This document shows, piece by piece, positions 1-43,583 of a stretch of DNA of 43,583 bases. The translations under genes were made by a program, and so were the position numbers. Source of the stretch: Lysobacter sp. ISL-50 (GTDB taxonomy: Bacteria; Pseudomonadota; Gammaproteobacteria; Xanthomonadales; Xanthomonadaceae); the NCBI RefSeq assembly GCF_018612875.1, contig NZ_JAGGRI010000044.1, forward strand, positions 1 to 43,583, written 5' to 3'. Numbering within the stretch: the first letter of the stretch is position 1; every line of letters begins with the position of its first letter. The notes beneath the pieces were generated by a model that made no database searches, was not told the DNA's origin, and was given only the letters and a program-made list of their open reading frames with translations.

Positions 1-273
1 GGCGAACCCGCCGCGGCCGCGCGCACCGCCGCGCCCGCGCCGCAACTGCCGCAAACGCATTACGAGGCATTGGCCGAGCGCCTGAGCCTGATCAACGGCG
101 CCGGCGGCCTCAGCGTGGCGGTGCGCGTGCGCGAAGACCGGCCGCTCGACGCCGACCTTCTCAAACGCATGATCGCGCGCGTGCTGCACGAACACGGCGC
201 CGGCACCGCGCAGCTCTACATCAACGGAACGCACGCAACCACTTTCGACGGGGGAGAACGACATGGCGATTAG
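1..273 (+). CDS. C-terminal part of an unidentified protein upstream of flgD (5' end outside window)
   Basis: An open frame runs from base 1 to a TAG stop at 271-273, giving about 90 residues of a C-terminus. It begins Ala/Pro-rich (a linker such as GEPAAAARTAAPAP), then has a small folded-looking segment with an amphipathic helix (LLKRMIARVLHEHG) and ends in a polar tail. Position directly before flgD suggests a flagellar hook-length (FliK-like) or accessory gene, but the residues do not resemble the conserved FliK C-terminal domain, so I leave it unnamed. It overlaps the flgD start by 11 bp, so it is translationally coupled to the operon. Confidence 0.6.
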   Translation, partial: GEPAAAARTAAPAPQLPQTHYEALAERLSLINGAGGLSVAVRVREDRPLDADLLKRMIARVLHEHGAGTAQLYINGTHATTFDGGERHGD

Positions 274-676
274 TCCCATCAACGGCGGCTCGGGCGCCGG
301 CACTTCGCAGCGGATCGATTCGCTGGGCCTGGACATGCAGTCACTGCTGCAGATCATCCTGACCCAGCTGACCTATCAGGACCCGCTCAAGCCGGTGGAC
401 AACTTCGAGTTCGTCTCCCAGCTCGCCCAGTTCACCTCGCTGGAACAAAGCCGCCAGCTCACCGACAAGATGGATCAGCTGCTCGGCGTGCAATCGGCGA
501 CGCAAACGCTGGGCCTGCTCGGACGCAACGTCGACGTCCAGGGCGATCAGGGCCTGATCAGCGGCGTGGTCAAGAACGTCTCGTTCAAGAACGGCCAGCC
601 CGAGTTGACCATCACCACCGCCGGCGGCGAGTTCCTCGCCAACGCCACCATTTCCCAGATCGTGCAAGTCCGCTAA
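263..676 (+). CDS. flgD: Short flagellar hook-capping protein FlgD
   Basis: The protein has 137 residues. Known role of the family: FlgD sits at the tip of the growing hook as a scaffold for FlgE and is exported by the flagellar type III apparatus. Seen here: the conserved N-terminal export/assembly region with LLQIILTQLTYQDPLKPVDN and FVSQLAQFTSLEQ (about residues 28-66), followed by a short beta-rich tail (GRNVDVQGD, residues about 87-137). Usual FlgD proteins are about 200-240 residues, with a Tudor-like plus Ig-like domain; most of that is absent. The ATG lies inside the preceding gene, with a GGGGGAG ribosome-binding site just upstream. An intact stop and immediate linkage to flgE argue that this is a natural short form and not a frameshift. 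Confidence 0.9.
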   Translation: MAISPINGGSGAGTSQRIDSLGLDMQSLLQIILTQLTYQDPLKPVDNFEFVSQLAQFTSLEQSRQLTDKMDQLLGVQSATQTLGLLGRNVDVQGDQGLISGVVKNVSFKNGQPELTITTAGGEFLANATISQIVQVR

Positions 677-687
677 AGGAGCGAGCC

Positions 688-1914
688 ATGCTGGACAGCA
701 TCTACATCGGCATGAGCGGTCTGACCGCGCATTCCAAGGGTCTGCAGACCATCAGCAACAACGTCGCCAACCTCAACACGCCCGGCTTCAAGACCACCAC
801 GCCGCGCTTCTCCGACCTGTACTACGGCCAGCGCTTCTTCGGCGAAGGCCCGGACTCCGCGCGCATCACCAGCGCCGGCAGCGGCGTGGAGTACAGCTAT
901 TCCTCGCTGAACTTCAAGCAGGGCGAGATTCGCAAGAGCGACGGCCAGCTCGACCTGGGTATCGAGGGGCCGGGCTTTCTCGCCTTGCTCGGCGAACAGG
1001 GCGTGCGCTACGCGCGCACCGGCCAGTTCGTGATCAAGGACGACGGCACGATCCGCGAGAAGAACAACGATCTGCAGCTGACCACCCTCGCCGCCGACGG
1101 CAGCCTAGTGCCGGTCAGCCTCGACAAGCAGCGGGTGAGCCCGCCCAAGGCGACGTCGAGCATCAAGTTCAACGGCAACCTGATCATGGCCGCCGCGCCC
1201 GCCGCGGGCGCGCCGAACACCGACGTGTACTCGATTCCCAACGTCGAGCTGTACGACGCGGCCGGCACCAAGATCGTGACGACGGTCAAGTTCACCCGCG
1301 ACCGCAGCGCCACCTCGACCCTGCCCAGCAACATGACCTTGTGGCAGGTGAAGCTGGAGAACAAGGAAGGCCAGTCGCTCGGCCAGGGCGAAATCCGTTT
1401 CATCTCCAGCATCATCGAGTCGGGCGCGGACCAGTTCGAGATCACCATCAAGAGCGGCGCCGGCGACAGCAAGCTCAAGCTCGACTTTTCCGGCCTGACC
1501 CAGTTCTCGAACAGCTCCGACGTGCGCGTCACCAAGGCCGACGGCTACGGCATGGGCACGATGGCCTCGCTCAACGTCAACGACAGCGGCGCGCTGGTGG
1601 TGAATTACTCCAACGGCCAGACCACCGAGCTGGGCACGGTGGCGATGGCGAATTTCTCCGATCCGCAGCGGCTGATCCAGCTCGGCGACGGTCTGTTCGA
1701 CGCCTCGCAGCTGCCGCCGCCGAACTACGTCGGCAGCAAGCAGGGCGCGGGCGAACTCGCCTCGGGCGTGACCGAAGCGTCCAACGTCGATCTGTCCACC
1801 GAGTTCGGCCGGCTGATCCTGATCCAGCGCGGCTTCCAGGCCTCCTCGCAGGTCATCAGCACCGCCAACGAAATGATCATGCAGTTGTTCCAGATGAAGA
1901 GCGGCCAAGGATGA
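688..1914 (+). CDS. flgE: Flagellar hook protein FlgE
   Basis: The protein has 408 residues. It carries the N-terminal rod/hook family signature (IGMSGLTAH, then ISNNVANLNTPGFK at about residues 23-36) and the matching C-terminal helix (NVDLSTEFGRLILIQRGFQA, then STANEMIMQL), which together form the coiled-coil core of axial flagellar proteins. The central region (about 140-330) is the variable, surface-exposed domain. The length fits FlgE; FlgF and FlgG are near 250-260. A strong ribosome-binding site (AAGGAG, 676-681) precedes the ATG by six bases. The gene ends in an ATGA overlap with the next gene. The product would be exported and polymerised into a hook-like tube capped by FlgD. Confidence 0.93.
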   Translation: MLDSIYIGMSGLTAHSKGLQTISNNVANLNTPGFKTTTPRFSDLYYGQRFFGEGPDSARITSAGSGVEYSYSSLNFKQGEIRKSDGQLDLGIEGPGFLALLGEQGVRYARTGQFVIKDDGTIREKNNDLQLTTLAADGSLVPVSLDKQRVSPPKATSSIKFNGNLIMAAAPAAGAPNTDVYSIPNVELYDAAGTKIVTTVKFTRDRSATSTLPSNMTLWQVKLENKEGQSLGQGEIRFISSIIESGADQFEITIKSGAGDSKLKLDFSGLTQFSNSSDVRVTKADGYGMGTMASLNVNDSGALVVNYSNGQTTELGTVAMANFSDPQRLIQLGDGLFDASQLPPPNYVGSKQGAGELASGVTEASNVDLSTEFGRLILIQRGFQASSQVISTANEMIMQLFQMKSGQG

Positions 1915-2729
1915 GCGCGACTCAGAGCGCGGCCGCGACCGCGCAACGCTGGCGCCCGCTGGGCGAGGCCGATCGCGACTGGGCCCGCGCCGAGGCCGAG
2001 GCCGCGCTGCAGCGTTGGCAGGACGAATGGCTGGATCAGCGCCCGCTCGGCGTGACCGCGGTCGACACCCTCGCGCCCGGGCACTCGCTCGACGACGGCG
2101 CCGGCGCGCGCTGGCAGGCCGGCGATCGACTCGCCGCGCAGACCGACGCCACCGCGTGGAAGCGTTATGCGCTGGCGGCGATGGCCCTGTCGGCGCAGGC
2201 CGACGCGCAAGTGCCCGAGGCGTTGCTCGCGCCGTTCAAGCATGAGCTGATGGAAAGCCTGCTGGCGCGGCTGAGCGGCGATTTCCTGCGCGGCGCCGAT
2301 GCGCCGAGGCTGCAGCGCGCGCTGCCCGGCAGCGGCTTCGCCCTGCCGTGCGGCGGCTTGCGCCTGCGCATCGGCAGCGCGCGCGACCCGCATTTGCTGG
2401 ATCTGTACTGCGCGGCGGAACTGGCCTGGGCGCGGCCGATGGCCGGCGCGCCGGCGGTGCCGCGCATCGACAAGCCCGCCGCGCTCAGCGCCGCGCTCGG
2501 CGACAGCGAAGTGCGGGTATCGGCGGTGCTCGGCAGTTGCGAACTCACCGCTCTGCAACTGAGCGAGCTGGCCGTCGGTGACGTGCTCACCACTTCGCAA
2601 TTGCTGCACGAACCGATTCAGGTGCGCCTGCACGCCGACGACGCGCCGCCGCGCACCGTCGCCCTCGGTCGTCCGGGGCGCTCGCAGCAGCGCCTGTCGA
2701 TCGCACTTACTTCCATTACCCAAAAGTGA
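1911..2729 (+). CDS. SpoA-domain C-ring protein (FliM/SctQ-like)
   Basis: The protein has 272 residues and starts in an ATGA overlap with flgE. The C-terminal region (about 198-268) reads as a SpoA domain (ALGDSEVRVSAVLGSCELT, then LSELAVGDVLTTSQLL), the fold of FliM/FliN and of injectisome SctQ proteins that build the cytoplasmic sorting ring. The first 190 residues are Ala/Trp-rich and show no FliM N-terminal CheY-binding motif (the EIDALL type) and no obvious CheC-like core. With fliN immediately downstream it occupies the fliM position. I infer a FliM-like or SctQ-like ring component that docks export substrates but probably does not respond to phosphorylated CheY. The family call is firm; the subfamily is not. 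Confidence 0.8.
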   Translation: MSATQSAAATAQRWRPLGEADRDWARAEAEAALQRWQDEWLDQRPLGVTAVDTLAPGHSLDDGAGARWQAGDRLAAQTDATAWKRYALAAMALSAQADAQVPEALLAPFKHELMESLLARLSGDFLRGADAPRLQRALPGSGFALPCGGLRLRIGSARDPHLLDLYCAAELAWARPMAGAPAVPRIDKPAALSAALGDSEVRVSAVLGSCELTALQLSELAVGDVLTTSQLLHEPIQVRLHADDAPPRTVALGRPGRSQQRLSIALTSITQK

Positions 2730-2734
2730 TTCCC

Positions 2735-3061
2735 ATGAACCCTTCGCTCGGCGTCAGCAAAATCGACATCATGCAAATCGACCTTCCGGAGCAGGCCGCC
2801 GGCGCGCCGGAAAAAAACCCGCAGCGCATTCCGATGGACATGCTTTCGGAAATCGCGGTCAAGGTCGAAATCCGCCTCGGCACGGCCAAGATCACGGTCA
2901 AGGAGCTGATGGCCATGCAGGCCGGCTCGCTGCTGACCCTGGACCAGCACCTGCTGCAGGACGTGGACGTGCTGCTCAACGACCGCACCGTCGCGCGCGG
3001 CGAAATCGTCGCGGTCGGCGATCACTTCGGCGTGCGGGTCAAGGAACTGGGCGCCGCCTGA
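2735..3061 (+). CDS. fliN: Flagellar motor switch protein FliN
   Basis: The protein has 108 residues with a single SpoA domain (about 30-105). It contains IPMDMLSEIAVKVEIRLG, then TVKELMAMQAGSLLTLDQ, then LLNDRTVARGEIVAVGDHFG and VRVKEL, the standard FliN order. FliN forms the lower C-ring and binds the FliH-FliI ATPase complex in flagellar and injectisome systems. I chose ATG 2735, five bases after the preceding stop; an in-frame GTG at 2726 overlapping that stop (GTGA) is the alternative and adds three residues. Neither has a strong Shine-Dalgarno, suggesting translation by coupling. Confidence 0.93.
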   Translation: MNPSLGVSKIDIMQIDLPEQAAGAPEKNPQRIPMDMLSEIAVKVEIRLGTAKITVKELMAMQAGSLLTLDQHLLQDVDVLLNDRTVARGEIVAVGDHFGVRVKELGAA

Positions 3062-3104
3062 TCGGGCCGGTTCGCCGTCCGGCGAACCGCCCGGGGATCC
3101 GAAC

Positions 3105-3467
3105 ATGCATATCGATTACTTCCGCGTCGTCCTGTCGCTGGCCCTGTGCCTGGGACTGGGCGTGGGCGCCATCTACCTGCTGCGCTCGCGCTTTCGCGGC
3201 TTGAGCGCGCGCGTCACCCGCGACCTGTCCTTGCTGGAAAGCCTGCAGATCGATCCGCGCACCGCCGTGCACGTGCTCGGCTACAAGGGCGAGCGTCTGC
3301 TGCTGACCACCCGCGACAACGCCATTCACGTCACCGCCCTGCGCAGCGTCGATGACGACGCCACCGCCGCGAGCGAGCCCGCGCCGCGGGACGATGCCGC
3401 CGATACCGACATCGATGCCACGGCCGCGAACGCCGCCGAATCCCACGCTGGAGCCCGCGCGTCATGA
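3105..3467 (+). CDS. fliO: Flagellar biosynthetic protein FliO
   Basis: The protein has 120 residues. One membrane segment near the N-terminus (about residues 7-26, VVLSLALCLGLGVGAIYLL) is followed by a small cytoplasmic domain with the FliO pattern (LSLLESLQIDPRTAVHVLGYKGERLLL) and an acidic, Ala-rich disordered tail. In the family, FliO is a chaperone that helps assemble the FliP pore complex and is not itself part of the finished export gate. Its place between fliN and fliP matches the canonical fliMNOPQR order. It overlaps fliP by four bases. Confidence 0.88.
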   Translation: MHIDYFRVVLSLALCLGLGVGAIYLLRSRFRGLSARVTRDLSLLESLQIDPRTAVHVLGYKGERLLLTTRDNAIHVTALRSVDDDATAASEPAPRDDAADTDIDATAANAAESHAGARAS

Positions 3468-4234
3468 AGTCCTTCCTGCTGCGCCATCGCCGATGGCTGC
3501 TGCTGTCGCTGCTGCTGGCGGTGTTCGCCGCGGCCTCGGCCATGGCCGCCACGCCGCCGCCGGACCCGTTCACCCAGCAAGGCGGCGTGCTCACCGCGCT
3601 CAAGGGCGGCACCAGCGAAAGCGTGCGCATCGCCACCGTGCTCACCCTGCTGAGCATCGTGCCGGCGCTGGTCATTTCGATGACCGCCTTCATCCGCATC
3701 ATCATCGTGCTGTCGATGATCCGCCACGCCTTCGGCATGCCGGAAACGCCGCCGACGCCGGTGCTGATCAGCCTGGGGCTGCTGCTGACCGTGTTCACGA
3801 TGTTGCCGACCCTGGAGAAGATCAACACCCAGGCCTATCAACCGTTCATGAGCGGTCAGATGACCTTGGACGTGGCGCTGGAGAAAGGCGCCGGCCCGGC
3901 CAAGGAGTTCATGCTGCGGCAGGTGCGCGAGGACGAGCTGAAGGTGATGTACGAGATCTCCGGCAAGCCGCTGCCCGATTCGCCCGAGCAGGTCAGCCTG
4001 CTCCAGCTGACCTCGGCCTTCATCCTCAACGAACTGCGCGTGGCCTTCCAGATCGGCTTCGTGATCCTGCTGCCGTTCCTGTTGATCGACCTGGTCGTGT
4101 CCAGCGTGTTGTTGTCGCTGGGCATGCTGATGGTTCCGCCGGCGACGATCTCGTTGCCGCTCAAGGTGCTGATGTTCGTGCTGGTGGACGGATGGAGCCT
4201 GATCCTGCAAGGCGTGATTCTCAGCTTCAAATGA
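3464..4234 (+). CDS. fliP: Flagellar export-gate protein FliP
   Basis: The protein has 256 residues, the usual FliP length. It has a cleavable signal peptide (basic start, hydrophobic core, AMA near residue 27) and four membrane segments. Diagnostic motifs are SIVPALVISMTAFIRIIIVL followed by MIRHAFGMPETPP (about 62-95), then LLQLTSAFILNELRVAFQIG (about 180-200) and the C-terminal VPPATISLPLKVLMFVLVDGW. FliP forms the pentameric core of the type III export gate with FliQ and FliR. Normally fliQ, fliR and flhB follow; here the next gene is a sigma factor, so the rest of the gate must be encoded elsewhere. Confidence 0.95.
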   Translation: MKSFLLRHRRWLLLSLLLAVFAAASAMAATPPPDPFTQQGGVLTALKGGTSESVRIATVLTLLSIVPALVISMTAFIRIIIVLSMIRHAFGMPETPPTPVLISLGLLLTVFTMLPTLEKINTQAYQPFMSGQMTLDVALEKGAGPAKEFMLRQVREDELKVMYEISGKPLPDSPEQVSLLQLTSAFILNELRVAFQIGFVILLPFLLIDLVVSSVLLSLGMLMVPPATISLPLKVLMFVLVDGWSLILQGVILSFK

Positions 4235-4989
4235 TCCCTTCCGCCGCCATCGCCGTGGACGAAACCCAGGCCGCGCCCGCTCCGGACGCGGCGCTGTGGG
4301 CGGCGATGCAGCAGGAAAACTCCAGCCAGGCGCGCGAAGCCATCTTCCTGCACTACCTGCCGTATGCGCAGGCGATCGCGGCCAACATCTACGGCGGGCG
4401 CTACAGCAAGGACGTGGAGTTCCGCGACTTCCAGCAGCTGGCCTACATCGGCCTGCTCGATGCGATGGCGCGCTTCGATCATTCGCTGGGCAATTCGTTC
4501 AAGACCTTCTGCACCGCGCGCATCACCGGCAGCGTGCTCGACGGCATCAAGCAGCTCAGCGACGCGCAGGAGCAGATCTCGCTCAAGCGCCGGCTGCAGC
4601 GCGACCGCTTGAATTCGCTCAAGGACAACAGCAGCCCGCGCAGCCGCAAGCTGACGCAGACGCTGTCCGAACTCGCCGTCGGCCTGGCCATCGGCCACAT
4701 GCTCGAAGGCACCGGCATGTTCGCCAACGGCCAGGAAGCGATCCGCCACGACGGCTACGAGGCGGTCGCCTGGTATCAGACCTGCCGCTCGCTGCGCCAG
4801 GCGGTGGGCATGCTGCCGACCGACATGGCCAAGGTCATCAGCTACCACTATTTCCATTCGCTGCCGTTCGAACAGATCGCCGGCATCCTGGGCCTGAGCA
4901 AGGGCCGCATCTCGCAGATCCATCGCGCCGGGCTGGGCCTGCTGCGCGAGAAGATCCAACCTCATCAACCTTCGCGGACCAAGAAATGA
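4231..4989 (+). CDS. fliA: Sigma-28-like RNA polymerase sigma factor (FliA family)
   Basis: The protein has 252 residues and starts in an ATGA overlap with fliP. Region 2 is clear (LHYLPYAQAIAANIYG at about 39-54, then FRDFQQLAYIGLLDAMARFD and FKTFCTARITGSVLDGIKQL), and region 4 is a C-terminal helix-turn-helix (FEQIAGILGLSKGRISQIHR, about 211-230). The lack of an ECF-type short layout and the domain order fit the FliA/sigma-28 group that transcribes late flagellar genes. fliA usually lies beside flhF/flhG or chemotaxis genes; its coupling to fliP and a TPR gene is unusual. The sequence is divergent, so it may control a dedicated regulon. No flgM anti-sigma gene is visible here. Confidence 0.85.
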   Translation: MIPSAAIAVDETQAAPAPDAALWAAMQQENSSQAREAIFLHYLPYAQAIAANIYGGRYSKDVEFRDFQQLAYIGLLDAMARFDHSLGNSFKTFCTARITGSVLDGIKQLSDAQEQISLKRRLQRDRLNSLKDNSSPRSRKLTQTLSELAVGLAIGHMLEGTGMFANGQEAIRHDGYEAVAWYQTCRSLRQAVGMLPTDMAKVISYHYFHSLPFEQIAGILGLSKGRISQIHRAGLGLLREKIQPHQPSRTKK

Positions 4990-5618
4990 GAGACGACAGC
5001 TTCCCCACTGCCTGCGACGACGCCACCATCGAGGCGATCAAGACGGCCATGCAGCACTCCGACGATGAAGCCTTGGCGATGCTCGATCAGGCCATCGCCC
5101 GGCATCCGGCCGATGCGCGCCTGGCGCTGTTGCGCGGCTCGGTCTACGCCAGCCTGGGCCAGTACCCCGGCGCGTTCGCCGATCTGAGCCAGGCGATCGT
5201 GATGGCGCCGGACTTGCACGCGGCGCGTTTCATGCTCGGCTACCTGGAGCTGTGCCACAAAGGCGCGGCGCAGGCGCTCGCGGTCTGGCAGCCGCTGACC
5301 CGGCTCGACGACAGCCAGCCGCTGGGCGATTTCGCCCGCGGCCTGACTCAGCTGGTCACCGGTCAGCCCGAGCAGGCGCGCGCGTATCTGCAGCGCGGGC
5401 TGGACGGCAATCGCGATCATCCCGAGCTGTCGCCGTTCATCGCCACGCTGATCGAGAAGTCGCACGAAATCGTCGCCGACGCGGCCGATGCGCAGGCCGG
5501 CGACTCCGCCCTCGCCGCCGGCATCGCGATCGCCGAAGCGAATCCGGCCGAAGGCGAGGAGCCCTCGCCGAGCAGTCATCTGCTGCTGGGCGACTACCTC
5601 GCCCGCCGCGATCACTGA
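4986..5618 (+). CDS. TPR-repeat protein of the secretion operon
   Basis: The protein has 210 residues and no signal peptide or membrane segment. Tetratricopeptide repeats are visible at about 25-95 (ALAMLDQAIARHPADARLAL, then SVYASLGQYPGAFADLSQAI) and a weaker set at about 110-150 (QLVTGQPEQARAYLQRGLDG). TPR proteins in type III systems often act as cytoplasmic chaperones for translocators or needle/hook parts (SycD/LcrH class); an equivalent role is inferred from position only. It starts in an ATGA overlap with the sigma gene and ends ten bases before the transglycosylase. The acidic tail after residue 165 looks disordered. Confidence 0.75.
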   Translation: MRDDSFPTACDDATIEAIKTAMQHSDDEALAMLDQAIARHPADARLALLRGSVYASLGQYPGAFADLSQAIVMAPDLHAARFMLGYLELCHKGAAQALAVWQPLTRLDDSQPLGDFARGLTQLVTGQPEQARAYLQRGLDGNRDHPELSPFIATLIEKSHEIVADAADAQAGDSALAAGIAIAEANPAEGEEPSPSSHLLLGDYLARRDH

Positions 5619-5628
5619 GCCGCTGGCG

Positions 5629-6357
5629 ATGCGCGCCGTGTCGTTGCCGAACCCATCGCCGTCCGCGCCGCGCGCGCGGCGGCGAAGCGTGCGCGCGTTG
5701 ATCATGCTGGCGGCGGTGTTGCTGGCCGCGCAGGCGATCGCGCCGGCCGCGGCCGATTGCATCGACGATGCCGCCAACTACCAGCGCGTGCATCCGCAGG
5801 TGCTGCGCGCGATCGCCTATCACGAATCGCGGATGCGGCCGCAGACCGTCAACTACAACAAGAACCGCACCACCGACATCGGCCTGATGGGCATCAACAC
5901 GGTGCACAACACCGAACTGTCGCGGCACGGCATCGACCAGGAGCGCCTGTTCGATCCGTGCGTGAACGCCTACGTCGGCGCGTGGCTGCTGCGGCGCAAA
6001 GTCGATCGTTACGGACAGACCTGGAAAGCCGTCGCCGCCTACCACTCCGAAACACCGGAAGTGGGCGAGGCGTATATGCGCCGGATTCAGGAGGTGATGC
6101 GGCGCTGGGGATTGCTGCCGGCGATGGCGGCCGGCAATAAACCGGCGACGGCGGTCGCGCCGGTTTCGATGCCGGCGGCGCCGGTGTCCGTGCCTTCGTC
6201 CGCACCGGCGGCGGCAGAAGCGACCGCTGCTTCGGCTGCATCCACAGCTTTGCCATTGTCGGCGGCGCCGGCCGCATCTTCACCAGCTAGCGCTGTCTCC
6301 GCGGCAGCGGCGGCAGATATAAGCGCTCAAGCGGCTGCGCTCGCAACGATTCGCTGA
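5629..6357 (+). CDS. IagB/IpgF-type lytic transglycosylase
   Basis: The protein has 242 residues with a signal peptide (RARRRSVRALIMLAAVLLAAQAI, processed near residue 42). The SLT domain (about 43-160) shows a catalytic glutamate in AIAYHESRM (about residue 68), the GLMGIN motif and the AYVGAWLLRRKVDRYG plus AVAAYH motifs. Two cysteines (in ADCIDDA and FDPCVNAY) are as in IagB/IpgF/VirB1-type enzymes, which open peptidoglycan for specialised secretion machines. The C-terminal 75 residues are a low-complexity Ala/Pro/Ser tail. It is the last gene of the operon, ten bases after the TPR gene. Housekeeping flagella usually use FlgJ; this type is more typical of injectisomes and type IV systems. 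I chose the start to include the full signal peptide. Confidence 0.88.
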   Translation: MRAVSLPNPSPSAPRARRRSVRALIMLAAVLLAAQAIAPAAADCIDDAANYQRVHPQVLRAIAYHESRMRPQTVNYNKNRTTDIGLMGINTVHNTELSRHGIDQERLFDPCVNAYVGAWLLRRKVDRYGQTWKAVAAYHSETPEVGEAYMRRIQEVMRRWGLLPAMAAGNKPATAVAPVSMPAAPVSVPSSAPAAAEATAASAASTALPLSAAPAASSPASAVSAAAAADISAQAAALATIR

Positions 6358-6420
6358 CGCTACGGCTGAGCTTTAGAACAGAACATGCGCCGTCGCGGAC
6401 GGCCTTCCGGTAACTCCCCC

Positions 6421-6765
6421 TCAAGCCTCTTCGACGCAAGCCCGGCACAAGGCCCAGGTCTCCGCGTCGTCGGCCATCACCGACACCACCACGCCGATGG
6501 TCTGGTGGAACTCGGCCGAGTTGGCCAGTTCGTCGCCGAATTCTTCCGCCAGCAGGCCTTCGACCAGGCGGTTGATCAGCACCCGCTCGTCGGTGACGCC
6601 CGCGGCCTTGAGCGCCTGCACGGCCTGCAGCGGCGAATTGCGCGCGGTCTCGCCGGCGGCGCCGCCGCTGGAGCGCTGCTGCTGCGACGCCGGTGCGCGT
6701 CCCTGCTTCTGCAGATGGACGCGCAGTTGCGCGATCAAGCGGTCCAGACGGGAAATCGAGGTCAT
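6421..6765 (-). CDS. Small cytoplasmic hypothetical protein
   Basis: The protein has 114 residues. It starts MTSISRLDRLIAQLRVHLQ with a basic N-terminal helix, then a Gln/Ser/Gly-rich linker (about 25-42), then a helical acidic domain (LLAEEFGDELANSAEFHQTIG, then ALCRACVEEA). No membrane segment or catalytic motif is recognisable. It is convergent with the secretion operon, ending 63 bases from the transglycosylase stop. An acidic helical fold of this size would suit a chaperone or regulator, but that is a guess. The ATG at 6765 gives the most natural N-terminus; upstream in-frame sequence looks non-coding. Confidence 0.65.
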   Translation of the reverse strand: MTSISRLDRLIAQLRVHLQKQGRAPASQQQRSSGGAAGETARNSPLQAVQALKAAGVTDERVLINRLVEGLLAEEFGDELANSAEFHQTIGVVVSVMADDAETWALCRACVEEA

Positions 6766-6895
6766 CGCGACAAGGCTGAATAAGGAAGTGTTGAGTCTGA
6801 CCGGTTTGCTGCCGCGACGCTGCGACGCATCCGGCCGGCAGGCTCGCGAACGTCGGCGAGATGCCCGCGCCGGCGGCCTGACCGTAGCGGACATT

Positions 6896-6911
6896 ATGCG
6901 CGATGGCGCAT
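6896..6911. promoter_or_regulatory. Inverted repeat ATGCGC-GATG-GCGCAT
   Basis: A perfect 6-bp inverted repeat with a 4-base centre lies in the 259-base gap between two divergent genes (6765 minus and 7025 plus). Placement suits an operator, but no clear -35/-10 pair was found beside it. The rest of the gap shows nothing recognisable. Confidence 0.3.
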
Positions 6912-7024
6912 GGCAAAACGGCCGCGTCCGCCCGCACTGGCCCTGTCGGCGCCGATTTAATGGCTCTTCCGGGCCCAGCGGCCACCCGCGCATCGTCGAC
7001 GCCGGTCCCTATCGAGCCGCTCCC

Positions 7025-7633
7025 ATGTCCCGTCCCGTCTCGACCGCACGTCGCCGCCTCCTGTTCGACGCCGTCGCCGGCGCCGCCGCGCTGGGCCTGT
7101 CGCCCCTGGCCGCCGCCGCGCCCGCCCCGGGCCGGGTCAAGAAACTGCCCGGCACCGACATCGTGCTGCCGACCGGCGATGTGCGCGATTTCGATTTCTT
7201 CGTCGGCCGCTGGACCTTCAGCAACCGGCGCCTGAAGCGGCGCTGGGTCGGCAGCGATGAATGGGACGAGTTCCCGGCCTCGCTGAGCTGCGAAAGCCGC
7301 ATGGGCGGCATGGTCAACATCGACGAGGGCGTGTTCCCGACCAAGGGCTGGCAGGGCATGACCGTGCGCGTGTTCAACCTCAAGGAGAGGCGCTGGTATC
7401 TGTACTGGATCAACAACACCACCGGCGAATTGTTTCCGCCGGTGGCCGGCGGCTTCGACGGCGATCGCGGCGAGTTCTTCGGCGACGACCTCGACGACGG
7501 CCGGCCGGTGAAGATCCGCTTCCGCTGGACCCGGGTGGACGCCGATCACGCGCGCTGGGAGCAGGCGTTTTCGCTCGACGGCAAGGACTGGGAAACCAAT
7601 TGGCGGATGGAGCACACCCGCGTGCAGGCCTAG
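7025..7633 (+). CDS. Tat-signal exported protein of unknown function (DUF1579-like)
   Basis: The protein has 202 residues. The N-terminus has a twin-arginine style signal (TARRRLLFDAVAGAAALGLS, cleavage after AAAAP near residue 36). The mature part is a single beta-rich domain starting DFDFFVGRWTFSNRRLKRR, the opening typical of small lipocalin-like or DUF1579-type domains, with many Trp/Tyr/Phe. A periplasmic ligand-binding or small-molecule modifying role is possible, but there is no catalytic motif I can name. The next gene, a MocR regulator, starts 12 bases downstream on the same strand, so the two may be cotranscribed. I chose the ATG that gives the signal peptide. Confidence 0.7.
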   Translation: MSRPVSTARRRLLFDAVAGAAALGLSPLAAAAPAPGRVKKLPGTDIVLPTGDVRDFDFFVGRWTFSNRRLKRRWVGSDEWDEFPASLSCESRMGGMVNIDEGVFPTKGWQGMTVRVFNLKERRWYLYWINNTTGELFPPVAGGFDGDRGEFFGDDLDDGRPVKIRFRWTRVDADHARWEQAFSLDGKDWETNWRMEHTRVQA

Positions 7634-7645
7634 TAGCATGGCGGC

Positions 7646-9142
7646 ATGGCCAAACATGCCGGATCGGTGTTCTCCGTGGACGTGACCGGGCTGGACGCGC
7701 AGGCCGGCCAGCCGGCGTACGCGCGCATCTGCGAGCGCATCCGCAGCGCGATCGTCAGCGGCGCGCTGGCGCCGAACGCGCGCCTGCCGTCGGGCCGCAC
7801 TTTGGCGAAAGACCTGGGCGTGGCGCGCAACACGGTGGACTGGGCGCTGGATCAGCTGGTCGCCGACGGCTACATCGTGCGCCGCCGCGGCGCCGGCAGT
7901 TTCGTCGCCGCGCAACTGCCCGAACGCGACGCGCCGCCGCTGGCGCCCAAGCGCGCGGCCACGCCGCGCGCCGAAACCGCGCCGCGGCGTCTGTCGCAAC
8001 GCGCGGATGCTTTGCGCAGCTATCCGGGCCATTACCTCGCCGCCTCGGCGATTGCGTTCACGCCGTCGCTGCCGCCGATCGATCTGTTTCCGCGCGAAGT
8101 CTGGAACCGCCTGCTGCAGCGCGAAGCCAGCAAGGCCGGCAGCGATTACTGGGAATACGGCGCCAGCAACGGCCTGCCGGCGCTGCGCGGCGCGATCGCC
8201 GCGCACGCCTCGGCGATGCGCGCGGTGCGTTGCTCGCCCGAGCAGGTGATCGTGGTCACCAGCACTCAGCAGGCGGTGGAACTGGCCGGCAAGGTGCTGG
8301 CCGATCCGGGCGCCAAGGCCTGGTGCGAAACGCCCGGCTATCAACCGGTGCAGCACTGCCTGCGCGCGGCCGGCCTGGAAGTGATCGCGGTGCCGGTGGA
8401 CGCCGACGGCCTCGACGTGGACGCGGGGCTCGCCCTCGCCGGCGATGCGCGCGTGGCCTACGTCACCCCCGCGCATCAGTATCCGCTGGGCGTGGAGATG
8501 TCGATCCAACGCCGCAAGGCGCTGCTGGCCTGGGCAGCGCAACACGACGGCTATGTGCTGGAAGACGACTACGACGGCGACTACCGCTACGAGGGCCGGC
8601 CGATCGCGTCGCTGCAGGGCATGGACGATCACGGCCGGGTGATCTACATCGGCAGCTTCAACAAGATCCTGTTTCCGGGCTTGCGCATCGCCTACGCGAT
8701 CGTGCCCGAGCCGCTGGTCGCCGCCTTCGTCGATGCCAAGCACGCCGCCGACGGCCACACCGCCTTGCTGATGCAGGGCGCGCTGGCGGCGTTCATCCAC
8801 GAGGGCCACCTGGGCCGGCATCTGCGCACCACCCGCGCGATCTACGACGAACGCCGTCTCGCCTTCCTGCACGAAGCGCGGGCCCTGGCCGACCTGCTGG
8901 ATTTCGGCCCGGCCATCGCCGGCATGCACGTGGCCGCGCGGTTCAAGCCCGCGCTGGCGGCGACGGTGGACGATCGTGCCGTCGCCGATGCCTGCGCGCG
9001 CGAAGGCGTCGCCGTGCATCCGCTGTCCAAATACGGGGCCGGCGAATGCGGACTGGTGTTCGGCTTCGCCGGCGCCACTCGCGCGCAGAGCCATGCGGGG
9101 CTGTCGATCGTGCGCGGCGCGATTCTTGCCGCGCTTGCTTGA
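7646..9142 (+). CDS. MocR/PdxR-family transcriptional regulator with aminotransferase domain
   Basis: The protein has 498 residues. The N-terminal GntR-type winged helix (about 25-90) reads YARICERIRSAIVSGALAP, then LPSGRTLAKDLGVARNTV. A linker to about 130 is followed by a fold-type I aminotransferase domain (about 140-495). The PLP-binding lysine is K340 in GSFNKILFPGLR, and YGASNGLPALRGAIAAH and EDDYDGDYRYEGRP are standard MocR motifs. Such proteins sense PLP or an amino-compound adduct and often control vitamin B6, GABA or taurine genes. The target is not evident; the only close co-directional neighbour is the upstream Tat-exported protein gene. Confidence 0.9.
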   Translation: MAKHAGSVFSVDVTGLDAQAGQPAYARICERIRSAIVSGALAPNARLPSGRTLAKDLGVARNTVDWALDQLVADGYIVRRRGAGSFVAAQLPERDAPPLAPKRAATPRAETAPRRLSQRADALRSYPGHYLAASAIAFTPSLPPIDLFPREVWNRLLQREASKAGSDYWEYGASNGLPALRGAIAAHASAMRAVRCSPEQVIVVTSTQQAVELAGKVLADPGAKAWCETPGYQPVQHCLRAAGLEVIAVPVDADGLDVDAGLALAGDARVAYVTPAHQYPLGVEMSIQRRKALLAWAAQHDGYVLEDDYDGDYRYEGRPIASLQGMDDHGRVIYIGSFNKILFPGLRIAYAIVPEPLVAAFVDAKHAADGHTALLMQGALAAFIHEGHLGRHLRTTRAIYDERRLAFLHEARALADLLDFGPAIAGMHVAARFKPALAATVDDRAVADACAREGVAVHPLSKYGAGECGLVFGFAGATRAQSHAGLSIVRGAILAALA

Positions 9143-9163
9143 GCGCGGCGGTCAGCGCCGCGC
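9143..9163. terminator. GC-rich hairpin between convergent genes
   Basis: Perfect 8-bp stem GCGCGGCG/CGCCGCGC with a 5-base loop, in the short gap between the MocR gene (+) and the GGDEF gene (-). It has no T-tract, so it may act as a weak or factor-assisted bidirectional terminator. Confidence 0.45.
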
Positions 9164-9169
9164 GCGCGC

Positions 9170-10846
9170 TCAGATCACCACATCGCCTACCGCCGCGCGC
9201 TGCACCGTCACCCGGTCGCGGCCGCCGGCCTTGCTCGCGTACAGCGCCGCATCGGCGCGTTCGAGCAGTTGATCGAAGCTCTCGCCCGGACGCAGCTCGG
9301 CGACGCCGACGCTCAGGCTCAAGGGCAGCATGCGGCCGTGCACGGTCGGCGGATTGGAGCTGATGGTGCGGCGCAGATGCTCGGCCACCACCAGCCCCTG
9401 CTCCAGGCGCGCGCCGGGCAGGCCGACCAGGATTTCGTCGCCGCCGTAGCGGCCGCACAGATCGGTCGCGCGCAGTCGGTTGCGGGTGCGCTCGGCGACC
9501 GTGCGCAAGGCTTCGTCGCCGGCGCTGTGGCCGTGCTCGTCGTTGATGCGCTTGAAGTGGTCGATATCGAAAAACACCACGGTCAGCGGGCGCTTGTTGA
9601 GATGCGCGTCGCTGATCGCCTGGCGCAGGCCTTCCTCGATCGCGGCGCGGTTCATCACGCTGGTCAGGCGGTCGTAGGTGGCGCGGTGCTTGGCGTTGTC
9701 GTGATCGCGGCGCAGTTGCTGCAACTTCGCCGCCAATCCCATCAGCAGGCCCAGCCCGCCCAGCACCAGGCCGATCGGATAGGCGTATTCCAGCCAGGCG
9801 TAGATCGGCCACCAGCGCTGATAGCTGCCGACCAGCACGATCAACACCGCCATCAGCGGCGTCCACGCCAACATCAGGAAATACGCTTCGCGCTGGCGCC
9901 GCGAGATCGCCACCGCGCTGGCGTAGACGGTCGCGCAGATCACCACCAGCAACACCACGTTGCCGAAGCTCGCGCTGATCCGCCAGGTGCGGACGATCGA
10001 GATCGCCAGCAGGATGCCCAGCAGCCAGCTGCATGCGTTGAGCACGCGCGCGACCCGCGGCTGGGTCACGCGAAGATCCAGGAAGAACATCAAAAAGCGC
10101 ACGCTGGCCAACACCGCCGCGGTGTTGAGCACGACGTTGGTGCGGCGATCGGGCATCAATTCGCTGAACCAGGAGATCATCCGGACTTCGCCGCCCTCCA
10201 CCGCCAGATTGAAGGTCTGCATCAGCAAGGTCAGGCACAAGAAGGCGTAGCCGCGCTCGCGCAGGCCGATCCAGAACGCGAACGCCAGCACCGAGATCAC
10301 GCCCAGCGCGGTCAGCACCACGCTGCGCAGGGCGACGTGGCTCATGTCCTGGCGATGCACCGCGTCCAGCGGTTCGATCTGCAGCGTCGAGGTGGTCAAC
10401 CCGGTGCCCAGCACGCGCAGATACAGCACTTCGCCCTTGCGCATGCCGCCGTCGAGCGGAAACACCAGGAAGCGCGAGGAGTGCTGGAACGATGCGGCCT
10501 TGCCGTGCACCGAGCGGCGCACCGGCTCGACCTCGCCCGGGCGCCAGATGCTGACCGCCTTGCGGTACGGCTGGCTCATCACCAGTTGCGGCGCGTTGTT
10601 GCCGGCGACGTCCTGATTGGCGGTGAGGCGCCACCAATGCGCCTGTCGATCGACCACCTGAATCTGGTCGCCGCGTATCGGCACGAACCGCTGCGCGTAG
10701 TCGCCGGCGAGCACGCGCGCGGGCGCCGGGTCGGTCGCCGGCTGCAGCTGCGCCAGGGTAAAAGGCTGCGCGCAGGCGAGCGCCGTCACCGTCAGACCCA
10801 GCAGGGTCAGCAGGGTCTGCCAGATAAGACGCCAGGACCGATCCAT
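9170..10846 (-). CDS. Membrane diguanylate cyclase with 7TM sensor (GGDEF domain)
   Basis: The protein has 558 residues: a signal peptide (1-26), a periplasmic 7TMR-DISM-like sensor region (about 28-165), seven or so membrane segments (about 170-375) and a GGDEF domain (about 385-550) beginning YDRLTSVMNR. The active-site loop reads GGDEI at 468-472 instead of GGDEF or GGEEF; the catalytic acidic residues D and E are kept. An RxxD inhibitory site (R459-D462) lies five residues upstream, so product feedback is expected. FFDIDHFKRINDEHGH is intact. It probably makes c-di-GMP in response to an extracellular carbohydrate-like ligand. No phosphodiesterase domain follows. Confidence 0.92.
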   Translation of the reverse strand: MDRSWRLIWQTLLTLLGLTVTALACAQPFTLAQLQPATDPAPARVLAGDYAQRFVPIRGDQIQVVDRQAHWWRLTANQDVAGNNAPQLVMSQPYRKAVSIWRPGEVEPVRRSVHGKAASFQHSSRFLVFPLDGGMRKGEVLYLRVLGTGLTTSTLQIEPLDAVHRQDMSHVALRSVVLTALGVISVLAFAFWIGLRERGYAFLCLTLLMQTFNLAVEGGEVRMISWFSELMPDRRTNVVLNTAAVLASVRFLMFFLDLRVTQPRVARVLNACSWLLGILLAISIVRTWRISASFGNVVLLVVICATVYASAVAISRRQREAYFLMLAWTPLMAVLIVLVGSYQRWWPIYAWLEYAYPIGLVLGGLGLLMGLAAKLQQLRRDHDNAKHRATYDRLTSVMNRAAIEEGLRQAISDAHLNKRPLTVVFFDIDHFKRINDEHGHSAGDEALRTVAERTRNRLRATDLCGRYGGDEILVGLPGARLEQGLVVAEHLRRTISSNPPTVHGRMLPLSLSVGVAELRPGESFDQLLERADAALYASKAGGRDRVTVQRAAVGDVVI

Positions 10847-11008
10847 TTCCTCAGCAAGTCGATGAAGCCAGCGCGAGCATAGCCCAGCCGCGGGCCGCGT
10901 GATCTTACAGTTAGGGCGCAGTTCCGCACAGGATTGGGAACTCGATTCCGTTGCGCGAGATGAATCCGCCGCCGCGACCCTTGCGCCGGCCGGCGCGGGG
11001 GCCGCGGC

Positions 11009-12274
11009 TCAGTCGCGGTAACGCTCCACGCCCAGGCCGTCCAGGCTGATATCGGGCGCGCGGCCGGCGATCAGATCGGCGATCACCCGGCCGGTGCCGG
11101 CGGCCATGGTCCAGCCCAGGGTGCCGTGGCCGGTGGCGAGGAACAGCCGGCGCAGCGGCGTGGCGCCGATCACCGGCGTGCCGTCGGGCGTCATCGGCCG
11201 CAACCCGGTCCAGAATTCGGCCCGCGCGGCGTCGCCGCCGCGCGGAAACAGATCGCCGACCACGTGATTCAAGGTGCGCCGGCGCGATTCGTGCAGGCGC
11301 CGGTCGTAACCGGCCAGCTCGGCGGTGCCGCCGACGCGGATGCGATCGCCCAGCCGGGTCACCGCGACCTTGTGGGTCTCGTCCATGATCGTGGACTGCG
11401 GCGCGTAGCGTTCGTCGCTGATCGGCAAGGTCAGCGAATAGCCTTTCACCGGATACACCGGAATGCGGATGCCCACCGGCGCCAGCAGCAGCGGCGAATC
11501 ACTGCCGAGCGCGAGCACGTAGGCGTCGGCCTGGCACGGTCCGGCATCGGTATGCACGCGGCGCAGTTCGCCGCCTTCGCTTTCCAAGCGCTGGATATCC
11601 ACGCCGAAACGGAATTTCGCTCCGAGCGATTGCGCCATCGCGGCCAGATTCTGCGTGAACTTGAAGCAATCGCCGGTTTCGTCGCCGGGCAGGCGCAAGG
11701 CGCCGGCGAACTTGTCCTTGACCAGCTCCAGCGCCGGTTCGTAGCGCAAATAGCCGTCGCGATCGAGCAATTGAAAGGCCACGCCGGATTCGCGCAGGAT
11801 CTCGATGTCCTTGCCGGTGTCGTCGAGTTGGCGCTGAGTGCGGAACAACTGCAAGGTGCCCTGCTGGCGCGCGTCGTAGGCGATGCCGGTGTCTTCGCGC
11901 AATTCGCGCAGGCAGTCGCGGCTGTATTCGGCCAGCCGCACCATGCGTGCCTTGTTGATGCGGTAACGCGCGTGCGTGCAGTTGCGCAGCATCGCCGCGC
12001 ACCAGCGCAGCAGAGCCGGATCGAGCGCGGGCCGGATCACCAGCGGCCGATGCCGCATCAACAGCCACTTGATCGCCTTCAACGGCACGCCCGGCCCCGC
12101 CCACGGCGCGGAATAACCCGGCGAGACTTCGCCGGCGTTGGCGTAACTGGTCTCCATCGCCGGCGCGGGCTGGCGATCGATCACTTCCACCTCGAAGCCG
12201 GCCCTGGCGAGGTAATACGCGGCGGTGGTGCCGATGACCCCGCTGCCGAGAATGAGAACTTTGATGCGGGTCAC
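11009..12274 (-). CDS. dadA: D-amino acid dehydrogenase (small subunit, DadA)
   Basis: The protein has 421 residues. It opens with the FAD-binding Rossmann motif [19 protein letters not shown] (GSGVIG at 10-15) and continues with DadA hallmarks [50 protein letters not shown] and [16 protein letters not shown]. The enzyme oxidatively deaminates D-amino acids, chiefly D-alanine, to the 2-oxo acid, passing electrons to the respiratory chain. In many proteobacteria it pairs with the alanine racemase gene dadX; none is adjacent here. The start is a GTG at 12274 with AAGG just upstream. A small conserved gene lies 114 bases upstream on the same strand. Confidence 0.93.
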
Positions 12275-12388
12275 CCTTGTGTGCGCGGGCCGGGGCGCTC
12301 CCCGGCGCCGACGAAGCGCAGGCTACCACCGCGATGCGCGCGACCGGAATCCCGTCGAGGCGGATGTTTCGATGCCGCGACGCGGCGC

Positions 12389-12637
12389 TCAGCCGCGGAT
12401 CTTGAAGTCCGGATGCTCGTCGAGCGAGCCGTCGGTGCGCAGCACCACGAACTTTTCGCCATTGGCGCGGAACACCACCGCGATGGGGTCCTGGAACAAC
12501 GGCCGGCGCACGAATTTCAGGATCCAGCCGAACTGCTCCAGCGTCGCCAGCGCATCGAGCTGCTGCCGGGTCAGGCCGGCACGCAGTCCGACCGGGCTCA
12601 CCAGTTCGGCCGGTTGACGGCGTTCGCGGTCGGTCAT
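12389..12637 (-). CDS. Small conserved-looking protein of unknown function
   Basis: The protein has 82 residues and no signal peptide or membrane segment. The core LTRQQLDALATLEQFGWIL, followed by KFVRRPLFQDPIAVVFRANG and FVVLRTDGSLDEHPDF, is a compact alpha-beta-beta pattern that looks well constrained and codon-biased, so I consider it real. It sits between the PcaD-like hydrolase and dadA on the same strand, with gaps of about 120 bases on either side. I do not recognise a function. Confidence 0.7.
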   Translation of the reverse strand: MTDRERRQPAELVSPVGLRAGLTRQQLDALATLEQFGWILKFVRRPLFQDPIAVVFRANGEKFVVLRTDGSLDEHPDFKIRG

Positions 12638-12759
12638 GGCGTCGGCACCCGTGCGCTGTGCGAAAACGGATTCCGACAATACCCCAGCGCGGCGCCGATG
12701 CAAGACGACGGCGCGCGCGCGGGGCCGCGACTGCCGCCGTGCCGCGGCGCGGCCCGCGC

Positions 12760-13557
12760 TTATCGCGCCAGCAGGAAATCGACCACGGCGCGATCGAAGG
12801 CCTCGCCGAATTCGATGTTGGTCAGATGCACCGCCGGCCAGGTCAGCAGTTTCGCGCCGGCGATGCTCGCGGCGATGGCTTCGCTGTGGCTGGCGGCGGT
12901 CACCGTGTCGTGCTCGCCGGCGATCACCAGGGTCGACGCGAGGATCAGCGCATTGGTGCGGCGCATATCCATGTCGCGCACCGCGGCGTAGTTGCCGGCC
13001 AGGCCCTGCGGCGATGTCGCCAGCAGCATCGCGCGGAAGCGCCCCACCACCGGCGCCTCGGGCTGGAGCATGTGCGCGGGAAACCAGTTTTCGAGGAACA
13101 TCTGCGCGGTGCCGGCCATGTCCGGCGCCTGCAACACCGAGGCGATGCGTTCGCTCCACGGCCCGGCCGGGCCGAGATAGGCCGAGGTATTGCTCAGGAT
13201 CAGCCGGTCGATGCGCTCGGGCGCGTGCACGCCCAGCCACTGGCCGATCATGCCGCCGAGCGACAGGCCGAGGAAATGCGCGCGTTCGATCCGCAGGGCG
13301 TCGAGCATCTCGATCGCGTCGCGGCCCAGGCGATCCAGCGAGTACGCGCCCGCCGGCACGTCGCTGCCGCCGTGGCCGCGGGTGTCGTAGCGCAATACGC
13401 GAAAGTGCCGGGTCAGCGCCGGAATCTGCGCATCCCACATGCTCAGGTCGGTGCCGATCGAATTCGACAGCACCAGCACCGGCCGGCCGGCGTCGCCGTC
13501 GAAGCGGTAAGCGATGCGCACGCCATCGCCGGTGTGGAAGTAAGACAAAGTTCTCAT
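12760..13557 (-). CDS. Alpha/beta hydrolase, PcaD-like (3-oxoadipate enol-lactonase family)
   Basis: The protein has 265 residues. The alpha/beta-hydrolase triad is visible: nucleophile S99 in GLSLGG, acid D217 in AGEHDTVT and H244 in WPAVHLTNIE. The oxyanion region LSNSIGTDLSMWD and RYDTRGHGGSDVP match 3-oxoadipate enol-lactonases (PcaD) closely. PcaD hydrolyses the enol-lactone in the protocatechuate branch of the beta-ketoadipate pathway, but no other pca gene is nearby, so the true substrate may be another lactone or ester. It is divergent from a LysR regulator, with a perfect inverted repeat between them; LysR control is likely. Confidence 0.85.
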   Translation of the reverse strand: MRTLSYFHTGDGVRIAYRFDGDAGRPVLVLSNSIGTDLSMWDAQIPALTRHFRVLRYDTRGHGGSDVPAGAYSLDRLGRDAIEMLDALRIERAHFLGLSLGGMIGQWLGVHAPERIDRLILSNTSAYLGPAGPWSERIASVLQAPDMAGTAQMFLENWFPAHMLQPEAPVVGRFRAMLLATSPQGLAGNYAAVRDMDMRRTNALILASTLVIAGEHDTVTAASHSEAIAASIAGAKLLTWPAVHLTNIEFGEAFDRAVVDFLLAR

Positions 13558-13678
13558 GGGCTTGTTTCCTTGGAATCGTTCGCGACCCCGCGGCGGCGCG
13601 TCGATCGCGCTGCCCGGCGGAATGCCGCGACGGCCTGCGCCGTGGAAACAAGGCTAGTTGCGGCCAGCCCAGCTTGAT

Positions 13679-13706
13679 ATTACAAAGATCGCACAGTCTT
13701 TGTAAT
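13679..13706. promoter_or_regulatory. Candidate LysR-type operator (ATTACAAAGA-N8-TCTTTGTAAT)
   Basis: A perfect 10-bp inverted repeat with an 8-base spacer lies in the 170-base divergent region, 21 bases before the LysR ATG and about 120 bases from the hydrolase start. Size, AT-richness in a GC-rich setting and position suit the recognition site of the adjacent LysR protein. Centred so close to its own gene, it would also give autorepression. Confidence 0.65.
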
Positions 13707-13727
13707 CAAACCCGACAGGCCCGCCGC

Positions 13728-14684
13728 ATGAGCGCTTTCACCCTGCACGACCTGCAATGCTTCGACGCCGTGGTCCGCGCCGGCGGCTTCCAGGCCGCGG
13801 CCGCCGCCCTGCATCGCTCGCATCCGGCGGTGTTCGCCGCGGTCGCCAAACTCGAACGCCAGCTCGGCCTGAGCCTGCTCGATCGCAGCGGCTACCGGGT
13901 GCAGCCGACCGCGGCCGGGCTGTCGCTGCATCGCCGCGCGCAATCGCTGCTGCGCGAACTGCAGGAACTGCGCACACACGCTGAGCAACTGGCGATGGGC
14001 GAGGAAAGCGAGCTGCATGTGGTGATCGGCGACCTGTGTCCGCGCACGCAGGCGCTGGCCCTGCTCGGCCGCTTCTTCGGCCGATGCCCGGGCACGCGGC
14101 TGCATCTGCATTTCGAGGCGGTGAGCGGGCCGTGGGAGCGTTTGTTCGACGACGAGGCCGATCTGATCGTGCACCGCATCGACAAGAGCGACGCGCGCCT
14201 GGAATGGATCGACCTGTGCGAGGTGGCGATGGTGCCGGTGGTCGCGCCCGGATTCCTGCCGTTTCCGATCACCCGCGCGATCCGCCCCGAGCAGTTGCGC
14301 GGGCTCACCCAGTGCATCATGCGCGACAGCGCGCGGCATTCGCCGCCGCAGGATTACTTCACCGTCGAAGGCGCGCACCAGTGCACGGTGGCCGATCAGG
14401 CGATGAAGAAGGACATCATCGCGCAGGGCATGGGCTGGGGCCACATGCCGGGATTTCTGATCGAGGACGAATTGCGCGACGGGCGCCTGCAATCGATCGT
14501 CGGGCGTTATCTGCCCGGGCGCCGCGAACAACTGGTCGTCGCGCGCCGCCGCGATCGCGCGCAGGGGCCGGTGGCCCATCGCTTATGGGATTACCTGCTC
14601 GAACACGCGCCGGCGTTTCACGACTCGCTCAAGCCGGCGGCCGCGACCGCGCGCAAAACCGCGGCGCGCAGGAAAACCCGATAG
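13728..14684 (+). CDS. LysR-family transcriptional regulator
   Basis: The protein has 318 residues. The N-terminal winged helix-turn-helix (about 1-62) reads LHDLQCFDAVVRAGGFQAAA, then HPAVFAAVAKLERQLGLSLL. The effector-binding domain spans about 90-290 and the C-terminus has a basic tail (ATARKTAARRKTR). It is divergent from the PcaD-like hydrolase gene with a strong inverted repeat between, the usual LysR arrangement in which the regulator represses itself and activates the neighbour on sensing a pathway metabolite. The ligand cannot be read from sequence. The ATG at 13728 places the helix-turn-helix at the normal distance from the N-terminus. Confidence 0.92.
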   Translation: MSAFTLHDLQCFDAVVRAGGFQAAAAALHRSHPAVFAAVAKLERQLGLSLLDRSGYRVQPTAAGLSLHRRAQSLLRELQELRTHAEQLAMGEESELHVVIGDLCPRTQALALLGRFFGRCPGTRLHLHFEAVSGPWERLFDDEADLIVHRIDKSDARLEWIDLCEVAMVPVVAPGFLPFPITRAIRPEQLRGLTQCIMRDSARHSPPQDYFTVEGAHQCTVADQAMKKDIIAQGMGWGHMPGFLIEDELRDGRLQSIVGRYLPGRREQLVVARRRDRAQGPVAHRLWDYLLEHAPAFHDSLKPAAATARKTAARRKTR

Positions 14685-14739
14685 CACGGACGCGCGCTTC
14701 CCGGCCAACGCCGGCGAGCGCGACGCGGCAACCCGTGTT

Positions 14740-15117
14740 TTAGCTGTTTTTGCTCCAGCGCGAGCGCGGACGATCGCCCAGGATCGCCTTCGACGACGAG
14801 CTGAGCATTTCCGGTTCGGTATTGGCGCCCAGCGATTTCAACCGCACCGCGGTGTAGTTGCCGTCGCCGAGCAGATCCAGACTGGCGGCCGGATTGCGCA
14901 GCAGCGCCTCGCGCTGCAGGAACGTCTCCGCGCCCACCACCGGCGGACTGCGCAGGCTGCACAACTCGATGTCGAGTTTCAGCCGGCTGGTGCCGGAGGT
15001 ACGCCAGGGATGGCCGGGCACCAGACGGCTGACGATCGCGCTGTCGAGCTTGACCGTCACCGTTTTGTTTTCGATCGATTCGCATCGACCCACCGCGATA
15101 TCAAACATGGTCTGCAT
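14740..15117 (-). CDS. Hypothetical protein, second gene of an orphan pair
   Basis: The protein has 125 residues with no membrane segment. A beta-rich N-terminal half (FDIAVGRCESIENKTVTVKL) leads to a predicted helical and then basic C-terminus (ILGDRPRSRWSKNS). The ATG at 15117 has a GAGG ribosome-binding site (15123-15126) that overlaps the stop of the upstream gene, so the two are coupled. I do not recognise the family. Codon use is less GC-biased than neighbouring genes. Confidence 0.6.
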   Translation of the reverse strand: MQTMFDIAVGRCESIENKTVTVKLDSAIVSRLVPGHPWRTSGTSRLKLDIELCSLRSPPVVGAETFLQREALLRNPAASLDLLGDGNYTAVRLKSLGANTEPEMLSSSSKAILGDRPRSRWSKNS

Positions 15118-15124
15118 CACGACC

Positions 15125-15394
15125 TCAGTGCGAGACATAAGTGAGCACGCTGTCGAGTCGGGCGGTGAGCAGCAGACTGCGAAGTCGCGCCTCGACGACC
15201 GGTATGTTTCCAAGCCTCGGCGAAGCGCGTAGCGAATAAACCGCGGTGCGTTTTCCAAGCAAATGCCGGTGCATCCGCTGCACCGTGACGTTCGTCGTTC
15301 CGCAGGCTTCCATCCAGATACGTCGTAGCGGCGCGGGCCCTACCGTTTGTCCGTTGGACAGCGTGAACTGGAACCACTCAACGTGATTATCCAT
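15125..15394 (-). CDS. Hypothetical protein, first gene of an orphan pair
   Basis: The protein has 89 residues. It starts MDNHVEWFQFTLSNGQTVG, a beta-hairpin-like opening, with a more basic middle (RMHRHLLGKRTAVYSLRASP) and a C-terminal helix ending LTYVSH. No known domain is recognised. An upstream in-frame GTG (15406) would add four residues; ATG 15394 is preferred. GC content here and in its upstream region is visibly lower than the surroundings, suggesting recent acquisition. The coupled two-gene layout could fit a toxin-antitoxin or immunity-type pair, but nothing in the sequence proves this. Confidence 0.55.
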   Translation of the reverse strand: MDNHVEWFQFTLSNGQTVGPAPLRRIWMEACGTTNVTVQRMHRHLLGKRTAVYSLRASPRLGNIPVVEARLRSLLLTARLDSVLTYVSH

Positions 15395-15535
15395 TTTGGT
15401 TCCCACACTACAGTCGAGCCAGTATGCGCTTATAAACCCGCGGAAGTTGAATGGGGCCGCGCCGACGAAATGTCTCGCTTAATCCACATAAAGGGCGTAG
15501 GGTGGAAAGGCGACCCGGCTTCTCGCGATTCATAA

Positions 15536-15552
15536 GACGCTGCAACAGCGTC
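15536..15552. promoter_or_regulatory. Inverted repeat GACGCTG-CAA-CAGCGTC
   Basis: A perfect 7-bp inverted repeat with a 3-base centre in the divergent gap between the orphan pair and the methyltransferase. It could be an operator or an RNA hairpin in the methyltransferase leader. No flanking promoter was convincing. Confidence 0.35.
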
Positions 15553-15588
15553 GCTGCCTGCACGACGGCTCACGTCACCCGAGGCCCT

Positions 15589-16233
15589 TTGCGATATCAC
15601 ACGCGTGTCATCGATCTTCGGGTCGGTGAGTTCGACTATCGCATTCGCGCGCTCAAGGATCGGCAACAGTTTTTCGATCCCGACGAAGAAGCCGAACGCG
15701 CCGGCGTTCCGCCCGCGATGTGGAGCATCTTCGGCCAGTTGTGGCCGGCCGGCGTGCATCTGGCGCGGGAAATCGCCAAGCGCGACGTGCGCGGCCTGCG
15801 CATCCTGGAAATCGGCTGCGGCCTGGCGTTGAGCAGCCTGGTGCTGCGACGCGGCGGCGCCGATGTCACCGCCACCGATCTGCACCCGCTGGCCGAACGT
15901 TTTCTGCATCACAACTGCGGCCTCAATCACGTCAGCCCGGTCGCCTATTGCCATCTGGATTGGCGCGACGACATCGACCTCACCCTGGGCAAATTCGACC
16001 TCATCGTCGGCAGCGACGTCCTGTACGAACGCACTCACGCGACCTTGCTGTCCAACGTCATCCAGCTCTACGCCGGCGCCGACGCGGAAATCCTCATCGC
16101 CGATCCCGGCCGCGGCAATTGCGGCGCCTGGACCGGCGCGATGCTGGCGAAGGGATTCACCTCCACCGAAAGCCGTTTCCCGGTCGAAGGCCGCGCCGCG
16201 CTGAGCGGGCGCTTGATGAGACTCCACCGCTGA
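15589..16233 (+). CDS. Class I SAM-dependent methyltransferase (lysine/nicotinamide N-methyltransferase-like)
   Basis: The protein is about 214 residues from the proposed TTG. Motif I is ILEIGCGLALSSLVLRRGG, followed by VTATDLHPLAERFLHHN (motif II) and FDLIVGSDVLYER, the DxxY-type motif of the METTL/NNMT-like group; WSIFGQLWPAGVHLA upstream is also typical. Members methylate protein lysines or small amines. The start is uncertain: ATG 15451 would add 46 residues of unlike, Arg-rich composition, while TTG 15589 has GAGG four bases upstream and gives the family-style start leading to GEFDYRIRALKDRQQFFD. No operon partner; a strong hairpin follows. Confidence 0.75.
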   Translation: MRYHTRVIDLRVGEFDYRIRALKDRQQFFDPDEEAERAGVPPAMWSIFGQLWPAGVHLAREIAKRDVRGLRILEIGCGLALSSLVLRRGGADVTATDLHPLAERFLHHNCGLNHVSPVAYCHLDWRDDIDLTLGKFDLIVGSDVLYERTHATLLSNVIQLYAGADAEILIADPGRGNCGAWTGAMLAKGFTSTESRFPVEGRAALSGRLMRLHR

Positions 16234-16287
16234 GGCGGCGGCGCGCGTGGTCGCGACGGGGATCGGTACGAATTGCAAATCGACACG

Positions 16288-16314
16288 AACGCGCGGCGCC
16301 GATCGCCGCGCGTT
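16288..16314. terminator. Perfect 11-bp hairpin after the methyltransferase gene
   Basis: AACGCGCGGCG pairs perfectly with CGCCGCGCGTT around a 5-base loop, 55 bases after the methyltransferase stop and 51 before the next start. There is no T-tract, so termination would need Rho or would act as a 3'-end stabiliser. Confidence 0.5.
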
Positions 16315-16364
16315 GAGGCAGGATATCGATCCGGCCACTCAAGGCCTCAGACGCCTGCCCCGCG

Positions 16365-16916
16365 ATGGATTTCGACCCGCAAGGCCAGTACCCCGAGCGC
16401 GCGATCAAGCACATCCGGATCGACACGCCGCCGGCGAAGGTGTGGCGCGCATTGACCGTGCCGCGCGAAGCCGTCGCATGGATGTCGGACCAACCGCTGG
16501 AGTTGATCACCGACTGGATCGTCGGCGCGCCGATCCTTATTCGCGGCATCCTGTACGGACGCCTGCGCTTCGAGAACAGCGGCCGCGTCGAAGCTTTCGA
16601 ACCCGAACGCGTTCTTCAGTACAGCCACTGGAGTTCGCTGTCGCGGCGGGTCCTGCCCGATCTCGCGCACAATCACGTCGTCATCCGCCTGGAATTGCAG
16701 CCCTCGATTGCGGGCACGGATCTGCGCCTGACGCTGAGCAATCTGGCCAGCTACGCGGTGTACGGACACATCAATTACTACTGGGGAATCGCCTTGGCCG
16801 CGTTGAAGCGGCATTGCGAATCGGCGCCGGCGAACCAGGCTGCGACGCTTACCGGCGCACGTGAAACCCGCCGCCGCCAAGCAGCGCTTCGACCTCTTGC
16901 ACCGACACCGGATTGA
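16365..16916 (+). CDS. SRPBCC (AHSA1/START-like) domain protein
   Basis: The protein has 183 residues. The pattern KHIRIDTPPAKVWRALTVPR at the N-terminus, then FENSGRVEAFEPERVLQYSH and VVIRLELQPSIAGTDLRLTL, then a long C-terminal helix (about 135-150) is the standard SRPBCC/AHSA1 fold, which binds hydrophobic ligands in a helix-grip cavity. Function is not predictable. The last 22 or so residues (Arg/Ala-rich, ending RPLAPTPD) lie over the 3' end of the convergent kdgK gene, a 68-base overlap, and look like read-through past an older stop. Confidence 0.75.
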   Translation: MDFDPQGQYPERAIKHIRIDTPPAKVWRALTVPREAVAWMSDQPLELITDWIVGAPILIRGILYGRLRFENSGRVEAFEPERVLQYSHWSSLSRRVLPDLAHNHVVIRLELQPSIAGTDLRLTLSNLASYAVYGHINYYWGIALAALKRHCESAPANQAATLTGARETRRRQAALRPLAPTPD

Positions 16917-17868
16917 AGTCGCCGGGGATCGAATGTTTCAGACAGGCCGCGGCCAGGGCGAAGTCGAGACTGCGCGCATCGTCCATGCCGCTGCACAGGC
17001 CGTGCAGGAATCCGGCCGCGAACGCATCGCCCGCGCCGATGCGATCGACGATGCCGGCCAGCTCGCGCGGCGCGGCGTGGCCGCGCGTTCCGTCGCGATG
17101 GAACGACCACGCCGACAAGACGTGATGATCGACGTCGCGCTGTTCGCGCTGAGTGCACACCAATCGCTGCAGATGTGGGAAGGCGTCGAAGGCCCGCGTC
17201 GCGGCCTGACTCAGGCTGGCGTGGAACGGCTCAGCAACGATCTCGCCGCCCAGCGCCACGGCGATGTCGCGGTGATCGGCGAAGATCAGATCCGCCTGCG
17301 CCGTCAACTCGCGCAGGATCGAACCCGGATCGCCGTCCCATTGCTGCCACAGCTTGGCGCGGAAATTTCCGTCGAAGCACACGCGCACGCTGGCCGCGCG
17401 CGCCGCCGTCGCCGCGGCCAGCGCGGCTTGCGCGCCGGCCGCGCCCAAGGCCGGCGTCACCCCGGACAGATGCAGCCAACTCGCGCCGGCCAACGCCTTC
17501 GGCCAGTCGTAGCGGTCGGCGCCGGCGCGCGCGAACGCCGAATCGGCGCGATCGTAGAGCACGCTGCTCGGACGCTGCACCGCGCCGGTCTCGAGGAAAT
17601 ACAAACCCATGCGGCCCGGCGCCACATCGACCCAACGGGTATCGACACCGTGCCGGCGTAATTCGCCGATCGCCGCGTGGCCGAGCGCGTTGTCGGCGAC
17701 CACGCTGAGCATCGCCGCCTCATGGCCGAAATGGGCCAGCGACACCGCGACGTTGGCTTCCGCCCCGCCGATGCACACCTCCAGCCGCGGCGATTGCAAC
17801 AGACGCTCGCGGCCGGGCGCGGCCAGCCTGATCAGCAATTCGCCGAAACACAGGATTCGTTCTGCCAT
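16849..17868 (-). CDS. kdgK: 2-dehydro-3-deoxygluconokinase (PfkB family)
   Basis: The protein has 339 residues. Family signatures: the N-terminal ILCFGELLIRLAAPG and CIGGAEANVAVSLAHFG (about 32-48), and the C-terminal catalytic motif with GAGD at 278-281 (DRIGAGDAFAAGFLHGL). The opening GELLIRL and GGAEANVA are typical of KDG kinases within the PfkB family. The enzyme phosphorylates 2-keto-3-deoxygluconate to KDPG, feeding the Entner-Doudoroff aldolase, the last step of hexuronate and pectin/alginate sugar breakdown. It is divergent from the hydratase-TRAP operon and shares a region with repeated operator-like half-sites, so common LacI-type control is likely. Confidence 0.87.
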   Translation of the reverse strand: MAERILCFGELLIRLAAPGRERLLQSPRLEVCIGGAEANVAVSLAHFGHEAAMLSVVADNALGHAAIGELRRHGVDTRWVDVAPGRMGLYFLETGAVQRPSSVLYDRADSAFARAGADRYDWPKALAGASWLHLSGVTPALGAAGAQAALAAATAARAASVRVCFDGNFRAKLWQQWDGDPGSILRELTAQADLIFADHRDIAVALGGEIVAEPFHASLSQAATRAFDAFPHLQRLVCTQREQRDVDHHVLSAWSFHRDGTRGHAAPRELAGIVDRIGAGDAFAAGFLHGLCSGMDDARSLDFALAAACLKHSIPGDFNPVSVQEVEALLGGGGFHVRR

Positions 17869-17889
17869 GCGGTTTTCTCGGGCTGGGTG

Positions 17890-17910
17890 GCGCCGCGCCG
17901 GTCGCGGCGC
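17890..17910 (-). promoter_or_regulatory. Hairpin in the kdgK leader
   Basis: Perfect 8-bp stem GCGCCGCG/CGCGGCGC with a 5-base loop, ending 22 bases before the kdgK start codon. In the transcript it would sit immediately upstream of the ribosome-binding site and might reduce initiation; the effect is inferred. Confidence 0.35.
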
Positions 17911-17927
17911 GGGCTGGGCGGGTTAGG

Positions 17928-17964
17928 TGACTCTCGGTGTCATGTCCTGGAGGACACGGTATCA
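17928..17964. promoter_or_regulatory. Tandem operator-like half-sites CGGTGTCA and CGGTATCA
   Basis: CGGTGTCA (17935-17942) and CGGTATCA (17957-17964) are direct copies of an 8-base half-site, 22 bases apart, about two helical turns. The first lies in TGACTCTCGGTGTCA, a near-dyad; between them is the perfect repeat TGTCC-TGGA-GGACA. They lie 60-95 bases upstream of the kdgK ATG. The LacI-type regulator at 21946 is the natural candidate to bind them (inference). Confidence 0.45.
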
Positions 17965-18040
17965 GGTGGGGCTTGGGGCTGGGAGCGGGTTGAAGTCAAG
18001 TTGGGCGGGAATGTCTGGCGTGCAGGCGCCCTGACCTGAC

Positions 18041-18078
18041 CGATAAAATTTATAAATATCAATTATTTAAGATTATCG
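18041..18078. promoter_or_regulatory. AT-rich island bounded by CGATAA/TTATCG
   Basis: Almost all A/T over 38 bases in a genome of about 70% GC, with 6-bp inverted ends. Such a block could be an UP-element, a melting region or a nucleoid-protein site for the divergent promoters. Confidence 0.35.
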
Positions 18079-18124
18079 CCTCGAACACTTCCGTGGGCCG
18101 AGCGAATTCTTCCTCTTCGGCTGA

Positions 18125-18151
18125 TTGTCAATGACACCGGTTTCCTATACA
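18125..18151 (+). promoter_or_regulatory. Candidate promoter with overlapping operator for the hydratase-TRAP operon
   Basis: TTGTCA (18125-18130) and TATACA (18146-18151) are spaced by 15 bases. Between them lies TGACACCGGTTTCC (18132-18145), an imperfect dyad around ACCGGT whose left arm TGACACCG is the reverse complement of the kdgK-side half-site CGGTGTCA. A LacI-family dimer bound here would block RNA polymerase. The short spacer lowers confidence. Confidence 0.42.
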
Positions 18152-18192
18152 ACCTGTTCATCAGAAATCGCGTTCCGAAGGACCGCCCCGGC

Positions 18193-19029
18193 ATGGACAA
18201 ACACCCGCTCGACGACTCTTTCGACCCGGCGGCCGTGGCGGCGCGCCTGGTCCTGGCGCGGCGGACGGCCGAAGCGTTGCCGGTCTATCCCGGGCCGCTG
18301 CCGCGGAGCCTGGACGAGGGTTACCTCGCCCAGGACCGGGCGATCGCGCAATGGGGCAGCGAAGTGGTCGGCTGGAAAGTCGGGCGCATTCCGGAAAATT
18401 GGGAGCAGCGCCTGGGCGAAGACCGCCTGGTCGGGCCGATCTTCGCCGGGGCGGTGCAGCGCGTCGCCGACGGACAGGCCGGCCGTTTCGCGGTGATCGA
18501 GCGCGGCTTCGCCGCGGTCGAGGCCGAATTCGTGTTCGAACTGGGCCACGACGCCCCGCCCGGGCAACTGGATTTCAGCCATGCCCAGGCCGCCGCGCTG
18601 GTCGCCGCGTTGTCGATCGGCATCGAATTGGCCGGCAGTCCGCTGCCGATGATCAACGCGCTGGGCCCGCCGGTGGTGGTGTCGGATTTCGGCAACAACG
18701 CCGGCCTGATCGTCGGCCCGCGCATCGCCGCCTGGCAGGCGCTGGCCGACCACGAGCTGACCTGCGAGACCTTCATCGACGAACGCAGCGTCGGCCGCGG
18801 CGGCGCGGCCTCGATTCCCGGCGGCCTGCTCGCGGCGTTGAGCTTCGCGCTGGCGCGTTGCGCGCGGCGCGGTTATCCGCTCAAGGCCGGCATGTACGTG
18901 ACCACGGGCGCGGCGACCGGCATCCACGACATTCTTGCTGGACAGCGTTCGCGCATTTCCTTCGGCCGCTGGGGCAGTCTGCATTGCGAAACGGTGCCGG
19001 CCCGCGGCATCGCGGGGACGATCGTATGA
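18193..19029 (+). CDS. FAH-fold hydratase (2-keto-4-pentenoate hydratase family)
   Basis: The protein has 278 residues. It matches the MhpD/2-oxopent-4-enoate hydratase branch of the fumarylacetoacetate hydrolase fold: WKVGRIP, then VEAEFVFELG with E110, E112 and E116, and E145 in SIGIELAGSP as likely metal ligands, and the C-terminal MYVTTGAATGIHDILAGQ. These enzymes hydrate, dehydrate or cleave short 2-keto acids using a divalent metal. Being the first gene of an operon with a TRAP transporter and divergent from kdgK, it more likely acts on a keto-deoxy sugar acid than on an aromatic ring-cleavage product. It overlaps the next gene by ATGA. Confidence 0.82.
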   Translation: MDKHPLDDSFDPAAVAARLVLARRTAEALPVYPGPLPRSLDEGYLAQDRAIAQWGSEVVGWKVGRIPENWEQRLGEDRLVGPIFAGAVQRVADGQAGRFAVIERGFAAVEAEFVFELGHDAPPGQLDFSHAQAAALVAALSIGIELAGSPLPMINALGPPVVVSDFGNNAGLIVGPRIAAWQALADHELTCETFIDERSVGRGGAASIPGGLLAALSFALARCARRGYPLKAGMYVTTGAATGIHDILAGQRSRISFGRWGSLHCETVPARGIAGTIV

Positions 19030-20018
19030 GCACACGCCGCGCATTTCTCGGCGGCCTGGGCGCCGCCGGCATCGCCGCCGCGGCGCTGTCGGCGCTGTGG
19101 GCGGGCGACGCACGCCGCCTGCTTACCGCCACCGATGTCCACGTCAAGGACTATCCGACGGTCGCGGCGATCGAATGGATCGGCCAGCAATTGCAGCAGG
19201 CCACCGGCGGCCGCCTGGGCTTGCGCATGTATCACTCCGGGCAACTGGGGCGCGAGTCGGAAGCCATCGACATGGCGCGCTTCGGCGCCATCGACATCAC
19301 CCGCGTCTACAGCGGCGCGCTCAACAACGCGTTTCCGCTGACCCAAGTGCTGTCGCTGCCGTATGTGTTCGATTCGGTGGCGCATCTGCGCCGCGCCCTC
19401 GACGGCACGGTCGGCGCGCAGGTACTGCGCGGCTTCGCTTCGCGCGAACTGGTCGGCCTGGCGATCTACGACTGCGGCGCGCGTTGTTTCTACAACACGC
19501 GCAGGCCGATCCGCACGCCGGACGACATGCACGGATTGAAGTTCCGCGTGCCGTCCTCGGACATCTTCATGCGCATGATCCGCCTGCTCGGCGGCAACCC
19601 CACGCCGCTGGCCTATGGCGAAGTGTTCTCCGCGCTGCAGACGCATCTGATCGACGGCGCCGAGAACAACCTGCGCAGTTTCCACTCCAGCCGCCAGTTC
19701 GAAGCCGCGCACTACTGGTCGCAGAGCGCGCACTCCTACGCACCGGACGTGCTGCTGATGTCCCGGCGCAGTTTCGATTCCCTGCGCGCAAGCGACCGCG
19801 AGCTGCTGCTCGACCTTGCGCGCAGGTCGGTGACGGTGATGCGCCAGCGCTGGGACGAATCGGAAACCACCGCGCGCGCCGCCCTGATCGCGGCCGGCGT
19901 GCGCATGAACGACTGCGACCTGCCCGCGTTCCGCGCCGCCGTCGCGCCGCTGCTGTCCGACTACCACCGCGTGCCGGCGCTGGAAGCGCTGTACCGCGAT
20001 GTCCGCTCACTGGCTTGA
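19026..20018 (+). CDS. TRAP transporter solute-binding protein (DctP family)
   Basis: The protein has 330 residues with a twin-arginine signal (STRRAFLGGLGAAGIAAAAL). The mature domain has the DctP fold: SGQLGRESEAIDMARFGAID, then PYVFDSVAHL, then the conserved substrate arginine R174 in LKFRVPSSDIF, followed by GGNPTPLAYGEVFSALQTHL and DGAENN. The arginine forms the salt bridge to a substrate carboxylate, so the ligand is an organic or sugar acid. Operon context with kdgK suggests a hexuronate or related acid. It works in the periplasm with the DctQ and DctM proteins encoded next. Confidence 0.92.
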   Translation: MSTRRAFLGGLGAAGIAAAALSALWAGDARRLLTATDVHVKDYPTVAAIEWIGQQLQQATGGRLGLRMYHSGQLGRESEAIDMARFGAIDITRVYSGALNNAFPLTQVLSLPYVFDSVAHLRRALDGTVGAQVLRGFASRELVGLAIYDCGARCFYNTRRPIRTPDDMHGLKFRVPSSDIFMRMIRLLGGNPTPLAYGEVFSALQTHLIDGAENNLRSFHSSRQFEAAHYWSQSAHSYAPDVLLMSRRSFDSLRASDRELLLDLARRSVTVMRQRWDESETTARAALIAAGVRMNDCDLPAFRAAVAPLLSDYHRVPALEALYRDVRSLA

Positions 20019-20028
20019 GGCATCGATC

Positions 20029-20559
20029 GTGGAAGAAACTCTCGATACGCATGAGCACGCCGCTTCGCCGGCGACCGTCGGCCTGCTCGACCGCATCGCC
20101 GGCGCCGCCATCGCCATCGCCGGGCTGGCCCTGGTCGGCATGGTCGCGGTGCAGGCGCTGCAGGTGTTCGCGCGCTACGTGCTCAACGATTCGCCGGGCT
20201 GGACCGAGCCGGTCGCGCTGATCCTGCTCAATACCGCGATGAGTTTCGGCGCCGCCGCCGGCGTGCATCACGGCGCGCATTTCGGCTTCTTCGTGCTCGT
20301 CCACGCCGCCCCACCGCCGATCCAGCGCGTGCTGCTGGCGCTGTCCAACAGCGCGATCGCGCTGATCGGCGCGGCGTTGGCGTGGTGGGGCGGCGAGTTG
20401 CTGCTGGATGGAATCGACATCCCGATGGCCGGCGCGCCGCTGCCGCAAAGCGCGGTGTACGCGCCGATGGCGATCGGCGGCGCGCTGATGGCCGTGTTCG
20501 CGCTGCAGCGGTTGTTCGCGGTGCTGGCGCCCGCCACCTCGACGATGCGGAGCGAATGA
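20029..20559 (+). CDS. TRAP transporter small permease (DctQ family)
   Basis: The protein is 176 residues from a GTG at 20029, which has GAGG eight bases upstream, overlapping the end of the binding-protein gene. An ATG at 19999 would add ten residues but lies inside that gene and lacks a better ribosome-binding site. Four membrane segments are visible, with the family pattern LQVFARYVLNDSPGWTEPVA and a histidine-rich loop (VHHGAHFGFF) between the second and third. DctQ scaffolds the large permease subunit. It is followed by an ATGA overlap with the DctM gene. Confidence 0.9.
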   Translation: MEETLDTHEHAASPATVGLLDRIAGAAIAIAGLALVGMVAVQALQVFARYVLNDSPGWTEPVALILLNTAMSFGAAAGVHHGAHFGFFVLVHAAPPPIQRVLLALSNSAIALIGAALAWWGGELLLDGIDIPMAGAPLPQSAVYAPMAIGGALMAVFALQRLFAVLAPATSTMRSE

Positions 20560-21842
20560 TGGACGTCGCGATCCTGTTCGGTGTGTTCGCGCTCTTGCTG
20601 ATGATCGGCGTGCCGGTGGCGTACGCGCTCAGCTCGGCGGCGCTGGCGACCTTGCTGTGGATCGGGTTGCCGCCGATCGTAGTGGTGCAGCAGATCGCCG
20701 CCGGCGCCGGTTCGGCCTCGCTGATCGCGATCCCGCTGTTTATCTTCGCTGGCGAAATCATGCTGCGCGGCGGCATTTCCGAGCGCTTGATCGGCCTGGC
20801 CTCGTCGCTGGTCGGGCACCTGCGCGGCGGCCTGGGCCAGGTCAGTGTGCTGTCGTCGCTGTTCTTCGGCGGCGTGTCCGGCTCGGCCATCGCCGACGTG
20901 TCGGCGATCGGCGGGGCGATGATCCCGCAGATGGCCCAGCGCGGGTTCGACCGCGATTTCGCCGTCAACGTCACCATGACCGCGGCCATGGTCGCCCTGC
21001 TGGTGCCGCCTTCGCACAATCTGATCCTGTACTCGGCCTCCGCCGGCGGCAGCATCTCGATCTCCGACCTGTTCGCCGCCGGCATTGTCCCGGCACTGCT
21101 GATGACGGTCACGCTGATGACCACGACCTGGATCATCGCCCGCCGCCGCGGCTACGTGGTCGAACCGTTCCCCGGCCTGGCCGTCGTCGCGCGCCGCTTC
21201 CTCGCCGCATTGCCCGGATTGATGCTGGTGGCGCTGATCTTCGTCGGCATCCGCGCCGGCATCTTCACCGCGGTGGAAAGCGCGGCGATCGCGGTGGTGT
21301 ACGCGCTGCTGGTCACCGCGCTGGTCTATCGCAACCTGCGCTGGCGCGATTTCCTCGAAACCGTGACCGGTGCGGCGCGCACCACCGGCATGATCCTGTT
21401 CGTGATCGCCTCGGCCGCTTCGTTCGGCTGGCTGCTGGCCTATCTGCAGGTGCCGACCGCGGCGGTGGACGCGCTGACCGCCATCACCACCGACAAGAAC
21501 CTGCTGTTGCTGCTGATGATCCTGATCCTGCTGGTGCTGGGCACGTTCATGGATCTGGCGCCGATGATCATCATCGGCACGCCGATCTTCCTGCCGCTGG
21601 CCAAGGCCATCGGCGTGGACCCGGTGCATTTCGGCATCATCCTGATCCTGAAGGGCGGCATCAGCCTGATCTCGCCGCCGCTGGGCTCGGTGCTGTTCGT
21701 CGGCACCGCGATCGGCAAGATCAGCATCGGCGAGGCGCTGCGCACGATCTGGCCGTTCTGGCTGTCGGCCCTGGGCGTGCTGCTGGTGGTGACGTTCGTT
21801 CCATCACTGTCGCTGTGGCTGCCGTCGCTGCTCAAGCACTGA
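20556..21842 (+). CDS. TRAP transporter large permease (DctM family)
   Basis: The protein has 428 residues and about 12 membrane segments. Hallmarks are PLFIFAGEIMLRGGISERLI (about 67-86), FFGGVSGSAIADVSAIG and the repeat-related GTFMDLAPMIIIGTPIFLPL and ISPPLGSVLFVG, as in all DctM subunits, which carry out sodium-driven substrate uptake. It starts with two adjacent methionine codons; the first overlaps the DctQ stop. It ends about 100 bases before the LacI-type regulator gene. Confidence 0.95.
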   Translation: MMDVAILFGVFALLLMIGVPVAYALSSAALATLLWIGLPPIVVVQQIAAGAGSASLIAIPLFIFAGEIMLRGGISERLIGLASSLVGHLRGGLGQVSVLSSLFFGGVSGSAIADVSAIGGAMIPQMAQRGFDRDFAVNVTMTAAMVALLVPPSHNLILYSASAGGSISISDLFAAGIVPALLMTVTLMTTTWIIARRRGYVVEPFPGLAVVARRFLAALPGLMLVALIFVGIRAGIFTAVESAAIAVVYALLVTALVYRNLRWRDFLETVTGAARTTGMILFVIASAASFGWLLAYLQVPTAAVDALTAITTDKNLLLLLMILILLVLGTFMDLAPMIIIGTPIFLPLAKAIGVDPVHFGIILILKGGISLISPPLGSVLFVGTAIGKISIGEALRTIWPFWLSALGVLLVVTFVPSLSLWLPSLLKH

Positions 21843-21945
21843 CACGCCCGCGGGGCTGAACCCGAAACCGCGTTCCATGATGCGGGCGCTGTGAACCGGC
21901 GTGGCGGGCTAGAATCCCCGCAACGCTCTTCTGGCCTGTCCGCCC

Positions 21946-23025
21946 ATGCCGCGCAAGAAAACTGAACCCCCGGCGCCGGCCCGGGCCGCGGCGCCGCAAC
22001 GCCCGGCGCCGGACAAGGCGAAGACGATCAACGACATCGCGCGCCTGGCCGAGGTGTCCAAGAAGACGGTCTCGCGGGTCATCAACCATTCGCCGCTGGT
22101 GCATCAAGAGACCCGCGAGCGGGTCGAAGCGGTGATGCGTCAGTTCAACTACACCCCCGATCCGTTCGCGCGCGGGCTGGCGTTCCGGCGTTCGTTCCTG
22201 ATCGGCATGGTCTACGACAACCCGACCGCGCAGTACATCGTCAACATGCAGTACGGCGCGCTCGACGCGATCCGCGACTCGGGCTTCGAACTGGTCGTGC
22301 ATCCCTGCGACAGCCGCAACCCGGGCTATATCGACGGCGTGCACCGCTTCGTCCAGCAGCAGAAGCTGCACGGAGTGATGCTGGTGCCGCGCGTGTCGGA
22401 AGATCAGGCGCTGGCCGACATGCTCGCCGACATCGGCTGCCGCTACTCGCGCATCGCCTCGGTGTCGCTGGACGAAGCCTCGCGCATGGTCATCACCCAC
22501 GACCGCGACGGCGCCGCGGAAGCGGCCGATTACCTGCAATCGCTGGGCCATCGCGACATCGCGCTGATCACCGGGCCGTCCAGCTATCGCTCCGCGCACG
22601 AGCGCACCGCGGGTTTCGTCGAGGCGCTGAGCAAGCGCGGCATCGAGCTGCCGGCCGCGCGCATCGTCGAAGCCGGCTACACCTTCGAATCGGGCGTGGC
22701 GGCGGCGGAGTTGCTGCTCGCCGGCAATAAGCGGCCCAGCGCGATCTTCGCCGGCAACGACGAGATGGCCGCGGGCGTGTACAAGGTCGCGCTGCGCGCC
22801 GGCATCAGCATTCCGCAGCAGCTGTCGGTGGTCGGTTTCGACGACAGCCCGCTGGCGTCGCGCTTGTGGCCGGCGCTCAGTTCAGTGCGCTTGCCGGTGC
22901 GCGACATGGGCCGGATCGCCGCGTCGATGCTGCTGCAGTCCGAGCCCGGCGCCGCTTCGGTGGCTTCGGCCAGCGTGCGACCGCATCTGGTCGTGCGCGA
23001 CTCGTGTCAGCCGCCGGCGTACTGA
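21946..23025 (+). CDS. LacI-family transcriptional regulator
   Basis: The protein has 359 residues. A Pro/Ala-rich N-terminal extension of about 25 residues precedes the helix-turn-helix (TINDIARLAEVSKKTVSRVI, about 27-46) and hinge region. A periplasmic-binding-protein-like effector domain spans about 85-345, with GFDDSPLASRLWPALSSVRL near the end. It lies downstream of the TRAP genes on the same strand, and the half-sites in the kdgK-hydratase gap have the ACCGGT-centred character common for LacI proteins. I infer that it represses kdgK, the hydratase and the transporter until a sugar acid or KDG is bound. Confidence 0.9.
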   Translation: MPRKKTEPPAPARAAAPQRPAPDKAKTINDIARLAEVSKKTVSRVINHSPLVHQETRERVEAVMRQFNYTPDPFARGLAFRRSFLIGMVYDNPTAQYIVNMQYGALDAIRDSGFELVVHPCDSRNPGYIDGVHRFVQQQKLHGVMLVPRVSEDQALADMLADIGCRYSRIASVSLDEASRMVITHDRDGAAEAADYLQSLGHRDIALITGPSSYRSAHERTAGFVEALSKRGIELPAARIVEAGYTFESGVAAAELLLAGNKRPSAIFAGNDEMAAGVYKVALRAGISIPQQLSVVGFDDSPLASRLWPALSSVRLPVRDMGRIAASMLLQSEPGAASVASASVRPHLVVRDSCQPPAY

Positions 23026-23052
23026 CGTCTCGCTGAAATCCGCTGCTCGGGT

Positions 23053-23078
23053 CGCGACGGCCCTGCGCGACCGTCGCG
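23053..23078. terminator. Hairpin downstream of the LacI-type gene
   Basis: Perfect 8-bp stem CGCGACGG/CCGTCGCG with a 10-base loop, 27 bases after the stop. It has no T-tract; a weak or factor-assisted terminator. Confidence 0.4.
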
Positions 23079-23174
23079 GAAACCCTGGGCCACGTGTATT
23101 TCATAGACACCGGCGGCTGGCGCCCGCACCTCGGGCCGGTCGCGGAATAAATCGCACCGCGCCGCCATGACGCG

Positions 23175-23189
23175 CGGCATGACATTTGC
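23175..23189 (+). promoter_or_regulatory. Candidate sigma-54 (RpoN) promoter for the ureohydrolase gene
   Basis: CGGCAT-N5-TTGC matches the consensus TGGCAC-N5-TTGC at 8 of 10 positions, with the essential GG (23176-23177) and GC (23188-23189) exactly 12 bases apart. The predicted start of transcription is near 23201, giving a leader of about 30 bases that contains the GGGAG ribosome-binding site. Nitrogen control would suit an arginase-type enzyme. No activator site was identified. Confidence 0.5.
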
Positions 23190-23230
23190 GTGATAGAACA
23201 GCCATCCCTCGCCATCAGGGAGAACGAATC

Positions 23231-24043
23231 ATGGTCCGCATATCGCTGCTGGGCATTCCGAACGACGACAACTCGTCCTTCATCCGCGGTCCGGCCGAAG
23301 CGCCGGCGCTGATCCGCCGCGAATTGCACAGCGACGCCTACAGCAGTTGGAGCGAGACCGGCGTGGATGTCGGCGCCGAAGGCCTGCTCGTGGATCACGG
23401 CGATATCCGCTTCGACGGCGCCGCCGATGCCTGGGAATTGATCGAACAGCACGTGGCGCAGGCGCTGGACGCGGGCCATCCCTTGATCAGCCTGGGCGGC
23501 GATCATGCCGTCACCCATCCGATCATGCGCGCGGTGCGCCGCCGCCACCGGCGCCTGACGATCCTGCATATCGACGCGCATCCGGATATCTACCACGCCT
23601 ACCAGGGCAATCCGCGTTCGCACACTTCGCCGTTCGCGCGGATCATGGAAGAAGAACTGGCCGACCGGCTGATCCAGGTCGGGCTGCGCACGATCAACGA
23701 TCACCATCGCGAGCAGTTCCAACGCTTCGGCGTGGAAGCGATCGAGGCCGGGTGCTATGCCGACAGCCTCAAGCTCAAGATCGACATGCCGGTGTATCTG
23801 TCGATGGACATCGACGCGCTGGACCCGGCCTATGCGCCGGGCGTGTCGCATCGCGAGCCGGGCGGCTTGTCGGTGCGGCAGGTGATCGATCTGATCCAAC
23901 GCATCGATCAGCCGATCGTCGCGGCCGATATCGTCGAGTACAACCCGCGCCGCGACGTGTCCGAGATGACCGCGACCGTGACCGCGAAGCTGCTGAAGGA
24001 AATCGCCGGAATGATGGTGAAGACGGCGACGCCGGCCGTGTGA
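23231..24043 (+). CDS. Ureohydrolase (arginase/agmatinase/formimidoylglutamase superfamily)
   Basis: The protein has 270 residues. Metal-binding motifs are intact: GGDH at 89-92, D115/H117/D119 in HIDAHPD, and D193/D195 in SMDIDALDPAYAPG. Such enzymes hydrolyse a guanidino group with a two-manganese centre. The N-terminus IPNDDNSSFIRGPAEAPALIRR resembles agmatinase-like members; the substrate (arginine, agmatine, guanidinobutyrate or other) cannot be fixed by eye. GGGAG precedes the ATG at normal spacing, and a sigma-54-like promoter lies just upstream. It stands alone and converges on wza. Confidence 0.88.
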   Translation: MVRISLLGIPNDDNSSFIRGPAEAPALIRRELHSDAYSSWSETGVDVGAEGLLVDHGDIRFDGAADAWELIEQHVAQALDAGHPLISLGGDHAVTHPIMRAVRRRHRRLTILHIDAHPDIYHAYQGNPRSHTSPFARIMEEELADRLIQVGLRTINDHHREQFQRFGVEAIEAGCYADSLKLKIDMPVYLSMDIDALDPAYAPGVSHREPGGLSVRQVIDLIQRIDQPIVAADIVEYNPRRDVSEMTATVTAKLLKEIAGMMVKTATPAV

Positions 24044-24067
24044 GCCGGCGACGCCCGCGCCGCGACA

Positions 24068-25165
24068 TCACTTGTCGAGCAGATTGTCGGTATTGGCCGC
24101 GTTGTTGATGATGTTGGAGAACGGCAGCAGCTGATTGACGAAGCGATTCCAGCGGGTCACGCCGGCCGGTCCCACGAACACTACATCGCCCGCGCGCACC
24201 GGGAACTGGCTGGCCAGCGCATAGGACGCCGGCGACTTGGCGTTGAGGTGATAGATCATCGCCGGTTCCTTGCGCATGTCTTCCACGCCGCGGATCACGT
24301 AGACCGCTTCGCCCTTGGCGGTCAGCGGATTGAGCCCGCCGGCGCGGCCCAGCGCCTGAGTCAGGGTCATGTCGGTGGTCTTGAAGGTCAGCGCCTGCGG
24401 GCGCATGACTTCGCCGACCACATAGACTTCCTTGCGATCGTTGTACGGCATGTACAGATGATCGCCGGCCTTCAGGTAAATATCCTTCGCCACCGATTCG
24501 CCGCGATTGAGCCCGTCCAGATCCAGACGGTACTGCTTGTCGCCGCGGGTCAGCACGAATCCGGACAGATCCGCGCGGATCGGGTCCACCGTCGCCGCGC
24601 CGATCGCCTGCGCCAGGGTCAACGGCGTCGCGGTGATCGACTGGCGATCGGTCTTGACGAACGCGCCCTGCAAGGTCACGCGCTGGCTGCCGTAGTCGAT
24701 GATGCTCAGATCGACCTGCGGGCTTTCGACGAAGCGCGAAATCTTGTCGGTGAGCAGCGTGCGCAGCTCTTCGATGGTCAGGCCTTCCGCGCGCACCACG
24801 CCGACATACGGATAGAACAGCGTGCCGTCCGGCCGCACCATGCGCCCGTTCGCGGCCGCCTGCTGCTGGGTGCCAGCCGGCGAGGTCAACTCCGGGTGAT
24901 CCCAGATGGTGATGTACAGCGTGTCGCCGCGGCCGATGCGGTAGGAATCGGGCTGATACGCCATCAGCTCGGCCGGCAACGCGATCTGGCTGCGATGCTG
25001 CGTCGACAGATATTCCGGCGTGATCGAGACCATCTTGATATGGCCGTCGTCGGCGACGCCGCTGCGCACGAACTGGCTTGGCGAAATGTATTGGCCCGGG
25101 GCCAACATGCAGCCCGGGAGTCCGACGATGGCGGCGACAGCCAACGCGCGCGAAAACTTGCTCAT
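24068..25165 (-). CDS. wza: Outer-membrane polysaccharide export protein (Wza/GumB family)
   Basis: The protein has 365 residues and is a lipoprotein: the lipobox LPGC places the acylated cysteine at residue 19. A polysaccharide-export domain begins near residue 75 (YRIGRGDTLYITIWDHPELT), followed by two SLBB-type repeats (about 170-250 and 255-330) and a C-terminal amphipathic stretch (TRWNRFVNQLLPFSNIINN, about 338-356) that would form the outer-membrane barrel helix. It forms the channel that carries capsule or exopolysaccharide across the outer membrane, docking on Wzc. It is transcribed away from wzb-wzc, unlike the standard wza-wzb-wzc order. The ATG at 25165 is fixed by the signal peptide. 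Confidence 0.93.
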   Translation of the reverse strand: MSKFSRALAVAAIVGLPGCMLAPGQYISPSQFVRSGVADDGHIKMVSITPEYLSTQHRSQIALPAELMAYQPDSYRIGRGDTLYITIWDHPELTSPAGTQQQAAANGRMVRPDGTLFYPYVGVVRAEGLTIEELRTLLTDKISRFVESPQVDLSIIDYGSQRVTLQGAFVKTDRQSITATPLTLAQAIGAATVDPIRADLSGFVLTRGDKQYRLDLDGLNRGESVAKDIYLKAGDHLYMPYNDRKEVYVVGEVMRPQALTFKTTDMTLTQALGRAGGLNPLTAKGEAVYVIRGVEDMRKEPAMIYHLNAKSPASYALASQFPVRAGDVVFVGPAGVTRWNRFVNQLLPFSNIINNAANTDNLLDK

Positions 25166-25369
25166 GGTGTCGTCTCTAAATCGCGAACGCGGATGAGGCC
25201 GGGCGCCTGTGCGGGCCGATGCCGGACGCATGCGGACACGGCACGACTTCGCCATTGCGCGCCGCTGAATAAGGATGAGTGCCGACCGCTGACGCCGGAC
25301 GAACAAGATACGGTTGGCGCATGAATCCTCAGTAGATTACGTCGTTACTGGTGCTGCCCCCGTGCAAAA

Positions 25370-25375
25370 AGTATA
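25370..25375 (-). promoter_or_regulatory. Possible -10 element (TATACT) for wza
   Basis: TATACT on the minus strand, about 200 bases before the wza start. No good -35 lies 17 bases upstream, so an activator would be needed. Low confidence. Confidence 0.3.
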
Positions 25376-25579
25376 GCCAGCGCGGACCCATTCTTGTTCA
25401 CGCACATGGAACCGCATCACGTTTTCCGTCATCGGATGCGTTCCGGATACAGCTCACGTTAGGCAACCGCATGCATTGGACAACATATCTTTAACGAACA
25501 AGTCCAGCCGCGCTCGCAATGCGCAATGCGTCAACGAGTGATGCGCGTCACGGCTTGAGGGATGCGTTCTCTATTCATG

Positions 25580-25608
25580 TTGACCCTGTAAGGTGCAGCT
25601 CTTACATT
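25580..25608 (+). promoter_or_regulatory. Sigma-70-type promoter for wzb-wzc
   Basis: TTGACC (25580-25585), a 17-base spacer and TACATT (25603-25608). Five of six and four of six consensus matches with ideal spacing, in a relatively AT-rich stretch; transcription would start near 25615, about 70 bases before the wzb start. Confidence 0.55.
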
Positions 25609-25683
25609 CGCGGCCGTTGCGTTCGAGCCACGCTTCGTGCGTCTCATGATGCGCGGTCGCTTACAATTTGAGGCATCGAGCGT

Positions 25684-26118
25684 GTGTTCAAACGAGTTTT
25701 GATGGTTTGCGTGGGCAACATCTGCCGCAGTCCGACCGCGGAAATGTTGCTGCGCCATGAGTTGCAAGGTCGGGATGTCACCGTAGAATCCGCCGGTCTT
25801 GGCGCCTTGGCGGGTCATCCGATCGACGCTACAGCACAGGCTGTGCTGGAAGGACATGGATTGAGTGGGCAATCCCATGTCGCGAGACAGATCGACCGCG
25901 CGATGATCGATGCGGCCGATCTGATACTGACGATGGAGCCATGGCAGATCGATGCCGTGCTCCGCATTTCCCCACATGCGCGAGGCAAGACCTATCTACT
26001 AGGCAAATGGCTGGACAACACCAGCATTCCGGACCCATACCGGCAATCGCGCAACGCGTTCGAACAGGCCTATCAGCTGATCAGCTCGGGGGTGAGCAGC
26101 TGGAGGGCCTATCTGTGA
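25684..26118 (+). CDS. wzb: Low-molecular-weight protein-tyrosine phosphatase (Wzb)
   Basis: The protein has 144 residues. The P-loop VCVGNICRSPTAE (about 8-20) contains the catalytic CX5R, and the general acid is the aspartate in IPDPYRQ (about 122). Wzb removes phosphates from the C-terminal tyrosines of the Wzc kinase, cycling polymer export. The start is a GTG; TGAGG upstream is at a rather long distance. The GC level is visibly below that of wzc. It lies 36 bases before wzc, with a T-rich spacer. Confidence 0.92.
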   Translation: MFKRVLMVCVGNICRSPTAEMLLRHELQGRDVTVESAGLGALAGHPIDATAQAVLEGHGLSGQSHVARQIDRAMIDAADLILTMEPWQIDAVLRISPHARGKTYLLGKWLDNTSIPDPYRQSRNAFEQAYQLISSGVSSWRAYL

Positions 26119-26154
26119 TGCGGCCCGTTCCCTTTTTTTCAGGTTCTTTCCCCC

Positions 26155-28383
26155 ATGTCGGCAGCCCCCACGACGCCCGGTCCGTACCAGGACAGAAGCA
26201 ACGATGAGATAGACCTGGCCGCGCTGCTGGGTACGTTGCTCGACCACAAATGGCTGATCGTCGGCGTCACCTCGATCGGCTTCGTGCTCGCCGTCGCTTA
26301 TGCGCTGATCGCCTCGCCGGTGTACCAGGCCAATGCGATGGTGCAGGTGGAGTCCAATGCGCCGACCCTGCCCGGCCTGACCGCGGTCACCCAGGCGCTG
26401 ACCGATTCGGCGCCGCAGGCGGTAACCGAAATCGCGCTGCTGACTTCGCGCTCGGTGGTCGGCAAGGCGGTGCAGGACCTCAAGCTGGACGTGCAGATCG
26501 AACCGGTCCGCTTCGTGCTGATCGGCGGGCTGATGGCGCGCCGCTATCAGCCGACCCGCCCGGGCGACGTGGCTTCGCCGTGGCTCGGCCTCAACAGCTA
26601 CGGCTGGGGCGGCGAAAGCCTGCACGTGGCGCAGCTCAGCGTCACCGACGAACTGGTCGCCACGCCGCTGACCCTGGTCGTCGGCGAGGCCGGCGCGTAC
26701 CGCCTGTACGACGAAGACGACACCCAGTTGCTCAGCGGCAAGGTCGGCGAAACCGCCACCGGCGGCGGCGTCAGCCTGCAGGTCAAGGACATGGCCGCCA
26801 ATCCGGGCATGCGCTTCGAGATCACTCAGCTCTCGCGCCTGGCCATCATCACCGCGCTGCAGAACAACCTGATCGCCACGGAAAAAGCGAAGGACTCCGG
26901 CATCCTGCAGCTGAGCTACCAACTCGGCGATCCGGACCTGGCCGCGCAGACGCTCGATGCGATCACCCGCCAGTACACCAGGCAGAACGTCGAACGCAAT
27001 TCCGCCGAAGCCGCCAACAGCCTGAAGTTCGTCAACGGGCAATTGCCGAAGACGCGGCGCGATCTGGAAAAGGCCGAGCAAGCGCTGGCCAAGTACCAGG
27101 AGCAGGCGCACACGGTCGATATCACCCTGGACGCGCAATCGCTGCTCGATCAGATCGTGGCGCTGGACACGAGCATCTCGCAGTTGAAGATGCAGCAGGC
27201 CGAAGTCAGCCGCCGCTTCACCCCGCAACATCCGGCCTACAAGGCCTTGATGTCGCAGTTGGGCGAACTGGAATCGCGCAAGCAGCAGATCAACGACCGC
27301 ATCAGCGTGCTGCCGCAGACCCAGCAGGAACTGCTGGGCCTGACCCGCGAAGTGCAAGTCACCACGCTCACCTACACCAACCTGCTCAATCAGGCGCAGC
27401 AGCTGGATATCGCCCGCGCCGGCACGGTCGGCAACGCCCGCATCGTCGACAAGTCGGTGGTGGACATCAGCCAGCCGGTCAAGCCCAAGCGCCTGCTGAT
27501 CGTGATGATCGGCACCTTCGTCGCCGGCTTCCTGGCGGTGGCCTGGGTGTTCCTGCGCCAGATGCTCAGCCGCGGCGTCGAAGACGTGAAGGAGATCGAG
27601 CAGCTCGGCCTGCCGATCTACGCTTCGATTCCGATGAGCGATTTCCAGCGCGGCCACCAGAAGCTCGGCCGCAAGCTGCAGAGCAACGGCACGCGCCTGG
27701 ACAAGCCGCATCTGCTCGCGCTCGACGCGCCCAACGATCTGGCGATCGAGGCCATGCGCAGCCTGCGCACCGCGCTGCACTTCGCCCGGATGGAGGCGAA
27801 CAACAACATCCTGATGGTGTGCGGCGCCAGCCCCGGCGCCGGCAAGACCTTCGTGTCCACCAACCTGGCCGCGGTGATCGCGCAGGGCGGACAGCGCGTG
27901 CTGCTGATCGACGGCGACCTGCGCCGCAGCACATTGCACAAGGTGCTGGGCCAGGACCCGCACAACGGCCTGTCGGATTTGCTGATCGGCCGCATCGACG
28001 TGAAGACCGCCACCCGCGCCACCGCCATCCCCGGCCTGGACTTCATTCCGCGCGGCGAAGCGCCGCCCAATCCGTCCGAGCTGCTGATGCGTCCGAACCT
28101 GGGCGTGCTGCTGAAAATGGCTTCGCAGCAATACGACCTGGTCATCATCGATACGCCGCCGATCCTCGCGGTCACCGACGCGGCGATCATCGGCCGTCAT
28201 ACCGCGACCAGCATCATGGTGGTGCGCTTCGGCCTGAATCCGCCCAAGGAGCTGGCGATGGCGATTCAGCGTTTCGAACAGAACGGCATCGACCTCAAGG
28301 GCGCGGTATTCAACGCCGTCGAACGCCGTCACGACACCAACTACGCATACGGCTACGAGTACAGGGCGACGCCGGAGAAGTGA
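26155..28383 (+). CDS. wzc: Polysaccharide co-polymerase with tyrosine kinase domain (Wzc)
   Basis: The protein has 742 residues. The N-terminal Wzz domain has a membrane segment at about 33-53 and a second at about 443-463, enclosing a long coiled-coil periplasmic region. The cytoplasmic BY-kinase has Walker A GASPGAGKT at 557-565, Walker A' LLIDGDLRR at 583-591 and Walker B VIIDTPP at 663-669. The C-terminal tail has a tyrosine cluster (Y730, Y732, Y734, Y736), the autophosphorylation site. Wzc controls chain length and opens Wza. It is the second gene of the wzb transcription unit. Confidence 0.95.
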   Translation: MSAAPTTPGPYQDRSNDEIDLAALLGTLLDHKWLIVGVTSIGFVLAVAYALIASPVYQANAMVQVESNAPTLPGLTAVTQALTDSAPQAVTEIALLTSRSVVGKAVQDLKLDVQIEPVRFVLIGGLMARRYQPTRPGDVASPWLGLNSYGWGGESLHVAQLSVTDELVATPLTLVVGEAGAYRLYDEDDTQLLSGKVGETATGGGVSLQVKDMAANPGMRFEITQLSRLAIITALQNNLIATEKAKDSGILQLSYQLGDPDLAAQTLDAITRQYTRQNVERNSAEAANSLKFVNGQLPKTRRDLEKAEQALAKYQEQAHTVDITLDAQSLLDQIVALDTSISQLKMQQAEVSRRFTPQHPAYKALMSQLGELESRKQQINDRISVLPQTQQELLGLTREVQVTTLTYTNLLNQAQQLDIARAGTVGNARIVDKSVVDISQPVKPKRLLIVMIGTFVAGFLAVAWVFLRQMLSRGVEDVKEIEQLGLPIYASIPMSDFQRGHQKLGRKLQSNGTRLDKPHLLALDAPNDLAIEAMRSLRTALHFARMEANNNILMVCGASPGAGKTFVSTNLAAVIAQGGQRVLLIDGDLRRSTLHKVLGQDPHNGLSDLLIGRIDVKTATRATAIPGLDFIPRGEAPPNPSELLMRPNLGVLLKMASQQYDLVIIDTPPILAVTDAAIIGRHTATSIMVVRFGLNPPKELAMAIQRFEQNGIDLKGAVFNAVERRHDTNYAYGYEYRATPEK

Positions 28384-28572
28384 CGTCGCAGGCGAACATT
28401 ACGATTTCAACCGCAACCATTGCACTGATTGCTTGCCGTTTTGTTCCCGCTCATGTTCGCGAACGCGAAACCGCGCGAAACGGCGGAAAATGCAGTGAGA
28501 ATGGGTGATTCCTGAAGCGGCGTGTTGCCCGTCGCCATTACGATGCGATGTACCGCAATGATCATTTTGACG

Positions 28573-28585
28573 TAAGAAATTCTTA
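28573..28585. promoter_or_regulatory. Perfect palindrome TAAGAA-A-TTCTTA
   Basis: Perfect 6-bp arms around one central base, just after a TTGACG hexamer (28567-28572). Looks like a transcription-factor site in the wecA-wecB upstream region. Confidence 0.4.
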
Positions 28586-28781
28586 TATGTGTCGCATGTG
28601 AACGACCAGCACGCTTCCGTAACGAGCACAAACAAACGAACTACTAGCGCACAGTATTTAGCAACTGAACAGTGGCACAGTTCCGCCCGCTGCCGGCCAG
28701 GATGCAAACGCGTCCAAGCCGGCGCGGGCGAACAACGAATCGTGCATCGACACCGAAGCAGATCTATCGATTCATCGTGAT

Positions 28782-28816
28782 CGCGCGCCGCCGACACATC
28801 GCAACAACGGCGCGCG
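28782..28816 (+). promoter_or_regulatory. Leader hairpin CGCGCGCCG/CGGCGCGCG
   Basis: Perfect 9-bp stem with a 17-base loop, 87 bases before the wecA-wecB ATG. Could be an attenuator or RNA-stability element; no T-tract follows. Confidence 0.35.
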
Positions 28817-28902
28817 GCGATCGCGAAGCAAGAAAACAGGATTGACCGAAGGGGGCGGTCGTCGGATGGGTCTACCGAAGACTTTCCTTGGATACAACGG
28901 TC

Positions 28903-31260
28903 ATGATGAAAGAACAGTTCGTCATCGCGTGCGCCCTGACGTTCGTGGTCACCAGCATCGCGATGTACGCGATGTACCCGGTCGCCGGGCGGCTCGGTCT
29001 GATCGACCGGCCTAACGCGCGCAAACAGCATAAGGGCCACATTCCCGTCATCGGCGGGATCAGCTTCTTTCTCGGCCTGCTCGCCGGCGCCTTCTACCTG
29101 GGCCTGGCCGATCGCTTCGCGGTCTGCCTGATCGCCACCTCCAGCCTGATTGTGGTCACCGGCGCGATCGACGACGCAAAAGACCTCAGCGTGCGCGCGC
29201 GGCTGCTGATCCAGACCATCGCGGTCGGCCTGATGATCTCCGGCAGCGGCGTGTACCTCAACGACCTGGGCAATCTGTTCGGCACCGGCGCGATCCGCCT
29301 GGGCTGGATCGGCGTTCCGGTCACGGTGATCGCGGTGGTCGGCCTGATCAACGCCTTCAACATGCTCGACGGCATCGACGGCCTCGCCGGCAGCATGGCG
29401 ATGGTCGGCATCGGCGCGATCTTCCTGTTCGACAACGGCGGCGTGTTGTCCAAGGGCGCGCTGCCCTTGATGCTGCTGTTGTTCGTCGCGCTGGTTCCGT
29501 ACCTGTTCGTCAACCTGGGCGGCATGAACGAGCGCAAGATCTTCATGGGCGACGCCGGCAGCATGCTGATCGGTTACCTGACCGCGTGGAGCCTGATCTA
29601 CCTGAGCCAGCGCGGCGCGGCGCGTATCGATGCGGCCGAAGCGCTGTGGTGCATCGCCCTGCCGGTGTTCGAGACGCTCACCGTCATGTACCGCCGGGTC
29701 AGCAAGGGCCTGTCGCCGTTCAAGCCCGACCGACAGCATCTGCACTACATCCTGCTCGACCACCAGCGTTCGCCCAAGGGCGCGCTGATGACCATCGTCG
29801 GCATCGCCTGCGCGCTCACCGCGGTGGGTTACGCGCTGCGCGATCTGCCGGTCGTGGGCGGCCTGCTCGCGTTCTTCTTCGCCATGGCCGTCTATTCCCT
29901 CGCGCTGGCCCACGGCGACAAGCTCAAGCGCCTGCGCGGCATGCCGGAAGGACCGGACACGCCGGAACTGGCGTTCGCGCCGGAAGGCTCGGTGCCGCTG
30001 AAGACCACGCCGACGCCGGCCACCGCCTATGCGCGCAACAACCTCGCCGGCGAATTCGCCTCGCATCCGCTGTCCACGCCGGCCAACGTGGCGCTGTCGC
30101 AGCCTTCGCGCGCGATCAAGACCCTGTGCGTGTTCGGCACCCGCCCGGAGGCGATCAAGATGGCGCCGCTGGCGAAGATGCTGGCGCAGGACCCGCGCTT
30201 CGACGCGCGCGTGTGCGTGACCGGCCAGCACCGGCAGATGCTGGACCAGGTGCTGAACCTGTTCGACCTGCAGCCGGACTTCGATCTCAACATCATGAAG
30301 CCCAAGCAGGACCTCACCGACGTCACCACCGCGATCCTGACCGGCATGAAGCAGGTGCTGTCCGAGCTCAAGCCCGACGTGGTGCTGGTGCACGGCGATA
30401 CCTCGACCACCATGGCGACCACGCTGGCCGCGTACTACCAGCAGATTCCGGTGGCGCACGTCGAAGCCGGCCTGCGCACCGGCAACCTGTACTCGCCGTG
30501 GCCGGAAGAGGCCAACCGCAAGCTCACCGGCGCGCTGGCGGCGATGCATTTCGCGCCGACCACGCTGTCGAGCCAGAACCTGCTCGACGAAGGCATTCCG
30601 ACCGAGCGCATCGCCGTCACCGGCAACACCGTGATCGACGCGCTCAAGGAAGTGCTGGTGCGCATCGACCGCACGCCGGCGCTGCGCAACGAAGTCGCCT
30701 CGCAATTCAGTTTCCTCGACCCGCAGCGGCGCATCGTGCTGGTCACCGGCCATCGCCGCGAAAGCTTCGGCGGCGGCTTCGAGCGCATCTGCCACGCCTT
30801 GCGCGACAGCGCGCTGCGGCATCCGGATGTCGATATCGTCTATCCGATGCACCTCAATCCGCAGGTGCGCGAGCCGGTCAACCGCCTGCTCACCGGCATC
30901 ACCAACGTCCATCTGATCGAGCCGCTGGATTACCTGCCCTTCGTCTACCTGATGAACAAGGCCTACATCATCCTCACCGATTCGGGCGGCATCCAGGAAG
31001 AAGCGCCGTCGCTGGGCAAGCCGGTGCTGGTGATGCGCGACACCACCGAGCGGCCCGAAGCGGTCGCCGCCGGCACGGTCAAGCTGGTCGGCACCGATCG
31101 CCAGCTGATCGCCGACGGCATCAGCGAACTGCTCAACAACCGCGCCGCATACGAGGCGATGAGTTTCGCCCACAACCCTTACGGCGACGGCCTGGCCTGT
31201 CAGCGCATCGTCGAGGCCCTGGCCAGTTTCAATCGCGAAGACTCGCTGCTCGCCGCTTGA
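28903..31260 (+). CDS. Fused WecA-WecB: GlcNAc-1-phosphate transferase plus UDP-GlcNAc 2-epimerase
   Basis: One uninterrupted frame of 785 residues carries two enzymes. Residues 1-345 are a polytopic WecA/TagO/MraY-family sugar-phosphate transferase (D90-D91 in [16 protein letters not shown] at 153-160, [16 protein letters not shown]) that attaches GlcNAc-1-P or a related sugar to undecaprenyl phosphate. A Pro/Ala-rich linker (about 345-404) leads to a non-hydrolysing UDP-GlcNAc 2-epimerase (WecB) domain at about 405-785: [44 protein letters not shown] and [15 protein letters not shown]. WecB makes UDP-ManNAc, the substrate of WecC encoded next. These are normally separate genes. ATG 28903 is chosen; TTG 28888 is possible. 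Confidence 0.93.
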
Positions 31261-31277
31261 GTTTTCGCGTCGCCGCC

Positions 31278-31305
31278 ACGCCCGCGCCCTTCGGGGTGCG
31301 GGCGT
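31278..31305 (+). promoter_or_regulatory. 12-bp hairpin with TTCG tetraloop between wecA-wecB and wecC
   Basis: ACGCCCGCGCCC pairs with GGGTGCGGGCGT (one G-U pair) around a TTCG loop closed by C-G, an exceptionally stable RNA hairpin. No T-tract follows and the next gene is co-directional, so partial termination, processing or message protection is more likely than full termination. Confidence 0.55.
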
Positions 31306-31369
31306 AGCGCGTTCACCCCACACCCTTGAGCGCAACACCCTCCCCGCACGGAGGATCACTGGAGTCTTT

Positions 31370-32626
31370 ATGAGTTTCGACACCGTCTCGGTCATCGGCC
31401 TGGGTTACATCGGCCTCCCCACCGCCGCCGCTTTCGCCGCCGTGCGCAAGCAGGTCATCGGCATCGACGTGAACCGGAATATCGTCGATACGATCAACCG
31501 CGGCGAGATCCACATCGTCGAGCCGGATCTCGACGTGGCGGTGCGCGCGGCGGTCTCGGGCGGTTTCCTGCGCGCCTCGATCCAGCCCGAATCGGCCGAC
31601 GCCTACCTGATCGCGGTGCCCACGCCGTTCAAGAACGACCATGAGCCGGACCTGCGCTACATCGAAGCGGCGGCCAAGGCGCTGGCGCCGGTGCTGCGCA
31701 AGGGCGATCTGGTGGTGCTGGAATCCACCTCGCCGGTCGGCGCGACCGAACAGCTGGCGCAGTGGCTGTCGGAGGCGCGTTCGGACCTGAGCTTTCCGCA
31801 GGACGCCGGCGAAGACGCCGACGTCAACGTCGCCCACTGCCCCGAGCGCGTGCTGCCGGGCCATGTGATGCGCGAGCTGATCGAGAACGACCGCGTCATC
31901 GGCGGCATGACCCCGCGCTGCTCGGCGCGCGCCTGCGAGCTGTACAAGAGCTTCGTGCGCGGCGAGTGCATCGTCACCAACGCGCGCACCGCCGAGATGT
32001 GCAAGCTGACCGAGAACGCGTTCCGCGACGTCAACATCGCCTTCGCCAACGAGCTGTCGATCATCTGCGACAAGCTCGGCATCAACGTGTGGGATCTGGT
32101 GCAGCTGGCCAACCGCCATCCGCGCGTCAACATCCTGCAGCCGGGCCCCGGCGTCGGCGGCCACTGCATCGCGGTGGACCCGTGGTTCATCGTCGATAGC
32201 GCGCCGGAGCAGGCGCGACTGATCCGCACCGCGCGCGAGGTCAACAACAGCAAGCCGCGCTGGGTGATGGACAAGGTCGATGCCGCCATCGCCGAAGCCA
32301 AGGCCGACGGCAAGCAGGACAAGGACCTGACCATCGCCGTGTTCGGCCTGTCGTTCAAGCCCGACATCGACGACCTGCGCGAAAGCCCCGCGCTCGACAT
32401 CGCCATCGAACTGGCCGCGCGCCACCCGGGCAAGGTACTCGCGGTCGAGCCGCATATCGATGCGTTGCCGGAGAAGCTCAAGTCGCCGAACCTGATCCTG
32501 GTGGATTTCCCCACCGCGAGCGCGCAGGCCGACATCGGCCTGCTGCTGGTCGATCACAAGCCGTTCCGGGAGCAGGCCGCGCCGACGCACCTGCGCCTGG
32601 TCGATACCAAGGGCATCTGGGTCTGA
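31370..32626 (+). CDS. wecC: UDP-N-acetyl-D-mannosamine dehydrogenase
   Basis: The protein has 418 residues. NAD-binding motif GLGYIGLP at 10-17; catalytic cysteine C266 in GPGVGGHCIAVDPW; TENAFRDVNIAFANELS and FGLSFKPDIDDLRESPALD complete the UDP-glucose/UDP-ManNAc dehydrogenase pattern. Residues such as HIVEPDLD and the immediate WecB partner favour WecC over other members. It oxidises UDP-ManNAc to UDP-ManNAcA in two steps with NAD. ATG 31370 lies after an upstream GGAGGATCACTGGAG sequence; spacing suits the second GGAG. Confidence 0.93.
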   Translation: MSFDTVSVIGLGYIGLPTAAAFAAVRKQVIGIDVNRNIVDTINRGEIHIVEPDLDVAVRAAVSGGFLRASIQPESADAYLIAVPTPFKNDHEPDLRYIEAAAKALAPVLRKGDLVVLESTSPVGATEQLAQWLSEARSDLSFPQDAGEDADVNVAHCPERVLPGHVMRELIENDRVIGGMTPRCSARACELYKSFVRGECIVTNARTAEMCKLTENAFRDVNIAFANELSIICDKLGINVWDLVQLANRHPRVNILQPGPGVGGHCIAVDPWFIVDSAPEQARLIRTAREVNNSKPRWVMDKVDAAIAEAKADGKQDKDLTIAVFGLSFKPDIDDLRESPALDIAIELAARHPGKVLAVEPHIDALPEKLKSPNLILVDFPTASAQADIGLLLVDHKPFREQAAPTHLRLVDTKGIWV

Positions 32627-32657
32627 GCCGCTTGGGCTCGGACGGAACGCCGGCGCC

Positions 32658-33950
32658 ATGATCCGACGACTGATCACCACCGCCAGTCTCTCGGCCGTGA
32701 GCGCCATGGCCTCGCGCGGGGCGATCTTCGCCGGCGTGCTGCTGGTCGCCGGTTTGCTGGGGCCGCGGGCGTTCGGCCAGTTCACCCTGATCCAGACCAC
32801 GGCGCTGTTGTTCACCACGTTCTGCGCGCTCAGCCTGGGGCAGATGGCGACCAAGATCGTCGCCGAAGCCCTGCAGGGTTCGCGCGAGCGCATGGCGGTG
32901 GCGTGGTCGGTGTCGTACGGCTCGGCGTTGCTGATCTCGCTGGTGTTCGCGGTGGCGATCGTGGCGCTGTCGCCGCTGGTGGCGCGCTACGTCGGCCACG
33001 ACCCCGCGCTCACGCCGGTGTACGCCAGCTCCAGCCTGCTGGTGCTGGCGGGCTTTCTCACCGCGATCCAGAACGGCGTCGCCCTGGCCGTGGGCCGGGT
33101 CAAGGAACAGGCCTGGGCCAACCTGCTCAGCGCGCCGATCGCCTTCGCGATCATGGTGCTGGCGGCGTTTCAGCGCGATCTGCATTGGGCGATGTACGGC
33201 TACATCGCCTCGCAGATGGTGATCGCCGTCGGCCAGGAGCGCAGCCTGCGCCGCTACCGCCGCGAACACGGCCTGAGGTTGTCGCTGCGCGCGACCACGC
33301 GCGCGGACTGGTCGGTGCTGTGGCGGCTCGGCCTGCCCTCGTCGCTGGCCGGATTGCTGACCGTGCCGGCGATGTGGCTGGTGATGGTGATGCTCTCGCA
33401 CACCGCCGACGGCGCCACCGACCTGGGCCATTTCGCCCTCGGCAATCAGGCCCGCTCGATCCTGCTGTTCGGCATCGGCGTGGTCGCCAATGCCGCGCTG
33501 CCGATGCTGTCCTCGGCGCTGGCTCAGGGCGATCGCCACGGAGCCTCGACGGTGCTGCGTCATTCAATGGCGCTGCTGCTGGCGATCACCGGCGGCATCG
33601 CCGTGCTGGCCGCGCTGGCGGCGCCGCCGTTGATCCGCGCGCTGGCGCCAGCCTATGCCGGCTCGGTGGAACCGCTGCAGTGGCTGCTGGCCTCGGTGGT
33701 GGCGACCGCGCCGACCACGATCCTGATGCGCAAGGCCACCGCCGACGGCCGCCCGTCGATCCTGCTCGCCGGCAACGCGGTGTTCTGCGTGGTCCTGCTG
33801 GCCACCGCCGCGGTCGCCCTGCATCTGCGCGGCGGCGCGACCGGCCTGGCGTTCGCGTACTTCCTCGCCTCGCTGATGCAGCTACTGACTTTCGCCCTGT
33901 TCAACCGAAACGAGCTGCGCTGGAAGGCGCTGGCCCGGAGCAATTCATGA
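32658..33950 (+). CDS. wzx: Oligosaccharide flippase (Wzx-like, MOP superfamily)
   Basis: The protein has 430 residues with 12 predicted membrane segments and few polar residues. The start (ASRGAIFAGVLLVAGLLGPRAFGQFTLIQ) and the inner repeat (FALGNQARSILLFGIGVVANAALPMLSSAL) are typical of polysaccharide transporters that flip undecaprenyl-linked repeat units to the periplasm. It begins 31 bases after wecC and ends in an ATGA overlap with the first acyltransferase gene. Sequence within this family is too variable to state the sugar. Confidence 0.88.
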   Translation: MIRRLITTASLSAVSAMASRGAIFAGVLLVAGLLGPRAFGQFTLIQTTALLFTTFCALSLGQMATKIVAEALQGSRERMAVAWSVSYGSALLISLVFAVAIVALSPLVARYVGHDPALTPVYASSSLLVLAGFLTAIQNGVALAVGRVKEQAWANLLSAPIAFAIMVLAAFQRDLHWAMYGYIASQMVIAVGQERSLRRYRREHGLRLSLRATTRADWSVLWRLGLPSSLAGLLTVPAMWLVMVMLSHTADGATDLGHFALGNQARSILLFGIGVVANAALPMLSSALAQGDRHGASTVLRHSMALLLAITGGIAVLAALAAPPLIRALAPAYAGSVEPLQWLLASVVATAPTTILMRKATADGRPSILLAGNAVFCVVLLATAAVALHLRGGATGLAFAYFLASLMQLLTFALFNRNELRWKALARSNS

Positions 33951-34468
33951 GCGTCGCCCGCCTGTTGAAGAAAACCGTGGTCCTGGGTGCGATTCGCATC
34001 GGCTGGCTGATCAAGCCGGGCCTGGTCACGCGTCTGTACACCTGGTACCTGAAGTCGGAGGGCGCGCGCATCGACGGCCTGCCCAACTATCTGTCGGCCA
34101 AGATCTGGTTCGACGGCACCGACTACTCGCTGATCACCCTCGGCGAGGGCTGCACGATTTCCAGCAACGTGCGCATCCTGACCCACGACGCGGCGATCAA
34201 CACCGTCGCGAAGGAACTCGGGCTGTATTTCGATCCGCCGGAAATCCGCGTCAAGCCGGTGTCGATCGGCCGCTACAGCTTCGTCGGCACCGGCTCGATC
34301 ATCATGCCCGGCTGCGACATCGGCGCGGGCTGCATCATCGGCGCCGGCAGCGTCGTGCGCGGCAAGATTCCGCCGCTGAGCATCGTCGTCGGCAGTCCCG
34401 GCCAGGTGGTCGGCTCGGTCAGCGACTACGTCGGCAAGCTGTATCCCGACCGGCTGCGCGCGGGCTGA
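33947..34468 (+). CDS. Hexapeptide-repeat acyltransferase (first of two)
   Basis: The protein has 173 residues. A basic, amphipathic N-terminus precedes left-handed beta-helix repeats, clearest at VSIGRYSFVGTGSIIMPGCD and IGAGCIIGAGSVVRGKI (about 105-145). The closing IVVGSPGQVVGSV is the usual cap of WbbJ/CysE-type O-acetyltransferases; RILTHDAAIN carries the likely catalytic histidine (about 76). It probably adds an acetyl group to a sugar of the repeat unit from acetyl-CoA. It overlaps the flippase by four bases and is 9 bases from the next acyltransferase. Confidence 0.87.
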   Translation: MSVARLLKKTVVLGAIRIGWLIKPGLVTRLYTWYLKSEGARIDGLPNYLSAKIWFDGTDYSLITLGEGCTISSNVRILTHDAAINTVAKELGLYFDPPEIRVKPVSIGRYSFVGTGSIIMPGCDIGAGCIIGAGSVVRGKIPPLSIVVGSPGQVVGSVSDYVGKLYPDRLRAG

Positions 34469-34477
34469 GGCGCCGGC

Positions 34478-35011
34478 ATGTCCGCCCTGTCCAAGACCTG
34501 CTACGTGTTCGCGCGCACTTTGTCGGCGTTCGGCCTGCCCGGCCTGCGCGGGCTGCGCACGCGCGTGTACCGCTGGCATTTCCGCGCCGAACGCATGAGC
34601 GTGTCGGACCGGGTGATGGTGGTCGCCGCGCACCGCAGCGAGCACGCCGCGATCGCCTTCGGTCGCGGCGTCGAGCTGGGCGCCGATGCCTACATCGACT
34701 ACTCCGGCGGAGTACAGGTCGGCGATCACGTCGCCATTTCCGAAAGCGCGAAGATCTTCACGCACAACCACGTCGTGCGCAGCGGCCATGCCGACTGGCA
34801 TCGCAATCCGATCGAGTTCTCGCCGCTGCGGATCGAGGACTTCGCCTGGGTCGGCGCCGGCGCCATCGTGCTGCCGCGGGTGAAGCGCATCGGCCGCGGC
34901 GCCATCGTCGGCGCCGGCGCGGTGCTGGCCGAGGACGTGCCGGATTTCGCCGTGTACGCCGGCAATCCCGCGCGCGAGATCTTCCGTCGCGACATCGACG
35001 GCGCGGGCTAG
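34478..35011 (+). CDS. Hexapeptide-repeat acyltransferase (second of two)
   Basis: The protein has 177 residues. Beta-helix repeats run from about 60 to 160 (IAFGRGVELGADAYIDYSGG, then FAWVGAGAIVLPRVKRIGRG, then AIVGAGAVLAEDVPDFAVYA), with KIFTHNHVVRSGH holding the catalytic histidines. The cap AGNPAREIFRR is standard for sugar O-acetyltransferases of the WbbJ/NodL group. It differs strongly from the first acyltransferase, so the two likely modify different positions. A strong AGGAGG lies at its end, serving the polymerase gene. Confidence 0.87.
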   Translation: MSALSKTCYVFARTLSAFGLPGLRGLRTRVYRWHFRAERMSVSDRVMVVAAHRSEHAAIAFGRGVELGADAYIDYSGGVQVGDHVAISESAKIFTHNHVVRSGHADWHRNPIEFSPLRIEDFAWVGAGAIVLPRVKRIGRGAIVGAGAVLAEDVPDFAVYAGNPAREIFRRDIDGAG

Positions 35012-35023
35012 GAGGACGACGGC

Positions 35024-36355
35024 ATGGCGATCCTCTACTTCGTGTTCTTCATCGGCCTGGTGATGCTGGCGTTCACGCGCATCGGCGGCCGGCTCGACCG
35101 CTTGTTCGTCAACCCGATCCTGGTCTTCATCCTCACCGTCGCCTTCATCTACGGCTTCATTCCGTGGCTGAAGGATTTGCATCAGGTCCAGACCTACCCG
35201 TTCTACTACTCCTTCGACGCCAAACTGGCGGCGCTGATGTTCTCGCTGGTGTTCTGTCTGTCCGGCATCGCCGGTTATGCCTCCGCCGGCGGCCTGAGCC
35301 GGCCGGTGCTGCCGCAGGTGCGCAGCCTGACCCGGCGCGAGCGCCGCCGCGTGCTGGTGCTGGTCGGGATTCCGGCGATGTGCGCGGTGATCTACCTGGC
35401 GCGCACGGTGGCCAGCTACGACCTGGCCGACTACATGAAGGACCGCATCATGATCCGCCGCGGCATGGGCCCGGCGGTGGTGCTGGCGTTCGCGGCGATC
35501 TGCTACTGCGCGATCCTGGTCACCAACTACCTCGCCTCGCGCCGCACCGACGGCCCGCCGCTGGCGCGCTGGCGATTGCTGCCGATCGGCGGCGTGGTGC
35601 TGGTGGTGGCGGTGGCGTTCGTGGCGATGGGCAACCGCAACTTCGTCTTCATCCTGATCGCGATCCTGCTGCTGGCCTCGCTGTCGATCTACCGCGGCGA
35701 AATCGGCCGCGCGCTGATGCTGCTGCCGCTGCTGCTGATCATCGCCCTGGGCCTTTCGGCCTGGGCCAAGGTGCGCACCACGCTCGACAGCGCCGACAGC
35801 TCCAGCCTCACCAGCGAAGGCCCGGTGCAGTTGCTGGTGTACGGCCTCAATGGCGCCTTCGGCAATGCCGAGAACCTGACCTGGCTTGCGCAGAACGATT
35901 CGCGCTGGGACTTCGTCTACGGCGAGACCGTGTTCGCCGCCGCGGTCAATCCGATCCCGCGCGCGCTGTGGCCGGACAAGCCCTTCGGCGGCGGCCCGGC
36001 GCTGCGCAACATGATCTATCCGGGCAGCTACACCCTGGAAGGCGAAAAACTCACCTCCTACACCACCGGCCTGCCGACCGAGGGCTACATGAACTTCGGC
36101 CTGTTGGGACTGATCGCGTTCGGCGCGGTCAACGGCGCCTGCCTGGCCGGCATCCGCAAGGTCTATGCGCGCCGGCGCGTGGTCACGCCGGTCGGCGTGG
36201 TGATCTACAGCTTCTCGATCTTCATGTTCTCTTCCGGATTTCTCTACATGGAACTGCTCGGCGGCTGGAGCCGTTATTTCATCACCCTGCTGTTGCTGTA
36301 CGCCGTCACCTGGGTCGGCAACCGCCCCATCCGCATGCGCGGAGCCATGGCATGA
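35024..36355 (+). CDS. wzy: O-antigen/exopolysaccharide polymerase (Wzy-like)
   Basis: The protein has 443 residues with about 10-11 membrane segments and one large periplasmic loop (about 255-340), which includes FVYGETVFAAAVNPIPRALWP and a YTTGLPTEGYMNFGLLG turn. This topology and context fit the oligosaccharide-repeat polymerase family, which joins lipid-linked units into the long polymer in the periplasm. Primary sequence alone is weakly diagnostic. AGGAGG at 35011-35016 is a strong ribosome-binding site. The end overlaps the next gene by ATGA. Confidence 0.8.
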   Translation: MAILYFVFFIGLVMLAFTRIGGRLDRLFVNPILVFILTVAFIYGFIPWLKDLHQVQTYPFYYSFDAKLAALMFSLVFCLSGIAGYASAGGLSRPVLPQVRSLTRRERRRVLVLVGIPAMCAVIYLARTVASYDLADYMKDRIMIRRGMGPAVVLAFAAICYCAILVTNYLASRRTDGPPLARWRLLPIGGVVLVVAVAFVAMGNRNFVFILIAILLLASLSIYRGEIGRALMLLPLLLIIALGLSAWAKVRTTLDSADSSSLTSEGPVQLLVYGLNGAFGNAENLTWLAQNDSRWDFVYGETVFAAAVNPIPRALWPDKPFGGGPALRNMIYPGSYTLEGEKLTSYTTGLPTEGYMNFGLLGLIAFGAVNGACLAGIRKVYARRRVVTPVGVVIYSFSIFMFSSGFLYMELLGGWSRYFITLLLLYAVTWVGNRPIRMRGAMA

Positions 36356-37449
36356 ACGCGATCATCCTGGGACAAGGCAATCCCTATCTGAAGAATCCGT
36401 ACCTGAGCAAGTTGTCGAAGGTGCTCGACAGCGCGCGCATTCCGTACGAATTCTGGATCTGGAGCCGCGACAAGCAAAACGCCGACCTGCCCAAGGTCAA
36501 GGTGCTGCTGAGCTTCGGCTCGTGGGGCGGCGGCGCGGTCAACGCGCTGGGCTACGCGCTGTGGATGGCGTGGCTGACCGTGCGCGTGTTCTTCCAGCCG
36601 CGCGCCGGTGTGTACTTCTGCTCGCGCCTGGACGCGGCGCTGCCGTGCGCCATCGTCGCCTCGCTGCGGCGCTGCCGGTTCGTGTTCCTGGATCGCGACA
36701 AGCTGTCCAAGAGCTACGCCTGGCCGGCGCCGGTCAAGCGCGCGATCGAGGCGATCGAACGCTTCATCGGCCGCAAAGCTTCGCTGCACGTGGTCCCGGG
36801 CGCCTCGCGCGCCGACGGCAACGACGGCGACAACGTGCGGATCGTGCGCAACACGCCGCACAGCGACGTGATCACCCGCGCTCGCCAGATGGCGGCGGCG
36901 CGGCCGTATCGCGACGGCCGCCTGCGGGTGCTCGTCAGCGGCCTGATCTCGCCCGAGCGCGGCGCGCGGATGATGCGCGAAGCGATGGAAGCCACCGCCG
37001 GCCGCATCGAATTCGTCGGCGCCGGGCGCCTGCTCGGCGAGGACGCGCAGAGTCTGGCCCAGCAGATGGGTTCGAACTACCGCGGCATCGTCAGCAACGA
37101 AGACGCGCTGGCGATGCTGCTCAGCGCCGACGTGGTGCTGGCGTTCTACGATCCGGCGCTGGAGATCAACCGCCTGGCCGAGCCGAACAAATGGTTCGAC
37201 TGCGCCGCGCTGGAAATTCCGTTCTTCACCAATCCCGGCCTGTCCACCTCCGCCCCGTTCGAACAGGCCCATGCCTGCTTTATGGTCGAGTACGGCGACG
37301 GCGCGCGACTGGCGCAAGACCTGCTGCGCATCGACGCCGACCGCTCACTGCTGGATCAGCGCCGCGAGGGCCTGCGGCAACTTCGCTACGAGGCCTGGGA
37401 CACGGCGATGGCGCGCGTGGTCGCCGAATGCGCGCAGCTGCCGCCATGA
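36352..37449 (+). CDS. Glycosyltransferase, probably GT-B fold
   Basis: The protein has 365 residues. No signal; one hydrophobic segment near 68-85 that may lie on the membrane face. A Rossmann-like C-terminal half starts with LRVLVSGLISPERGARMMRE (about 199-218), followed by IEFVGAGRLL and LLSADVVLAFYDPALEINRL and EPNKWFDCAALEIPFF, the pattern by which GT4-like enzymes hold the sugar nucleotide. Donor and acceptor cannot be read. It overlaps the polymerase gene. It is one of only two transferases in the locus besides the initiating WecA domain. Confidence 0.8.
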   Translation: MNAIILGQGNPYLKNPYLSKLSKVLDSARIPYEFWIWSRDKQNADLPKVKVLLSFGSWGGGAVNALGYALWMAWLTVRVFFQPRAGVYFCSRLDAALPCAIVASLRRCRFVFLDRDKLSKSYAWPAPVKRAIEAIERFIGRKASLHVVPGASRADGNDGDNVRIVRNTPHSDVITRARQMAAARPYRDGRLRVLVSGLISPERGARMMREAMEATAGRIEFVGAGRLLGEDAQSLAQQMGSNYRGIVSNEDALAMLLSADVVLAFYDPALEINRLAEPNKWFDCAALEIPFFTNPGLSTSAPFEQAHACFMVEYGDGARLAQDLLRIDADRSLLDQRREGLRQLRYEAWDTAMARVVAECAQLPP

Positions 37450-37532
37450 ACCTCGCAACCCATCACACCGCAACACGCTCCGCGCTCCGTGCCTGAGCTC
37501 CCCTCCCCCGCATTCAACGCATCGGAACCGCC

Positions 37533-39680
37533 ATGCAACAAGTCCTGCAAAACCTGCGCGACGGCAGCACTGAAGTCGCCGACGTCCCCGCTCCCGCGCT
37601 GCGCCGCGGGCATCTGCTGATCCGCAGCCACGTCACCCTGGTTTCGGCCGGCACCGAGCGCATGCTGGTCGAGTTCGGCAAGGCCAACATGCTGCAGAAG
37701 GCGCGCCAGCAACCGGACAAGGTGCGCATGGTGCTGGAGAAGATCCGCACCGACGGTCTGGCGCCGACGCTCGACGCGGTGCGCAGCAAGCTCGATCAAC
37801 CGCTGGCGCTGGGCTATTGCAACGTCGGCACGGTGATCGGCATCGGCCCGGGCGTGACCGGGTTCGAGCTAGGCGATCGCGTCGCCTCCAACGGCAAGCA
37901 CGCCGAAGTGGTCGCGGTGCCGGTCAATCTGTGCGCGAAGATTCCGGACGAAGTGGACGACGAGTCCGCCGCGTTCACCGTGCTCAGCGCGATCGCGCTG
38001 CAGGGCATCCGTCTGGTCCAGCCCACCCTCGGCGAAACCGTGGTGGTCACCGGCCTGGGCCTGATCGGCCTGATCACCGTGCAACTGCTGCGCGCGCACG
38101 GCTGCCGCGTGCTCGGCATCGACTTCGATCCGGCCAAGCTCGCGCTGGCGCGCAGCTACGGCGCGCAGACCGTCGATCTGTCCAAGGGCGAGGACCCGCT
38201 CGCCGCCGCGCAGACGTTCTCGCGCGGACGCGGCGTCGATGCGGTGCTGATCACCGCCTCGACCAAGAGCAACGAGCCGGTCTCGCAGGCCGCGCACATG
38301 TGCCGCAAGCGCGGCCGCATCGTCCTGGTCGGCGTCACCGGCCTGGAACTGTCGCGCGCGGATTTCTACGAAAAAGAACTGTCGTTCCAGGTGTCGTGCT
38401 CGTACGGCCCGGGCCGGTACGACGCCTCCTACGAAGAACGCGGCAACGATTATCCGGTCGCCTTCGTGCGCTGGACCGAGCAACGCAACTTCGAAGCGGT
38501 GCTGGACATGATGGCCAGCCGCGCGGTCGACGCCAGCGCGCTGGTCAGCCATCGCTACGGCATCGCCGATGCCGAACAGGCCTACGGCGTGCTCGGCGGC
38601 GGCGAACCTTCACTGGGCATCATGCTCGACTATCGCCGCGGCGAAGAAATGCCCGACGACCTGATCCGGCGCAAGGTGCCGCTGCCGGCCAAGCCGGCGG
38701 TGCGCGAAGTCGCCGGCGATACCGACGGCGCCGGCGTGGCCTTCATCGGCGCCGGCAACTACGCCGGCCGCGTGCTGATCCCGGCCTTCGTCAAGTCCGG
38801 CGCCAAGCTGCACACGGTAGTGACCAACAACGGCGTCGGCAGCGTCCACTTCGGCAAGAAGTACGGTTTCCGCAACGCCAGCACCGACACCGACGCGCTG
38901 CTGCGCGACGCCAGCGTCGGCTCGGTGGTGATCGCGACCCAGCACGGCAGCCACGCCGAGCTGACCTTCAAGTCCTTGCGCCGCGGCAAGCACGTGTTCG
39001 TCGAAAAGCCGCTGTGCCTGACCTTGGAAGAACTGCAGACCATCGAGAAGGCGCACGGCGAGCAATCGGTCTACGGCACCCCGCCGGTGCTGATGGTCGG
39101 CTTCAACCGCCGCTTCGCCCCGCAGGTGAAGAAGATGCACCAACTGCTGGCCGGCGTGCGCGAACCCAAATCGTTCGTGATGACGGTCAACGCCGGCGCG
39201 ATTCCGGCCGATCACTGGACCCAGGACCCGCAACTCGGCGGCGGCCGCCTGATCGGCGAGGCCTGCCACTTCGTCGATCTGCTGCGCTTCCTCGCCGGCT
39301 CGCCGATCGTCAGCCATCAACTCACCGCGGTCGGCGACGCCAGCGGCATCCGCAGCGACCGGGTCAGCTTCACCCTGAGTTTCGCCGACGGTTCCTTCGG
39401 CACCGTGCATTACCTCGCCAACGGCCATAAGAGCTTCCCGAAGGAACGCCTGGAAGTGTTCACCGCCGGCCGCGTGCTGGCGCTGGACAACTTCCGCAAG
39501 CTGCGCGGTTACGGCTGGCCGGGTTTCAGCAAAATGAATCTGTGGAGCCAGGACAAGGGCCAGGCCGCCTGCGCCGCGGCCTTCATGCAGGCGGTGCAAG
39601 GCAAGTCGCCGCCGCCGATCCCGCCGGAAGAAATCTTCGAGGTGGCGCGGGTCACCATCGAACTGGATGCGTCGGTCTGA
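37533..39680 (+). CDS. Two-domain oxidoreductase: zinc-type MDR dehydrogenase fused to Gfo/Idh/MocA
   Basis: The protein has 715 residues. Residues 1-350 are a medium-chain dehydrogenase: FELGDRVASNGKHAE and the NAD motif VTGLGLIG (G174 onward), then DASYEERGNDYP. Residues about 400-715 are a Gfo/Idh/MocA domain: VAFIGAGNYAGRVLIPAFVK (G406 onward), VFVEKPLCLTLEEL with the conserved EKP, then GEACHFVDLLRF. Such bi-domain proteins recur in polysaccharide loci beside heparinase-like genes. It may make or modify a nucleotide sugar, for instance a keto or amino-sugar intermediate; this is inferred. The heparinase-like gene follows closely. Confidence 0.88.
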   Translation: MQQVLQNLRDGSTEVADVPAPALRRGHLLIRSHVTLVSAGTERMLVEFGKANMLQKARQQPDKVRMVLEKIRTDGLAPTLDAVRSKLDQPLALGYCNVGTVIGIGPGVTGFELGDRVASNGKHAEVVAVPVNLCAKIPDEVDDESAAFTVLSAIALQGIRLVQPTLGETVVVTGLGLIGLITVQLLRAHGCRVLGIDFDPAKLALARSYGAQTVDLSKGEDPLAAAQTFSRGRGVDAVLITASTKSNEPVSQAAHMCRKRGRIVLVGVTGLELSRADFYEKELSFQVSCSYGPGRYDASYEERGNDYPVAFVRWTEQRNFEAVLDMMASRAVDASALVSHRYGIADAEQAYGVLGGGEPSLGIMLDYRRGEEMPDDLIRRKVPLPAKPAVREVAGDTDGAGVAFIGAGNYAGRVLIPAFVKSGAKLHTVVTNNGVGSVHFGKKYGFRNASTDTDALLRDASVGSVVIATQHGSHAELTFKSLRRGKHVFVEKPLCLTLEELQTIEKAHGEQSVYGTPPVLMVGFNRRFAPQVKKMHQLLAGVREPKSFVMTVNAGAIPADHWTQDPQLGGGRLIGEACHFVDLLRFLAGSPIVSHQLTAVGDASGIRSDRVSFTLSFADGSFGTVHYLANGHKSFPKERLEVFTAGRVLALDNFRKLRGYGWPGFSKMNLWSQDKGQAACAAAFMQAVQGKSPPPIPPEEIFEVARVTIELDASV

Positions 39681-39720
39681 ATCGCATGAACGTTCTCACG
39701 CCCGCTTGCAGGTGCGCCGC

Positions 39721-41367
39721 ATGAGCATCGCTTCGCGATTGCCGCGCATGTGGCACACCGTGCGTTATCTGCGCCCGGTGCAGATCTACGGCCGCGCCTG
39801 GCATCGGCTGCACCGGCCGCGCATCGAGCACGCGCCGGCGCCGGCGCCGGCCGCCACCGACGTGCGCTGGGCGGCCTGCGCGCGCAAACCCTCGATGCTG
39901 GGCGCGAACCGCTTCCGCTTCTTGAACGACGAGCGCGAGCTGGCCGGCAACGACTGGAACAGCACCACGCTGCCCAAGCTGTGGCTGTACAACCTGCACT
40001 ACTTCGACGACCTCAACGCCGACGGCGCGCCGTCGCGCAGCCATTGGCACCGCGAGCTGATCGCGCGCTGGATCGCCGACAATCCGCCGGCCGGCGGCAA
40101 CGGCTGGGAGCCGTACTGCCTGTCGCTGCGCATCGTCAACTGGATCAAATGGCGCTGCGCCGGACAGGCTTTCGGCGATGCCGCCCGCGAGCGCTCGGCG
40201 CTGAACAGTCTGGCCACGCAGGTGCGTTTCCTGCGCCGCCGGCTCGAACGCCATCTGCTCGGCAATCACCTGTGGGCCAACTACAAGGCGCTACTGTTCG
40301 CCGGCGCGTTCTTCCAGGGCGCCGAAGCCGAGCGCTGGCGCGCGGAAGGCTTGCACGGACTGCGCCGCGAGATCGACGAGCAGATCCTCGCCGACGGCGG
40401 CCACTTCGAACGCAGCCCGATGTACCACGCGATCCTGCTCGAAGACCTGCTCGACATGGTTCAGCTCGCGCGCCTGTTCCCCGAAGCCGTGCCGCACACC
40501 GACGTGGCGCTGTGGCGCGACAAGGCCGCCGCGATGCTGCGCTGGCTGAGCGTGATGACCCATCCCGACGGCGGCATCGCCTTCTTCAACGACGCCGCGC
40601 TCGGCATCGCGGCGAATCTCGCGCAGCTGTCCGCCTACGCGCTCGCGCTCGGCATCGAAGCGCCGGCGCCGTCCGACGAAGCCCTGCAGCTGCTGCCGGA
40701 TTCGGGTTACGCGCGCCTGCAATGCGGCGACGCGGTGTTGATCGCCGACGTCGGCGACATCGGCCCGGATTATCTGCCTGGCCACGCCCATGCCGACACC
40801 CTGAGTTTCGAGCTGTCGCTGCGCGGACGCCGGGTGCTGGTCAACGCCGGCACCTCGCGCTACGACATCGGCGCCGAGCGGCTGTGGCAGCGCGGCACGT
40901 CCGCGCACAACACCATCGAGATCGACGGCCAGAATTCCTCCGAGGTGTGGAGCAGCTTCCGCGTCGCCCGCCGTGCGCGCGCGTCGGCGGTCGAACACGG
41001 CCACTTCGGCGAAGGCGCCTGGCTCGCCGCGTCACACGACGGCTATCGGCGTCTGAAGGGCCGCCCGGTGCACCATCGCCGCTGGGTGCTGCAACCCGGC
41101 GCGCTGCGCATCGAGGATCGCATCGATGGCGGGTTCGACCGCGCCGTCGCGCGTTACCGCGTGCATCCGGACATCCGCATCGAAGATCACGCCCTGCACC
41201 TGGATGCGAACTTCGGCCTGCGCTGGCGCATGGAGCCTGCGACCGAACGCACCGCGGCCAGCACGTATCACCCCGAATTCGGCCTCGGCCGCGCCTGCCG
41301 GGTCATCGAGGCGACGCTGGACCCGGCCGTCGGCAACGCGGTCGCCTTGTTCCTCTGGGATTGTTGA
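39721..41367 (+). CDS. Heparinase II/III-family protein
   Basis: The protein has 548 residues with no signal peptide. The alpha-toroid half (about 90-310) has LWLYNLHYFDDL, WEPYCLSLRIVNWIKW, GNHLWANYKALLFAG and GGHFERSPMYHAILLEDLLD. The beta-sheet half (about 330-548) begins with GYARLQCGDAVLIADVG, has GHAHADTLSFEL (354-365), LVNAGTSRYD and GTSAHNTIEIDGQNSSEVW. Family members are uronate lyases or epimerase-like. In biosynthetic loci they may trim, epimerise or edit an acidic polymer. Lack of a signal puts its location in doubt. ATG 39721 is preferred; ATG 39748 is possible. Confidence 0.9.
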   Translation: MSIASRLPRMWHTVRYLRPVQIYGRAWHRLHRPRIEHAPAPAPAATDVRWAACARKPSMLGANRFRFLNDERELAGNDWNSTTLPKLWLYNLHYFDDLNADGAPSRSHWHRELIARWIADNPPAGGNGWEPYCLSLRIVNWIKWRCAGQAFGDAARERSALNSLATQVRFLRRRLERHLLGNHLWANYKALLFAGAFFQGAEAERWRAEGLHGLRREIDEQILADGGHFERSPMYHAILLEDLLDMVQLARLFPEAVPHTDVALWRDKAAAMLRWLSVMTHPDGGIAFFNDAALGIAANLAQLSAYALALGIEAPAPSDEALQLLPDSGYARLQCGDAVLIADVGDIGPDYLPGHAHADTLSFELSLRGRRVLVNAGTSRYDIGAERLWQRGTSAHNTIEIDGQNSSEVWSSFRVARRARASAVEHGHFGEGAWLAASHDGYRRLKGRPVHHRRWVLQPGALRIEDRIDGGFDRAVARYRVHPDIRIEDHALHLDANFGLRWRMEPATERTAASTYHPEFGLGRACRVIEATLDPAVGNAVALFLWDC

Positions 41368-41373
41368 ACTCTC

Positions 41374-42633
41374 ATGCGCATTCTTTTTCTTTCGGACAAT
41401 TTCCCGCCCGAGGGCAACGCACCGGCCACGCGCACCTATGAGCACGCGGTGCGCTGGGTGCGCGCCGGGCACGAGGTGACCGTGATCACCTGCGCGCCGA
41501 ACTTCCCCGAAGGCAAGTTGTTCGACGGTTACCGCAACGATTGGCGCAGTGTGGAAACCATCGACGGCATCCGCGTGGTGCGGGTCAAGACCTACATCAC
41601 CGCCAACGAAGGTTTCGTCAAGCGCACCCTGGATTATCTGAGCTTCATGGCCGCGTCCACCGTCGCCGGCCTGTTCGAGCGCCGCCACGACGTGGTGGTG
41701 GCGACCTCGCCGCAATTCTTCTGCGCGCTCGGCGGCTGGATGCTGGCGCGGCTCAAGCGCCGGCCGTTCGTGTTCGAACTGCGCGACCTGTGGCCGGCCT
41801 CGATCACCGCGGTCGGGGCGATGAAGCGCAGCCTGGCGATCCGCGTGCTGGAACGGCTGGAGATGTTCCTGTACCGCAGCGCCGACGCCATCATCCCGGT
41901 CACGCAGTCGTTCCGCGAGGAGCTGATCCATCGCGGCATCGACGCCGGCAAGATCCACGTCGTGCTCAACGGCGTGGACCTGCAGCGCTACGTGCCGTAC
42001 GCGCGCGATGCGGCGATGGCGCAGCAATACGATCTGGACGGGCGCTTCGTGGTCGGCTACCTGGGCACCCACGGCATGGCGCACGGGCTGGAAACGGTGG
42101 TCGATGCCGCGGAAAAACTCCGCCACGATCCGCGCATCGTGTTCTTCTTCGCCGGCAGCGGCGCCGAGCGCGCGCGGGTCGAGCAACTGGTGGCCGAGCG
42201 GCAACTGGCGAACGTGCGCATGATTCCGCGCCAGCCCAAGGAGATGATGCCCAAGCTGTGGGGGCTGTGCGACATTTCGCTGATTCCGCTGCGCGACAAC
42301 CCGGTGTTCGGCGGCGTGATTCCGTCCAAGCTGTTCGAAGGCATGGGCATGGGCATTCCGGCGTTGATGTCGCTGCCGCGCGGCGAAGCCACGCGCATCG
42401 TCGAAAGCACCGGCTGCGGGCTGTGCGTCGCGCCGGAGAATGCGCAGGCCATGGCCGATGCGATCGCGCAATTGGCCGGCGATCCCGAACGCATGCAGCG
42501 CCTGCGCGCGGCCAGCGTCGCCGCCGCGCCGGCGTATTCGCGCGATCGCCAGGCCGGACTGATGAGCGACGCGCTGCTGCGCCTGCTCGACGACGACACC
42601 CGCGGCATGTTGCCGACTTCGAAAGGCTCGTAA
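41374..42633 (+). CDS. GT4 glycosyltransferase (WbuB-like)
   Basis: The protein has 419 residues. It starts ILFLSDNFPPEGNAPATRTY, the WbuB-family opening, then VFELRDLWPASI, VVLNGVDLQRY, YLGTHGMAHGLETVVDAA and VIPSKLFEGMGMGIPALMSL, with the donor-binding acidic residue in the last. WbuB adds an N-acetyl-fucosamine-type sugar in E. coli O26; the exact sugar here is open. It begins six bases after the lyase stop. It probably adds the next residue to the WecA-primed lipid. Confidence 0.9.
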   Translation: MRILFLSDNFPPEGNAPATRTYEHAVRWVRAGHEVTVITCAPNFPEGKLFDGYRNDWRSVETIDGIRVVRVKTYITANEGFVKRTLDYLSFMAASTVAGLFERRHDVVVATSPQFFCALGGWMLARLKRRPFVFELRDLWPASITAVGAMKRSLAIRVLERLEMFLYRSADAIIPVTQSFREELIHRGIDAGKIHVVLNGVDLQRYVPYARDAAMAQQYDLDGRFVVGYLGTHGMAHGLETVVDAAEKLRHDPRIVFFFAGSGAERARVEQLVAERQLANVRMIPRQPKEMMPKLWGLCDISLIPLRDNPVFGGVIPSKLFEGMGMGIPALMSLPRGEATRIVESTGCGLCVAPENAQAMADAIAQLAGDPERMQRLRAASVAAAPAYSRDRQAGLMSDALLRLLDDDTRGMLPTSKGS

Positions 42634-42635
42634 CG

Positions 42636-43397
42636 ATGGACGCTGTCGCCGCCGCGCTGGGTTGGATGATCGAACCCTTGCATCTGTCGCTGCTCGCGGC
42701 CGGGTTCGCGGTGGTGGCCTGGCTGGCCCGCTGGCGCCGCAGCGGCGTCACGTTGTTCCTGGCCGGCGCGGTGTGGTCGCTGCTGTGGTCGATGCCGGCC
42801 GCGGCCGACGCCCTGCGCGATTCGCTGCAACGCGCTTACCTGGGCCAATCCGCCGAAGGCATGCCGACGGCCGACGCCATCGTCGTGCTCGGCGGCGATA
42901 TCGGCCGCCTCGACCGTTTCGACAGCGGCGACGCGCAGTCGCCGGAGTTGGCCGACAACCGCGTCGCCGCCGCCGCGCGCGCATGGCATGCCCAGCGCGC
43001 ACCGACGATCCTGCTCAGCGGTGCCCCCAACGGTACCAGCCGCGGCATCAGCGAAGCGCGGCTCATGGCCGAAGCCTTGAACAAACTCGGCGTGCCCGAG
43101 ACGGCGATGATCCAGGACGACAGTAGTAGCGACACCCGCCAGAACGCCGAACACGCCGCGCGCATCGGGCGCGAACGCGGTTGGCAGCGGGTGATCCTGG
43201 TGACCTCGGCGATGCACATGCCGCGCGCGCTGCGCTGGTTCAATCATCAACGCCTGCCGGCGCTGCCGCTGGCGCCGGCCGAAGCGCCGCCGCTGCTGAG
43301 CGCGGCCACGCCCTGGCAACCGTCGATGCGCGCCTTGCGCTACAGCGCGCGCGGGCTGCGCGAGTACGCGGGGCTGCTGGTGGCGATGGTGGTCTGA
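42636..43397 (+). CDS. YdcF/ElyC-like DUF218 membrane protein
   Basis: The protein has 253 residues. Two membrane segments near the N-terminus (about 14-31 and 38-53) are followed by a DUF218 domain (about 78-240): ADAIVVLGGDIGRLD, TILLSGAPNGTSRG, DSSSDTRQNAEHAARI and VILVTSAMHMPRALRWF. The E. coli relatives ElyC and YdcF/SanA affect undecaprenyl-phosphate carrier use and envelope integrity. As the last gene of this locus it could balance lipid-carrier demand. It is two bases after the GT4 stop. A strong terminator follows. Confidence 0.88.
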   Translation: MDAVAAALGWMIEPLHLSLLAAGFAVVAWLARWRRSGVTLFLAGAVWSLLWSMPAAADALRDSLQRAYLGQSAEGMPTADAIVVLGGDIGRLDRFDSGDAQSPELADNRVAAAARAWHAQRAPTILLSGAPNGTSRGISEARLMAEALNKLGVPETAMIQDDSSSDTRQNAEHAARIGRERGWQRVILVTSAMHMPRALRWFNHQRLPALPLAPAEAPPLLSAATPWQPSMRALRYSARGLREYAGLLVAMVV

Positions 43398-43433
43398 GTC
43401 GCCGCGCGAATCGGGCGAAGACGCACCCGCAAC

Positions 43434-43463
43434 GAAAACGGCGCCCCGAAAGGCGCCGTTTTC
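43434..43463. terminator. Bidirectional intrinsic terminator
   Basis: GAAAACGGCGCC and GGCGCCGTTTTC form a perfect 12-bp stem around the 6-base loop CCGAAA. The T-run on the plus strand and the A-run on its 5' side make it work for both the polysaccharide locus (+) and glmS (-). Confidence 0.92.
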
Positions 43464-43519
43464 TTATCGAAGGGTTTAGCGAACACCGAAGGCGATTCGC
43501 GAAACCGACCGCACCGCGC

Positions 43520-43583
43520 TTACTCGACCGTAACCGCCTTGGCCAGATTGCGCGGCTTATCCACATCGGTCCCGCGCGCCAGC
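43520..43583 (-). CDS. glmS: 3' end of glmS, glucosamine-6-phosphate synthase (C-terminus only)
   Basis: The minus strand reads LARGTDVDKPRNLAKAVTVE followed by a TAA stop. This closing sequence is the nearly invariant C-terminus of glutamine-fructose-6-phosphate aminotransferase, which makes GlcN-6-P, the entry to UDP-GlcNAc. The rest lies outside the window. The enzyme would supply the precursor used by the WecA-WecB fusion of the adjacent locus. The bidirectional terminator is 56 bases downstream. Confidence 0.92.
   Translation of the reverse strand, partial: LARGTDVDKPRNLAKAVTVE

Follow-up and report, generated by a model that had tools for sequence, protein, structure and literature searches.

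WecA-type transferases start many bacterial surface glycans. In the window (the whole stretch of DNA analysed here, 43,583 nucleotides from Lysobacter sp. ISL-50), such a transferase and a WecB-type epimerase occupy one reading frame. Is this fusion real, what would its product do, and what would maintain it among relatives?

The fused gene and its exopolysaccharide locus

Flanked by wzc and wecC, the fused gene is part of an exopolysaccharide locus, which the wza-, wzb-, wzc-, wzx- and wzy-like genes found beside the priming transferase assign to the Wzx/Wzy/Wzc type:

24068..25306, - strand, wza-like export protein (domain matches Poly_export, SLBB and Wza_C)
25684..26118, + strand, wzb-like low-molecular-weight phosphotyrosine phosphatase (Pfam LMWPc over cut-off; Wzb equivalog score under its cut-off)
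26155..28383, + strand, wzc-like co-polymerase/tyrosine kinase (below the Wzc equivalog cut-off; TIGR01007 and Pfam Wzz and GNVR over cut-off)
28903..31260, + strand, fused WecA-WecB gene, 785 aa (Pfam/NCBIfam; complete in 15/20 genomes of the genus)
28903..29925, + strand, WecA-type transferase half, residues 1-341 (Pfam; motif residues)
29926..30114, + strand, linker, about residues 342-404 (about 60 residues; structureless in a low-confidence model)
30115..31227, + strand, WecB epimerase half, about residues 405-775 (Pfam, TIGR00236, nine active-site residues)
31370..32626, + strand, wecC, UDP-ManNAc dehydrogenase (729.5 bits, cut-off 459; adjacent in 13/13 intact-type loci)
32658..33950, + strand, wzx-like flippase (domain match Polysacc_synt)
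34478..35011, + strand, hexapeptide-repeat acetyltransferase (domain match)
35024..36355, + strand, wzy-like repeat-unit polymerase (TIGR04370, 55 bits, cut-off 40)

The frame comprises 785 codons and a terminal stop, and its translation displayed no internal stop; candidate start codons are ATG 28903, ATG 28906 and TTG 28888. The initial annotation had described a GlcNAc-1-P transferase and a UDP-GlcNAc 2-epimerase joined in this frame, two enzymes commonly made as distinct proteins. This was confirmed, since both Pfam domains scored over cut-off in the 785-residue product: PF00953 (Glycos_transf_4) over residues 75-234 (105 bits, cut-off 27) and PF02350 (Epimerase_2) over residues 426-773 (407.2 bits, cut-off 30.6). 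Likewise, its statement that the key motifs of both halves are intact was borne out by Pfam, NCBIfam and aligned residues.

The first half resembles WecA (UDP-GlcNAc:undecaprenyl-phosphate GlcNAc-1-P transferase) in its polytopic character, its PF00953 match and its acidic and HxH motifs, whose roles in this half are presumed. In an alignment of 48 fused proteins (15 from the same genus, three others with intact tails, of which one is titled Luteimonas and two belong to one other genus, and 30 with degenerate tails from 11 genera, two of them from the window's own genus), DD90-91, N150/N153, D156, D159, D217, H279 and H281 were kept in 48/48. The half is thus WecA-type, but it differs from WecA by its WecB tail and by a TIGR02380 (ECA_wecA) score of 272.4 bits, under the cut-off of 326.05, so that it does not score as an enterobacterial ECA WecA. 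A further difference lies at residues 279-282, where the motif reads HxHY in 15/15 same-genus fused proteins and HxHH in the other 33 of the 48.

The second half resembles WecB/MnaA, the non-hydrolysing UDP-GlcNAc 2-epimerase. E. coli WecB (PDB 1f6d) aligned without gaps to residues 406-775 (370 residues), TIGR00236 (the wecB equivalog) scored 517.5 bits (cut-off 210.15), and all nine substrate and catalytic residues were present, these being R, K, D, E, E, R, H, S and E of the P. alvei table in PMC11464976. Unlike WecB/MnaA, this half is covalently tethered to a membrane transferase and is degenerate in 30 of the 48 fused relatives aligned. The fused gene provided the genome's sole epimerase match above the Pfam cut-off, one other match reaching 24.5 bits.

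A linker of some 60 residues, as initially proposed, corresponds to residues 342-404 or so, which displayed no predicted secondary structure and a pLDDT of 23-33 per ten-residue block in a structure model that was poor overall (mean pLDDT 51.7) and was used for secondary structure and the linker only. Linker length ranged from 30 to 99 residues among the 48 fused proteins. Hydrophobic peaks and the helices predicted in this low-confidence model are consistent with a soluble second half that a structureless linker joins to a polytopic first half. The 25 residues past the last membrane helix carried net positive charge in 38/48 fused proteins and did not fit in 10/48, which weakly favours a cytoplasmic location of the tail.

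Both halves are intact, wecC lies directly downstream and no other epimerase of the genome scores over cut-off; the natural reading is a bifunctional enzyme tethered to the membrane, and bifunctionality of the window protein is most likely. Its WecA-type half would make GlcNAc-PP-undecaprenol, priming an exopolysaccharide of the Wzx/Wzy/Wzc type, while the flexible linker would tether a working WecB epimerase making UDP-ManNAc, which the adjacent WecC would oxidise to UDP-ManNAcA; the repeat unit probably contains ManNAcA. To this extent the membrane-anchored bifunctional enzyme of the initial annotation stands. The advantage it had invoked, both halves drawing from a shared UDP-GlcNAc pool so that lipid priming would be adjusted to UDP-ManNAc supply, does not suffice as the full reason for the fusion, since the epimerase half is degenerate yet kept in 30 of the 38 fusions of the family sample described below. 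UDP-GlcNAc would be used by the two halves in parallel and not in series, which argues against channelling between them; for the window protein, the gain would rather reside in co-expression, one-to-one stoichiometry and location.

Other parts of the window were also inspected. The locus contains a second two-domain fusion (37533-39680, 715 aa), which combines a zinc alcohol dehydrogenase-like and a GFO/IDH/MocA oxidoreductase part; next come a heparinase II/III-like gene and a glycosyltransferase. An unfused wecA lies next to matches to this gene set in L172 and next to matches to two of its genes in L173. The window start carries a flagellar rod/hook-type protein (688-1911) and FliP (3464-4234), both unrelated to the fusion.

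Distribution and history of the fusion

Close relatives share the fusion. Among 20 same-genus genomes (the window's own included), 15 displayed it whole, at 71-100% identity and with an open, full-length frame (1-785 or 2-785). This excludes a sequencing error that conceals a stop or a frameshift at the junction, across which the frame was open in 48/48 fused proteins aligned. Of the remaining same-genus genomes, G010 and G013 contained a shortened fusion, and no WecA of the fused type was found in G011, G012 and G015. A search of named genomes returned the whole fusion in eight loci among its best 80, five from Lysobacter and three from Luteimonas.

At the family level, the WecA half matched in 64 of 198 genomes (E 1e-25 or better), 38 at no less than 50% identity and 26 at 30-42%. 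A WecB-like tail was present on 38/38 of the former, without a single tail-less member, and none of the latter lay in a frame over 548 residues. The 38 fused genes fell into two sets: eight with intact tails, scoring over 400 bits against the epimerase model, and 30 with degenerate tails from 11 genera, scoring 38-189 bits (best match each). A separate strong epimerase (over 390 bits) was listed in 10 of the 30 degenerate-tail genomes.

Outside the family, a second family of the order contains related WecA proteins (44-51% identical), which were unfused in 14/14 loci fetched. Kangiella sp. HZ709 (L039) displays the same wecA-wecB-wecC order, but with wecA and wecB as separate adjoining frames, a layout from which a fusion could arise. 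The WecA half matched in 127 of 369 genomes of the class, and the matches listed there included six frames of at least 600 aa besides the window's; the five fetched displayed no WecB match, and the sixth is G709 (605 aa). Among the matches listed for the epimerase model in 200 genomes of the phylum, no frame besides the window's exceeded 531 aa; among those listed for the order, a 609-aa frame with an epimerase occurred in G267. In plasmid records, the 20 places listed of 82 covered at most 47% of the query, and none of the 82 covered 80%.

Several long frames were rejected as fusions. No WecA match was found in the family's long frames with a strong epimerase, L116, L118-L125 and L127-L129 (589-778 aa), which were taken as upstream extensions of the open frame, and the 1134-aa frame of G383 proved to be a WecA with an upstream extension and no WecB. 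A different arrangement was recorded in two class genomes, L196 (3453-5852) and L197 (2110-4566), where a WecA-type domain continues within one frame into a long hydrophobic region (about 800 aa in total); this second part looked polytopic by eye and gave no WecB match.

Epimerase trees were built with full-length tails, half-length ones being left out. Intact tails (8 rows) grouped with 13 rows of full-length dead tails in a single clade (100/98) that excluded the 17 free family epimerases; within it the dead tails formed a clade of their own (100/100). A quick tree with 16 dead rows also grouped intact and dead tails together (99.9). Constraining the dead tails to group with the free family epimerases gave a tree 20.8 log units worse, which was not rejected (p-AU 0.137). 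With the WecA tree alone, several branching orders of the intact, dead and other-family lineages survive: p-AU was 0.479 for a single clade of fused proteins, 0.535 for intact with the other family and 0.235 for dead with the other family.

Given this shared clade of intact and full-length dead tails, the best reading is one fusion followed by loss of catalysis, and the simplest account comprises one fusion, one catalysis loss and several losses of the C-domain. The other family of the order might, alternatively, have lost the tail secondarily. Conversely, the intact tail might not be ancestral, a dead tail having been replaced through recombination by an active free wecB. Intact tails indeed share up to 76% identity with free WecB from other gammaproteobacteria, full-length dead tails are just 31-44% identical to the window's tail, and the unsettled branching order of the WecA tree leaves room for such a swap. 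Yet a swap should break the clade uniting intact and full-length dead tails, which makes replacement rather unlikely.

Residue loss and constraint in the degenerate tails

The nine substrate and catalytic residues were all present in 18/18 intact-type tails. For the degenerate tails, counts refer to 29 proteins, or to the 22 possessing a C-domain, L154 being left out because it runs off its contig. In the N-domain, R414 was kept in 0/29, K419 in 4, D499 in 16, E521 in 9, E535 in 3 and R539 in 28; in the C-domain, H617 was kept in 3/22, S694 in 7 and E700 in 18, and the Ser-Gly-Gly motif was intact in 0/22. The 22 full-length degenerate tails kept one to six of the nine residues and thus lack the residue set of an active WecB. 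The loss is clear without being uniform, as D499, R539 and E700 often survive.

Allosteric positions followed a similar trend. The residue roles, active-site ones included, are those given in PMC11464976, and their mapping to the fused protein is our own. On this mapping, the six allosteric positions were present in 18/18 intact-type tails, whereas degenerate tails kept Q442 in 4/29, H443 in 0/29, Q445 in 12/29, Q469 in 3/29, R618 in 1/22 and H650 in 0/22. A degenerate tail could act as a precursor sensor, binding UDP-GlcNAc at the allosteric site and gating WecA according to precursor supply; in its favour, the six allosteric positions are complete in the intact-type tails, and with R539 and E700 so widely retained, some other ligand could still bind. 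However, most allosteric positions are lost on our mapping, and seven proteins lack the C-domain, which forms half of the allosteric site. Sensing of UDP-GlcNAc through the known site is thus disfavoured, and a sensor role as a whole appears improbable.

Loss of catalysis did not entail loss of constraint. All 30 degenerate frames were open through the tail seen (to the contig end for L154), and tail dN/dS was 0.037-0.401 in 16 degenerate gene pairs, which are not independent of one another. The degenerate tail evolves under purifying selection. It is nevertheless more relaxed than WecA, its dN/dS being higher than that of the WecA half in 13 of these pairs and lower in three, whereas the tail was the more constrained part in 7/7 intact gene pairs. 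Conservation was also unevenly distributed: among 25 thinned degenerate rows, pairwise identity amounted to 0.54-0.76 in strands b1, b2, b4, b5 and b7 and to 0.48 in b6, as compared with 0.19 in the catalytic and allosteric loops and 0.34 in the C-domain. For helices of the dead tails, it was 0.37 (a3), 0.52 (a4) and 0.46 (a5).

These data bear on the idea that the degenerate tail is functionless baggage of an old fusion in the course of decay. The missing catalytic residues, the several losses of the C-domain and the relaxation in 13/16 pairs would all be expected of decay, but open frames throughout, dN/dS well under 1, the contrast between strands and catalytic or allosteric loops and the lack of any tail-less member among the 38 genes of the fused WecA type (198 genomes) would not, and we regard mere decay as a poor prospect.

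The deletions themselves were selective. The C-terminal Rossmann domain was missing in seven degenerate proteins, which kept the N-domain, and this loss required four changes on the WecA tree, at least three of them forced by supported branches. In the half-deleted proteins, a helix like the last one of the epimerase was read by eye soon after the final N-domain strand; it aligned outright only in L025, was clear by eye in L021, L126, L150 and L152, was preceded by extra residues in L024 and was weak in L153. In the solved epimerase of the paper with the P. alvei table (PMC11464976), the last helix is associated with the N-domain. With the N-domain and, in most of the seven proteins, the last helix kept, the C-domain deletions leave a part that could fold alone and dimerise. 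The human GNE dimer is formed by the N-domain (PMC4793188), and helix a3 is one of the three GNE dimer helices.

Taken together, selection on the tail and the sparing of the N-domain by deletions point to a second, non-catalytic role. Since epimerases dimerise through the N-domain, the dead tail would most likely hold WecA chains together, and it is probably a dimerisation or scaffold module. Two observations go against this reading: the relaxation of the degenerate tail relative to WecA in 13/16 pairs, and helix a3, which is not specially conserved.

Tail state, pathway and significance of the fused lineage

Tail state was related to gene neighbourhood. The order wzb-wzc-fusion-wecC was recorded in 13/13 intact-type loci (about ten distinct genomes), while in the 15 degenerate loci read, wzc followed the fusion in all, wzb preceded it in 13 and no wecC match was found within 20 kb. 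A comparison of 36 genomes was in line with this: wecC at 55% identity or more was adjacent to the fusion in 6/6 intact-tail genomes and occurred in 5/30 degenerate-tail genomes, there elsewhere in the genome and about 10 kb or less from a separate wecB; the remaining matches were at most 37% identical. Loss of catalysis in the tail accompanies loss of a local need for UDP-ManNAc. Five degenerate-tail genomes with a separate epimerase had no wecC of at least 55% identity, which indicates that a free wecB alone is no sign of a ManNAcA pathway.

In three degenerate loci from three genera (L176, L178 and L181), beta-helix (pectate-lyase-like) genes occurred after wzc; among the genes scanned, an asparagine-synthase-like gene was found in two and a glycosyltransferase in two. 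The three apparently share one exopolysaccharide locus.

The constant company of wzc (15/15) and wzb (13/15) at degenerate loci might suggest a docking or phosphorylation platform for the Wzc kinase and the Wzb phosphatase, through which the kinase would control priming. A parallel is offered by S. aureus, where tyrosine phosphorylation by the CapAB kinase activates CapM, a priming transferase, and lipid-I synthesis rises 4-fold (PMC6441080). However, CapM differs in being a monotopic transferase and carries no such tail, and wzb and wzc also flank intact-type fusions, whose tail is explained by catalysis. By analogy, kinase docking would be the next candidate after a dimerisation or scaffold role, though still with a low probability.

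The reading that we favour, with some confidence, is that of a bifunctional window protein descending from a single fusion within the family, and of sister-lineage tails that died as enzymes and took on a non-catalytic role, most likely dimerisation. The WecA-WecB fusion would have arisen once in this bacterial family; a large sister lineage, whose locus is without wecC, would have lost tail catalysis while the tail was kept under purifying selection, and where the C-domain was deleted the N-domain stayed. A more specific proposal has slightly less than an even chance: that this one fusion founded a WecA family with a pseudoenzyme tail, a non-catalytic dimerisation or regulatory domain repeatedly cut down to the N-terminal Rossmann fold and cross-over helix, and placed between the tyrosine phosphatase and the tyrosine kinase that belong to the exopolysaccharide machinery.

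Both halves belong to known families; the fusion and its pseudoenzyme descendants represent a new variation on them, although the two-domain architecture may already be present in domain databases. No paper on a WecA-WecB fusion or on an inactive epimerase tail was found in full-text searches of an open-access library. A comparable case is the known fusion of a hydrolysing 2-epimerase, in which a 2-epimerase is likewise joined to a second sugar-pathway enzyme; there, however, a soluble partner takes the epimerase product, whereas here a membrane transferase shares the substrate.

In the window, a priming transferase is naturally tethered to an epimerase acting on nucleotide sugars, and relatives provide a comparative series of unfused, fused and intact, fused and degenerate, and fused and half-deleted forms. 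This series makes testable the role of a soluble tail on WecA-type transferases and the passage of a fused enzyme into a structural domain. For many such fused genes, naming by homology as UDP-GlcNAc 2-epimerase would be wrong.
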